Assembly (NCBI GenBank): GCA_933228895.1
Contig: OW121846.1
Span: 22,573,088-22,637,087 of the forward strand
DNA length: 64,000 bases
Direction of reading: 5' to 3'
From: Platycnemis pennipes
Lineage: Eukaryota > Arthropoda > Insecta > Odonata > Platycnemididae
Below the pieces are notes generated by a model that made no database searches, was not told the DNA's origin, and saw nothing but the letters and a program-made list of their open reading frames with translations. Shown here piece after piece: positions 1 to 64,000 of the stretch. How positions within the stretch are numbered: the first letter of the stretch is position 1; each line of letters starts with the position of its first letter. Position numbers and translations under genes: made by a program.

Positions 1-420
1 TGAGGTAAGTAAACCAGAAACTAGGCACCACACTTCCAGAGAAAAATAGAATAAATGCTTTAAATATTGCAGAAATATAGGAAATTTTGTACTTACTAAA
101 CATTGTTTTGGGCGTACTCTTTTAGGTGTGTCAGCCTCAGCACCCGTAAGTAGCACCAGGACGATACTCCTCGTAAATTCTAAAGATGTTATATTCTTCT
201 CCACCATACGATAGAGAAGCCATTCATTCATGATGGCAGCATTCAGGCGGAATCTGATGAGAGCCCAGTACCATTTTTTCCTTCTTATTCAATGTGCTGC
301 TCTCAGTTTAAAAAAAGGTCTACTCTATGTGTATTGTACACCAGGATCAAAATTGGTTGAGGCACTGATTTTTTTTTCAAATTCACCAATTTTTTCCCTT
401 TCTGTCCCACCTACGGCACT
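1..420. other. AT-rich non-coding stretch, probably intronic
   Basis: I see no supported gene here. Short reading frames lack splice context and recognisable motifs. If the upstream exons of the NAD kinase gene lie left of the window, this is intron. Confidence 0.4.
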
Positions 421-522
421 GTCCTTCTCCTAGAACTTCTCACGAATTATATTTGTTGCCACAGTGACTTGATTATTGTCGCTCCATCTGATTAATGTTA
501 GTTATCTAATCTTGTATGGCAT
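421..522 (+). repeat. Direct repeat, left copy (flanks piggyBac relic)
   Basis: About 102 bp beginning GTCCTTCTCCTAGAACTTCT and ending CTTGTATGGCAT. It recurs with a few substitutions and a short indel at 1946-2052 in the same orientation. The two copies bracket the piggyBac-like relic, so they may be a segmental duplication or ends of an unrecognised host element. Confidence 0.8.
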
Positions 523-559
523 GAAAGGGCCCCCTAGTTTCTTTCTTCAAATCTCACAG

Positions 560-1660
560 TGGAGCATTTTCTATGCGGTCTGATCTAATGGTTCCAACAC
601 ATTTGAGACCTTTATTGGACAAGGATCAGTAGTTTCAAAGAGTTGAAGTAATTGTCTACAAAGACTGTGCTTTGATCTGGGAGAAATCTATTGAACATTC
701 TCTCCACCACCGACGAGCCGAGTGTTGTGCCTGACTCTTTCACTACAGTAGCTCCCATATACAGTTCAAATTTTAGGAGATATCCCTTCGATGTGTTGAG
801 GCACCCAATCTTGAACCCATCTTCCCGAGTATGAACTGCTTTGCAAAGTGATGACCATAATAGGGCTCTATGGCTTCATCAAGGGAAAATTTGTCACCAA
901 ATGTAGTAGCAAGTTCTTGAAAATTTTTGCAGGTGCTCCATAATGGGGCATACCTTGTAAAGTCTGTCACTGCAGTCATTACTTGAGTTGTCATTTAGGT
1001 GAAAAAATCTGTGAATCTGCTCAAATCTATTTCTTGACATAAGAAACGAGGGCATTGTGAGTATCAGCACGCATTCCCCAGTACATGCAATAAATATTTT
1101 TCAATATCGCCAGGGGAACAGTGTATGTTGTGGCCCTTCTGCATGGCATAATTCATTATTTCTTTGCATATTTTTGAAATTATTTCGTCATCAAAAATTA
1201 ACCGAAAGATATCAATAGGGCTATAGATTTTATTACGCCACTCTTTGATGCAGCTGGGCTCTCTAACCTCACTCCGAGGGAATTCAAGCGCTTTGTGTAA
1301 ATTTTTGTTTCTCCATGTTCTCACTTTTTTCTTGTTAGGCACTGAATACACTATTTTTGGTCAATTGTAAGGTCTTGAAGCAGTATTTGATGGAATATCA
1401 GTAACAGAGTCATCGGTGGTTTCTTGCATGACATCTAGGTTGCTCCTAAGTCTCTGATAGTAGCTAAGTTACCTTCGCAGTCACTTCCTACATCATCTTG
1501 GTCACTGTCAAAACCATCTGGAACAGCAGATAACCAACTCCAGCTCATCTGCTGATTCAATGCATGTTGTGAACTATTCGTCGTCCTCTAAAGTCTCTCA
1601 AATGTTCAGAACTGCCTCCCCGTCCATACCTGGGTTAAACCTGAAAAAAGGGTATTTTAG
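560..1660 (-). pseudogene. Decayed piggyBac-type transposase relic
   Basis: On the - strand, broken reading frames match the piggyBac (PGBD, DDE_Tnp_1_7) transposase order. An acidic N-terminal segment (DGFDSDQDDVGSD, near 1500) comes first. Then comes KFSLDEAIEPYYGHH (in 773-994), corresponding to the first catalytic Asp region. Then VFVDNYFNSLKLL (near 650) carries the second catalytic Asp, and CVGTIRSDR follows near 590. Several frameshifts and stops separate these blocks, so no protein can be made. No TTAA-flanked terminal repeat was identified. The family assignment is firm; the exact limits are not. This relic is distinct from the one at 20.4 kb, which lies on the other strand with different wording of the same motifs. 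Confidence 0.85.
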
Positions 1661-1945
1661 ACCTCCAAATGCATATAGCGTATGATATTTTATACGTCAA
1701 TTGATATTCATCCACCGTGGCCAAAACTTTACACGGTAACAAATGACGTGTAGTGAATATCATCGTTTAAATATTCAGTACTCAGGAAAAACAAGGAATG
1801 AGCTATTAGTGATGAAAAACATACAAAACCATTAGAATGAACCTACCTCCATTCCATTTCCTCTTTCTGAAAATATGCACTGACTTCTGTGGCAGTTGGG
1901 AGGCAGAAGGGCTATCAAAAAGGAACAAAGTTGCACTTCCATATT

Positions 1946-2052
1946 GTCCTTCTCCTAGAACTTCTCGCGCATTATATTTGTCGCCACAGTGACTTAATTA
2001 TTATCGCTCCATCTGATTAATGTTAGTTGATTTGCCTCATCTTGTATGGCAT
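1946..2052 (+). repeat. Direct repeat, right copy
   Basis: Second copy of the repeat at 421-522, same orientation, about 90% similar by eye. It is immediately followed by a perfect hairpin at 2050-2077. Confidence 0.8.
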
Positions 2053-2077
2053 TCTCACCGACTGTTCGGTGAGAATG
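2050..2077. repeat. Perfect 12-bp-stem hairpin
   Basis: CATTCTCACCGA, a four-base loop CTGT, then TCGGTGAGAATG: a perfect inverted repeat. No function can be assigned. It may be the end of a small inverted-repeat element. Confidence 0.6.
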
Positions 2078-2340
2078 ACCAAAGCTGAGAATTTGCAATT
2101 AGTTCTAAGAAGCGAATAAATAGCATCCAACCCATGCTATTTTTTCCATAAACGCCGTATGGGCGTCAAGTTAATTTTTAATTAAATTTTATTTAAACGC
2201 TAATTTTTTTCTATGAACGCGCCTTTACTCTTTAATATGACTCGGATGGTTCTTCTCCTGCGGGAAATTGGTCGCGACAAGTAAGCTGTGCGCGTTCTAG
2301 CAAGCGTAGAGCGAGGGTACCGCTACACGTCCCTTACCCT

Positions 2341-3024
2341 CCACGGTGGGTAGGGCGGAGGTAAGCGGTGGGTAGCCGTGAGAACACCAGGGAGTGTAGA
2401 CGGGGGGTACGCCTAGATATGAGTAACTCGGTAAATTACCACGGTAATTTTCGTAAATTACCGTGATATTTTTCGCAAATTACCAACACCCCTGAAAAGT
2501 ACCGTAATAAACGGTGATTTTCAGATAAGTTCTTTTACAGAAAATTTCTTCCTCACGAAGAAACCATTGGAATGGGTGAAATTATAAATTAAGTTGCTAA
2601 AACGATTTTGTTTACATTGTGTCCGTGATTAATTCAGAGTAAAATAACAAATGAACATGGCGCAGAGGTATGTCTTTGGAACGAAAATTTCTCATAGTGT
2701 GACACAAAAGAGGCATTTTGCGTGTTGCTGCCAACTTTGTTATAATATTTTTAGTGAGTTATAATAGATAATACGTCGTGATATGTTTGATATAAGCGTC
2801 GGCATTTATGTATCAATGATATTTGATTTAGTTTTGAGTCCTCTGATAAGGATTTGCAGCTCGCAACTTAAAATTACGGCAATTTTCCTCAATTGAAAAT
2901 TATGGTAATTTACCAATCTCTAGGTACGCCTACCCTCCCTTTACCCTCCATGGAGTGTAAAGGGCGGGTAGCTACACTCCACGGGGTGTACTACCATCCA
3001 TCTACCCTCCGCCTACCCACCATT
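2341..3024. mobile_element. Foldback / MITE-like element with imperfect inverted arms
   Basis: The left arm (about 2341-2460) contains GGTGGGTAGGGCGGAGG, then GTACGCCTAGA and GGTAAATTACC. The reverse complement of the right arm (about 2890-3024) has the same landmarks in the same order: GGTGGGTAGGCGGAGGG, GTACCTAGAGA, GGTAAATTACC. The interior has no transposase. I see no clear target duplication. It is best described as a non-autonomous inverted-repeat element of unknown superfamily. Confidence 0.6.
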
Positions 3025-3449
3025 GAGGAGATTATTTTTTGCCAGGGTAGCTTTAAATATAAAGCCCGAAATAGACTTTGATAATGTGACAACTTCAGCG
3101 TCGGAGACATGTGTGATGTGGGACTCTGAAAGAATACAAATCCAGGTCGATCGAATGAAAAACGTAGAGTACGTGAAGACCCATCGATATTCACCGACCG
3201 TATTAACTGGACTAACAAAAGCGTTCAAAAAGATATTCTGAAAAGTGGACTTTGGCGCGTGTTTTAATTTGTCCGCTGCGTGTGAAGGGCCGGCAGGAGC
3301 GGGATGTCTGAAAGATGCCACTCCTGTTAAGGACACATGCATGGGGAATACATAATTATTTTAATAACTATGTTTACATGGCTAAATTTGAGCTAAGATT
3401 AATTCGTGCCAAGCATGTTTACTGAACAACTTAACCCAAACTTCCTAAT

Positions 3450-3540
3450 CCAAAAAAAAAATTTGCACTCGGGAAGATTTGAACTCGTATCCCTCGCATC
3501 GACAGGTCGGCGCATTGCCAGCCGGACTAAATTCGCCGAT
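3450..3540 (-). repeat. tRNA-derived SINE-like head
   Basis: On the - strand a Pol III B-box-like GAGTTCAAATCTTCC is preceded, at tRNA-like distance, by an A-box-like AGTCCGGCTGGCAATG. An A/T-homopolymer follows. It does not close a good acceptor stem, so it is a SINE fragment and not a functional tRNA gene. Confidence 0.45.
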
Positions 3541-3545
3541 GACGA

Positions 3546-4639
3546 ACTTCTCGTACGAAACTTATTCATTGCAGCCCTGAAACAAGAAGCCTCTTCTAAG
3601 ATGGTCTTACATCTATCGCCCTATCTCAGCATTTATGGTGTAGTATAAAAATACTTTTTGTACATCAAAGGCGAATGGCGCACAGGAACGTAGTTCACTT
3701 TAGAGATTCCAACAATATTGGAGGACGATAAACAGAATCACCTCAATATCTCAACAAATCGGCTATTTTTTATTCCGAACATGCAGCGACGTAGATGAAT
3801 TATAGTCAGGGAAGGAACCCGGCTCTCTATTTGCTGGCCCGGTGCATAAATTTCCGGCCAGCGAGAAAATCGCGCAACAATATATGACCAGCCTATTTTT
3901 AAAATCCTATTCGTATCCTTTGTACAATTTCGGAAAGATGAGCCTCTCTTACCTGATAGGTGAAGATTCCACAGCTGGGAATGGCAGGTGAACAGCAGCG
4001 AAGATATACGCACAGAGTGGATAATACTCTTAGATTTTTCCCTCGCCAACTAAATCTTCTATTAACTCACACGGGTTTAACGTTACGTAGGTACGTAAAG
4101 AGGACGTTCCTTTATTACTTTTATTTTGCTATCAGTGACCTCTACCGAAAATTAGCGATTAGAAACAAAAGAAGATAAAAAAAAACAACGGGTACAGTAA
4201 AAATCGTAAAAATGATTATACATTGTAAATATTTCTTCAACCAGTCGATATATACATATATAAAAGTACGCATAAATATGCGTCATCAAGCTTCATTTGT
4301 AATCATAGGAAAACAGCGAGAAAAGCTATTGATTTCCGTGTAGTAAAGTATTTATGACGTCTTATATAATAACTGCTTAATATCATCTTGCCCCTATCTC
4401 CCTGGTAAAATTTACTCATAAACCCATCTCTCGGTGAGGTTAATGGTTCTGGAAGATATGGAATCTCCCAAATTCCCTGAGCTTTCCTTGAATCTGCTTC
4501 TCATTTTTATCCAGATAGACTAGATAAAATGATGATTTTTTAAAATTACAATGATTGTGTTGGAAGATGTACGTGCTGATTCATTGCAAAGTATAATTGT
4601 AATAACAAATTTAAGGCTCGTGAACTTGTCACAAAACAC
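3546..4639. other. Non-coding stretch with nothing recognised
   Basis: AT-rich DNA. Short frames on both strands overlap one another and have no conserved motif or splice framework. Confidence 0.4.
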
Positions 4640-4805
4640 TTAACATCGGTGGCGGCAGGGTAATGTCCTTGGCTGCTATTCATGGGTCGTGAGTCCCGCC
4701 TGGGTCAGATTTTCATCATTCAGGTTGCGTGTATTGTATTTGTTATTGGTTTAATTCCCAATGTAAAAGGCCATATGTGCTGTTTTCAAGTCTATGAAAA
4801 TAAAT
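4640..4805 (+). repeat. SINE-like element, tRNA-related head
   Basis: Begins near TGGCGGCAGGGTAATG (A-box-like) with GGGTCGTGAGTCCCGCC as a B-box-like sequence about 35 bases on. A body then ends in a stretch rich in AATAAAT. The arrangement is typical of a tRNA-derived SINE. No second copy was found in the window. Confidence 0.4.
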
Positions 4806-4907
4806 CAATTACGTAATTTTACCTGCTGACATTGCACAATAACAGAATTCCCACCAAGAAAAAATCAAGCATTTTGAAAAGTAAAAAGCCTCTGTCACAG
4901 GGAAAGA

Positions 4908-5045
4908 GGGCGTCTTGGTAACTCAAGTGGTGGACCACCTGGCCGGAAATCAGGGGGTTCTGGGTTCATGTCCCGGTCTAGGCGAATTATTTAAATTATA
5001 GCAGAATTTCCACAGAGAAATTTTTCTCTGCGGAAATTCTGCCAT
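4908..5045 (+). repeat. SINE family A copy 1 (tRNA head, hairpin tail)
   Basis: The tRNA-like head (GTCTTGGTAACTCAAGTGG as A-box region, GGGTTCATGTCCCGG as B-box region) is followed by GCGAATTATTT and a tail that forms an inverted repeat around CTCTGCGGAAATTCTGC. Related copies with the same head-plus-'GAAATTCTG' tail lie at 28332-28440 (+) and 59955-60076 (-). Confidence 0.65.
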
Positions 5046-5139
5046 AATTGTAATAAAGAGGGTAGTACCTGCACAAGTTAATCATTTAAAAAATAATTAA
5101 TGCTAAATTAGAAGTACCTACTTCAATCAATCATTAGAG

Positions 5140-5345
5140 CCAATATGGCACTACCAATTACCCTGGATCGATCACCAGGGCAAAGCCTGATCCCAGGGAG
5201 CTCCTGTGTTATCCCAGAGATATCCTGTATCCACTCCCATGATGGGTGATGGGATGTCCCCGGGATATCCTCTTGGGATGTTCCTACCCACGTAGTAAAC
5301 CAAGCTTGTTGCAGCCGTGCACTTAATGCTTTTACCACCAGCAGG
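5140..5345. repeat. Degenerate GGGAT-A/G-TCC-type repeat block
   Basis: About 200 bp enriched in near-palindromic words such as GGGATATCC, GGGATGTCC and CCAGAGATATCC, in both orientations. It is clearly more GC-rich than its flanks. It stays open on the - strand over two overlapping frames, but those frames are explained by the repeat words. It is a simple or satellite-like relic of unknown origin. Confidence 0.45.
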
Positions 5346-7981
5346 CCAATTTGTCAACTGACATTCATCACATCATTACAATTTTGTAATTTTTATGTCC
5401 TTCAAATCATGAACAATGCTAATGATTTCCTCATCCTCCAAAACGTCAAATACTACATCACTATAGAGATAAATACATACTTCATTAGTGAAAATAAAAT
5501 ACTTAAAATAATGTGAAATCAATAATCTTATAAACTTCATGGAAATATGCTTGGAAGTTTTCGCAAAGTCTACCTGCAAGGGGCTGCCAGTAAAGGTGGC
5601 CATAAAGTTGGCCATTGAGGTAGAATTCACTGCATTTTATTTTTCATGTGAATTTGGGCTTGTGATTGCTTTCAGCATTTAAAATAACTGTAGTTGCCAT
5701 GCGTTAGTGATTTCAAGATTAAAAGTAGAAAATACTATTAAAGAACTTTAATACTCTGAATGCAAGGTGAAGATAAAAATTTACGTTTATCTTTTAACAG
5801 CATTTTAGGTCTTCATTTTCTTCCCTAGTATACGTTAGGTCTTCATTTCACTTTTTATGGTACTTTATCTTCATTGGGCCTTAATCCATGTCTTGATATT
5901 CTCTGCTGGGCCTAAGCAATGCTTTACAGCAATTCACTTGCATAGTTAGCTCTTCTTCTCCTATGACCTGGATATCCTAAAAAAGACAATGGTAAAGCAT
6001 TGATCTGAAACCCATATGATGTATATTCTCAGGAATATTACTCATTCGTAGGTTGTATTCACTCAGGAATATCTTGCTTTTACTCTCGATTTTGTTTGCT
6101 GATGTAGTGATTCTAGTTTATGCAATATGCCTTCAGTTTATTTCCTGACTAACCATATGATACACTGTTCCGGTCTAAACCTATTGATATCTATCATTGA
6201 ATTAAGTGTTGCTCGCATTTCTCATTGAATGGTCTCCTTTGATGTGCTAAGTATGTACCAAGCATGAGTAACATTTACTGCATTTGTCAAACCATTGTGA
6301 TCAATTTTCCCACTTCTTCTTGTTTCACTTATATGATGGTGATGGAGTAATAGAATAGTTGTAAAAAAATCATGGTATCACTTACATATTTTTTTATCTT
6401 TTCAAAGTGGTTACTGTAAAAGATTGTGTTACATGACATTACTCTGTGCTAATAACTGTGTGATATCTGGTGTTATCTGGGTGTGATTTGGGATATATAT
6501 GCACAACCCATGGTTCCACAGCCAATGCCAAAATCTATTCAGTTCTCACAGCACATGCACTGAACACATAAATCAAGAATTTGAAAAATACCTGCATGAC
6601 ATTTTTCCTTGAACATTTTCAGAAAATATGCCTTGACTTTCTACGAATGTAGTTATCATTTTTCATTGTTATATCATTTGTATTTTTTTTCTCTGAATTG
6701 AAATATTCCATGGACCGGCACTATAGATTTTTGGAAGTTTCATGATGCTTCTGATAATTGTAAACATGAATCTTTAGCTAAAGAAAAGTGAAATCTGGAA
6801 TAATACTTAATTTACACATATCTAATGTCTTTATTCATCGTATTTCATCCTCATATACCCTGGGGGTGTTCTACATTAAAAAAGGAGCAAATGTACTTTT
6901 TTCAGTTGCTATTTAGAAAAAAAGAGAATTTTTGGCTTCACTCTTGTATTCATCAAATTTTATAATCGAGTCACTTTAACATATTTGTGAATAAGAATGT
7001 AGCTTAAAGTTATTTTAATGGCATAATGTGAGTATAATTAGCTCATTTAATTTAGAAGTATTAAGACACAAAAGAGGCATATATACCTGCCTTCCTATGC
7101 CAAAGGTGACATATCTTGTCTCATTGAATACCAAATTTTTTTAATGGCATATAATTCTAAGTCAATATCTGATACCCTCAGCTTACTCAAATTTGCTTGA
7201 ACTGACACTATTTTGTAATCATGCACGTGTGAGTCAAAAAAATTCTCATTGCTTGAATTTAATTATTTTTCAAATTCCTAATTTCAGTTTCAGCATTTGT
7301 TTCAAAATTGTGATTAGATCAGAGTATTAATGGAGAGTTTCACTATTTGGACAATATTAGCCACGACACATGAATCTTAACAATACTGCGTCTGGTGATT
7401 CATTGATACTGGTACCATGTGACCTATCAGTAGTCTTACATTAGCAAGGTCCTCTTATTCAATATCTCTCCCAAGTAAATCATAATGGGTTATTTTTTAA
7501 TCAAATGGAGTGTGCCATTATAAATGTACCTATTTGCTGGGCATCACTACTATAAGATCTCACCACTTTGTGAAATTGAGCCAATAGCTTTGTTGTGTAA
7601 AACCAGTAAAGAATCGTGGTCATTAATCTTCATAATGATTTTTAACTTTTAAACTTATAGAATATTTAATCTATGTACGTAAAAATGTTAAGAGGAAAAC
7701 TACCTCCCTGGTGCTATTAGTAACTTGGTGCTTTGTAACCACCTTATGTATTCTATTGCTTATCACCAAAACATAAAGATACCCATAGGCTATTTTCTGA
7801 ACAATATTTTTACTACAAATAGTGAGAAAATCAATGAGCAGAAATGCAATATTGCAATTATTTATTATAAAAATGCATAAATTCAGCTGAAACTTTTTGT
7901 CCCTTGAATATATTTGAGCCAGGTTGATAATTGATGGATTAACTTTGTTGAACTGTGGTATGATTAAAACGAAACATGCTA
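5346..7981. other. Long AT-rich non-coding stretch
   Basis: I see no supported gene, SINE head or transposon terminus. It is consistent with intron or intergenic DNA upstream of the visible NAD kinase exons. Confidence 0.4.
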
Positions 7982-10274
7982 CAGTGGTACCTCAAGAGTG
8001 AGTGCCCTGACATACGAGTTTTTTTGAGATATGAGCCTTCACTAGGGTCCTGAGATACGAGTCAAAATTTGAGAAATGAGCCAGCCTTGGTGACGTCATG
8101 GCTAATTGGCATAGCCAGCCACTGCTTAGATTTGCGAGTCTTCCATGCTCAATTCATGTGTTCACTTCGCTGCAGAAGCATCTCTGCCAAGTTGTTTTAA
8201 TTTTGTGTTTTTTTGGAACTTAAGTTCCTAGTTATTTACTTATTTTTTTCGTATAACCATGAGTCCTAAGAAGATGAGTGTAAAGAACAGTGCTGAGAAA
8301 AGGAAAAAGGTGATATCCATGGAATTAAAGGTTGAGATAATAGACAAACATGAGCAAGGTGTAAGGTCATAGACTTGACAATTCAGTACAATTGCACAAC
8401 TTCTACGATATGTACTATTCTGAAGCAGAAGGACTCGTTAAAGTCTATAACTCCTCCGAAGGGTGTTAAAATTATTTCAAAGCTACGCAACTCTGCCCAT
8501 GAAAAGATGGAGAATCTTTTGCTTTTGTGGTTGACAGAGAAGCAGCTCACTGGAGAGACTGTGACTGAGAGTATAATTTGCGAGAAGGCACGAGTCATTT
8601 ATGCAGATTTGCTGCAGCAGAGCCCAGGTACTTCAGCACAGGATCAGTTCAAAGCCAGTTGAGGGTGGTTCGAAAATTTTCGAAAAAGGACTGGTATTCA
8701 CTCCGTTGCCAGGCACTGTGAGGCAGTGAGTTCTGATTCTATGGCGGCTGAGGAATTTGTGAAAACTTTTGCTGAATTGATCGAAGCCCATGGATATATC
8801 CCCCAACAAGTGTTCAACTGTGACAAGACAGGACTCTTCTGGAAGAAAATGCCAAGCAAAACTTATATAGCAGCAGAAGAAAAGAAGATGCCAGGACACA
8901 AGCCCATGAAGGATAGGTTGACTCTTGCACTGTGTGCAAATGTGAGTGGTGACTGCAAGGTCAAGCCGCTGCTCGTATACCACTCAGAAAACCCCAGAGC
9001 CTTCAAGGCATATTAAGTTTATAAAAGAGAAGCTACAGGTTATGTGGAGGGCAAACCCAAAGGCGTGGGTCACCAGGAAATTTTTTGTGGAGTGGGTCAG
9101 CTTGGTCTTTGGTCCTGCCGTTAAGAAATACCTTGAGGTCAATGAATTACCCCTGCAAGCCCTACTCATCCTCGACATTGCTACTTGCCACCCGCTAAAC
9201 CTTGAGGACGACATCCTAGAAGAGTTCAACTTTATAAAGGTTCTCTACCTTCCACCCAACACCACCCCTATTTTACAGCCCATGGACCAACAGGTGATCT
9301 CCAATTTCAAGAAACTTTTTACCAAACACGTTTCAATGCAGCTTTGAGGTTATGGAGAGCACAAACCTCACCCTTTCAGAGTTCTGGAAGGGCCCCTACA
9401 ACATTTTCATATGCCTCAAAATTATTGATATGGCCTGGCAGGGTGTTACAAAAAGGACCGCAATCTCTGCATGGAAAAAACTGTGGCCTGAGGCTGTGAC
9501 TGAAACGGACATTGAAGGATTTGGACCAAGAGGAAGTACTGGAAGAGATTGTGTATCTCGGAAGGTTCATGGGCCTGGAACTGGATGAGGGAGATATCCA
9601 AGAGCTTGTCAAAGCACATTCCGAGGAACTGATGACGGAAGAGTTGGCCAAACTACAGATGCAGCAACAATTGGAACTTCTGCAGGAGATAGCAGAGGAG
9701 CCAGAAGCAGAGGAGTTTATCTCTTCAAGTGAGATAAAGGAAGTGTTGGCAATGTGGGAAAAAGTTTCGGACTTTGTTGAAAAGAACCGCCCTGAAAAGG
9801 TTGCAACTGGTCATGCATCAGCGCTGTTTAATGACACTTTCCTAACCCATTTCAGAAACATTCTAAAAGGGAGAAAGAAACAAAGCTCCTTGGGCAGGTT
9901 TGTATTGAAATGCCCTGTGGATGAAAGTGACGAAAGCTTGATAAAAAAGAAAAAAACTACTGAAGAAGAAAAAGTGAAGCAAAAGTGAGGGGAATGAAAA
10001 AATCAATACGTATGTACCATCTGCTAATCGACTTTGCCAATATGTTTATTTCTTTAAATTATATTTTATTAGGTTTCATTTTGTTTTTGTACAATGTTTG
10101 TTCATTATAAATATTTTTTTTACGTTGAAAACATTGGGATGCTTTTTTGGGGTCTGGCATGAATTAATCACATTTCAATTAATTTCAGTGGGGAAAATTG
10201 ACTTGAGATACGAGTATTTTGACTTACGAGCTCAGTAACGGAATGAATTAAACTGGTATCTCAAGGTACCTCTA
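7982..10274 (+). mobile_element. Tigger/pogo-type DNA transposon, near full length
   Basis: About 2.3 kb bounded by terminal inverted repeats. The left end CAGTGGTACCTCAAGAG (preceded by TA) pairs with the right end, whose reverse complement reads TAGAGGTACCTTGAGATAC. Both ends continue into 'ATACGAG' motifs (8010-8065 and 10200-10235). The left TA at 7980-7981 matches the expected TA target duplication, while the right flank is CA, a probable mutation. Length, TIR wording and the encoded CENP-B/jerky-like transposase all fit the Tigger branch of the Tc1/mariner superfamily. Confidence 0.9.
8259..9988 (+). pseudogene. Tigger/pogo transposase, frameshifted
   Basis: Begins with a likely ancestral start, MSPKKMSVKNSAEKRKKV, leading into a CENP-B-type helix-turn-helix region (ELKVEIIDKHEQG, then TTSTICTILKQKDS after a frameshift). 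The DDE domain follows. VFNCDKTGLFWKKMP carries the first catalytic Asp, LILDIATCHP the second Asp region, and YLPPNTTPILQPMDQQVI the hallmark of the third. The C-terminal part (9512-9988) is an acidic tail. Frames change near 8365, 8660, 9000 and 9347, so the gene is dead despite long open blocks. The blocks cover essentially the whole protein, and the relatively mild damage suggests moderate age. Confidence 0.9.
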
Positions 10275-11884
10275 CACTTTGTAAAATTCGGCTGCTTTTT
10301 TATTCATGGTGAAACATGGAATGGAAAATCCTTAATTACAAGAATCACTGAGGAGGAGGCATTTGTGGGGGGGTTCTGGGTGCAATTGGGGTTGCCCTGG
10401 GTGGGCACACTGAAAGAGAAGAGAAAGTTGGTGAGGTTTACAAGGTTATCATGTAGAGAATAGAGTGGAAAGGGTGGTGGGATGGTTAAGAGGGGTGAAG
10501 GGTTCACTGGAGATGGTCTCTCGATAAATTGCAACCATATAATTTCGAGTAGGCTAGAATTTCAAAAGGTTCTAAGGCATTAAATTTTGCACTCATTGTC
10601 ACACAAGTGTGGAACAAAAGCTCTGCACATGAGTGACACAATTGCCAGTACAATGGCAAAAAAATTTCATTTGTGCTTTATTGAATTGATTTTGAAGAGA
10701 AGAAGCTTATTGGAGGCAAAATTTTATGAATTTATATGATTATTAACAGTATATTTGCATAGGCATCAGTTTTCCAATCATATTCATATATTTTTTCTGT
10801 CTTTAGTCTACGAGTCAGCTTGCTAGATGCTTGGAAATGGAAACAGTTTCTATCAAGTGTAGGCTACCCACATTCCCCAACTTTCCTGCTCATTTGTAAT
10901 TCTCACTATTTTAATCCCAATTCTCCTAAAATTCCCCTTTTCCATTGTTGGCATTCGAGACTTTGAGGCTATGAGTTATGTAAAGTTTTAGCTGCTATAA
11001 TTCAATGTTCACTGGAGAAAATTTTTATCTCTGCTTAGATGTATGTATGCTGTCTTTGTAAATGGTGTCATGAAAGGTATTTTAGGATTTCATGATTATA
11101 AATGTAGCAGTGTCTCCTGAGAAGGGTCATACATGCAAGAAAGAGTTGAAACTACAAAAATATTACCTCTAAATAACATTTAAATTTCGAATCCTGGTAT
11201 TATGAATGCAGAACTTTTCCATTCCCTTATAAGTCACATCACTGACTATCGTAACATTAAGATTTGATTACCTATAATTCAATATATGTTAGCCTAATTA
11301 CTGCAATTAATTCTCATTAGTCTTAATTCAAATATGACCTCTAAAATGAGAACTGATTGCAAATATGATATTTCTCCTCAAACCCCCAACTCAAAATCAT
11401 CAGAATACAATCAAGCAAGGCAAAATCTAGGACATGTGATCTTTAAACATACTATAAAGTTACATTGGGATTATGTCTATATGTAACTTTGAAGGTCTGC
11501 TTTACCTCTCAAAATATTATCAATATTGGCAGAATCCTTATTCGCTGAATATTATAATGTTGTTTCTGAATATCGATTAACAGGGATCCTCCTTTCCTTT
11601 GGAAGGATCAGATCTTAGAATGTGCCTTAAGTTGCTAGAATAATATCAGCAGGCTTGGAAATCTTATCCTCTGGTAATGGTATCATTATTTCCTCATTTT
11701 ATCTTGTTACCAGACTGTGGAATATAATGATAATTGGGAAAGATTGTACCTAAAGCCATAAAAATGTCTTTTTTAAGCAATCTTACTGGGAAACACTCTT
11801 TCTTCAAATGTTGACAGTGCAGTATTTCTAGAAGTCCCTCATGGTTCAAAATTTATTTTCTTCCTGATTTAACTTCCAATTTAG
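10275..11884. other. NADK: Non-coding DNA upstream of the first visible NADK exon
   Basis: I looked for the preceding NAD kinase exons (segments with the GGDGT and GDGVIVSTPTGSTAY-type motifs) here and further left and found none. The stretch is probably intron. The open frame on the - strand at 10304-10534 is low-complexity and unsupported. Confidence 0.45.
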
Positions 11885-11967
11885 ATCTCAGTGCCCCCTG
11901 AAAGCAGGAATACATCATGGGTTTCATTTGATGGCAGGAATAGACAGGAACTCCTTCATGGTGACAG
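11885..11967 (+). CDS. NADK: NAD kinase internal exon, alternative version A
   Basis: This 83-bp exon lies between a polypyrimidine/TTTAG acceptor and a strong donor (GACAG|GTAAGG). It starts in phase 0 and ends two bases into a codon, reading I-S-V-P-P-E-S-R-N-T-S-W then VSFDGRNRQELLHGD plus a split Ser. NAD kinases (ATP + NAD+ to NADP+, cytosolic) carry exactly this segment, RNTxWVSFDGRxRQE..HGDS, in the C-terminal NAD-binding beta-domain. Joined to the exon at 20130 it gives HGD-S-LRVTTSIYPVPSI, the canonical continuation. A second 83-bp exon with the same phases and homologous content follows at 13489, so this is one of a probable mutually exclusive pair. Version A is closer to the typical animal sequence. 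The gene is truncated on the left by the window edge or very long introns. Confidence 0.9.
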
Positions 11968-13488
11968 GTAAGGGGTTAAACTGTGGCCTAATGCTGGAAT
12001 AAGCCACAGGAATCCCTTCACTATCCTGCCCAGTGCATGTGTGTGTTTGATTGCCATTGGATCTAAGATTTGACTGTGCAAATTAATATATTGTCTTGGC
12101 AGGTTATGGAAAATAATTATTCTAATGATTAATTGCGGTGTTGCATACAAATCTGCTGACTTGCTTTCTTTCTGTGCATGCATGTGGGAGTTATTTGGCC
12201 AGTATGATTGATTTGATGGGTGTGTAAGGAATGGAGATATAAATAAAAATGTAAAAAAATACCATTTGATTGATCCATATGTGTTTAAGCTAGGTCCTCA
12301 CCTTTAATTTGTAATGGAATAGTATTGATGTACTATTAGTTATGCCAAAGATTTTAATATTAGGTATTAATAGGAAGCTTCATTGGCCTGTCATTTAAGA
12401 ATGTATAGTGTTATGTGTTATACATATATAAAGTATTTGCATGCTAAAATTTATAGCATATGCTTTACATTACTCCAGTTATCAGGATGCTCTAATTGCT
12501 TTGCCAAGGATTTGATTCCCTTGGGTGAAAGCACACAATTTTGTTTATCAGCTGTTATTTCCTTATAGTATATTAATTTCCTTTGTTCATGTTATGCTCT
12601 ACAGATGAAATATTTTCTTATTGTTGATTGTGTAATATGTTACATATTTTTTCCTTTGCAATTGTGTAGTATTATGTTGTTACTGTAAAGGATTTAATTT
12701 ATTTCATATTTGTGCTCAGAGAAAATTAACAGTATCTGATTGATCAAACTGAATATAATATACAATTTAAAAGGGGAAGAGTATTCCAGAAAGGTGATTT
12801 TTTCCTTATGCTGAGTAGATGATAAGTTATAGAAAACAGTAGAAAAATTCTTGTTTGGCATCATAGATAAAATAAATATGATTGGTAGGTAAGTAAACAT
12901 ATGCTACAAAAATTTACTTTTGTTTTCCCAATGTAAAATAAAAAGTTTTAATGGAAATTGTAATTTGATGTTGCTTACTTATTTATGTAAAGATTTATCC
13001 ATTAGTCACAATACAGCAAGAGATATGAAAAATAGCTAATTTTGATTGTGTGCATGTGCCTGTATGTTTGTGGTGTGCATTGATGAATGTATGATATCTG
13101 TGGGAATTTGCAATTTGCGCACTCTTGCACTGAATGAACATTTTATTATTACTGCCTTTGAATGCATGTTTGCACATAACTTTCATGGATTCTCACTGTA
13201 TCTGTTGATCAAAACAAATTTTATGATGAAATATCAAATAACACAAAAATGTTGTGCATATATTTTTTTTAAATAAAACCAAATACTATTACATTATTCT
13301 TTTACTATTCAAAACATGCTTTATTCCTTTTATTCTAAATTTTGGCTGAAAATTTATTCCTTATTCCTTTCTTGGCTTTTTATTTCTATCAATTACGTGA
13401 CCAACTTTTCATCTCTGCCTCGATGGATGATTGTTTGCTGATTGAATTTGGCTGTTTGTGTGTGTGCATGGGTGTGGTATGTTTGCAG
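11968..13488 (+). other. NADK: Intron between the two alternative NADK exons
   Basis: 1.5 kb of AT-rich DNA without recognised repeats. The last 50 bases are strongly GT-rich (TTTGTGTGTGTGCATGGGTG, positions about 13454-13473) instead of a normal pyrimidine tract. Such a sequence could bind CELF/Bruno-type splicing regulators (inference). Confidence 0.7.
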
Positions 13489-13571
13489 ATCAAGCTGAAC
13501 TGCGACGCAAGGAGCACTGCCTGTGTTTCCTTTGACGGACGCCACCAGCAACAGTTGCGTGTTGGAGATAG
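13489..13571 (+). CDS. NADK: NAD kinase internal exon, alternative version B
   Basis: Also 83 bp, phase 0 at its start and two bases into a codon at its end, so it can replace exon A exactly. It reads I-K-L-N-C-D-A-R-S-T-A-C then VSFDGRHQQQLRVGD plus a split Ser. About 14 of 28 positions match version A, including Arg8, Thr10, the whole VSFDGR block and the final GDS. The conserved Trp is replaced by Cys and HGD by VGD. The acceptor is GTTTGCAG. The donor (GATAG|GTGTGT) is weaker than that of exon A. The preserved frame, preserved core motif and intact splice sites argue for a functional alternative exon over a decaying duplicate. NAD kinase identity comes from the SFDGR block plus the downstream exon. 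Confidence 0.85.
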
Positions 13572-16500
13572 GTGTGTTGCACATTCCTCACCTATTTTCT
13601 TTATTTTTCATGTCTTACTTAATAGTGCTTCATGATACTTCATACCACACAGTAATTTATGTAGGGTGGGAAATATTTCCTGTTAGAAAGCAGAGTAATT
13701 TCATTTTGGAGCTCATAATAATATTCATTGGGGACTAAAATATAAAGTAAAATTTGCTTTTGGAGGTGATGGCTTTACGTTTCATGTGTGTCCTACATAG
13801 TTCCATATTTAATCAAGGTAGGGGTCAAGGATTAATTCAGGCACTTTTGTGTAATGCACTATGATTTGTTTTGGATTAACTCTCCTTGTATTTTTTTAGA
13901 AAGTAATTTAACCATGAAGTGGTGTGAGTTAAGGTGCAGTCCATGGCTTCTTACATTTTGAGTTATGCTTCACCTAAGGTCTTATTCAGTAGTATTCACA
14001 AGTATCATCTCTTGAAATGTATACGTATGGTATCAGAGAGGAATTTCTCAAGTATTGCTGGTTAAAAATCCTTTTCATAAATGAACAGAAGGTACTAAAG
14101 AAATAAGATGGTTGTGTGGCATTGTAGGTGATCTGGAGTAAATTGGTTGCTGATAGGCATTCAAGGGCCCAGAACTGGGTGGCACCAAGCAACTTCTAAA
14201 TGTGTTAGCCTTTCCCTAGCCAAATCATTTTATTTATCTGTATTGATTTTTAATGCTAATAATTTAGTGTATTTTCTTGTATTTAAATGGAAACTCAAAT
14301 CATTGAGGCAGCATTGAAATGTGGTAACCCTTATAATATGAGATATGTGGACAGTTGTATTTATGAGCTGAAATCACATTTACTCATGATCTCATGGAGA
14401 TCTGCTCAACCCCATTCATTTTCCACATGAGGTAACCTTTGTATGAAAGCAGTAGCATTGATTAATGATAGTTCATATAGGAAAATGCAGACTCATCTTG
14501 AAAGACAAATCCTCTGTGATTGAAAAATGATCGATGATGTGTTCGACAAGCTTCATGTGATGGCTGGAGCTTCTGAAATCAACCCAAATCTTAGAAGCAG
14601 AGTGGTTTGAGAAATTATCTTGTAATTCTTTTCATGAATTTTGTGCCATTATATATTTTAATTCAACATATTATCATGGAAATAAACAAAATATTTTCTC
14701 TAACTTGCAATAAAAATCATAAGATATGTACTAAAAGATCAAATATAATTTTGAAAAATATTTTGAGTCATTAGATATTTTGATAACAATTGGCATCAAT
14801 ATTTGTGGAAATAGTAATGCTAACAACAAAGTTCGCTCAGTTTTATTTCTATATCTTACTTCTTTTTACATTTCAGAATTTGTACATGTATTCCTCTCAT
14901 AACACAATTCGTTGCAACTTTTAATGTATGCAGGACATAATGCTGCCAGGATTAAAAGGCTTTATCTAAAATGGCACATATGTACCTATATTAGTCACAA
15001 AATTGCTTACAACTTGAATTGATCATAAAATATGCACCAATTGGTAATCAAACCAATATAGGTATTTTGATTGAATTTCGTAATGATGTATGCAGTGTAG
15101 TAGTGGATACAATCTTATTAATGCTTGTAGTTATACAGGTACAGCAATTGCAGTGCATAAAATTTTATATCTGTAAACAAATATTTTGTGGTAAAAAATA
15201 TGCTAAGGGAGATCGCTTAAAATGAGGGAGTCCTGTATTTGGTTCCAATCAGGCTTGATAAAATTGAGCAGTCATTGTTTTTGTTAAGTAATTGCTTTGT
15301 TATTTATCTATAAGCCATTGCAATTATGGTATTTTCTTAAGTAGGCCTTGCTTCATTAATATTTGTACCAAACAATAAATGTATGAATTCTTGTAGTGAA
15401 TAACTGTAGTTGTCGATGTGTAGATTCCATATTGTTTTCTAAATCCATTGCTTTTTTAAAATAAAAATTATGATATAGCTTTGAGTCGATTTGGACTTAA
15501 ATCACTCAAATCAATCACTTACATCTGGCCAATTTGCTCCTTTTACAATAATTGTTGCTATTTTAGTTTGGGAATGGCTTTTATGAAACATATCTTACTC
15601 TTCAATGACTTAACACATTGCATGAAGAAAAATTATCGCATCATGTAAATACGTAAATTCAAACGGCCATTATCTTATTTGCTAGCCACTTACAAGTCTT
15701 TTTGCAAGATTCCAAGTAACCAAATTCATTATCATGATGAATGTTTTCCTAATCTGGAATAGGAGTCATTCGGCCCTTCACCTAGCTCTCCTTTTTAACT
15801 TAACTTAATTTCCAAGCTTTCTATTGAAACACTGCTATTATGATTTATCACACCTTTTGGAGAAACTACCTCAGAATATGATTTCCATAGATGCAGAATT
15901 ACTGAATAAACCACATGCTGTACGGCACTGTGCATAAGGTGCTTGTAAATTTTAACCCACTAATATTCTAAAGTTTTCAATTACATCTCACTTATACATT
16001 TATTTAATTTTGATACGGTATTCCTGAATGGAAATAACGCACAATGAATTATATGCCCTTCTAGTTCATTAATTGAAAAGTCTTTTGTCTATCTACCTGC
16101 ATAATCAAATCTCCCAAATATATTTTTGTTTTAGTATTTGACCCAAGAGATGAGCTGTAACAGATTTTTCTTTTATAAAAGAATGCTATACTCCTCTTAA
16201 CCACGTAACAAATTTGTATTACTTCTGTTTGTAACTTGATTTTTTTAGTTTTGGCCACTGGATATTTAAATTGGTGCTATTAAATTTTAATCCATACTAG
16301 CATACAAGAGCTCTATTCCCACAACTACTTCATGTCAGTTGAAGTACCTTGGCATGGTTTAACCTCCATAATTGTGAGCTGCTGAGTTTGAAATACATTT
16401 ATTGAATGTATACTAAAAGTCCATGCATTAATTACCTAAATTTTGAAAAGTGTATTATAATGTTGGTGGGGGCTTTTTTAGTATATAAGAAGAATGCGGT

Positions 16501-16935
16501 ATATATGCACCTATTCTAACAAATTTATTTCCGCCAACTTTGCTAGAACTTTTGGAATTAACATATGTGATGATTTGTAGTAAAAATTTACCCTTGATAC
16601 TTTATTGCTTAAATGTTGCACAGTTTAGTCAATTTCGTTTTGTGTGGTTTCTTAGCTCCAACAATTGCTTATTGATCTTATTGATTGCTTATTGCTCATT
16701 ACATTCTTAAAGGAAAAATACATTTAAAGTTTTTTTGCTCCCATTGTTGGAATAGCTGGCAATCCACTTGCATACATATCACAAACCCTACTATTTTCAA
16801 ACTCCAAATGCTATTGAGAATGATAGGCACAACACAGTGACAATATCTCAGTCTACATTATTCTTTCCAAACTAAGTAAACAGTCACCAAAGTTCCATAA
16901 AATACAGAAAGATGTATGGATTAGTAATTCAGCTG
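13572..16935 (+). other. NADK: NADK intron, proximal part
   Basis: AT-rich intronic DNA between exon B and the last exon. No third 83-bp exon copy, SINE or transposon terminus was recognised. Confidence 0.6.
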
Positions 16936-17968
16936 TTAACTCTTTCATGCCAGAGTCCTATGCTGAAAAAGCTTTCCTTTACGCGGGTTCCTCTAGAATT
17001 TTTTTCCACTTCCTGTACGAAGCTCTTTTGAAGCAAGGTTTCGAGCAGGTATATCTTTCCCCCACTTTGAGTCCGTACCCAGTGGGGTTCCCGACCCTTT
17101 CTTCGTTCACTGAGCAGAGATTGTCTTCACCGTTTTGCAAATAAGAACCCATCACGGCCTGCGTCCATGGTCAACTATTTTTAACACAGTGATTTTTCTT
17201 AAATAAATAATGGTAAGACTCTAAGTGCAAGTTAATACAGAAATGAATTCCTGTTGTTATAAGTACCATTTAGAGCTTTTAAATGAAATTCTACTGTTAA
17301 TATTAAGATATCTAGCACAATAGATATCATAGCAATTGTTACAATAATAAATATTTTGTAGTGTTATGCACTAGGAGACGATTCTGAGCATAATCCAACC
17401 ATACCCTGGTTTTGTATAAAAACACTTTTTTGGTGCTATACCTTCCTCAGGAATCATCTTTAAGCAAATATATTCGCAGTGGTAGTGCGAGATAGATTTT
17501 TCCGCAGAGCAATTATTTCTTGAACCTCCTGGACTTTCTGGACTGGATTTCTAGAACCTGGAACTCTGTTAATAATAACGTTAGAGCTCCATTTAAAATT
17601 TCTAAAGAATCAAGGAATATAATGAATACACTTCTGGTACTAAATATAATGTGAATTAAACACATTTTTCTAATTGTTCCATTGTATAAACAAACACGTG
17701 ACCGCGAACAACTGACGAGAGTGAGGCTGAAGCTGGGAAGAAGGGTCGAGATAATCCCCGCCACTAAGCCGAGAAAGGCTCCTCAGACCTGCGAGGTAGG
17801 GTTCTTAATAACACCTTGGATCTTTTCTGCATACCTGGCACTAGCGATGTTTTAAGATGCCGTTTGTTCTCTTGCGTAGAAAAATCTGCGGCATTTATAC
17901 ACAGCGTTCGTTCACAGGAGTGAAAATTCTATGGCGTTTATAAATGGTGTGTGTAGCGAAAGGGTTAA
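16936..17968. mobile_element. piggyBac-type MITE candidate in NADK intron
   Basis: A roughly 1-kb block starts at TTAA-CTCTTTCATGCCAG and ends ...CGAAAGGG-TTAA, so both ends have the TTAA target and a C(C/T)CTTTC terminus. Subterminal sequences also resemble each other in inverted orientation (TAGAATTTTTTTCCACTTCC near 16996 versus TAGAATTTTCACTCC in the reverse complement near 17920). The interior is non-coding and less AT-rich than its flanks. This fits a non-autonomous piggyBac element. The short terminal match leaves some doubt. Confidence 0.6.
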
Positions 17969-20129
17969 GGATTGGTAGGTAGTGACATGACTTCCAAGAG
18001 TTAAATTCTGCTCTTAGACAGTAGAGGAATGAGGCTAATTCCAAACAACATCTTATTTTTCACCCTCAGAACATCTATCCTACTTTTGAAAAATGCATGG
18101 GAACAATATTTTTTTTGGAAAGTAAATCTTCCTAAGAAAGTATCAGACATTAATCTTTCCTTAATGAAAATTGGTGCATAAATTAACTGCTCTATAGTGT
18201 CTAGTAATAATGTATCAATTCATTTATTTTCTAGTATGTTTTGTATTTAGATTTTTGCTCAAAAGACAAAGTGGTCATCGTCTTTCAGTCCATGACATAC
18301 TATGGAATCTTTTTAAATTAGTCCTTTTTTTATATTAGCACTTTGGTGCAATTAAGCTTGCAATTAACTACCTGCTCTAGTGATTTAGTTTCTTGTGAAA
18401 GTCCTTTTGAATGTTTGAGTGAATGTTTTGCTTGGGCTATTGTTAATTGGTTGGCTTGCATGATTTTGTTGCTGGGAAATATTTAATATTAAGATTTCGT
18501 ATTTTAAATTTTCCAACTTAACATTTTAATGCATACTTATTAGTACAAGGGATCTATTGTAGGGCATAGAGTAGGATTTTATTTGGTGCATGCTTAACTT
18601 TGTATTGGTTTTAACAAGAATGAGGAAAAACTGCAAACATTGTTTTTTTTTAAAATTTAATAATAAATTATGCTGAATTGTTGTGCTTTATTCCAAAAAT
18701 ATAATCATTGTTGGAGCTTTATATGAACTGATAAAATTGTGCTGGTAATATTTCTCTTTGATTTGAGGGCAATTATGGCTAGGAAATTTGTTTGGCATTT
18801 GTTTTTATCACTCCATGTCATTTCAAAGTAGTTTTATATAAATCAATTATTTATTTTGAAATTGTGAAGCATTTAAAACTTGAATCAATGAAATGTGTTT
18901 CATATATTAAACATCAAGTTCCTCGAAAAATATATATTTTTACATAATGTGTGTGTATGAATATAAATAAATACATTCAAAGGATGGGAATTTAAATAAA
19001 TGACATACAAAGGTTAGAAATTGGAAAAGGAGAAATAACATAGGTATATAAACACACACACAAGACTGGTGGGGAAGGGTAATGATAAGCAAGGAGCACA
19101 GCAACCAAGCAGATACCTACGGATTCAAACTGTAATCCCTAGATCTCTTTACTGTTGAAATATGGCATCCTTCCTCCTTCCCACCATTTTAATATCGTTA
19201 CTGGCCCTTTTACCAACCCATCATTATATAATATACGTGCTTCACTTTAGTATCAATCTTTTAAGAATGACAGCAATGTCTTATTAATCCCAACTCCTCC
19301 CTCCCAACCTAGACACCCTAATTGTGCTCTGAGCACTTGATCAGTCTGCTGACATCTTCAAAGCCTTCAATGGCCGATGGCAACCCCCTCCCCTCAATGC
19401 CCCTCCCCTCCACCCAGCTGATCCTCTCCTCCTCTTCCTTTTACCAGTTTTCACAGTCCCTTCCATTCTCAGGGAACACTCAGTGGTATTACAAGATAAA
19501 ATCACAAATGGATTGATCATTAAAATGTAATGAAAGAATACACAAGGACTATTTGAGGCATTTCAGTGGTCATGTCATCTTCATGGGTCAGATAGGAGTG
19601 GTGTAAGAAACACTTCTCCTCCTCTACAGAACACCTTTCCTTTCTGGGTGATGAAGGGTGATTCTGACCACCAAAATATCTTGTAATGTCATGTCTTCTT
19701 TATTTTTAATGTTTATTTCATCTTTAGTTTTATCTTATGCTATGTATAAAGGCTTGGCAATTCCAACAGAGCATAGCAACAAGTCTATGGGGAGGGACAG
19801 GAGAATAAGACAGTAAACTATTACTAATGCATAGCGGGTGAAGACACCAGTGGTCACTACATTTGAAATCTCTTGTGAAATGAATCCCTTCTCAGCCATT
19901 GAAGACCATTCCATTTCCTATGCCCACAACCCTTGTTTCTTGTATCTATATATATTCATGCACACATATTGTAAGTAGTAGTGTTCATTATCTGATTTTG
20001 TGCATGCAAATAAAGTTATGAACTCACATCCCTAGTAGAGATAATTATATAAGGCACAATTTCCCTTGTCATTCCTCTCCCCAGTCACGAAGACACATGC
20101 TTACTTTTTTTCTACATTCATTACTATAG
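17969..20129 (+). other. NADK: NADK intron, distal part
   Basis: AT-rich intron. A stretch near 19040-19180 (CA repeat, then a GTTTGAATCCG word on the - strand) may be a worn SINE, but it is too degraded to call. It ends in a pyrimidine-rich tract and the ACTATAG acceptor of the last exon. Confidence 0.55.
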
Positions 20130-20334
20130 CCTCAGAGTCACTACCTCCATATATCCAGTGCCATCTATATGTGCTCAAGATCAAATCTCTGACTGGTTTG
20201 ATTCTCTTGCTGAATGCCTGCATTGGAATGTTCGGAAGAGGCAAAAGCACCTGGATGAGCTGTCAGACCTGACACATTCCAGCTCTAATGATACCCTGGA
20301 CTCATTAGAGCACACCGATCAACTGGATAGCTAG
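20130..20334 (+). CDS. NADK: NAD kinase terminal exon with stop
   Basis: Follows a T-rich tract and the acceptor TTACTATAG. The first base completes the Ser codon split by either upstream 83-bp exon. It then reads LRVTTSIYPVPSICAQDQ, ISDWFDSLAECLHWNVRKRQ and KHLDELSDL, ending in an acidic/serine tail ...EHTDQLDS and TAG. The YPVPSICxxD..SDWF.SLxxCLHWNVRKRQ block is the highly conserved C-terminus of metazoan cytosolic NAD kinase. The tail after it is lineage-specific. No AATAAA lies between the stop and a piggyBac relic that begins 102 bp downstream, so the 3'UTR is short, uses a non-canonical signal, or runs into the transposon. Confidence 0.96.
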
Positions 20335-20435
20335 GCACATGCCATGGATTTAAAATGATAAAGCTGGGGGCACACAGGGTGTAAGGTATGGCTTCTTCTG
20401 TACTTATTAGTAAGTATCATAGTTGGGATTAACGA

Positions 20436-21660
20436 TTAACCCTTAGAATGCCGAGGAGCAGTATCACGCACCTCCTGCAATGTCACTCTTAGATGCTGGT
20501 AGTTCACTGATTGTTGACATATGGCACCTAAATGCAGATTACTTATGAAGCTTAACCCTTGTAGTTTTTAAATTGACCACTGGTGTTTATCTTCCTTTGG
20601 TTTTACATGTGCTACATTTTTATGAAATTTACTTACATTTTGCTACCCCAATATGTCAAAATGGCATTAACATCCAAGTCTGCGTTTATTAGTGACGACA
20701 ATATAGCCAATTTTGTCAATTCTTACGGTGAAGATGATGATTTGAGGTATACATTGAAGGCGAGTGTTCCTGTGAAAGTGAAAAAGACAGTCTGATCATT
20801 TCAGAGTTGGAAAGTGATTGCAGTGATGTTGTTGCTCCTTTGAAACGTTATACATTACATTGTGCATTATTGTTTAGGTTTTTTTCTGCTATAAAGGTGC
20901 AAGACGTCCAGAAGAAAAGGCTGAGATAAAAAACAATGGCCTCAGTCATGTAGTAGTGACCAAGTTGCTCCAACTCAGGAACTACCTGAATAAGGGATAT
21001 CATGTGGTAATTGACAACCTCTTCACCAGTATTGCTCTGATGAAGTACCTGTTTGAAAATTCAACTTACCTCACTGGAACAATAAGATCAAACAGAAGGG
21101 GCTCCCAAAGGATATTATAGCAGGGTATAATGTAGGACAGGTGAAATATTTCCGTAGTGATGAGGTTCTTTTGTGTGGAGAAAAAAATATAAAAAAAGCC
21201 ACTTTTGCTACTTTCAACCCATGCAGTTGCTGAGACTGAAACCTTGCAAAGACGACAATTTGCACATGAAAGAGAAATAACCAAGCCAGTAATAATAAAC
21301 CAAAACAATAAAATTATGGGGGGAGTTGATGCATCAGATATGATGTTTTACACCTAACGAGATGAATGAAGGACACTAAAATATTGGAAAAAGGTGGTTT
21401 TCAGTATCTTTGCCAATATGGTATAAATTGTTAAATAATATACAAGGAGAATACATCTGGCAGAATTATGTCCCATATCCAGTTCACTTCCTCTATTATA
21501 CAGGCAATTGAGGAAGAATGGCTGGCTGTAAAGGGGAAGGTGAAAATGAAACAGTATCTAAGAATGCAATATAGCTGGTAGTTGTGCAAGAATACAATGA
21601 ATAGGCCCAGATGAATACATTTTAAAAAAAGCTGAGGGAAGTAACCCCCAAAGTTTAGGA
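20436..21660 (+). pseudogene. piggyBac transposon relic next to NADK
   Basis: Starts with TTAA-CCCTTAGAATGCC, a typical piggyBac target and terminus. On the + strand an N-terminal frame (20660-20795, ending ...YGEDDDLRYTL) is followed, after a deletion and stops, by the DDE core. That core includes a lysine/arginine-rich segment, NKGYHVVIDNLFTSIALMKY with the catalytic Asp (near 21010), STYLTGTIRSNRRG, and NKIMGGVDASDMM with another conserved Asp (21308-21345). Many stops follow. The coding half is severely decayed. The right terminus was not identified; the region 21690-21900 holds two related palindromic motifs that may be part of it. Confidence 0.85.
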
Positions 21661-21689
21661 AAGCACCCTTAGATGAGAACTACCCAAAG

Positions 21690-21900
21690 ACAATATCCTA
21701 GAGGGCTCGTATGCCTTACTCGACGACATCATGTCGTCAATACTATAGTTGAAATCGATAAAAAAGGGTCGCCTAAAAACCTATTACAGATAATGAGGGG
21801 GAGGGGTTCATTCAAATTAACATATCTGTTACAATGCACCAGTCTACATATGCCTTACTCAGCGACATTACGTTGTCAATACATCAGCCCCTAGTGAATC
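21690..21900. repeat. Two copies of a GACGACAT/ATGTCGTC-type motif
   Basis: TATGCCTTACTCGACGACAT at 21711 is followed by ATGTCGTCAATAC. It recurs as TATGCCTTACTCAGCGACAT at 21849 followed by ACGTTGTCAATAC, in the same orientation about 138 bp apart. Each contains a near-palindrome. They may be subterminal repeats of the adjacent piggyBac relic. Confidence 0.5.
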
Positions 21901-21959
21901 GCGAGAAAGTGTGTGCAGGCACACCCTCAGCATCTACTGTAACTCTATGTAATTAAGCC

Positions 21960-22290
21960 GTTTCCACTGCAATTTTACAATTGTGAAGGGATACATCAGA
22001 TCACAATGTGGGGATCGATATCAAAAACTAACCTTAAAATATTTTCTACTGCTCAGAACAATCTTTTGCGGCAAATTACAGATGCACCATGGTTCATCAG
22101 ATTTTCTTACATTCACGACAACATAAAAATCCCAGAATTGGAGTTCCATCTCAGAAAAATCACCGAATCCTTTCAGCAAAAACTAGGAATCCTGACAAAC
22201 AACACTCAGGACTCTAAATGGAACTACAACGAAAATCCCCAATTCAAATATTTTAAAGCAAATGGATATGGATGGAAGAAACCACAATGA
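21960..22290 (+). pseudogene. Jockey-type non-LTR reverse transcriptase C-terminal fragment
   Basis: A 95-codon open stretch (22006-22290) reads MWGSISKTNLKIFSTAQNNL, LRQITDAPWFIRFSYIHDNI and KIPELEFHLRKI. This is the characteristic 'QLWG.AS.SNI..IQ..Q.K.LR.I..APW......IH.DL.IP' region after the RT domain in Jockey/I-group LINEs. It ends with its own stop. The RT core and endonuclease are absent upstream, as expected for a 5'-truncated copy or relic. Confidence 0.8.
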
Positions 22291-22395
22291 CAGTTTTCAG
22301 TGTTTGCTTTGTTTGTCAAAACAAAAAAGGCTTCTTATACCACAGTATCTAATTTGCCAAAGTATGTAACTGAAAAATAACTTGTAACGTAAAAG

Positions 22396-22525
22396 TTACT
22401 TTTTTAACTTTAACTTTAATCAGTTACTTTTTCAGAAAAGTAACTTTAACTTTAACTAGTTACTTTTTGCAGAGATTGACTTTAACTTTAATCAGTTAAT
22501 TTTTTTTTGATAACTTTCCCAACTG
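22396..22525. repeat. hAT-type terminus with short tandem repeats
   Basis: Three or four diverged repeats of a unit like TAACTTTAATCAGTTACTTT lead to a right end TAACTTTCCCAACTG. Its reverse complement, CAGTTGGGAAAGTTA, resembles known hAT termini. No matching left end was located, so only an end fragment is called. Confidence 0.5.
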
Positions 22526-25500
22526 TGGTAAATATTATGTAGGTAAAGAGTATAAATTACATGCACAGTAGTTTATTTTAGTGGTTTCAATGGGAGCTAG
22601 ATCAATTTCCATCAAAAATGGACTTATATCTTGCCTATTGGAACCAATTAAGGATATAAGTTGAGTTATACCTGCATCCACTTCTTTTTGGCTATTTGTC
22701 TGCAACTTAGCATGTACCATAGTTGACAGCAAATGAGATGCAACACCATTTCAGTATAACGTATTTCTGAGTAAAAGTTTTGTAATATACTAGTGGTTTT
22801 GTATGACCATACACTTGTTCTGAGCACTTCAATTTGATATTTCACTCTCTTCTCCTTTGATATCATGAAAGCAACTTTTATGTGTATTCAAGAAAGGCAT
22901 CTTATGTGACTGAATTACTTTCACTCCATTATTTTTTAGCTGAGGTTCAGTAAGGGTGTTTTTGATCCAGTAAGTCACATGCTTATGCATATAAACTTTG
23001 ATAATAATTCAGAAATGGCTATAAGTTTGTGTTATAATTCAGGAAATTATAATTAATACATTCCCCTGCCATTTGTTTTTTTTAGAGCTTGTCACTTATT
23101 TTTCCTCCCTAGGAACTTCTCATGCTCATCTAGAATTGCCTTTCTTTGATGCATTGTGAACAAAAAGGGCAAAGAGGGAAGAAATGGGGTCATTTACCTG
23201 ATATACCTGACATCTGATAGAGTTTGTGAAATGAAAAGACCTGTATTTTTCCATTTTTCGATCCGTCAATTAGTTCTCAAGTTATCTTATGTTGTATGAT
23301 CAAGATAATGTAATAGCTAAGTGGCTGGAGCATTGGGCTATAGATCAAAGATCATAGGTTCAAATTCATGAGAGCCCAACTCAAACATGTCCATTCAATC
23401 CATTGGTTGCCTTGACTATTTTTTTTATTGTTTAATTATCTTAGGTTTTTAATGACTCCCCAAATATTATTCATCGCCCTCATAAATTAAGTCTTAGAAT
23501 CAAATGGAAACTATCTTACTGTACATAACTTTCCAAAAACGTGGAACACTTATGATGGTCTAAAGTAAGGCTGCTTGCCACTAATAATTCAGGACTTTGA
23601 ATTAGAACGTTATGAAATCTTAATGTTGCTCTATTTCAGGTATTGGCCTGAATTGTATTCAGGATATTGTATACAGGCCTGAGGTTTCCTCATGAAAGCT
23701 GAGTTGAAGAATGAGAATGCAGGATATGTGGACATTTCTAGCCTGAGTTCTATGAAACAGCTGTTGCTCCTCTCTGATTTAATTGATGGTGTACCTCAGC
23801 AAATAATATTGTCTCTTTCCTATTCATTATCTGCTGAAGTAAAATTAATAATAATTTCATGCAAGTGAATGGTGCAAAATGAGGAAAAGTGCAGGGTTAC
23901 ATTGAAAAACTTGTGGATTAAATTCAGTGCTGCGCTGTTCAACCCTCTATGTATTAAATATTAAAAATGACAACTGTCAAAAACTTTGAATATTAGCAGA
24001 AGAGTTATCTCTTTAACAAGATTATTAATTTTCAATCCTAAATCAATTCATCCTAATATTTTGAGGAGCCCAAGCCTCTGCACTTATTTCTGTTATGTGT
24101 GTTATTGTATAAAGGTATCATCATGTTGATAATTCAGAAGTGTGATAGTGTACGTTCATCTATGAGGGCATTTGTAATTCCCTAATAATTTGCTTTCCCA
24201 TTGGACAACATGTTCAGCTAAATAGGTTAAAGTTAATATAGTATGCTGCTATAGAAAGTGGGTTCTTTTATATGTTATTTTATAATTTATTCTTTTGAGC
24301 CTTTTCATTAACAGTTTTTATTCTGATCAAAGTGATGCATCATGCACTGCCATCTAAAAGAGTACAGCTCACTAAATGGTTAGTTTGGTGAAAGCCTTGT
24401 ATTAGTCCATTTGGATCCTGGATGGGAAAATGTTTGAAAAATTGTCCTTTGTCTAAGTTGGCTCAGGGGAGTAGAAAGAATTGCCTAATGTTAATTATGC
24501 AGACAAGATAGGTGGGAGTTGTGATTTTAATATTTATGCTCATTTGTTCACTTGCACCATCATTATCAACAGTTTCTCATCCTCTGTGAGTGATGAGGTC
24601 AATGTGAAAACCATCTATTGATAGGGACCATTTTCTTTTGAATGTTGGCAACCCCAAGTCTGAGGTCTTCTTAACAAGCTATTACATGTGCCTGGCCTTT
24701 TATTGGGTGGCCTCCAAGGTTCAGATGTGCATACCAAAAGTGATGGATTGAAATAGGTTTTTGATGTTGATGATTTAATTCTGTTGACCACACACTATAA
24801 TGAGGAATGTTGAGCTGAAGTAATGGATTGTCTTCACCCATTCCAGAATTAAGCAGGCACTCTTCCTCCAAGCAACAAAGCTCATACAGTCATGGAATTA
24901 TGATTTGTCCATCTCACTTTTGCAGGCCATGATAAGTCAGATCAAAACGTCAGGACTGTGACTATGTACAGTAACAGATCTGGCAATTTGATTAGTAGGG
25001 AAATATAGGTGAGTGAGGAAAGGGTGAGATATGGGTGTGGAATGGGTATAAACTCAGCATTTGCTATTTGTGTAGGATTGTGGAAGGTTATTTACATTAG
25101 TATCAGTTTAAACTCAATATTAGCATCAATTATTTTTTTTTTAATTCTACTATGAATCTCTAACAGTTGTGTACAAGGGCAATTGCGTCACTGCTCTGGC
25201 ACTTCCTGCTGCTGTTATCAAATGTGTCTGATTCAGTTGCTTGACTCTTGTGAGTTCACCCAGTGATTTGTGATGCTTTATGACAACAAAGAAACTTGGA
25301 AGACTCAAAACTGAAAATCCCTGGTCCAAAATACTCATAACTTGGGGTTGTCTACCATATTATATGTGGGGTTTAAATCATAAGAGTTAGTATAAATGAA
25401 TTTCTATAAATATCATAGCTATTTGGATCAAAAAGGGCTACATTGTTTGGTATTAAAAAAATGAATGGTATTGGTATATACCATGGCATTGGCATGTTGT

Positions 25501-28331
25501 AGATAGTTTTCATAGGTTTATAGTACCTTAAGAAATACTATTTTCTGTAATAAGATTAAAGTGGTGCTTTTGTACAATTTTTTTTTCAAAAATATGCTTG
25601 CAAATGGGCATGCAATGCATGTCTTCAATGTTATACTTGAAAAATCCCAACAGGCATTTGGCCTAAGCTATGAATGCTCTTAATTAATTTTTCCCTTCGC
25701 CACCAGGAAAGTTCATTGAGAATTTTTCAGGTTGCATGTGTAAATAACTCTATAGGTAAATTGCATTTTTGTCTTGGCATGACTTGATCTTCAAAACCTG
25801 AGTAAAAGATCCATTTCATGGAAATGGCTTCTGAATACTTGAAAATAATATTTTGTGCACATTTTTTACATCTGTACCCAAGATATTTTAATTTGAAACA
25901 AAACTAAATACATAATATGATCTTTTTTGATGGGCTAATATTGCTTTGATTCATTCATGTCAATACCTCAGTACCTCCTCTTTGAAGTTTTGATTGAATC
26001 AGACATGGATCATAATATATTTGCATTAATGCATCATCAGTTATATGCTATTTGAAGTGTCATTAGGGGAATGAATGGTACCTACATATTACAGTTCATC
26101 CATTTAATGTTTTTCCTTCTTCCCCTGAGTATCTATTTAGTTGTGCGCAACTCCAAGTGACTCCATTGCTTTACCTGTGCTACAAATAACCTATGGACTT
26201 CATTTCCCAATCATGCTACATGATGATCCTATCCTTTAAAGTGTCATGGATTATTATTTTTTAGTTTGAGCCACAAAAGAAGTTTTTCAAGCCATATTTT
26301 CTGTAGGCAACAGCCATCTGTAAATGAGCCTCTATCTCCCTTATCTGCTAAGAGATTATTTTTCTTTGCAAACCCCACTTTTTGTCACACAATCCATTAG
26401 ATAAATATTCTGGTTTGAAGTATTTCACCCATTCACATCAATTTGAAATAATGTTCCTAATAATGAAAAGGGCTAAAATGAGCTTACTTTACTACTTCAT
26501 CCACAAAGCACCTTGCAAGTCACCTTGATGGCTTTGAGCCAGGGGGAGGATAGTCACCAAACATACAGTATGTACATTCACTGGCAGATACAATATCTCT
26601 AATTTAGAGATTACTTCAGACAATAAAAACTTCAAGTCCTTTTTATACAACATGCTATGAAATTTTATATGTTCTATAACTCTTAATTGGGTTTGGTGTA
26701 GTTACTTGGATATATTCATGGCATGAGAACTGAACCACTGTAGTAGCAGGTAAAAAAGTTGAGAGAAACTTTTTTGAACGATACTTCATTAATTAATGAA
26801 AATTCACCCTAAAATTTTGCTGCATTCCACAAGAATAATCATTCTTTTTGATGGCGTGTACTCATGCAAGGTAAGCATATTCCAATCACTGTCCACCTTT
26901 ACTAAAGTGGCTAATTACATTAATTCATAGCAATCTCATTCTTTGCAGTATCTGCTGCATATTTCTTATCAGCATTTCTCAATCCGTAACATTCAACACC
27001 GGCCACATTTAGCCAACATTACTTCTAATTACTGATCCCCCAAAAATGTTTCCAAATTAATTTTGAAATGAGTTCAATTTATGACCCACTTCCTTCCATA
27101 TTTTTTTATGGTACCAGCAATGCTCATATTACAAATATACAGTCTCAATTAAATTATTTCCAAGCTATAACCAGTTTTTTCCAGTATTTACAAATTATCA
27201 TACAAATATGACATGAGAGGCATTAGCAAATGGCCGACCTGATTATACTCATAGTTTCTTTTGGTTGCTTGTTCATACTGGTAGGTAAATTTTTATGACT
27301 TATATATGACACATATGTGACATTCTCATGTGGTAGTCTCCATTTAATTGACAATAAAACAACTTTGGAGTGATGCATGGATGATATTTCTAAATAATTT
27401 TTGATTAGCCATTGTAAAAACTGTGGAAATAGATTTGGGGTTACATGCACTGGTTTGATGACAATAAATCACCATATATTCCATTGGGTTTGACTCCTAA
27501 TCACTCCGTTTCCCATGGGTCTGTAGATAAAACATGAAGTGTCGTTAAAAGCTCAGTTAATGCACAGTTATTTCATAGATGTATGCTTGCTATGCACTAC
27601 ATGCATGGACTGCAGTTGGTCAGTGTATGTATAGACACATGTCATTATGTCGTTTCACTGCATGACACTGGACTGCTGTCTAAAGTTGGACGGACTAATA
27701 TGCTAACTGTCATCACTAAAGGTAAAATGCCTATCTTGATTTTTTTATGCAAAATATTCATAATATTAATTAGTAGCTCATGCCAGTAGTAATGAGATGC
27801 AGTTTAGCTATGGAAATAATTAATTTATAAAATAGAAGGGAAGACATTTAGCAGGAAATATTTTTATACATACAATTAAAGTACTGTCTACCTTCGGAAA
27901 TCATATCTCATACCCTTTTGATATTTGATTTCACATGATAGTAAATTACTTCTGTAAAATAACTTGAGAATTAATTAATGGTACATTATGTAGAGTAGGG
28001 CAATAAATTGCCCAGTAATGGTCTCTCTTCATGAAAAACACAATTTTCTTCCACATTCCATCAATGGAAATTAAGAATAAGTAAATTTTGTTGACCTAGT
28101 AATTATTGCTTTAATGCGTTTTTCTTTTATAATTAGTTTAATGATATACCATATTTGATGGCATATAAGATGCGCCCCCATTCCTATAGGGCATGTTTTG
28201 AGGGAACAATTTTTTAAGCATACTGCACCCATGGCCATAACTTGTGTCGATCAATTTCAAATTCAAGGATTGTGAATTAGCCACAAAAATACCTTAGGGG
28301 AGAGACCTATCCTCAAGAAATCCACAGGGGA
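22526..28331. other. Intergenic AT-rich stretch
   Basis: About 5.8 kb between NADK and the 3' side of the PH-domain gene. Apart from a tRNA-like SINE head at 23305-23385 I recognise nothing; the short open frames lack motifs and splice context. Confidence 0.45.
23305..23385 (+). repeat. tRNA-like SINE head
   Basis: TAGCTAAGTGGCTGGAGCA (A-box-like) lies about 35 bases before ATAGGTTCAAATTCATG (B-box-like). There is no good acceptor stem and a T-rich downstream sequence. It is most likely a SINE head, not a tRNA gene. Confidence 0.45.
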
Positions 28332-28440
28332 GGAGGATGCCTTGGCATTTTATTCGGTTACAGCTGGTGGCTAGAAATCAGTGGGTTATTGGTTCGAGTC
28401 ATGGTCAAAGTGAATGATTTTTTCTATGTAGAAATTCTGA
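28332..28440 (+). repeat. SINE family A copy 2
   Basis: GCCTTGGCATTTTATTCGG starts the tRNA-like head and ATTGGTTCGAGTCATGGTC is the B-box region. The shared family tail GAATGATTTTTTCTATGTAG and AAATTCTG follows. It matches copies at 4908 and 59955 in order and spacing. Confidence 0.6.
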
Positions 28441-30460
28441 TCCCAATCAGTTTTGTTCGATATCTGGCTTGCACCTCCTTAAGCCAAACTATATATAAAC
28501 CTGGTACTGGTCATAAGTTAGAGATGCAATAACAGCAATTACAACTGCATGTCAATCATATTATATGCTGTCAAAAATGGTTACTCTCAATTGTTTAAAA
28601 GTACAAAAATTTCAAGGGCATTTTTTGAATGGATAGACTTTTGCTATTGTTATTTTGATGTGATAATTGAACATATTGGGCACAGTTGTTTTTTTCTGTA
28701 AAAATATGTTGATTAAGTTCTGATAAAAGGCTAAAAAGTCTGCATAGTTTTTGGCAGGTAAAGGCCGTGGCTTTAAAAAAGAAAACTTCACCATGTTCAT
28801 TAAACATAGAAAGCAAATGTTAGTCATTATGGCACTTTTTGTGTCGCCATTAAATGATTGCCTAAATATTTTAACTGTCAGAAGCTGTATATAAGAGGGA
28901 CGGAATATTTGTTTTTCAGTTTTGTGTACCCACATGAGAGGAAATGTTGATTTCTGTCCAAACAGAACCAAACAAATTTTATCACATTTTGAATGGGCTG
29001 TAACATTTTTAAAATTATATTTGTTCTTTTTTCACACATTGTACTGTTGTTTTATATCAATACATTTTGGGTGAGAAGGATATATGTGTACATTACTTTC
29101 AACATATGAGACCATTGCCAAAAATTGACAAGTCTTTGAAAATGTCTTCCCATAAAATTCAGTCAGCACTTGTTATCAAGTGACAGTTTTATTCTCAGTC
29201 TAACCCTGCTGAATTGGAGGACCCTTCGATGTTGATTTCTTGGTATTCATAGATTCAGTGTTATACTGCCTCAGATTTTACACTTCCATTTGATTAATAC
29301 TAATGCACATTAACTGTAGAGAGGTATGTACTGTAATTCAAGCAGTGAACATTTGGAAAAGCTTCAGAACATAATATGTTGTTAAACAGGGAATCAATGA
29401 GCATTGTAGTGGCCAATTCATTGGCCAAACTCTGACTGCCTTTCAAAGAATATATTTATCAGATAAGAATATGATATTCATAGGTCTTATTAATGTAGAG
29501 AACATCCAAGCAGCCAAGACCTTGACTGTAATTGGCAAAGATTTTCATAAAAGCAAGGGAGGCATTGGAATGAAAGATTTCATCATATGGAAAATGTGCA
29601 ATTCTTTCCAATGATGTGTAAAAGTGTTACAGCTAAAGCAAGTAATAATACATAATTGTTGGAGAGAAGGCTAACTTTATGGGAATTATATCCCCCATAC
29701 AAAAATACTCTTTGAATAGTTATGTAACTGAAAACCCTGAAGATTATGTTGAGTGCTGTCATCCATTTGGGTTACTAATTTTTGAGTGGCCAAGTATAAT
29801 TATTTGTGTGACTTTAAGGTATAGGTATGCATTTGAAATAATTTATTTTTCTTTATTGGAAATTAGATAGGTATAATTTTAAAAAATAAGTCTTCGTGTC
29901 ATTATGAGAATAAGTGACTTGTATAAATGCTGTTGGGGTAAATTAAATAACTCTTAATGAGAGTGGACTAATTTTTTTAGAAATAAAATAAAAAATATAA
30001 AACTTTATGGCATATGCAATGCTAGTTGGCAAGTGAAAGTTTAAAAGTAATGGATTATGACTTTAACGGCCCATATGTGTTTTTGAGTGGCATAGCAGAT
30101 TTTATGACTTGTAATGTGATACTATTTGTGTCTTTCATTCACTTTCTTAGCAGGCACCAGTTGACTCTCAATATAATAAAAAGGTTTGTTAGAAAGATTA
30201 TATAAATACTGTGGAAAAATGATGATTGAATGTTTTTTTATAATTGGAAATGTGAATTAAATGAAGCCTTAGCCTTACCAAATCATGAAACTTGTGTTGG
30301 CTTTCAAAGCAGAACTGTAACATACGTTGAATCAATTTTATATACAGTAGAATGATGATGTTCATAGTTTCAATAAAGGAAAATCTTCCATGAATGAGTT
30401 GCAAATATTCTCTATTTTATTTTGCATCCTACACTCACGCATCACTTTACCTCACTTTTA
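28441..30460. other. Intergenic stretch, nothing recognised
   Basis: AT-rich. Two overlapping - strand frames at 28595-28971 (119 and 73 codons) are open but have no recognisable motif. Confidence 0.4.
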
Positions 30461-31752
30461 TTTAGTAACTTTGCATATATATGTATGTATGTTCGCAGAG
30501 CGAGATACAAATTAAAATAAACATGGTCACAGGCGTGACAAAACTATAAAAGCACATAAATAAAAGACACTCACAAAGATAGTTTTCCGATATTTCGGTG
30601 GCCACTACCACCTTTCTCGAAGGAGAGGAGAGAACTGACTGAGGGGGCAAGGCAGGTCGAGGAAACAGGTGAAGGGTAGAAGTAAGAGGGGTAAAGATGA
30701 GTGCGAGGGGAAGGGTATGAGAAAATGTATGAGAAAAAGAGAGAAAGACAGAAGGTTCCTATAATGAGCCCTGTTAATTCCTGATTTGCAGAAAGCATGG
30801 AAGAGCCACATTAAAGATTGCTCCAACGTTTTAAGTTGGAGGGGAGACACTGAAGGTGAGAGGGAGGCCAGTATGCCCACCTTGAAATAATTATTGAAGT
30901 TGGATTCGTGGGAGGAGGCATGTATGGCTACCGGGAGAGAATAAGAATGGGAAGAGGGATTATTGCAGGAAGAGTGGTGACCATTCATGTGGATGAATAG
31001 TGGGGTGGTGGAGAGGATGATGTAGAAAGCAGGACAGAATAGGCAGAGTAGAAGGTAGACAGTACTTTCAGTGGTGCAGGAAAGTGAAGGCCCGGAGGGA
31101 AGAGAAAAAGAGAAGAATTGTTTGGGGAGAGGCTGGGTGAGAAGAATAGGACAGGTTTTGCATCTGGCACGATTGCAGGGGGAAGGGGGTGTTTTGGGAG
31201 GGAGATGGGATTTGGTCAGAGGTGTGGTGGTTCTCAGAATACCAGAGAGGTTGGGGGGGTGTTTGAAGGTAAGAGATGGGCATTGAGGGAAAATATTGGT
31301 AGTGGTAAGATTATCAGACAGGATATGTAATAGGTCTTTGAGGATGTGTTTAAGGGACTGAATACCAGGGAAGTAGGTTGTGCACAAGGAGAAGTTGTCT
31401 TTGGTTTTGCGATGAGGGGCTATGGGGGAGTAAGGTTTATTGGAGATTTTTTTGTTGAGTTGGTGGGTGAAGGAAGAGTGGGTTGGGAGTTTCAGAAGTA
31501 TTGCCACTTTAAGTTGCGACAGAAGTTGAGGGCATCGGTTAAGATATGAACAGGATTGATTTTAGGAGTCCGAGAAAAGGAGATGCCTTTGCTTAGCAAA
31601 GATATTTTGCTCAGGGAGATAGGGGTTGAAGAAAAATTTACAACTACTTGTTCAGCGGTCTCTAGAATTTTGACTGAGAGGAGGAGAATGGTCATTTTTT
31701 TCTGGGACGTGGTTCGGGAAAACCTGGGTTGGGCCAGAGGAGCAGACTCCAA
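30461..31752 (-). pseudogene. Penelope-like retrotransposon relic lacking its RT domain
   Basis: Read on the - strand. Near 31670-31570 is the N-terminal Penelope-like block (VVVNFSSTPISLSKISLLSK, then GISFSRTP). After a frame change, a 300-codon open frame (31507-30605) contains GIQSLKHILKDLLHIL, then CNRARCKTCPILL. A degraded GIY-YIG endonuclease region follows (VYLLLCLFCPAFYI...MNGHHSSCNNP), and then VAIHASSHESNFNNYFKVGI. The 3' flank (30605-30461) carries GGCCACCGAAATATCGGAAA. The reverse transcriptase that should lie between the N-terminal block and the linker is missing (roughly several hundred residues), so this is an internally deleted copy. The frame is unusually long and rich in Pro/Ser/Leu. 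Family call is secure, sub-clade (Neptune/Penelope) is not. Confidence 0.75.
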
Positions 31753-31754
31753 AT

Positions 31755-31925
31755 AAAGAAGGGTCTCTCCGGGCTACCGCACAAAAGGTGGCTGGATGAT
31801 GTTGAAGACAACCTTCTTCAGATGGGTGTAAGGAGGTAGGGACTTTGTGCATTGGTGCAAGAGGCCTGGAGAGGAATGATTGAGGAGGCACAGGCTCTTC
31901 TAGGGCCGTAATACCAGTGGATGGA
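31755..31925 (+). pseudogene. Non-LTR retrotransposon 3' end fragment
   Basis: The + strand encodes WLDDVEDNLLQMGVRR and, after a frame slip, AWRGMIEEAQALLGP, then GGATGGATGGATGAAT repeats. This is the familiar C-terminal end of RTE/R1-like LINE ORF2 ('RWLDDVEDDL..MGVR.W...A.DR..WR.IVEEAKAL.GL'). It abuts the Penelope-like relic on the opposite strand. Confidence 0.75.
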
Positions 31926-32493
31926 TGGATGAATATCAATATATAACAGGGCTCAAGGGTTACCATATCAATTGATAATATCTAGATCTTTCTGCAGGAT
32001 TCCTTCAACTGTTTTGTACCTATAATGCTAGCACAAAAGTGCTACACCACTTTTATCACAGTTGCTGCAGAAGATTCACAATTCAGAGGACAAAATTTCC
32101 TGAAAACCCAGAAAAAATTAAAATAACTCTGCTCCATAAATAAAAAAATTGAGTAATACCATATTTTATTACTTTCAACTTAAATAGCTATTTACAATAG
32201 TTGAAGTCCTAATATATGATTGCACATCATAAGATATGTAATTACCCACAATGTTGGCATGATATTTGACTATATTTTCCTCCAGTTATCATTATTTTCA
32301 TCTTAATGATATAATAAGTTAAGTCACTGGTACACATAAACAAAATATTGCCCATTAGTCTTCATTCTTAATTATTTTACCTCATGTCATGGATATTTTT
32401 TACTTTCAAATTATTCATTCTGAGCTTTGGGAGCCAAGTTGCATTCATGTAGCTGTTGCCATTAAGATGCCTCTGTTTAACAGCACTCAGTTG
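31926..32493 (-). other. Probable 3'UTR region of the PH-domain gene
   Basis: Non-coding DNA downstream of the stop of the - strand gene. A poly(A) signal candidate lies at 32165-32170. Confidence 0.5.
32165..32170 (-). terminator. Candidate polyadenylation signal
   Basis: AATAAA on the - strand about 325 bases downstream of the PH-domain gene stop codon, within an AT-rich stretch. Confidence 0.4.
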
Positions 32494-32722
32494 CTATGAT
32501 GTTAAGCTCCGCAGATTAAATTTTTGACTGGAATTCAACTCGAACCATTTTTTATCAGTTTGATAAAGGCCCTTTGAATTCAACATTGCATCTTGTTTAA
32601 CTGATCTCTCTATCAGTTTCAGCACTCTCTCAGCCTCTTTATATAATCTATCAAGTTTTAATTCTTCTTGTTGAAGTTGTGCTTCTAGTTCATAATATGT
32701 CCTCTTTGGTGTGCTTGGTTTT
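32494..32722 (-). CDS. PH-domain/coiled-coil protein, last exon
   Basis: Starts after the acceptor TATCTTTGCAG. Its first base completes an Arg codon split by the previous exon. It encodes KPSTPKRTYYELEAQLQQEE, then LKLDRLYKEAERVLKLIERS and VKQDAML, and ends ...KFNLRSLTS with a stop. The ELEAQLQQEELKLDRLYKEAERVLKLIER stretch has regular leucine/charged heptad spacing and should form a coiled coil. It continues the helical segment at the end of the preceding exon (SVIKKQAAEEEETIWSLQEE). The product's function is not known to me. A C-terminal dimerisation helix behind a PH domain would suit a membrane-recruited adaptor (inference). Confidence 0.85.
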
Positions 32723-33404
32723 CTGCAAAGATAATTCATTTATACTCATTAGCATAGTGTGCTTAAATGAAGGATGAAAAACAGTAATTTCGAACTAGGA
32801 ACATAAATACTTCCCTGAAAAAACTCAGATGATAAGGCCCATATTTTTGCCATAAAAAGTGCAAAAAATACATTTAAGAAATAAAATAATATGATAACAT
32901 AATGTGCTAATTTCTTACTATACTAAGAAATAAATTATAAACTTAAATTATACCTACATAAATTCCATGGGATTTTTAAGCTCTAATTATTCATAATATA
33001 TGAAGGAGCTGTTGAAATTTAATGATGGTTTTCTGAAAGTCCAACATTTGGGCACACATTTCAAGGTGCTCATATTTTCAATTTGGGTCATAATGCTCAG
33101 AATCTTATTGTTCCAGTTGGTTCCATAACATTTACAGTAATTCATCCACACATGAATGCTCTAGTTCTGTCAGAAGTACTCATAGCTTTTGAGCTTGACT
33201 CCTACCCAAATGTTATGAGGATATGGCTTTTATTGAATGGCAACAATGGTTTAGAATAGCAATGGCTGGAGATGTGATTGAAATCCAATAATTACAAATC
33301 AAATGTGTACAAATGAAATACTGTCCACGATTTCATTTGATTCTCTGTCCCGGGCATCTCAAAGTCTATCTCGGGAATTATTTTTCTGTCATTGCATTAC
33401 ATAC
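32723..33404 (-). other. Intron of the PH-domain gene
   Basis: A 682-bp intron with donor AAG|GTATGT at 33404 and acceptor TTTGCAG at 32723. AT-rich, with no recognised element inside. Confidence 0.8.
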
Positions 33405-34651
33405 CTTGTTGTTACTTTCTTGCCATTATGTGCTGCTATCCTCTCCCTATCCAGTCTTGCCATCTCCTCCTGCAAACTCCAGATAGTTTCCTCTTCTTCA
33501 GCAGCTTGTTTTTTTATCACTGACAAAATGTAATGGTGCTGACTTAGTTGGGAATTAGGGGATGTGGAAGGTGTTGAAAGGTTTAAGGAGAGGGATGAGC
33601 AGGATGAAGAAGGAGAAGGCACTGAAGGTAAGAGGATGGATGTCAAAGATTCCGACGAAATAGAATGGGATAGGGAAAGTGGCTGACTGTTGTTTAAGAC
33701 TGCTGAATTAGCTGCCAAGGGAATGTTTTCAGTTTTCACCATTGAGTCAACTTTTACAACACCATGTGCACCATTGCACAAGTTGTGTTTTGAGTAATTA
33801 TTCATATTGACATCCTTTGTCTCACTTCTCTTCATCATACTTAATGCATGTTGAAATTGTCCATTAACCACATCCTTTCTGCTTCCCCCACCTAGTGCAA
33901 TATCCTTACCTAAGTCTAATTTTTGGTTTGACTTGAGGAACACATTATCCCCCTCACAATTTGCATATCCACTTCGAGTAATGTTCTGTGTGCTTTCACA
34001 CGTGTAACTCTGAGAGCGCACAGTCTTCTTGGGTAGTTCTTTTGTTCCAGTGGCCCACATTGCGTGGCCAATGGCTGAGTGCCCCCCCTTGCATTCAGGG
34101 GCCTTACCCTCCTCCATCACCTCCTCACTCCCCTCCTCATCCCTCTTCCCTATCCTCTCAAAGAACAGCCGTAGCTGTGACACAACAGAAATTTGAGTCC
34201 CACTCTCCAGGGAACACGGGACGGGGAAGTCCGATGGGAGGTCATGCAGGGACTTGGCTCGCTTGGCCCTGTTCCTGGCCACTGACTTACACGGAGGCTG
34301 TTGACCGAGGTCCTCAGAGCTCGCGCATGGTCGACTGGATGAGAGGTGCTTTCGTGGCTCATGTGCGCTGCTGCTCCCCGTGCCACCCAGAGCCTCGAAC
34401 AATTGGCGGCGCTCGTGGACAGTGGCACTGCCTTGCTGGCATAGCTCTTTCAGCCGTGCCACCTCCTCAGAGAGGCGCTCTTCTGGCAGTTGCTGTGGGT
34501 CAACGCTTTGCAGCTCATCACTGTCATCTGGGTGAGGAGGCTCCGTGATGCGAAGGATGTCAAGAAAGCGCACATCACCCAAGGGCGTTTGCTTCATCAG
34601 CTCCACAGCCAATGTCCGTGTCCAGCGGGAGAAGCTCTCAGCATCCTCTGC
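33405..34651 (-). CDS. PH-domain/coiled-coil protein, large central exon
   Basis: A 1247-bp open exon with acceptor CCTGCCCCCAG and donor AAG|GTATGT. It starts in phase 0 with AEDAESFSRWTRTLAVELMK, the C-terminal alpha-helix of a PH domain whose beta-strands are on the exon at 44612-44856. Next come QTPLGDVRFLDILRI and a charged helix (ERLSEEVARLKELCQ). A long low-complexity, Ser/Pro-rich, presumably disordered region follows (residues about 80-350 of the exon), with NRAKRAKSLHDLPSDFP as a possible basic motif. The end is predicted helical (KKQAAEEEETIWSLQEEMAR). Codon use is GC-richer than the surroundings in its first half. A + strand open frame of 186 codons at 33988-34548 is a shadow of this exon. 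I do not recognise the orthologue. Confidence 0.88.
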
Positions 34652-36240
34652 CTGGGGGCAGGAAATGGTACATTCAATGGTGCCATTTTCATCAAGGCAT
34701 GCACAGGTTCAGTGTGGAATTAAAAATAATCTGTAAAAACTGAGTTAGATCAGGATCACCTTGAATTTATAAAACTAAGTTTCCTCATTTGAGCTACACG
34801 TCTCTCATGTAATTGGTATTCTTATTGATTCTTCATTTGCATCAACCTTCCCCAAAGAAATCGACTGGAAAATGAGAGGTTTATATTAAATTTGAAAACA
34901 CAATTAGAAATGAATGCAATGATGACCAGTTAAAGGAAGTGGAAGGGAGGGTTACCCACAGAAGCATGAGATAGGATACTGAATTTCCACAGGTAATATT
35001 TTAAGCTAGTGGGAAAAATTATGTGTTCATAATTCCTTAAATCTCAACACATGTGCACTTTTAAAGCTCAAAAAATCATTCTAAGATAAGTTCTGCCATA
35101 ATGACTACCCAATCATTTAATGAAAAAATTCACAGGGTGCTTTTCAAGTGCATGAAAATGAATGTATTTATCTAAATGAGACCTCAAGTTATACCTACTT
35201 TAATTTGCTGTGATTAATGAACCTCTCTGAGCCTAAGTTTTGTGTTAAACACTGGCAAATGACCAATACCAAATTCTTCCCAAGCCATCTACTAACAAGA
35301 AATTGTAAGTACATGGCTTGGAACTAGAAAGTGTTATCTGTGATGAATTTGAAAATACTACTCCCGTACTTTCTAGCTCAATAAGTAAGTTTATTTGGGA
35401 AATACTGCTAAGGGTATTTAACGCTCTCAAATGCTTAAGTTATAGAAGTATTTGTAGGACAATAGGTATGGTACCAATTTCAGAATGAAGGATCAAATAT
35501 TGAATATACATTTATTTATTGAGTTACATATGCTAGCCTCCGGTCCAAAACTATAGATGAAAGAGTTCATCTACAGTCAACTTATTTTGTTATACAAGAG
35601 GAATGAAGCTAAAGTGCTTTCAAGGTGTTTCATTGGCAATCAAATATGGAGATTACCAATAAGTTGGACAGTTAAATTCATTATTAGTCATTTGAATAGG
35701 GATACCTACTGAGGATTAAGGTAATTTTCACCCTGAAAAAGTACAACGTTTAATTTTTTTTTTTGAGGTCTGTAAAAATGTCTAATATTTTTTAACCACT
35801 ACCAAAGGATTAGGTGGGATATAGCTATTCATTCTATTTCACAATTTATGATTTGTTCAAAATATAAGAATAACTAAAATCAGAAAAAGTGGAGGTACAA
35901 TTCAAAAACAGGTACAATTCTTAAGAAAAAAGAAAAATATACTTTCCATTTTACCACATTTTTACTTTACTAGGACTTAATTGCATGATAATTAATGCAA
36001 TTAATTATTATATTCATATATATTAATTAATATATTAATATATATTATATATTAATTATTATAATACATTATAATACAACTAATTGTTATGTTTTTAATA
36101 ATTAAATACATACCATACTTTAGGTATCTACATCATTGTCAAGTGCGACTTTGTAATCTGTGTTTTCCAGTCTGTATACCTATATGCTTGTGGGTGTTTC
36201 AGACTGGGAGGAAAGGTACAAGGTGAGGAATGCATGGGTA
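34652..36240 (-). other. Start of the 10-kb PH-domain intron
   Basis: AT-rich intronic DNA with no recognised gene. It includes the AT-palindrome tract at 35985-36100. Confidence 0.6.
35985..36100. repeat. AT-rich palindromic low-complexity tract
   Basis: Almost pure A/T with nested ATTAATTA / TATATATTAATTAATATA inverted units over about 115 bp. It could extrude hairpins. Probably a decayed microsatellite. Confidence 0.7.
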
Positions 36241-36462
36241 GGGATGAGGGGTGGAGAGAAACCTGGTGTCAGCATTAGCCTGCTCTTCATGAAAGGTCCT
36301 AAGGGGACCAATTCTCATCTGACGAATGGAGTACTGCTGAACTTCAATCCTCTCCAAAAAGTACTCAAGAACCAATGAAAAAGTCTTCCACAGCCTGGAT
36401 TCAAACCCGGACCCTCCAGGTGAGAGGTTAGTGTTCTAACTACTACACCAACCCTAAGGGCA
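36241..36462 (-). repeat. SINE family B copy 1 (tRNA-derived)
   Basis: On the - strand the tRNA-like head starts near 36462: GGTTGGTGTAGTAGTTAGAA is the A-box region and GGTCCGGGTTTGAATCCAGG the B-box region. The body runs down to TTTCTCTCCACCCCTC near 36245. A second copy with the same landmarks (GAGTACTGTTTGGAGAGC-like, CATTATGATCAGGCTAATG-like) is at 45361-45594 on the same strand, and a headless relic may lie at 51731-51850. Confidence 0.75.
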
Positions 36463-36495
36463 ACTCTTTTTGGTCTCAGCAACGTAAATATAAGT

Positions 36496-36866
36496 ATGTA
36501 TGTACTATGGGAGAAAAAAGTTTCCCAACAAATGGAGCACCGCCACTATCGCTCTGAGAGAAAATCGGATTCCTTTCTGACGGTACAATATTCTTTGGTC
36601 TCGGCCATCACGAGGGAAGTTCAAACACGGTTAGGTGATGGACCCATCGCCCGAGTATGTGACGGTATACCGGCAGCTTGCCTGCCCGGAGCTGCAAACG
36701 CGATGGCGTCCAGAACGGAGGCATATTATTCCTTGCATGCATTTTAAACACTCTATTTAACTATCTCGTTCTCGCCAAACTTTCCTCCGAACGCCGAGCC
36801 TTTCCGCCGAACTTCAATCCTCTGCTACCTACCTATCACCCGGTGTTCGCCTCTTCGCTTTCTGTC
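36496..36866 (+). repeat. Inverted repeat pair X, left copy
   Basis: About 370 bp, starting ATGTATGTACTATGGGAGAA and ending near TTCGCCTCTTCGCTTTCTG. It matches the reverse complement of 43330-43728 over its whole length, with substitutions and small indels in the last 100 bp. It is GC-richer than its surroundings and non-coding. Both copies lie inside the PH-domain intron and flank the composite hAT element. Confidence 0.85.
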
Positions 36867-37217
36867 TCTAGTTTGAAAAAGTGAAGAAGTTTATATTATT
36901 TAGTAATTATGTTGAGAGCTGCCGCTACTTACTGCTTCGAACTCATGGAATGATTTAGCGAAGTATGTAACATAATCAAAGACAGTTAACAGAGCACCTC
37001 AATGGTTTTTCTTTTGTATATTTAAATACAAACTTATGTTTAATACACCAATCATGGCGACAGCTTCACTACAGCTTGGTGAAGTCCTTTGTTCCACTTT
37101 TACATTCGGTTTTCATTGAGCCGGCAGGACATACAACTAGCTTTACATTACAAAACTTGTCTTTCACTGTAGAGTCCTGAGGGAAAACACGCGTATATTG
37201 GCCACTGGGGCCAAACG

Positions 37218-37225
37218 CTGTTGAT
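37218..37225. repeat. 8-bp target site duplication, left
   Basis: CTGTTGAT immediately before the hAT terminus; an identical CTGTTGAT follows the right terminus at 41298-41305. Confidence 0.9.
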
Positions 37226-38387
37226 TAGTGATGGACGGATCCAGGTTTTTTTGTCGGATCCGGAACCGGATCCTTGCCTTGGTTTCGGATCTTCATCTTG
37301 GTTTCGGATCCTTAGTTCCAAACACTCAATTCTGAATTTCATTCCCTTTCTAATCCTAGATTTTTAATAATTCTATATAAATACAGCAACTATAGAATTA
37401 CCAAAAAACAAATATTTTTTTGTAGAAAAAATCAACTTCCTATCACCTATGTGGATAATATTTTCCTGGATCAAGATTTATGGATGCAATAACTATATCT
37501 TATTACTTCAAATATAAATATCACTTTCTTTAACACATACTTATCAAACAATACATCTTTGAAACCTGTACAACTATTCTTTAGAGTGCAGTTAAAAGAA
37601 ACATTATAAGTTCATATTCATTAATAAAGGAACTATTTTCCAATTATTAATCAAATCCTTGAATGCTTTCAAATTCTTTTTAGAAGCAAAAACTCTTTAA
37701 TGCGGTTAGGAGATTCCGTTTATGTAAAATCTGGGGATTCCATTTTTAATGCTAAAAAATATTACAGTATATTTCAAGCTGCTAAACTAGTAATTTGCGC
37801 TGTCTTATTAATAATAACCTTTAAAATGAAATTTGAGAATTTTATACTCCTAAGGAGAGGTTGTGTAACTCTGATCTTGAAATGAGAGTATCCTTTTTTC
37901 ATGCTACTAGAAGCAACATTTAAAGAAATGTCTCGGATTTTTTTCTACATTTGGCCCGGGTTTGCAAGAAAATAAAGTAGAATGACATGTGGGGAGCCTG
38001 CATTCTCCAAACTCAGGTAAGCCGACAATTTCAGAGTGGGGTAGTGGACTGCAGGTAATGAAGTTCGATTCTTATCGCTGTTTAAAATTTTTCTTTCAAA
38101 CATTGAATCAAAAACTTTATCATCCTTCATTTCCAACCTTTGTGTGTGGATACTGTCTTTTTTGTACTTCTATCGCTTAAACTAGATTTACAAATGCGTC
38201 ACTCAAAACTGCATTGTAAATTTAACGCAATGATTTCACGATATGATTCTGTATAAAAAAAATTTCCAATCATTTCACTAAGGCCAAATTTTATTATTTT
38301 TTTGACTTATAAATTGACATGAAATTTCTGATAATCTACTTTTTTTAACTGCTTATTTGCATTACCATAGGAATACAGCATGGCCTG

Positions 38388-38632
38388 TATTCCTAGGCAG
38401 TGTTAAGGATCGAACTCGCGACGTGCAGTACACTAGCCCTCATTTTCAACAACTACGCTATCATAGATTCACGGGAATCTGGCGAATGTAGGCGACCCGC
38501 GTGACATTTGGCTTTATTGTTTTATTTTGTTTTAGAGGTACGGAAAAAATCTTCTTCTCATTTCGTGACACGAGTTACACAACCTCTCCTTGTCAGTAAC
38601 CACCATACCTACATTCCACTCGCGGGGCGCAT
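38388..38632 (+). repeat. hAT internal inverted arm, copy 1
   Basis: About 245 bp from GTATTCCTAGGCA to CACTCGCGGGGC. It is nearly the exact reverse complement of 38909-39152 and includes a Pol III B-box-like CGAGTTCGATCC on its - strand. Confidence 0.85.
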
Positions 38633-38908
38633 CGATCACTAATCCACGAAATTTTAAAATATCCGATCAGGATCTGAATTTATGCTGCCTTCGGATATGA
38701 TTTCAGTAGCGAATGAAATGAAAGACCCGTGGATCTTTGGATCCGACACGACCATCCTTAATTTATGGGTGGTACATTTGTAAATCTAATTTAAAAAAAC
38801 AAAAGTGAAATAAAGGGATCATTCAGATTTGGTTTGAAATTGAAGATGATAACATTTTCGACGCAATGACTGAAAGAAAAAATTAAACTGCGATAGGGAT
38901 CGAATTTC

Positions 38909-39152
38909 GAGCCCCGCGAATGGAATGTAGGTATGGTGGTTGCTGACAAGGAGAGGTTGTGTAACTAGTGTCACGAAATGAGAAGAAGATTTTTTCCGTG
39001 CCACTAAAACAAAATAAAAAAATAAAGACAAATTTCACGCGGGTCGCCTACATTCGCCAGATTCCCGTGAATCTATGATAGCGTAGTTGTTGAAAATGAG
39101 GGCTAGTGTACTGCACGTCGCGAGTTCGATCCTTAACATTGCCTAGGAATAC
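38909..39152 (-). repeat. hAT internal inverted arm, copy 2
   Basis: Reverse-complement partner of 38388-38632. The two arms are separated by about 275 bp, giving a strong potential hairpin. Confidence 0.85.
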
Positions 39153-39846
39153 AGGGAATAAAAATTATGGATTCCCGAGTTTGCAACCTGATAGTCAATG
39201 AACGAATTTACGTATAAGAACAATAGTTGCACCAAATTTTGTCTTATTTATTTTTGCGTTTACTCATATAGGCAAAAAAATTATTTGATTTTTTCTGCTA
39301 TTTTTTATGGCACCGAGAATAAAAAAAGTACCGGTTTTTTGACGCCGTTCAATCAAGCTTCCACTTTGAAAATGCGTAACTGAAAACGTTTTCATTAAAT
39401 CAAAACCAAACCTTAACACAAGTTGGTTACAACTGTTTTCTAATGTGCTTTTAAGTTTCAGATTTGTATGTTTAACCAAAATAAAGTTATAATCCGATAA
39501 CTAAATGCACTTTTATTCTTGACTGAAATGCCGCAGGAAAGCGAGATTGGTCGCGTTGTGGAGCGTAAATGATGAAATACTCACTGAAATCATTCTCTGT
39601 GTTATAGTAAAAACCAGTGTTTTTACATTGAGAGTTATTTTAAATGCGTTTTCGTGAACCCTAGCAGGCGGCCGGCTCGGCCGGCCGTTACCGATGTGCG
39701 CTGTTGCCCAGATCGCGCGCTCTCCCTAGGACAATAGGACCAGACGCTAGCCAAACTTTCATTCCATGATTCATCAACTGCCATTCTTTTAAGCACCTGT
39801 AAAAATGCTCGAAAAACTTACGCAGGAACTGCGATCTGACGTTCAA

Positions 39847-40173
39847 CTTGTTTGGTTATCCTTAGCTCATTGTGAGCTCAATCCCATTGAATTGATTTGG
39901 GCATTTGTTAAGGGCAAGGCAGTGAAAGTTAATTTGTTCAATGCCGCAGAGAAGGGAAGAAGCATGTAGGTAATAAATACGCTCTGCCAAGAAGATTTAC
40001 TTTCTGTAACTCCTGAACTGTGGCGGGGGTGTATTTCCCATGCAAAAAAGATAGAAGATCATTACTGGGAAAGAGATAATTTAACAGACGATGTCCCTAC
40101 TGTGGAGCCACTAATAATAATTTTCATGGACTCTTCTGAAGAAGACGAATTTGAAAATATAAACGATAAATGA
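39847..40173 (+). pseudogene. Tc1/mariner-like (DDE_3) transposase C-terminal remnant
   Basis: Reads LVWLSLAHCELNPIELIWAF, then VKGKAVKVNLFNAAEKGRSM, an in-frame stop, and then LCQEDLLSVTPELWRGCISH and AKKIEDHYWERD with an acidic C-terminus and stop. The NPIE(L)xW motif contains the last catalytic acid of the DDE triad, and the tail 'W..C..H..KIED.YWE.D' with acidic end fits a Tc1/mariner-like DDE_3 family common in insects. The first two catalytic regions are deleted. The only break in the remaining frame is a single TAG. Confidence 0.75.
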
Positions 40174-40381
40174 AAACAAATTTGTAAATAGTAATGTTAA
40201 ATTTTGTAAATAGTTTTGTAAATAATAACCTTTAAATACCATTTCTAAACCTGATATTGGAGGTCCAAAGCCCTCATAGGAAAAAGTGATGGGAAATGGA
40301 AATAATCTCAGAAAATAAGTTGAAAATGCAATTGGCATTGAGGCCGAGCGGCTGGTGGCGAATAGCGGGCGTATGCTCGAA

Positions 40382-40943
40382 CTGGGCCACAGCGCACATC
40401 GATAACGGTATGGCCGGCCGAGCAGGCCGTCTGCTAGGTTTCACGAAAACGCATTTTAGTTAACTCTCAATGTAAAAACACTGGTTTTTACTATAACACA
40501 GAGAATGATTTCAGTGAGTATTTCATCATTTACGCTCCACAACGCGACCAATCTCGCTTTCCTGCGGCATTTCAGTCAAGAATAAAAGTGCATTTAGTTA
40601 TCGGATTATAACTTTATTTTGGTTAAACATACAAATCTGAAACTTAAAAGCACATTAGAAAACAATTGTAACCAACTTGTGTTAAGGTTTGGTTTTGATT
40701 TAATGAAAACGTTTTCCGTTACGCATTTTCAAAGTGGAAGCTTGATTGAACGGCGTCAAAAAACCGGTACTTTTTTTATTCTCGGTGCCATAAAAAATAG
40801 CAGAAAAAATCAAATAATTTTTTTGCCTATATGAGTTAACGCAAAACTAAATAAGACAAAATTTGGTGCAATTATTGTTCATATACGTAAATTCGTTCAT
40901 TAACTATCAGGCTGCAAACTCGGGTACCCATAATTTTTATTCC
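40382..40943 (-). repeat. Long inverted arm, right copy
   Basis: Inverted copy of 39155-39712. Open frames of 71 codons in each arm (39264-39479 - and 40619-40834 +) are the same sequence read from the repeat, and are not called as genes. Confidence 0.85.
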
Positions 40944-41297
40944 GACAGTCTCGTTATGCGCCTGATACCGGCGAACGCTACCCGCGTTACATCATACGCA
41001 TTTTTTTTCTCGCGATGCCGGGGTAATGGGGGAAAAGTCATATTTCTTTATTTTGCTTCTAGTTGCATGGGAATATTTTCATCTAATTTCGTGACCTGAG
41101 TTACACATCCTCTTCTTGTCAATATCTACCGTACTTACATTCCATTCACGGGGCGCTTCGATCTATAAGCCGCGAAAATTTAAAATCTACGATCCGGATC
41201 CGATTTTACTCCGTGTCTTTGGATCCGATTCCGGAACCTAGTAAAATGAAAGATCCGCGGATCTTTGGATCCAACGGATCCGATCCGGCCATCACTA

Positions 41298-41305
41298 CTG
41301 TTGAT
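41298..41305. repeat. 8-bp target site duplication, right
   Basis: CTGTTGAT, identical to 37218-37225. Confidence 0.9.
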
Positions 41306-41415
41306 GAAGTGGGGTATAGATTTAAATGATATCATTTCGATTGGTAAAATCTCGTTTCTTATGTATAAAGTAGAAGAATTTTGTATAGAAGAAAATTATA
41401 TTTTGACTTACTTAC

Positions 41416-41793
41416 AAAAGAAAATGTCCTACGGATGAGAAATTGGAGTGATTTCCATGGTATTACTTGAGTGTATTCTGGTGGTAATGTGTATGTTGGT
41501 TGGCTGAAATCATCCATGAATTCTTCATTCAAAAGAGAAATGTTGGTTTGTCCATCCCAAGAATTAATGACCAAAAGGAAATTATTGTTGTTTTCGCACA
41601 GGATAAGCTCTTGGTCAAAATACAGCTCATATGCATTGCTTAATAGCTTCCCCGACTATGAGAGAGTCACAAAAATTTTGAAAACAGTCTCTTTAACTTT
41701 ATTTTCACTTTTGAGCCAAATCTCATGGACACCCTTTGGAAACAAATACCCCCAGCAGGAGTGTTCTAGAGCAACATATTCGGTATTTAGCTG
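41416..41793 (-). other. Unrecognised coding-like segment with possible splice sites
   Basis: On the - strand one frame stays open except for a single TAG. The first part contains HSCWGYLFPKGVHEIWLKSE and KVKETVFKIFVTLS, then the stop. The second part contains NAYELYFDQELILCENNNNF, LLVINSWDGQTNISLLNEEF and MDDFSQPTYTLPPEY. The second part (41655-41416) is exactly 240 bp, follows an acceptor-like CTCTCATAG, and ends at a consensus donor TTT|GTAAGTAAG, all in phase 0. It lies in the PH-domain intron, whose flanking exons also meet in phase 0. It could be an alternative cassette exon, an exon of a nested gene, or a decayed transposon or viral ORF. No family recognised. Confidence 0.35.
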
Positions 41794-42099
41794 TATTGGA
41801 AATGGTCATTTTACTTATTTGGCCGATACACACTTCCTCAGTTTTTCTCCGCAGTAAGAAATCGTTCGCTAAATTTCTGGTTTATAGATACTCAAACCCC
41901 TTATAAATCACAATTTCAGGGTAATGTTGTATAACTATTTCTGGCTTTCGTATTGGGAGAATGTTCTTAGTTGTTTATTATTGTGGTCACATTTGCCCTT
42001 AACTCGAGAAATTTATGATTATTCTACAATAATTGAATGGAATCAGGCAATACTTTGTGAAAAAGTGACATGGTGTAAGAAAGACTTGATGTATTTTGA

Positions 42100-42218
42100 A
42101 CACTTTTTATCGAGTAAAATCCAACCGATTTCAATATTTTCGTGTCATTGTATCTGAGTATCCTTGACAATGACACGAGAGTGTCGAAACCGGTAGGGTT
42201 TTACTCAATAAAAAGTGT
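42100..42218. repeat. 51-bp-arm hairpin (retroelement 3'-end type)
   Basis: Arm 42100-42150 (ACACTTTTTATCGAGTAAAA...) pairs with 42168-42218 (...TTTTACTCAATAAAAAGTGT) across a 17-base loop. The right arm contains GTGTCGAAACCGGTAGGG and runs into AATAAAAAGTGTGTAAAATA. 'Hairpin plus CGAAACCGGT plus AATAAA' tails are common at the 3' ends of insect retroelements, but no coding part is attached here. Confidence 0.75.
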
Positions 42219-42269
42219 GTAAAATAAATCATCAACATTTTCTTACACTAGTCCACCACAATATACCAT

Positions 42270-43060
42270 AGCTTTGGGATCTAGTGGGATTTTGTCACAT
42301 TTGGAGAGAATTGCACCGGAGAAGACTTTGCTTCGACTGCGTGATCATCGTTATGATGAAAAAGTCACCTCCATAAGAAACTCCGTCGATTCTGGATATC
42401 TGACAGTCTGTTTCGGTAACGCATTAGTGACCAGAGAATTTTTTTACTGTAGAAGATGATCCAGCGAGATATTCCATAATGAGTAATTATTAATTAAACA
42501 CATACGATGAAAATCATTGAAAAATTATTACCTTGAAAATGTTTGAGCTGATTAGTTGCATTAAGAAAACAATGAATGTAACAATTCAAGAGGAGTTAAA
42601 ATTTTCTCGAGCGATGTATTTTCAAATTATCAAAAATCAAAACGCTGGAAAACGAAAAGAAAGTTGGAAACCCATTATCATAACGTTGTAGGCCTCAAAG
42701 AGTCATCATGCGACCTGAATATTGCACATTTCGTGGCCACTGTGGATGAACAAACGAATGATGATCTTCCTACTCAATATTTTACGACCCCAACACGACG
42801 ATACTTCGACAGCTAGCAGTATTTGCTAAGCAAAATAGAAAGACATGGCAATAATCCCAGGCAAGTTAAGTGAAATAATATTCTTGCCCAAATCCAGTTC
42901 AGGAAGGGTGGAAATTTTTCGGGAAGGCGTTAGACGAGCAGACAAAGAGCTGGACATAAAAACGGTTTCTTTACCTACTCTCCCGGAGAATTTCCCTTAT
43001 AGCAGCGAAATACGGAAAGTGATTGCAGCAGTAGAAGATATAACCATCCACCTACCATGA
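42270..43060 (+). other. Weak coding-like fragments, unrecognised
   Basis: Short + strand frames look protein-like in composition: one with RIAPEKTLLRLRDHRYDEKV (42274-42459), one with FVATVDEQTNDDLPTQYFTT (about 42735), and one with VEIFREGVRRADKELDIKTV (42845-43060). They are in different frames with stops between. They may be one decayed transposon ORF. I cannot name a family. Confidence 0.25.
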
Positions 43061-43329
43061 GATCAGTTCCAAATTCGCTTGAACGGCAAAACATAGGTTT
43101 CCATGGCGAAAGAGAAGGGGGTCGAGGGTAAAAAATTGCATAACATTCCTTTAACGTGACTTGGATAAAAACATGTATCTAGTGCTTACGTAAAATAACA
43201 GTGGTGAACGAAAAACATTTGCCATCTTCAGGTATAGAATTGAAAATTCGTATTACCAGTCAGTTACATAACTACTCGTGGACGCGGAAAAATTCAAGCT
43301 CGTCTTTTGTTAACCCTTTCATATGGAAG

Positions 43330-43728
43330 AAAGAGAACGAAGAGGCGGACACCGAGTGAATCCCAAGACCTTGCCTGAGTGCGAACCAAGGTGCGAGGCC
43401 TAAAAGAAAAAGGCACGAAAGACGGAGAATGCGGAGTGAAGTTCGGCGAGAACGAGATAGTTAAATAGAGTGTTTAAAATGCATACAAGGAATGATATGC
43501 CTCCGTTCTGGACGCCAGCGCGTTTACAGCTCAGGGCAAGCAAGCTGCTGCCGGTATTCCGTCACATGCTCGGGCGATGAGTGAATCACCTTACCGTGTT
43601 TGAACTTCCCTCGTGGTGGCCGAGACCAAAGAATATTTTACCGTCAGAAAGGAATCCGATTTTCTATCGGAGCAATAGTGGCGGCACTCCATTTGTTGGG
43701 AAACTTTTTTCTCACATAGTACATACAT
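43330..43728 (-). repeat. Inverted repeat pair X, right copy
   Basis: Reverse-complement partner of 36496-36866. It is followed by a purine-rich tract (AAGGGGAAAAGGAGGGGAGA, near 43746). Confidence 0.85.
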
Positions 43729-43733
43729 CGGTG

Positions 43734-44611
43734 TTTGAGGAGAATGAAGGGGAAAAGGAGGGGAGAAGGAGGTGGGGTAAAGGAGAGGGTAGAAGAGGAT
43801 AGTTGATGGTTTAGCAGTTTGTGGTATGGCACAGTTGGAGATTGGCTGAAAGCTACTGCAGCAGGGCTCGGACAGAAAGACCAAGTTTTGAAAATTATAT
43901 TATTTTTTTGTTTCCAGCATAATTAGGCCTTTCTTGCATTGACTAATATTTCACGTTTCTCATTTCGGACAATTAGTCGTAAACTTCCAGAATTGGTCAC
44001 AATTCAGTGCTGCAAAACCCAACGATATCCATCCCAAAACTCCAGGGAGATAAGTGTGCTACCCATGAACAATGGGGGCGTTTATTCGGAACCTAAATCG
44101 CAATTTTGTACACGAAATCGTTAGATGGAAACAAAAAAAGAATTTTAGTGAAAAAATTAATCTTCTAACCACAACCATTCACTCATAAATCAAAAATTAA
44201 AATAAGCAAAAGGTGACGCCCACCGAAAAAGCTGCTTTGATATCATTGACGTCACATACCTCCCGTCCTTGATAGCTTTTAGGGGAAGGGAAGGGAGAGG
44301 TTCTCGGAAGGTCTGCTCGTACATATGCTGTCGCAACTGCTCCTATTGGCAGAGTCAGCTGTGTCCCCCCATTGCGATAAGGCGAAGTAGCTTCGCGGGC
44401 TCAGTTGTGATTGGAAGAAGTCGTTATACCTCAGAGGTTGTTCCACGCCCACTTTTCCGATAGGGTTAAAAACATAAGTTTTTCGCCGTTTATAACTCGA
44501 GAAATAACTGACGGATGAAAAAACGGAAAAATATGGGTCTTTTTATTTTACAAACTCTATGAGATTCGGCAATAAAAAATATGGTAAACGACCCCATTGT
44601 GGTCTAAGTAC
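43734..44611 (-). other. End of the PH-domain intron
   Basis: Includes a purine-rich tract at 43740-43800 and a GC-richer block at 44220-44460 ending in CGTTTATAACTCGAGAAATA. That block reads like a MITE relic, but neither termini nor a second copy were found. Confidence 0.45.
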
Positions 44612-44856
44612 CTGACACAGGAGTAAGGGAGACGCATTCGCTTCCCTCGGGCAAATGGCAAAGGCGTGCTGTCTCCTTGGCACTCGCCGAAGGCTAAGGT
44701 TCCTCAATGGAAGTCTCCTGCGGGGCCTGCCGCCGCCGGACCCCGAGCCGCCGCTTCTTTCCTCCGTCAGGTACACCTCCAGCGAGCCATGGCTCACACG
44801 GACGTAGCGTGGCTCCCAGCGGGGGGACCACTCCGAGCGGGCGCAGTGGAGCACTC
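44612..44856 (-). CDS. PH-domain protein, exon with PH beta-strands
   Basis: A 245-bp exon with acceptor CATTTTTGCAG and donor GTCAG|GTACTT, beginning two bases before a codon boundary and ending in phase 0. It encodes VLHCARSEWSPRWEPRYVRV, then SHGSLEVYLTE, a Gly/Ser/Arg-rich loop, LPLRNLSLRRVPRRQHAFAI and CPREANASPLLLCQ. The 'W..RYV.V..GSL.VY' and 'HAFAI...LLLCQ-AEDAESFSRWTRTL' pattern across the exon junction is that of a pleckstrin-homology domain, a phosphoinositide- or protein-binding module that brings proteins to membranes. The visible protein is about 572 residues. Upstream exons were not found to the right. The exon is markedly GC- and CpG-rich compared with its surroundings. Confidence 0.82.
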
Positions 44857-45360
44857 CTGCAAAAATGGACATATTGAATGAAAAATACATCGTTGAAGTA
44901 TAATGCCAGGCGAACATCGCCTGCTGAGAACCTGCTCCGTTCCGACCCTCATGTCTTACTCGTTCGAAGGTTTCCGCGGCATGGCAATGAATGGCTCTGC
45001 ATTTCTTTCGACCTGAAGTCGAAGAGCCGCAGTCGACCTGAAGACGCCAGCTGGAATGCCGGCGAAACTGTTGTCAAGCGAAGTCAACATACGTGGAGCA
45101 ATCCCGAAATAAATGCAGAGCCCATTCATGTCTTACGTTGCAGAGGTACGGTGGCCGCGTTTCTGCCACATGATGTGCATTATACTGCTAATGGACTTCA
45201 TAATGTATGGGAATTAAGTGTCCCCTTGGAAGATATTTTCGAAGAAAATTTTATGTGAAGAAATAACTTAAACCATAGCAATTAAGGTCAGCGACCGACA
45301 GCTTGGGTCATTTGTACCATTTAGAATAGCAAAGTGATTGAAAAGAGGTAGGAATATTTC
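44857..45360. other. Flank of the PH exon, with an unexplained + strand open frame
   Basis: A 126-codon + strand frame (44878-45258) begins 22 bases beyond the PH exon and contains SDPHVLLVRRFPRHGNEWLC and HVLRCRGTVAAFLPHDVHYT. The region is GC-rich, which lengthens chance frames. There is no recognised domain and no splice support. Confidence 0.3.
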
Positions 45361-45594
45361 AGGGAATGGAGAAAGGGTGGAGAGAAACCCGGCGTCGACA
45401 TTAGCCTGATCATAATGAAAGGCGCAAAGGGGACCACGGTTTAATGTCCCATCCAGAGGACGAAGTGTTGAACTAGAAGTGCTCTCCAAACAGTACTCAA
45501 GTAGGGAGGCGGACACAAATGAAAAATCACTACCACTGCCTGGACTTGAACCCGAGGTTCTCGGAATGGAAAGTCAGTTCTATAGCCACCATTA
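45361..45594 (-). repeat. SINE family B copy 2
   Basis: Same orientation and landmarks as 36241-36462. The head (B-box region AACCTCGGGTTCAAGTCCAG on the - strand) is followed by the body with AGAGCACTTCTAGTTCAAC and CCTTTCATTATGATCAGGC. The 81-codon - strand frame here is part of the SINE. Confidence 0.75.
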
Positions 45595-45870
45595 AAATTG
45601 ACCAGGATTAATAACAGATCTGATAATATTCCTGCAACCTTAAGTCATACGGACAGATAAAGTCATGCTTTGAGTTTAGGATCGCTATAGCTCTGTGGCC
45701 GTACTTCCCTTTTACTAATTGTACATGTAAAATCAAATCATACCTTCCAGTTCCTCACCTGTGACACCTCTTGTGAAAATGCGAACATAAACCGTCGAGT
45801 TCTCAACTTAAGATTCATATAATTTGGGAATTGATATTTTAATAACTTAGATTTGGTCCCCGCAGGTTGA

Positions 45871-45917
45871 TGGGCAAAATATGATTTGCAATAGATTAAT
45901 ATTTACACAAATGGTAA
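45871..45917 (+). repeat. Exact 47-bp direct repeat, left copy
   Basis: TGGGCAAAATATGATTTGCA...AATGGTAA is repeated without mismatch at 46062-46108, bracketing about 145 bp of LINE-like sequence. Confidence 0.9.
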
Positions 45918-46061
45918 TTCGAAAAATTGAAGGAAAATCAGCATCAGCTGATCTTTTATAAAGCAGTGGAATACAAGAGAGGAGAGGACCTGGAAATGAA
46001 ATCAATGGAGGATAGATGGGAAAACGTCAAAAACGGGCTACAAGAAACCGCAAAGAAGTTT

Positions 46062-46108
46062 TGGGCAAAATATGATTTGCAATAGATTAATATTTACACA
46101 AATGGTAA
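46062..46108 (+). repeat. Exact 47-bp direct repeat, right copy
   Basis: Identical to 45871-45917. Confidence 0.9.
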
Positions 46109-46710
46109 GTCGAATTTAAAATTTCCTCTCTCCAATCAGGTCTTACACCTGATTGGAGAAAGGAAAATTTAAAAATACGGAAACTGAAAAGATCAACTGC
46201 AAAATAAAAATAAGAAATGAGAAAATAAGAAATAAGCTGTAAAGCGAGAAAAGCAAGAGAAATACGGATGAAAGATCAATGCTGAGACGCACAAAACAGC
46301 CTCACATGAAAAAGTGGAAGTTGCCTATAGGATAGCGACGAACCATTTCAAGGAACGGAGCGAGCGCAAGATGCAAAACCATTACGGAAAAGAACGGAGA
46401 ACCTTTAGCTTGGAAAAAATAAAGAGCAGAGGTGGAAGGAATACGATCTGGTATATGGAGCTCTCATGCGACAGAAGCAATCTCAGAGCGAAGGTGAAAT
46501 GAAAATGAACGAAGCAAGAAATAAATGGACAGTAGAATAACCAGGGCGAATATGGCATTCTGCCAAAAGAAGAATATATTCACAGATGGAAATACAAGCG
46601 TGGAAGTACGGAAACACTTCAGTATAATATACATCTGGTGCATGCCTTTTTATGGCAGCGAGGCATGAACGATAAAAGCAGCAAAAAATTCAAGGCTGGT
46701 GGAATTTGAA

Positions 46711-46848
46711 ATAGGGTGCTTTAGATAAATGGTGAAGGTGGATCGACCGAGTAAATAACAAAGAGGTTCCAAGAAGAGTGGGGGAGAAGTCTGCGAAAAC
46801 GGAAAAAAGACGGGACAACCTCATAATAATAATGCTTTTTTATTGGGG
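46711..46848 (+). repeat. LINE tail, copy 1
   Basis: About 138 bp (ATAGGGTGCTTTAGATAAAT... to TATTGGGG) that recurs at 48606-48745 in the same orientation at about 90% identity. It encodes the ...GEKSAKTEKRRDNLI end of the ORF2 relic. Confidence 0.85.
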
Positions 46849-47209
46849 AGGGAGATTTCACTGGGACGAAACTGCCCTTCTCCCATTTCAGCCCCGTCAA
46901 AATATTCGCACAAATTATTATTTTTATTACATGCACAATCGCGAATAGAAGCAGAAACACATGAAAATATATGATTTAAGGAAATTGAAAAAATGAAAAC
47001 AATACACACACAATATAACAACATTAAGATTCAAAGAAATCACGGAGTGTGAAAGTATTTAAAGCTATGGGAAAAACGTGCGGATTATCTACTCACATTA
47101 TTTACGGAAAAATCCACGGCAGGAAAACACACAAAAAGGGGGGTGTGAAAAACCAATGAAAATCTACTGATAGCGTAACTAGTGTCTTAATACAGAGATT
47201 AAAACAAAT
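46849..47209. other. Non-coding, probably retroelement 3' flank
   Basis: AT-rich sequence following the LINE tail. No independent feature recognised. Confidence 0.4.
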
Positions 47210-47640
47210 TAGGGTACATAGGAAAGTAAGTAGTTAAAATAGAAAATAAACACAAAAAGAAACATAACACAAAAAATATGGCAGTATGCGAATCGGTTAT
47301 ATCTCGAGACATGTGGACCTGATGGAGACAATCTTCGAAGGGTAAGGAGTGAGTGCGATGAATGGAAGGCCTCGGAACAATTTTATTGTAAGTGGATTCA
47401 AGATTCATACACCGATGCGAGGTTGATGCTAATTTCTGATGGCCACGTATTGAGTGTAGAAAATGGACGCTTGCGTGTTTTCTCAATTTTAGTTTCCATG
47501 GACCCGAATACAGTTCATATGTCCATTTTGCATCGGGCACGATAGCAAGTAACAAATACTTACACACACACATTGGGTGGAGGAAATCCGACCGAGGCGG
47601 GACTTGAACACGCGATCCCAGTTAGTGTTAGTTTTCAATT
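47210..47640 (-). repeat. SINE-like element with long body
   Basis: On the - strand a B-box-like GCGTGTTCAAGTCCCGCC (near 47610) is followed by a GTGTGTGTGT run and a body of about 350 bp ending in T-rich DNA. The A-box part is not convincing. A 124-codon - strand frame (47199-47573) is the SINE body and has no protein motif. Confidence 0.45.
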
Positions 47641-47739
47641 AAATCTTTCACTCGTTACATGTTGCAGCTGTAGCAGTGGTAGAATTCAAGGTGCTCCAAC
47701 TGTTCATATCGCGTCGTCTAACGTTACCTAATGTAAATA

Positions 47740-47825
47740 TTTGCCCATAGACACAATATCCATGCCCGGGCGGGATGCGAACCCGCAAACTTTAGATTTC
47801 ACCGACCTGGCTGCCGCGGCCGGCA
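47740..47825 (-). repeat. tRNA-like SINE head
   Basis: - strand CCGGCCGCGGCAGCCAGG (A-box-like) and GCGGGTTCGCATCCCGCC (good B-box), about 35 bases apart, followed by GGGCATGGATATTGTGTCTA. The GGCATGG after the B-box suggests relation to the SINE at 59300-59465. Confidence 0.55.
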
Positions 47826-48605
47826 TAACTTTCTGCGGAGGCAAACGCATTGTTTAGTCATCTTTCCCCTTCAGTCAGCTCAAAGCTGCGGAGACGCCCT
47901 GTGCCTTCTTCCCAGAGTCTGTAAAGCGAGGAAATCCGAACGCCCCGAGAAATGTTTCCAACAACCAATGTTCCACCCAAGCTCATGGTAAGAGGGTGCT
48001 CTTGTCACAGGGTATGATTCTGTGCATTTTTTCACATTATTTAGTAATCGGGTGCCTGCAAGGATATGTGATTAAATCCGTATCAAGTTTTTGAGATCAT
48101 GACCGTAATAGTTTGGTAATTTGCCTTAAGTCAGCTAATCCACGAGAATCGCACTCATAGCAGCCTAGGAGCTAAAAACTTGACGTCTACGTCCGACGTA
48201 TAGCATTAATAAATCTACTTTGTAATTTTGATTGACTCCGAAGCTTTTTGGTACAGGGGAACAATGTAGTCCCGAAAATTTCCCGCAACATTCTTTAAAC
48301 AATTTATCAGTTTTGTACCAAATAAAAGAAAAACCACTTCAGCCAATTACCCATTGCTTCTAATAAATATCATCATCGTGATAACCAACCGAATTCAGTT
48401 TTAAAAACAACGCGGTTTTTTGGCTGATTCCCACCAGTGTTTGAGCTCTTCCATTATCTTAATCTAACATTTTATTGGGAGAAATATTATGATGAGACAG
48501 CATCTCCATGTTGTCGGTTGGAAATGTGTTGGATAGTCACGATGAATCCATTTCCCTCGCGCGACAGAATATACGAGGGATGTAATTTATTCACAATGAC
48601 GTAGC
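47826..48605. other. Non-coding stretch
   Basis: Nothing recognised. No long frame. Confidence 0.4.
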
Positions 48606-48745
48606 ATAGGGTGCTATAGGAAAATGGTGAAGGTGGATCGACTTACGTAAATGACGAAGAGATTCCAAGAAGAGTGGGGGAGAAGTCTGCGAAAACGGAA
48701 AAAAGACGCGACAACTTCATAATAATAATGCTTCTTTATTGGGGG
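48606..48745 (+). repeat. LINE tail, copy 2
   Basis: Second copy of 46711-46848, without upstream ORF2 sequence: a 5'-truncated insertion or a duplication. Confidence 0.85.
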
Positions 48746-49599
48746 ATGCTTCTCTCTCATATACTAATTAGACGTAAAAAACATAAAGCGCGCATCAAGG
48801 CCTTTTGATACCTATTAGGGATACATTTTTGAGGCCTGATGTATATCCTTAGCACTTGTTGATATTACTCGTTACTATTCGTTAATGTCCTATAATTCAT
48901 GTTATTTCCTCATAAGTATAAAATTCCGAAGCGCAATCAGCACGCCGTAATTTCAAGTATAGAGGTAATGTTGAATTTCGTTTCGTTTCACAATTCGCTA
49001 CGGACGGACACGGCTACATCGTCACCAAGGCGCGAGTGAGTTGGGAGCGGTTAGGATTTTCTGAATGCCGTCCACTGAGTCCAAAGTACGTCGTATTCCG
49101 ACAGTTAGGCGGGAGAGGTTATACCCACTATGATATACTACATGTGTATTTGTATCATGGTCTCACCCGTGAATGCCCCACCGCCTCGGCACACTGCCTC
49201 TCTTCAGGAGTTGCATGCGTACAAGTGCCAAGAAGGTCTGAAATTTTGCGTGAATTTTGGTTGCCGACACTATGAAAGGCAAAAAATTTGCACATAAACA
49301 TCACGCATTTGTATATCTACAGTATATTTTAAATGCTGCTACATTTTCAAGAGTAAATTTTTAACTTAATAGGATTGATGAATTTAAATTAAAAAGCAAT
49401 TTGAAACGGCCGATTACATGTTTCCGCACGCATACATCCGCATCACGGAGGCATGATGTAACAATGACCGATGCTCGTCACTACGCTGAAATACTATACA
49501 TGGTACCTATTGACGCTAACTAGTGAACTGCCTTGAAGTGCCTACATTTTTTCATTTCATTATTTCCTCATTTTTTCATCATTTCTAGTACTCATAGTT
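48746..49599. other. Non-coding stretch
   Basis: A 79-codon + strand frame (49036-49275) has no recognised motif. Otherwise empty. Confidence 0.4.
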
Positions 49600-50260
49600 T
49601 CTTGATCCTGCTGGCGTCTACTGTTCCAGTTATTTTCTCAGCTGCTCTTCTTGTCCCCGTTTTTACTATTTCCCACCCTTAATCAACTGTTCCTCTTTCG
49701 TGCTCTTTCTTCACACATCTGTCGACCATCTCCTGATATTCCCTCCACTTCGTTCCATTCAGTGCTCATACGTCCAACTTCTTTATTATCCTTCCTATTT
49801 TTAACCTTTATAATCTCACTTCACATTTCATGACTACCAAGTTATGATCGGAGCATCTGGGAACGATGCGAGTTTTTCACGCTGTTCCTAAATCTTTGTC
49901 CAACCACGATAAAATCTAGTCGGTATCTCCCCGAGTCCCTCGATATTTTTCCAAGTTAGGGATGGTGTTTAAACCATGTGTCAATAAATTATTCCTCACA
50001 CCGAACTCCAACCCCTTTCTCGCTGTCGTCATTCCTTACACCCAGTCCTTGCTCGCCTGCTTCCCTTCCGTCCCTCCCATTCCCGACTACAGTGATCCAA
50101 AGTCCTATTTTTATTATTATTAGAATCTTCCTATCCTAAACTTTCCCGATTATTTTTCCAGCTGATCATATATTTAATCTTCTTTAATTCCCCCGGTCGA
50201 CATGTAATCCTGAACGACAACTAAGTTCGTCAGTACCGCTTTGATTTCAATTACCAACAT
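49600..50260 (-). pseudogene. Non-LTR endonuclease-domain relic
   Basis: On the - strand, broken frames give NNLLTHGLNTIPNLEKYRGT, a stop, then SDHNLVVMKCEVRL and, further on, EYQEMVDRCVKKEHERG. The SDH(N) motif preceded by 'NN.L..........YT...' is the end of the apurinic-like endonuclease of R1/RTE-type LINEs, and the following charged segment is the linker. It is heavily mutated. It is on the opposite strand to the ORF2 relic at 46 kb, so it is a separate copy. Confidence 0.65.
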
Positions 50261-51730
50261 TATATCACTCACCTGCTCCGCATTTGCTATCCTCACAGGC
50301 GAAGTGCTCATAGAAAACGTTGAACGTACTTAACGAAATATAATATCCATATTTTATTTTGGCCTGGCGTAGGCTTAGAAAAAAATATCAGAAACGCACG
50401 CAATTTTCCAAGTGCTAATGAAATTACACAATTAAGCTTTTGTGAGCTGCCGAATAAGGTTAAAAAGTACTAAGTACTAAAAAGTACTAAAAAAACACTA
50501 AGGAGGATAGACACGGAAATGAGTCGTAGACGCTGTAATCCAAGCATAAACTGAAGAAGGGATTACTTGGTATTATTGTCAAAAGATCTCTAAGAGGTCA
50601 TAGAGAAGACAAGATTATTCTCATTCACCAGAGGTCTTCATCTTGTATTCCGAGGAGCTTGTACGAGAAGAGTCACGGGAGGAAATGAGAAGAAATTGAT
50701 TCAAGAGAGAAATTAGATTCGGTTAGATTTGCGGATTATCACATGATAGTTAGACAATGAGGTGAGGTAGTTCCGGTCTCATTGAGGTGCAATTTAAATA
50801 CAGTACTTACAAGATATAAGGGATGAGGTCAATGACTTAGTTACGGTTTATAAATAAGAGCAAGAGAACCACATCGAGTAACAAGGTTTTCCCAAACTAA
50901 GGTTGCTTGGTCAACCAAATAAGTTGTATGCCATTTAATAGAGCAAGAATAAAATACTGTGGTGTCTTTACGGAAATATGCAAAAAAATCAATTAGGAGT
51001 TGAATGACGTTAGCAAGAGAATCGCAGGGTGATAGGAGAGGATGGACGACAGAAACCCTTAGCAAGGGTATAAATCCGGAACCAGGGTAATGTTTCACAG
51101 TAAGGACGAAAAACGGGTCTTTTGGAGAGGGGTTGAAGATTGATGTGAGGCATTTGAGACTTGGGTTAGGAGAAGGGTGGATTAAATGTGATATAGCGAG
51201 AGGAGGGCAATGAAAATAATTCTATGCATGATGGCAGAGTAACTGGTGCAGCCAGAAAAAAATAGATGGAGGCACAGAAATAGAGCAAGTAAAACTGGCA
51301 TGTAGGTTTTATTTAGTGAAAGCGGAGTGGATGAAGTCTTGGAATCGTTCACGGGTTCGATGAATCAAAATGTATACGAGGCGCAACTTAAGTTAGCAAA
51401 AGCGATGGGGAGTTGTACAGGGAAGCTCGTTATAGCCTTTTCATATTATTCCAAGGTGCTTTTCACATATACCTATTTCAAGTAGCTATGAGAGGGGTTT
51501 AGGAGAATTAAATCTGATTAAATAGGCACGCTTTGCGGGCGATCATGCGATAGTAGGCCAATCAACCAGCCTTAAAAACTTAAAAGTCCTTAAAACGTAA
51601 GTAAATGTGTTTCAAAACAATGAAGTTGTTCTTAGGGGAGGCGATCGTCAAATAAGGTAATTTATGCCACTGAAGATAATGGATATGGATAAAGGATTTG
51701 AAAATAGACAGGAATATAGGTCGTGAAGCA
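50261..51730. other. Non-coding stretch
   Basis: A purine-rich + strand (pyrimidine-rich - strand) lets an 85-codon - strand frame stay open at 50841-51098, but nothing recognisable is encoded. Confidence 0.4.
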
Positions 51731-51850
51731 AGAGAGGAGATGAATCCGGCGTCGCTACAACCCTGCTCCTAACCAATGGCTCCAAGGGGTCTCATCTGTT
51801 TCAAGTCGGGTTCTGGTTTCAAGGCTGTCCCCACTCTTAAAGGAGCTTCA
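51731..51850 (-). repeat. Possible headless SINE family B relic
   Basis: GATGAATCCGGCGTCGCTAC, then CCTGCTCC and CAAGGGGTCTCATCTG, echo in order the landmarks GAAACCCGGCGTCGACATTA and AAGGGGACC of the family B body. The match is weak and the tRNA head is absent. Confidence 0.35.
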
Positions 51851-54779
51851 GAACGGGAGAAAAGGTACAATGAATAGGTATAGGTGGGGCAGAGGAGGCT
51901 ACGAATATGCAGTTGGGATGGGATAATAAGAGGAAGGAAGCGGAGCTAGAGAGGAACGCAATTGTGAAACATGGGAATGGTCGAACATGGAGGTTTTATG
52001 TGCATCCAGACTTGCCTTGACCGGTAGATCACTAATAATATTATTCACAGGTCATTGCTGTGAGGAAAATGCCTGATAAGCATGGAAGAAGAAAGCAAAT
52101 TATAGGCATTATGGATGAGGAGAGGGGCAGGAAATATGTCAAGCTACAAAAGGAAATCATGGATTGTGAAACATTTGAGAATTTTTAGGTCCATTCAATT
52201 ATGAGCTCCGTAAAATATATAATGCTATTTATATTATCACGTCAGTTGGAGGCTGAAATGGCAAATAGATTTATACCCTTCCAATTCATTAGCAGGACAG
52301 GGGGAAGTGGAAAAATTATTATCTTTCCGACAGAAAGAGCCAAGAATTATTTTCTTCCTACGCATAATCCATGGCCAAAATACAAGAACACCTATTTAAA
52401 TCTCCCCTTTTTCCGTTTGTTCCACGACGTCTCCCTTCCCCTTTCTTCACGACAGGCAACCAAACACCCCCTACCACATACGTTTGTGGTGTCCCGTGCG
52501 GTAGTCTACGGATGCATGAATCCTCCATCCACCCTAGCCGCTGCCCGTCACTCCTCTCATGATCCGGTGAGCTATTGCGGTAGCTTTGGGTCCCATAGCT
52601 AAGCTCAGGTGTGCTTATTTGTATGCGCGCGGAACTGACACTAGCTATTTTTTGAATCTGAAGCGTAGTTCAGGGGCGAAATGCGCTACTCCGTCGAGTG
52701 GGAAGACTTTTTTCGACAAATTCAGCGAACGCTGGAATGTAGAAATTTCTGCACCGCTACTAATATTTTAGACTTATCAGGTGCGTTTAACTATCCAATG
52801 GACTAAACTGCCATAAAGTAGTTTTCACGTCCATTTGTCTTCAGTGCAGGTATCTCAGTTATTGTACGTCTTAATTATCTGTATTTGGGACACAAAAATT
52901 CCCTCTCCCCCCTCGGAAGTTCAAATGAGAGAAGGTAAAAATACTTTGTATCATCCACACCAATCACTGAAAATCAGCCGAGTCCTCCTTTTGAACCGCC
53001 GGGCGTGGCCAAGGGTGAGTTCTCCACCGTCTTTTCGCCGCGATTGCACGAAGAAAACTGAACGAGTTATCGGGTTTGTAGGGTGCTCTGGCATCAGTTC
53101 ACTTCACCTCTCTTCAGTGCAAATGATTGAAAATAAATAATGCTTTATATATTCACTATAGTAAATAAGCAAATAATAAAATAGTAGAAACTTGGTTATA
53201 TTAAAACAAAAAGAGCGCTTGATTGCCTCAATTCAAAACCTAGGCTGTTGGAATGACTCCAAATGAATCGAGCAATTGAAGTGCCGCAGAGGCCGTCTCG
53301 ATTCTATCTTCTCACTGATGGTCACAGATAGGCATGACCTCGCTCGGCTACTTGGCCGCTACATCTCTCTTGTTCCCACTTCAAAAGGGGTTATACATGA
53401 GTTTTTGCGCCGATTACTTCAAGGGGCTGCATTCAGCATAACGCCACAATCACGACACATCGTCGAAAACTAGCGCTGGAGAGCGCTTTAGAGCACCAAT
53501 CAATTCGGACGCAGATCGGAAGTCAGGCCACGGCAACGGCAGCTACAAAACAGACTCGTCTAAATCTCTCTTCATAGTTCTACGAAAAGCATGCCCATGT
53601 GGAGATGTGCAAGTATTGAGTAAACACGAGGCAAAGAAAATTATTGAACTTTTGGCACTAATAATTCTTGCCAAATGAGCATACGGACGGATTCTTAGCG
53701 CGTGAGAATGTGAAAATTGTACTATGTTCCGTCAACAGGCAAGAATTGCTTGGCGAGAATGAAGGTGGTCGATGACCGTGGAATGGATTTTGTTTCACCG
53801 TAAGTTCACTAGAAGATGAGGAAGTCGAAATTATGGCAACACCTGCTCGCGGTTAAATATTGAATGGTGAAAGCACTTTGCTCGCACAGGCTGGGAAGGA
53901 AATAAAAAATATATGAGACAGCAAAACTAAAGTGTCCCTCAAAATACCTGAATTACCTGCATTACGCACGTATTTGACAGATTTTATTGCAATTCACTTC
54001 GTCAGCGAAGGTGTATCAAATGAATGGAGGTTTTAAAGATTCAATTCTAATTTTGCCAAGATGTTCCAGTGCTCTTTCTTATATTAATAAAGATTAATAC
54101 TATTTCTTATTATAATAATACTTTAAATTCTCCTTACTTGTAAAAACATTTTATGGTTCTCAAATATACCTATTTTTTGTTACCAGAAACAGAAAAGAGG
54201 TTCCTCTTAATTTTTTGCATTATTCACAGTCCGGGTAGTTGAGGCTGGTTTAGGAAATACCTTTTTAAAGAGCCCCGTGTACAGTCAAGTATCTGGAAGC
54301 TAACAGAATAACTCCGACAAAGTCAAATGAACTAAGTTACGCCCAACCCATATCATTTGCGGCTGAAATAACAACTGCTGTCTTTTGGCAGGTCAGCGAA
54401 GATATTTTCTGGCCTTTAGGTGTTCAAATATCACCCAAATAAAATTAAAAAACATTCAGATCTAGAACGTCGGGTAATGAAGTATAAACTTACGCGCTAA
54501 AATTCCTCACTTTATTGGATAATGTATTTTCTCCATGTGTTACGCAGAGAAATGCTGCACTGATAACCGGTTCGGTGAGGGCGTCGCTTACAGGTTGAGT
54601 GATGCAATAGCACCGATAAAATACCTCCCATAGACAGCGGCGAGAACTCGGCTAGCACTTTGAAAACATGCCGAATCGATTCGATTGAGATTTTTCAATC
54701 TAATGAGTTTAAACAGCGAACTAGAACCATGCATTCCTGAGGCGTCAATGGTGGCAGTGGCAACGGTATTTCACTGTTA
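51851..54779. other. Non-coding stretch
   Basis: Several short + strand frames (for example 52201-52602, 133 codons; 52835-53140; 53276-53473) are open but lack any recognised domain, splice framework or conserved-looking pattern. They probably represent repeats I cannot name. Confidence 0.35.
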
Positions 54780-54885
54780 GCAGTATGTAGAATATGTATG
54801 TATGTAGAGTATGTAGTATGTAGAATGTATGTAGAATGAGTAGAAGTAGAAGAAGTAGAAAAGTACGTAGAATAGAATTTAGCCT
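54780..54885. repeat. GTATGTAGA/GTAGAA microsatellite
   Basis: Imperfect tandem GTATGTAG, GTAGAATG and GTAGAAGTAGAA units over about 105 bp. Confidence 0.9.
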
Positions 54886-56789
54886 CGGGTTTTATAACAA
54901 CTAACAATTTTGTCAAAAAATCAACTTATTTCTGAGACAAACATGATATCTATTCTCGAGGAGTGATTCGATCCCGATACTTTTGGGTTGTCCTACCGTC
55001 CACGACCTCTCTGCAAACACAAAATCCTCTCTCAAAATTCGGTGATAATACCATCCATCTATACCTTAAGAAAATAAAGATGCAATCAGAAGAAAGCAGT
55101 GAAACCTAGGCACATAATACTGAAATGTATGCTACTAAAATTGCAGTGCATCATCGTTACTCGTTCGTCCTCCAAGTTGAAGAAGTTTTATATTCTGCGA
55201 TAAATTTTGAATTAATATCAGGCAGATGCTCTTTATATTACTATTCTCATTTTTAACCACAGAAACTGACGAAATGCGAGTCACTAAAACTGAATTAAAA
55301 AATTCCTGATACATTACAAACAATATCCTCGCTTTTACACCCCTTCTGAGAACACTGGTTGAATAACCAGTTTTTAGCATTGATTATCGAAAAGGAATTT
55401 GCACATTTTATAAAAATGTCACTACATAATGATCACATTTCCTAGAGGTAATAACATTGCTCTGATACCCTACTTAAGTTTTATTATGCTTTGGCCGAAT
55501 CGGTGATAAGATATGGCCTGATAGTGTGGAATGACAATGCTAGCATATGTAAAAAACTTTGATTAACTCCAAAAATCGAAAACTAAAAACAATATATAGA
55601 TGTAGATACAATTTATGAGATGATATGGAGATAGCACAAATTAATCTGGTCCATAAGAACATGTGTACTGCCCGTGGATTAGCTCTTTGAATATGTACTC
55701 ATAACTGCAGATTATAATCTGCAGTTTACCTGCATTTGTCATTGTAATAATTATTACAATAATAAATATAGGGTTAAATAAGACATAAATGGTACACTGC
55801 AGTTAAGAGATACGGAATATTATGATGTTCCAAAGACATCTACATATTATGGAGATAGAATGCTAGGAGTAACTACACCTAAATTACTCAACTATGAACA
55901 CACATGCTAGTAGGTATACCTAACATAACAACTATTTCAGAATTAAAAATAAATAGTAGGAAATTATTGTTAGACAATAAATAGTAACATAATGAAACGG
56001 ATTGTTATTCTCCTGAATACAGGTATAAGTGATAAAAAGTGTATAATTTATTTTATATATAGTAAAGTATACTTGATTAACGTACCTAATTTCACCAATT
56101 ATGATACTGATGTAAGGGAATGATGGATATTAACTCCACCAATACTCTGTATTATGCTTTTGCCTACACAAGAAACTCCTAACGAGCCAGTGACTCAGGA
56201 GGACTTATTAGGTATTTAACAGATTTACATCTAATGAAATGAATTTGTGCACATTTGAATTATTTCAGATACCTGTGTTTGTATTAATTTGCATGCTACT
56301 TAGAATAAATTAATATACATTTATAAATTGTTACTTTCAGTCAAATAGGGAACGATTTCGAGAGGAATTTATTATTAGACAAAGTCATTCTCTAATAACC
56401 TCACTAACTCCGGCTTATATAAATGTATAATATAATAGTAGTTATAACATCAGCATTCATGAAGGTCAAAGTTAAGGCGATCACGATTAAAGCGTAGCGC
56501 GGGACTTACTTATCGTGAGACTTTATCAATTTTTTTACTGAGTCAAAAACACGCCACAGCAATTTAATGTCGAAGCACTGATGAAATGAATGGTATTTTT
56601 GGGACCAAGTCAAATCGCGTCCGTGGATGATGTTACTTTTGACAAATTGACCAAAGTTTTATTACCAGGAGTGGGAAGAATCTTGCTCTAAATTCAAGTT
56701 CCACCAGGATCGGTCTACTCATAGAGGCCCTAATGATAAGATTTTGGCACCCCCATTTATATAATATTTAAAATATAATCATCATCATT
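54886..56789. other. AT-rich non-coding stretch
   Basis: Nothing recognised. The - strand frame at 55135-55380 has no motif. Confidence 0.4.
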
Positions 56790-57005
56790 AGTCAGCAATC
56801 TAGGGATTTGTTTGATGCAGCTCTTCACTGAATTCTTCTATCGGCTAATCTCTTCATATTTACGCATTTCTTCTCTCTCAAATCCTTCATCATTGTTCCA
56901 TATATCTCCTACGAGGCCTTCCTTTGCCGTTCTTCCCTCTACGATTGTCTTTATCAGGCCATCATGTCTCATGATGTGGCAGATTTAGTAACCTCGTCTT
57001 CTTCT
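56790..57005 (-). pseudogene. LINE ORF2 C-terminal fragment
   Basis: - strand reading gives CHIMRHDGLIKTIVEGRTAK, then EGLVGDIWNNDEGFERR and, after stops, EEFSEELHQTNP. This is the 'GHI.RHDGL...I.EG...G.R.RG' C-terminal tail of R1/RTE-like ORF2. It abuts the Penelope-like fragment on the + strand. Confidence 0.7.
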
Positions 57006-57025
57006 TAGGGTATTCATAATTTGCC

Positions 57026-58168
57026 TTGGGGTACCAATTGGTGGCGGAGGGTTTCCTATACACCGCGTGTCCCATCAATTCACACCTTCATCTCGCACAG
57101 CTAAATGCGGTACTCACCACCGTAATTCAGCGTTTCTGCAGAGTTAGTGACGAGATCAACTTCCCGGCCGAAAGACAGAAAGTGGAAGCCATTCTACAGA
57201 AGAACGGATATGACAAGAGAGCCATCTCCAAAACATTTTACAAAATCATTGCCAAAGATAAGGACGGCCCAAAAGAAGAAATTGGGACTCCGAACACAGA
57301 GCCTTCATTCCTTACGTCCGGGGCGTAACGACAGAATAAGAAACATTCTCCGCAAACATGAAATCAAAGCTGTGTTCAAGCCACATTTAAAAATTAGAAA
57401 CGGCCTGAGGAGTGTGAAGGACGCAACACCATTTCAAGTGGAAGCAGTGTATGACATACCATGCCAAACTTGCGAAAAGAAATATATCGGCGAAACCGGA
57501 CGTTCCGTTAAAACCCGCTTAGAAGAACACCAGCCGACTGACTATTCGACTGGGACAACCCTTAAAATCAGCAGCAGCGGAACATGCAGCCTCGGGACAC
57601 GCGATTGACCTCAAACAAACAAAGATAATCGCGAAAGTGAAAAACTTCAAGCCCCGGCTGATCCGCGAAGCTTTGGAAATAAGAAAATGCCAGCAAATTT
57701 ACAATAGGGACTGTGGCCTCCAAATTAGCCACACATGGGACCCTGCTTTGAGCCTTAATAAAAATGCTATGACTACTCCTTCCACTCCTCCCCTTCCCAT
57801 TCTTTTCCCGCCATGAAACCCCTATATAAACTCCTCCAACTCGACATATACCTCATTCCCTTTGATAAAGTGACCAGCAACGTCAAGTATCATACCTGGT
57901 TATAGTACGCGGGGTACACCCGAACAACAAATATACACATCTAATACGACCCGCGAAAGTTTCAACCACATATTGCTATCAATTTACTTGCTTTCACACA
58001 TGTTTAATTTCATATTTGTATCCTCATTACTTTGCATCCTTATATTTATATTCTTTAGCGCTCATATTGTAATCCACCATTTTTGCTGAGCCAATTTTAA
58101 GTTTGCTGTAGCAATTTGCTCCAAGGGTCATGCCCAGAGCATAATAAATATATATTCTATTCTATTCT
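57026..58168 (+). pseudogene. Penelope-like retrotransposon 3' half with GIY-YIG endonuclease
   Basis: Frame 1 (to about 57300) carries HLAQLNAVLTTVIQRFCRVS and ERQKVEAILQKNGYDKRAIS, the region after the RT. After a frameshift, RNDRIRNILRKHEIKAVFKP is followed by VYDIPCQTCEKKYIGETGRS and VKTRLEEHQ, a well-preserved GIY-YIG nuclease start (Y...C..C...YIGETGR.....R..EH). A second slip leads to AAEHAASGHAIDLKQTKIIA and LIREALEIRKCQQIYNRDCG, the end of that domain. The protein ends near 57816. A 3' untranslated part runs to AATAAATATATATTCTATTC near 58168. 5'-truncated and frameshifted, but fresher than the 31-kb copy. It is a different lineage by sequence. Confidence 0.88.
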
Positions 58169-58215
58169 GTTGAGTACATATCGTAGATAGTATAGGAAAG
58201 AAGGGTTAATGTCTT

Positions 58216-58413
58216 CTATGCTGCGTTTTTAATTAGTTCTGCAGAAACATCATCAATTCCAGACGCCTTATTCATCCGAAGGTTCCGTACTGCTGCGTCA
58301 AATTCCGATCTTAATATTGATGCTGCCATATCATCCCTTTCGACTTCGCTTTCCTCTTCGATCTCTTTCGTGCTTACATTTTTTCCGTTGTATGACCCAG
58401 ATATCCTTTCCAT
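58216..58413 (-). pseudogene. Non-LTR RT N-terminal fragment
   Basis: A 65-codon - strand frame ends SEFDAAVRNLRMNKASGIDD and VSAELIKNAA. This is the 'EFD.AL.DL..NKA.GIDDIPAELIKN' motif just before the RT palm in insect LINEs. Only this short piece is present. Confidence 0.8.
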
Positions 58414-59299
58414 CTCTTCACTTTGTCTTCATTTTCTACCAAAAGTTCTCCATTTTTCTCCCTTATAGCATTGCATCTTATGCTCCGTTCCCTTAAAGTG
58501 GTTCCACACTACTCTATAGCCAGCAACTTCCACCTTTCCAAGTGCAAAATTGTTTTATACATCTTCGCACAGATTCTTCATCCACATTTCTCAGACTAAA
58601 TGTTATAAATTTCACTGTATTTAACCGAATCATGTTTTGAAAGTTCGATATCTATATTCAATCCACGTCATAATTTTCAAACAAAAAACTAAACTGATGT
58701 AAAAATAATATGACCATTTCAAATTTCTGAGTTGTCCACTTCCCTTGATACCCTTATCTTATGTTTGTATAAATACAGAGATAAATACAGAGATCTTGCA
58801 AAGACTTCGTCGGCTACTAAATATGGGGAAAATGCTCATATACATTTCATGATATCAGTCGCGCATATTACTCAGAATTGTTTATAATGAAATTATTCAG
58901 AATTTGAGTCATTATACTGCGAGATTCTCAGGTGGGAAGCAAACTTTTTAAGAGAATTTCACCGCAATACGCGATAATTAATCACGGCAGTTTGTTGCGC
59001 AACAGTCGAGGTCATGATCACCATTTACGACTGGTGAGTAATTATGGTTAAGGGTGAATAATGGGAAGAGGAGAAAAGTTAAGGATAATCAATCTGGTCT
59101 CACTATCTGAAAGTCCTCAAATATATTGCCCCTCCCGAATGACCACCTTTAGAGTCCTCTCAAAATGCCGCCCAAGCGTGCACACAAAAACATATCTTTC
59201 TTTCTCCGAGTTTGAACCCTGGCCCTCAGCTTAGATGAACAGTCTTCACCAAACCCTGTGCCTCATACATAAAAGCTGAACAAGTCAAAAACGGCGAGG
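58414..59299. other. Non-coding stretch
   Basis: Probably upstream remains of the LINE fragment on the - strand for the first 150 bases. Nothing else recognised. Confidence 0.4.
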
Positions 59300-59465
59300 T
59301 TACTCTAGGTCGTTGCGCGCCGGCTTGGACAACTATGGGCCGCGGGTTTCATTCCCACCTCAGGCATGGGTGTGGTGTTTGTCTAAGCATTTGATTAAAT
59401 TAGTTTAGACAGTGTGATATATCGGTTACAGTTGAAGGACCTAATCCCTAAAATATACTACCACT
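59300..59465 (+). repeat. tRNA-derived SINE of the GGCATGGGTGTG type
   Basis: GGTCGTTGCGCGCCGGCTTG (A-box region), GCCGCGGGTTTCATTCCCAC (B-box region), CTCAGGCATGGGTGTGGTGT, then TTAGTTTAGACAGTGTG and GACCTAATCCC. This order of motifs is well known from SINEs of several insect groups. Moderately diverged. Confidence 0.75.
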
Positions 59466-59685
59466 AGGTTAAGTTAATTTTGCCATTTCTGTTTTCCGTC
59501 ATCAATGAAATAGTGCAGACAACCCTAGTTGAAGCATAAATGACCGTATAGTAAGAGAAAATGGAATTTTCTTTAACTTTCCACAACTTATGTGCAATTT
59601 TCAGTTCCTTTGTTTGACGCTACTGTTAGTTAATGAAGTCAGTATTTGATACCCGCTGTGTAAAAATAATTAATACTCTATCATC

Positions 59686-59800
59686 ATCACCAGTCATCAA
59701 TCCTAAGATGGGTTTGACGCGGCTGTCCAAACGATGCGTCAAACGGTGAGCCTCTTCCCAAAACCAGCCATGAATGATACCTCGAAATAGCCGATTTTTC
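59686..59800. repeat. Possible LINE 3' tail remnant
   Basis: TCATCATCACCAGTCATCAA followed by GGTTTGACGCGGCTGTCC resembles the start of the 56.8-kb LINE tail (TCATCATTAGTCAGCAATCT...TTTGATGCAGCTCTTCA). Weak. Confidence 0.35.
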
Positions 59801-59954
59801 TTCTTGGGAAACGAAATTGTCGGAACTTGCCTGGTTTCCTCCGTTTTCCTAATAGTACTCTACAATCAGCCGCCACTCTTGTCAACTTTCACGATATTTC
59901 TCTTTCGTTCCTGTCCATCGATATCAACAACGCAAATAACCAAACCATTCGAAA

Positions 59955-60076
59955 CTGCACAGTAGCAGAATTTCCATGGAGAAAAAAATCACTCGCTTTG
60001 ACCGGGAATCGAACCTGCAACCCCCTTGCTGGCTTCCGGCAAGGCGCTTTAACCACTGTAAGCTGTCAAGACGTCC
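59955..60076 (-). repeat. SINE family A copy 3
   Basis: - strand: GACGTCTTGACAGCTTACAG, AAAGCGCCTTGCCGGAAGCC, a perfect B-box GCAGGTTCGATTCCCGGTC, then AAAGCGAGTGATTTTTTTCT and CCATGGAAATTCTGCTACTG. It is the best-preserved of the three copies. The tRNA-like half could be mistaken for a real tRNA, but the acceptor ends do not pair and the SINE tail is attached. Confidence 0.7.
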
Positions 60077-63000
60077 CATTTGCTAGGGGACTTCGGGAAG
60101 ATGTCACCGGACTGCCGTATATATATTATGACGTCACAAAGAGACCGTAATCGGGTGCACAGCGCAACCGTCTATGAGGTTTACAGAACAATTTCGCAAC
60201 CGTTGTTTCCAAATATATCGAAATAGCAATCGTGAAGTGGAGCAATTAAGTTCAGGAACGATTTCTAATATCTAACATCTTATAAAGATCAGTGAAGTCT
60301 AGCTAAGGCACATTGATTGATAGGGATGCCTAGAGAGAGCCGAGCATGACGTTAGCGATGTTCATGACGTTATCGAAAGGGCGGAATAAAACTGAATACT
60401 CAAATTTCTACCCTCTGTTTTGCTTCTTTTACTGCGTGTACATCAACATTGATGCTGATCAACATTCTGGTAGAATATTAATATTTATCAATATTATACC
60501 AGAAAGTCGTATCCACACACGAATTCATCTAGCAAAGAATTTCAAGTAATAACTAATAATGGCTAGTAGTTAATAACAACTAATATCAGAAAATATATAT
60601 TCCTCGGGGAGAGTGATCCTTGTGGCCTCACTTTCATTTGCATCGTTTTATCAAAATTCATTTTCCATTTGGATAGTCTCTTCAAAAATCGAGAACATAT
60701 TTCCACCTTGTTTACAAATGATTTCAAAACATATAGGTATTCAAATTCCTTTATTGCTCTGATGCCCAATACGAACACGCTCCCACTGACTAAAATGACT
60801 TGCCGTCAAGTGTCGTTCCGGAAATAAAATTGTCAAGAGTTTACTCACAGGGATGAAAGTCACGCCATGATTGCATCACAGCCGCCCAAACAATATGAGC
60901 ATTTTCAAGAGCTACGCCCACCACAGCATTAGCGTTGTCTGACGCCTGGAAAACTCCGTGAGAACTTCCCGAGCATCAGAAACTTCACACGATTTCTCCC
61001 CGCAATTTTCTCACTGTTGAAGGTGATGAGTTTTCTTTTGTCCACTGCTACGGTGACAAACTGCGGTAATCAAAGCTAAGAGATGCCTCGTAAATAAATG
61101 CAGTGCAGCCGGAGTTTTCACCCCTTCAGTGGTGAGTTTTCCCTGGTAATGCCCCCAGGGTAGGTTTTTACATTGGTTGGGTTTCGAAAAGCATAGATCA
61201 TTGAAGTTTGCAAGTCAAAATCATATTGAAGAATCTTATAATCATAATTCACTGCGATGCAACAATGAAATACTATTAAATTATTAAAGGTTGCCTGGAT
61301 GTGTTTCGGAAGCGTGCTAATTGAGCACCAATTAAATCACGGAAATCTTTCGGGATAGAACGTTTTGGGCAGTAGAGCAAGGCCCGGAAAAGTGTTCCTG
61401 GCATACCACTAAAGAGGTTAAGAATCACTCTTAGGCTAATCCTCGACAACCACCTCATTTTTATGCACGGGAGACATTTGCACCAGCTCCTATGTTCCCT
61501 TTGAGATTTCTCTTCAATAGTAAGGTCACTTCCTGGATTATGAGGCATGGCCTTTGGAATTTCCCTTCTCAGTGCAACTTCATGTAGATGTGAATCCTTT
61601 CTTCGCCTGCCGACACTTCCGAAGTTTCCTGAGGCGTGCGCGCTTCTCTGAGCCCAATAGGCTCTTGTTGGTCAGTAGGATTCTCACGACTACCATCGCT
61701 TACAAAACACACATGAATTGAATCGCGAACCCGTTACCTTTGTCAACTAGGAAGTTATTTTCTCCCCCGCCTATGACTGATCAACACTTTGAGGGGAATG
61801 AGTAAATTCGAAGCAGATTGCATGATTCTGTCCCTCGAAATTGTGAAGAAATGCATTCAAGAACATTGAGGTTTTTGAGATCGATGCAGGAAAATGTTTA
61901 TGCATATTCCTTCCAATACGTTTTTGGCAACGGTTTCATTCAGTATAGTGCGCCAAAGAGGTTGAAAACAGCTACATGTTATTTTATTGCTTCAATTTTA
62001 AGTTATTAACAGATGTAATAAACTCCTAATCGCCGAGTCTTGTGTACCGCAGAGCGGATAGCAGTTTACATTTCATGAATGCAGCACGTACTGTTTGCTT
62101 GCCTCACTTGGAGATGCATCGGAGATATTTCATAGCATCAAAAAGGAATGCGTTCCATATTTTCCTATGAGTTACTGAGTCTCACGTGCATAAGTCACGC
62201 AACGGAATGAAAATGTGTCAATCTATGAGTATTGTACTTGATGTTTTTCATACCCCACGACATTTAATTCACCCACCGTGTCTGCATGAGTTATTGTTAT
62301 TTGAAGCGTGTTCTTCATGGAAAATACATTTTCATAAATGCTTTCAAATATTGATCTCCCAAAAGCATGAAGTTTGAATACTTAAAAATCTACTGCCACT
62401 TCCATAGTGAGGAGAATTACTACCTCACACACGCTTGATGTGTTTCGAGTTCAAAATACTGCTGAAAACGTCTCTACGTTCCAATGGCAATAATTTACTC
62501 TTAAAGCGTGGCTTGGCACCGGTTATGTGTCACTGGTAACGCTCCGGGTTCCAGCTAAGCATTTTATGCTTATGAATGCTCAGAGTTGAGTGTGTTGGTT
62601 GTCTAAGGCAAAAATATAGCAACGCACTTTCTCAGCTTGTGATTGGATTTCTATTTGATTTGTGGCCCATCACAGTAAACATACGCATCCAGAAAGGACG
62701 CTCAATTTCTCATCTTGCTATAGAGAAACACAGCAGTCAATTTTAACCATTAAAATTTTCCATAGATTTCTTCAGGCATCTGTATAAATAAAATAATAGC
62801 ACTTTTTCTGTATTATAAGCACTTTGCCGCTTTTCTCGAAAAAAAACAGGTTGACGGATTCCGATGACATATGTTTGCCATTATCTGTTAATTTTGAGAA
62901 GGTTTTAGCTATCGCAAATAATTATCCACCATACCATACAACTGAATTTAAATCTATAATTTTTATTTTTATAATTTACGGTTTTCATTTTAAGAGAACA

Positions 63001-64000
63001 CAAATTCATTTCTTCACTCATTAAAATACCTAAGCATTAATTGATCTCTTTTGTTCTTCTTTGATTTACATCAAAATTCATTGTTTATATTTCGGCAATT
63101 TTCCGAGCGTTGCTTAGGCCATGATGCTTAAACAGTTCATCTTAGTGAGATGCCGTAAACTACATTATATTTCTCGCGAGAGAAGGTACGAAAGGCGGCA
63201 TTACAGGTGATTCGTGAAGCAAGGTAGGCCATATAATTCGGCACAGACATGCTAGATTACGAGTACGCTACTCATGGCTAGTGTTGCCACGAGACGACAC
63301 TTGGGGTCAGTCTCTTATCGTTTAACGAACTCCAGCCTCGGAGACTGCTTTGGGTAGACCGGAGAAAAAGCTTTGGGTACGTTAAATGACAGCGATGGCT
63401 TCCTAAACGAAGAATAACAGCAATAGGGACCTATGGAGGCATTCATATACCCTAATATTTCATCAATGGTTAAGGGTATTGCATATAAACGTAAAAATAC
63501 AAATGGTTTCTCCATTGATGATTTCAAAGATGAAGTTGAATAGGAATAACACTCAAATGGAACAACCCTTAAGAGCGTCAAATTCTATGTCGTTAAATAA
63601 TAGTATCCCTAAGTGCCCATAATAATCAATGAGTACGTCAAAATATAAAACTATCCCGTCTAATCACTTTAGAATTTAAAAACAAAAGAGTTGGCTTTTT
63701 AATAGTTCTAGCAAAAGTGCCCAATAGCCCGGAGTTCATGAATTGCAACAGGTAGTCTTACTGTTACCATTGCTTACTCCTACAATTGCTAAGAGCAATA
63801 TTTTGAGTTGAGTGATGCTACCAGTGAAGACAGCCTTTCTGCTGGAGCATACGCCGAAACTCCTCATCATATATGTCGGCACACAAACTTAATGTCATCG
63901 CCTCCTACCTCGTCAATATTTTTCAATTGTAGTCACGAGTATTTTTCGGTGCTCCTCCCACTTAGCTTATACCACACCATTAAAATTTAGATCTTAAACA
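60077..64000. other. Non-coding stretch to window end
   Basis: Nearly 4 kb without a recognised gene, SINE head or transposon end. The longest frames (61276-61548 and 63315-63581, both - strand) lack motifs and splice context. Confidence 0.4.

Follow-up and report, generated by a model that had tools for sequence, protein, structure and literature searches.

As read from its sequence, the NAD kinase (NADK) gene of this damselfly has two exons for part of the C-terminal catalytic domain that are probably mutually exclusive and of old origin. Two homologous exons, here called A and B, stand in front of a common last exon. It is very probable that they go back to a tandem duplication and that each mature mRNA takes up one of the two. 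The choice of A or B per mRNA would then yield two full-length enzymes that differ in a 27-residue segment alone. NAD kinase is responsible for the step that makes NADP, and the pair is notable both for the enzyme in which it occurs and for its spread. If the reading is true, a very old splice choice in a catalytic domain would form a regulatory layer of redox metabolism.

The pieces are already in databases, as the isoforms stand in public annotation. New here are the TGCATG density peak of the window in the intron between A and B and two composite motifs flanking the donor of A and the acceptor of B. The window is the whole 64-kb stretch that was analysed, positions 22573088-22637087 of contig 44 in a genome of 1.79 Gb and 88 contigs. 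No account of mutually exclusive or alternative catalytic NADK exons was found in the open-access literature, with supplements and most subscription papers outside this scope. In a paper on social-insect pheromones, mitochondrial NAD kinase 2 is the only NAD kinase mentioned (PMC6453924). Tandem duplicated mutually exclusive exons in general are described as a well-known kind that is often ancient (PMC9741552).

The exon pair and its reading frame

Exon A (11885-11967, plus strand) and exon B (13489-13571, plus strand) are each 83 nt long and run from phase 0 to phase 2. An earlier note on this DNA had placed them in this way, and both the translation and the borders (AG directly 5' and GT directly 3' of each exon) bear it out. 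Exon A encodes ISVPPESRNTSWVSFDGRNRQELLHGD, the canonical-type segment with R387 and H392 in human numbering, and exon B encodes the alternative segment IKLNCDARSTACVSFDGRHQQQLRVGD. The note's description of homologous exons with about half of their residues differing agrees with the alignment, in which A and B are identical at 13 of 27 residues and at 44 of 83 nucleotides. The 1.5 kb said to separate them is a TGCATG-rich intron of 1,521 nt (11968-13488, plus strand). It is preceded by an intron of 15,722 nt 5' of A and followed by one of 6,558 nt between B and the last coding exon (20130-20334, plus strand, stop included), which is common to both isoforms. The exon preceding A is not part of the window; its end, ...GVELK in phase 0, is at 22569249. 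The remaining NADK exons also lie upstream of the window, where protein-search matches start at 22486169, and the gene is about 107 kb long. A motif scan of window positions 1-21000 and of L009 (5.2 kb upstream) found no third SFDGR exon.

The frame was followed by splicing in silico. With A alone or B alone, it stays open through to the TAG at 20332-20334, the stop of the NAD kinase frame. When A and B are joined, nt 8-10 of exon B form a TGA, which precedes the last junction by 73 nt. When both are skipped, 20 foreign codons are followed by a stop within the last exon. The three outcomes had been foreseen in the earlier note. Given a stop 73 nt before the last junction on double inclusion, exclusivity would be partly enforced by the frame. 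A comparable logic is known from the duplicated exons Ab and 3 of U2AF1, where transcripts with both or neither hold stops and are lowered by nonsense-mediated decay (PMC5224494). U2AF1 is, however, a vertebrate splicing factor, and its exon choice proceeds via polypyrimidine tracts and U2AF (PMC5224494). Overall, the damselfly pair shows several features expected of mutually exclusive tandem exons: homologous neighbours, equal length and phase, intact splice sites, frame logic and conservation across species.

Three further explanations were rejected. Incompatibility between U2 and U12 splice sites does not apply, as every site seen is GT-AG with a U2-like consensus by eye. Steric exclusion by a short intron was rejected for this gene, in which 1,521 nt are ample. 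A second gene copy as the source of B was also rejected: a DNA search with exon B gave a single place in the genome, and each of the nine genomic protein matches is on contig 44, inside the NADK gene, so that separate loci for A and B do not apply.

The gene is an NAD kinase of the animal (human NADK1) type, as judged from its protein matches. The exon pair is beyond chance, as human NAD kinase structures are matched by either translated exon when it is joined to the last one, with a best E of 1.1e-32 for A and 2.7e-28 for B. The profile match to human NADK1 (PDB 9cr3, 8kgc, 9cr4 and 3pfn) has an E of 4e-188, and the upstream exons match the NADK of Ischnura elegans across the GGDG and TPTGSTAY motifs. 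The relatives among the matches listed contain PF01513 and/or PF20143. The best of them is the NADK-like isoform X2 of I. elegans (P0001), an annotated isoform to which exon B is identical at 27/27 residues. Exon A is likewise identical at 27/27 residues to NADK isoform X3 of Hetaerina americana. The last exon is identical to that of I. elegans at 68/68 residues. The first NADK exon, with identities of only 76% to I. elegans and 80% to H. americana, shows that the window comes from a different damselfly. Human NADK1 belongs to the same enzyme family and contains the same segment, in one version across the four matched PDB sequences that the comparison covers, in contrast to two versions in the damselfly.

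Remnants of mobile elements lie in the same stretch. A broken transposon sits in the intron 5' of exon A, where overlapping frames at 8663-9344 (plus strand) have matches to the DDE_1 endonuclease domain with E values of 2.8e-7 and 2.8e-20. Fragments of the transposase domain DDE_Tnp_1_7 at 1067-1360 (minus strand) and 20878-21117 (plus strand), with E values of 3.8e-5 and 1.3e-10, are two further transposon remnants, one on each side of the exon pair. A long open frame of 439 aa at 33389-34708 (minus strand) has no obvious transposon character and probably belongs, as an exon, to a different gene encoded on the opposite strand.

Isoforms, spread and age in arthropods

The two NADK isoforms proposed in the earlier note have their counterpart in relatives, whose annotated isoforms use one exon type or the other. 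Isoform pairs in five species among the matches listed differ beyond residue 100 only inside the segment. The Tachypleus isoforms X10 and X8 (P0156 and P0045) have 9 differences, all of them inside the segment, and the Halyomorpha pair (P0168 and P0039) is identical outside with 11 differences inside. In a second Tachypleus pair and in those of Anoplophora, Coccinella and Aethina the N terminus differs too, the differences beyond residue 100 being confined to the segment. A pair from Cloeon has one extra difference beyond residue 100, at residue 160. Two full-length B proteins (P0025 and P0124) come from contigs of 1,789 and 1,307 bases, which are so short that they look like spliced RNA.

The spread of the two types was assessed from three protein searches (best 120 of 824, best 120 of 516 and best 120 of 727 matches), which gave 193 different proteins and 107 named arthropod entries, two of them pooling two species. 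Segments with R at the position corresponding to human R387 were called A, and all others B. On this basis, the 107 named entries listed comprise 71 with A, 54 with B and 18 with both. In the fungus gnat Bradysia, a single change makes an otherwise A-like segment count as B; with this entry recounted as A, the numbers among the 107 named entries listed become 72, 53 and 18. Entries with both types among the matches listed include horseshoe crab and crab at one end and moths and wasps at the other, and the damselfly of the window is one further species beyond the 18. The listed B entries include a damselfly, mayflies, cricket, katydid, termite and stick insects; true bugs, aphid relatives, psyllid, thrips, lacewing, beetles and moths; and wasps, bees, ants, porcelain crab, ostracod, horseshoe crabs and scorpion. 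No B exon was found among the nine dipteran species listed, with Bradysia counted as A. As the list comprises the best 120 matches per search, little can be read from a species in which one type is missing. Similar exon pairs in so many arthropods suggest that these animals probably make two NADK forms. Each horseshoe crab also has two differing B-type sequences on contigs of unequal length (P0020 and P0035 in Limulus, P0042 and P0043 in Tachypleus), which suggests two NADK copies, each with a B exon.

The search of other insects for a second SFDGR exon, proposed in the earlier note, also bears on whether exon B might be a dead or dying duplicate that is rarely spliced and has no function. The B segments are the more variable between species, with a mean pairwise identity of 17.3 of 27 residues against 22.0 of 27 for A, and by eye the donor of B (TAG/gtgtgt) looks weaker than that of A (CAG/gtaagg). 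A dead duplicate does not fit, however, with B in annotated isoforms of 53 of the 107 named entries listed, nor with D383 and G384 of the SFDGR motif, which are invariant in 43/43 distinct B segments as they are in 38/38 distinct A segments. Frame and splice sites of the damselfly exon are intact. From the identity of exon B with I. elegans and the spread of B, the pseudo-exon reading was rejected, in line with the earlier note, and a functionless exon B is considered very unlikely. Another reading takes its cue from predicted proteins. In 12 of the 18 entries with both types among the matches listed, A and B stand in tandem in one protein, and it might be supposed that shifted splice sites bring both exons into one mRNA, so that the enzyme would be longer and contain the segment twice. 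The bridges between the tandem segments are unequal in length, though, some proteins lack the start of B, the segment is part of a compact beta-sandwich, and plain double inclusion in the window stops at once. Most of the two-segment proteins we take to be models forced to one product per gene, and an enzyme with both copies appears highly improbable. The mutual exclusivity, called probable in the earlier note, is supported by the 83-nt lengths and the frame logic; against it stand the single predicted proteins with both segments in 12 species among the matches listed. These include P0004 of Aphidius gifuensis, labelled isoform X3, in which the segments are joined by an 18-residue bridge, RYEYYLYFIIYYEFFFLQ, which from its letters resembles a retained intron of about 52 nt that keeps the frame. 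The Aphidius exons may be too close for splicing together.

The age of the pair was approached with a tree built from 38 A segments, 43 B segments and one human segment, 82 distinct ones in all, from which five truncated, shifted or mis-modelled segments were left out. All B segments lie on one side of a branch with a support of 97/95, with few columns and an unsettled bootstrap. Shuffled A/B labels need about 27 changes on the tree of 82 segments. Since column 387 defines the label, the tree was rebuilt without it. The free search tree then needs five changes. If the B segments are constrained to one group, the log-likelihood rises by 9 units, and this tree passes the AU test (p 0.656, with a long-branch warning). 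Crab B is nearest to insect B with and without column 387, and it is mainly columns 387 and 392 that tie chelicerate B to insect B. A pancrustacean origin of the exon pair is well supported by these sequences, while an arthropod-wide origin is likely but not proven. The pair could also have arisen independently in chelicerates and Pancrustacea, with convergent B-like changes. Such an origin would agree with the five changes of the free tree and with the chelicerate B segments, which without column 387 are closest among themselves, with a millipede A segment as their next neighbour. The single B branch obtained with all columns, the likelier B-together tree without column 387 and the position of crab B argue against it, and we consider two independent origins rather unlikely.

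The A-B intron and a possible RBFOX switch

The A-B intron contains seven copies of TGCATG, the RBFOX motif, starting at 12034, 12175, 12179, 12438, 13051, 13163 and 13465. This corresponds to 4.6 per kb, against 0.48 on the plus strand in the rest of the window. When stretches of 1,521 nt are slid along the window, the plus-strand maximum coincides with the A-B intron and the minus-strand maximum is 3. Three other hexamers (TGATTG, TTCCTT and TGTTTG) are more enriched in the intron than TGCATG. A composite motif was defined as GTGTG starting at, or up to three bases after, the final G of TGCATG. The window holds two such composites on both strands together. In the first putative RBFOX and GU composite (12034-12044, plus strand), 67 nt after exon A, GTGTG overlaps the last G of TGCATG; in the second (13465-13476, plus strand), 18 nt before exon B, GTGTG stands two bases past TGCATG. 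L009 (5.2 kb upstream) has none on either strand. As the motif was first noticed by reading the intron, the motif figures are after the fact, including those from shuffling: dinucleotide shuffles of the intron contain on average 1.56 TGCATG and reach seven in 2 of 2000 cases, and two composites were found in 0 of 3000 shuffled introns. The acceptor tract of exon B is GT-rich by eye.

TGCATG thus lies near the splice sites concerned, as it does in RBFOX-regulated exons. RBFOX sites upstream of an exon repress it and sites downstream promote it, which agrees with FGFR2, and on this rule both composites would favour A over B. SUP-12 and its relatives prefer GU-rich sites. With somewhat less than even confidence, we propose that a protein of the RBFOX family makes the choice, repressing B near its acceptor and promoting A past its donor, together with a GU-binding partner (CELF/Bruno or SUP-12/RBM24). 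An RBFOX-type switch would then act together with a frame-based clean-up of wrongly spliced transcripts. The effect of RBFOX is described as depending on whether it binds up- or downstream of the exon (PMC8742874), and in fly muscle Rbfox1 is reported to interact with Bruno1.

Known systems provide the model for such a switch. Exons 8 and 9 of FGFR2 (IIIb/IIIc) are homologous tandem exons, with intronic TGCATG upstream of the downstream exon that is repressed by Fox and ESRP (PMC2880598). In egl-15 of C. elegans, with exons 5A and 5B, ASD-1 and FOX-1 repress 5B via UGCAUG in the upstream intron (PMC3585155). The Fox partners are ESRP proteins for FGFR2 and SUP-12 for egl-15 (PMC2880598). In both cases the exons belong to the ligand-binding domain of a receptor and the switch was shown experimentally, whereas NADK is a metabolic enzyme whose switch is read from sequence. 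For exons 7a and 7b of unc-32 in C. elegans, RBFOX acts via UGCAUG and the CELF protein UNC-75 on a GU-rich element (PMC3585155); this gene encodes a V-ATPase subunit, however, and its UGCAUG lies in the intron after exon 7b.

The exons may equally be alternative as described and owe their exclusivity to competing RNA structures or a short intron instead of RBFOX, a reading that we also hold at a little below an even chance. Competing base-pairing is a mechanism known in insects (PMC5224494), and the supposed retained intron of Aphidius would be close to the lower limit for splicing. The A-B intron of the window is far from this situation with its 1,521 nt, and the inverted repeats found in 11700-14200 (14-23 nt, AT-rich, 78-93% complementary) include nothing convincing within that stretch.

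The segment in the enzyme

By alignment, the segment corresponds to human residues 368-394, and the numbering was checked by C349, L353 and R356, which are placed as in the cryo-EM paper (PMC12052686). It falls in the C-terminal beta-sandwich domain; the earlier note had assigned it to the conserved C-terminal NAD-binding region of NAD kinase. In the human enzyme, this domain comprises residues 238-402 and mediates dimer and tetramer contacts, and mutants of the tetramer interface lose activity (PMC12052686). None of the residues 368-394 is named in the abstract and three sections of that paper (PMC12052686). His223 of bacterial NAD kinase had no match in the open-access literature.

Among the distinct segments, place 387 is R in 37/38 A and Q in 37/43 B. 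At place 392, H is found in 35/38 A and 2/43 B, and at place 379 W is found in 37/38 A and 16/43 B. AlphaFold models, which were low in confidence, have a mean pLDDT of 58.3 for the I. elegans B form and 60.7 for the Hetaerina A form; each shows a turn at SFDGR that is flanked by strands. In the yeast NADH kinase Pos5 (PDB 3afo), Q stands at place 387 and V at place 392, as in many B segments. Pos5 is a distant relative, though, and the likeness of two residues in a variable turn is perhaps due to chance; it may serve as a lead on cofactor preference, no more.

As suggested in the earlier note, the isoforms may differ in affinity or regulation. It is possible, though unlikely, that oligomer stability or cofactor preference is tuned by the changes at R387, H392 and W379 around an unchanged SFDGR core, both forms being active kinases with tissue-dependent kinetics or regulation. 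Still more speculative, and on balance improbable, is a wider scheme: one duplication in an early arthropod would have been kept since the split of chelicerates and mandibulates, a switch of RBFOX and a GU-binding partner would let tissues set their NADP supply by splicing, B may accept NADH or differ in tetramer stability, and in flies CG33156 and CG6145 may share the split jobs. The suggestion on B comes from Q and V at both diagnostic places, as in Pos5. If the scheme holds, tissues would be contrasted for NADP supply, e.g., muscle or nerve against steroid-making tissue or fat.

Studies in insects make a division of labour among NADK forms plausible. In Drosophila, the NADK1-like CG33156 is required in the ring gland and for ecdysteroid production, and its loss is not made up by CG6145 or CG8080 (PMC5336252). 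Flies have two NADK1-like genes, CG33156 and CG6145 (PMC5336252), and no B exon in the nine dipterans listed; two genes may here replace two exons. In the silkworm, the prothoracic gland is reported to have roughly ten times as much of the NAD kinase-like isoform X2 as the tissue with which it was compared (PMC5336252).
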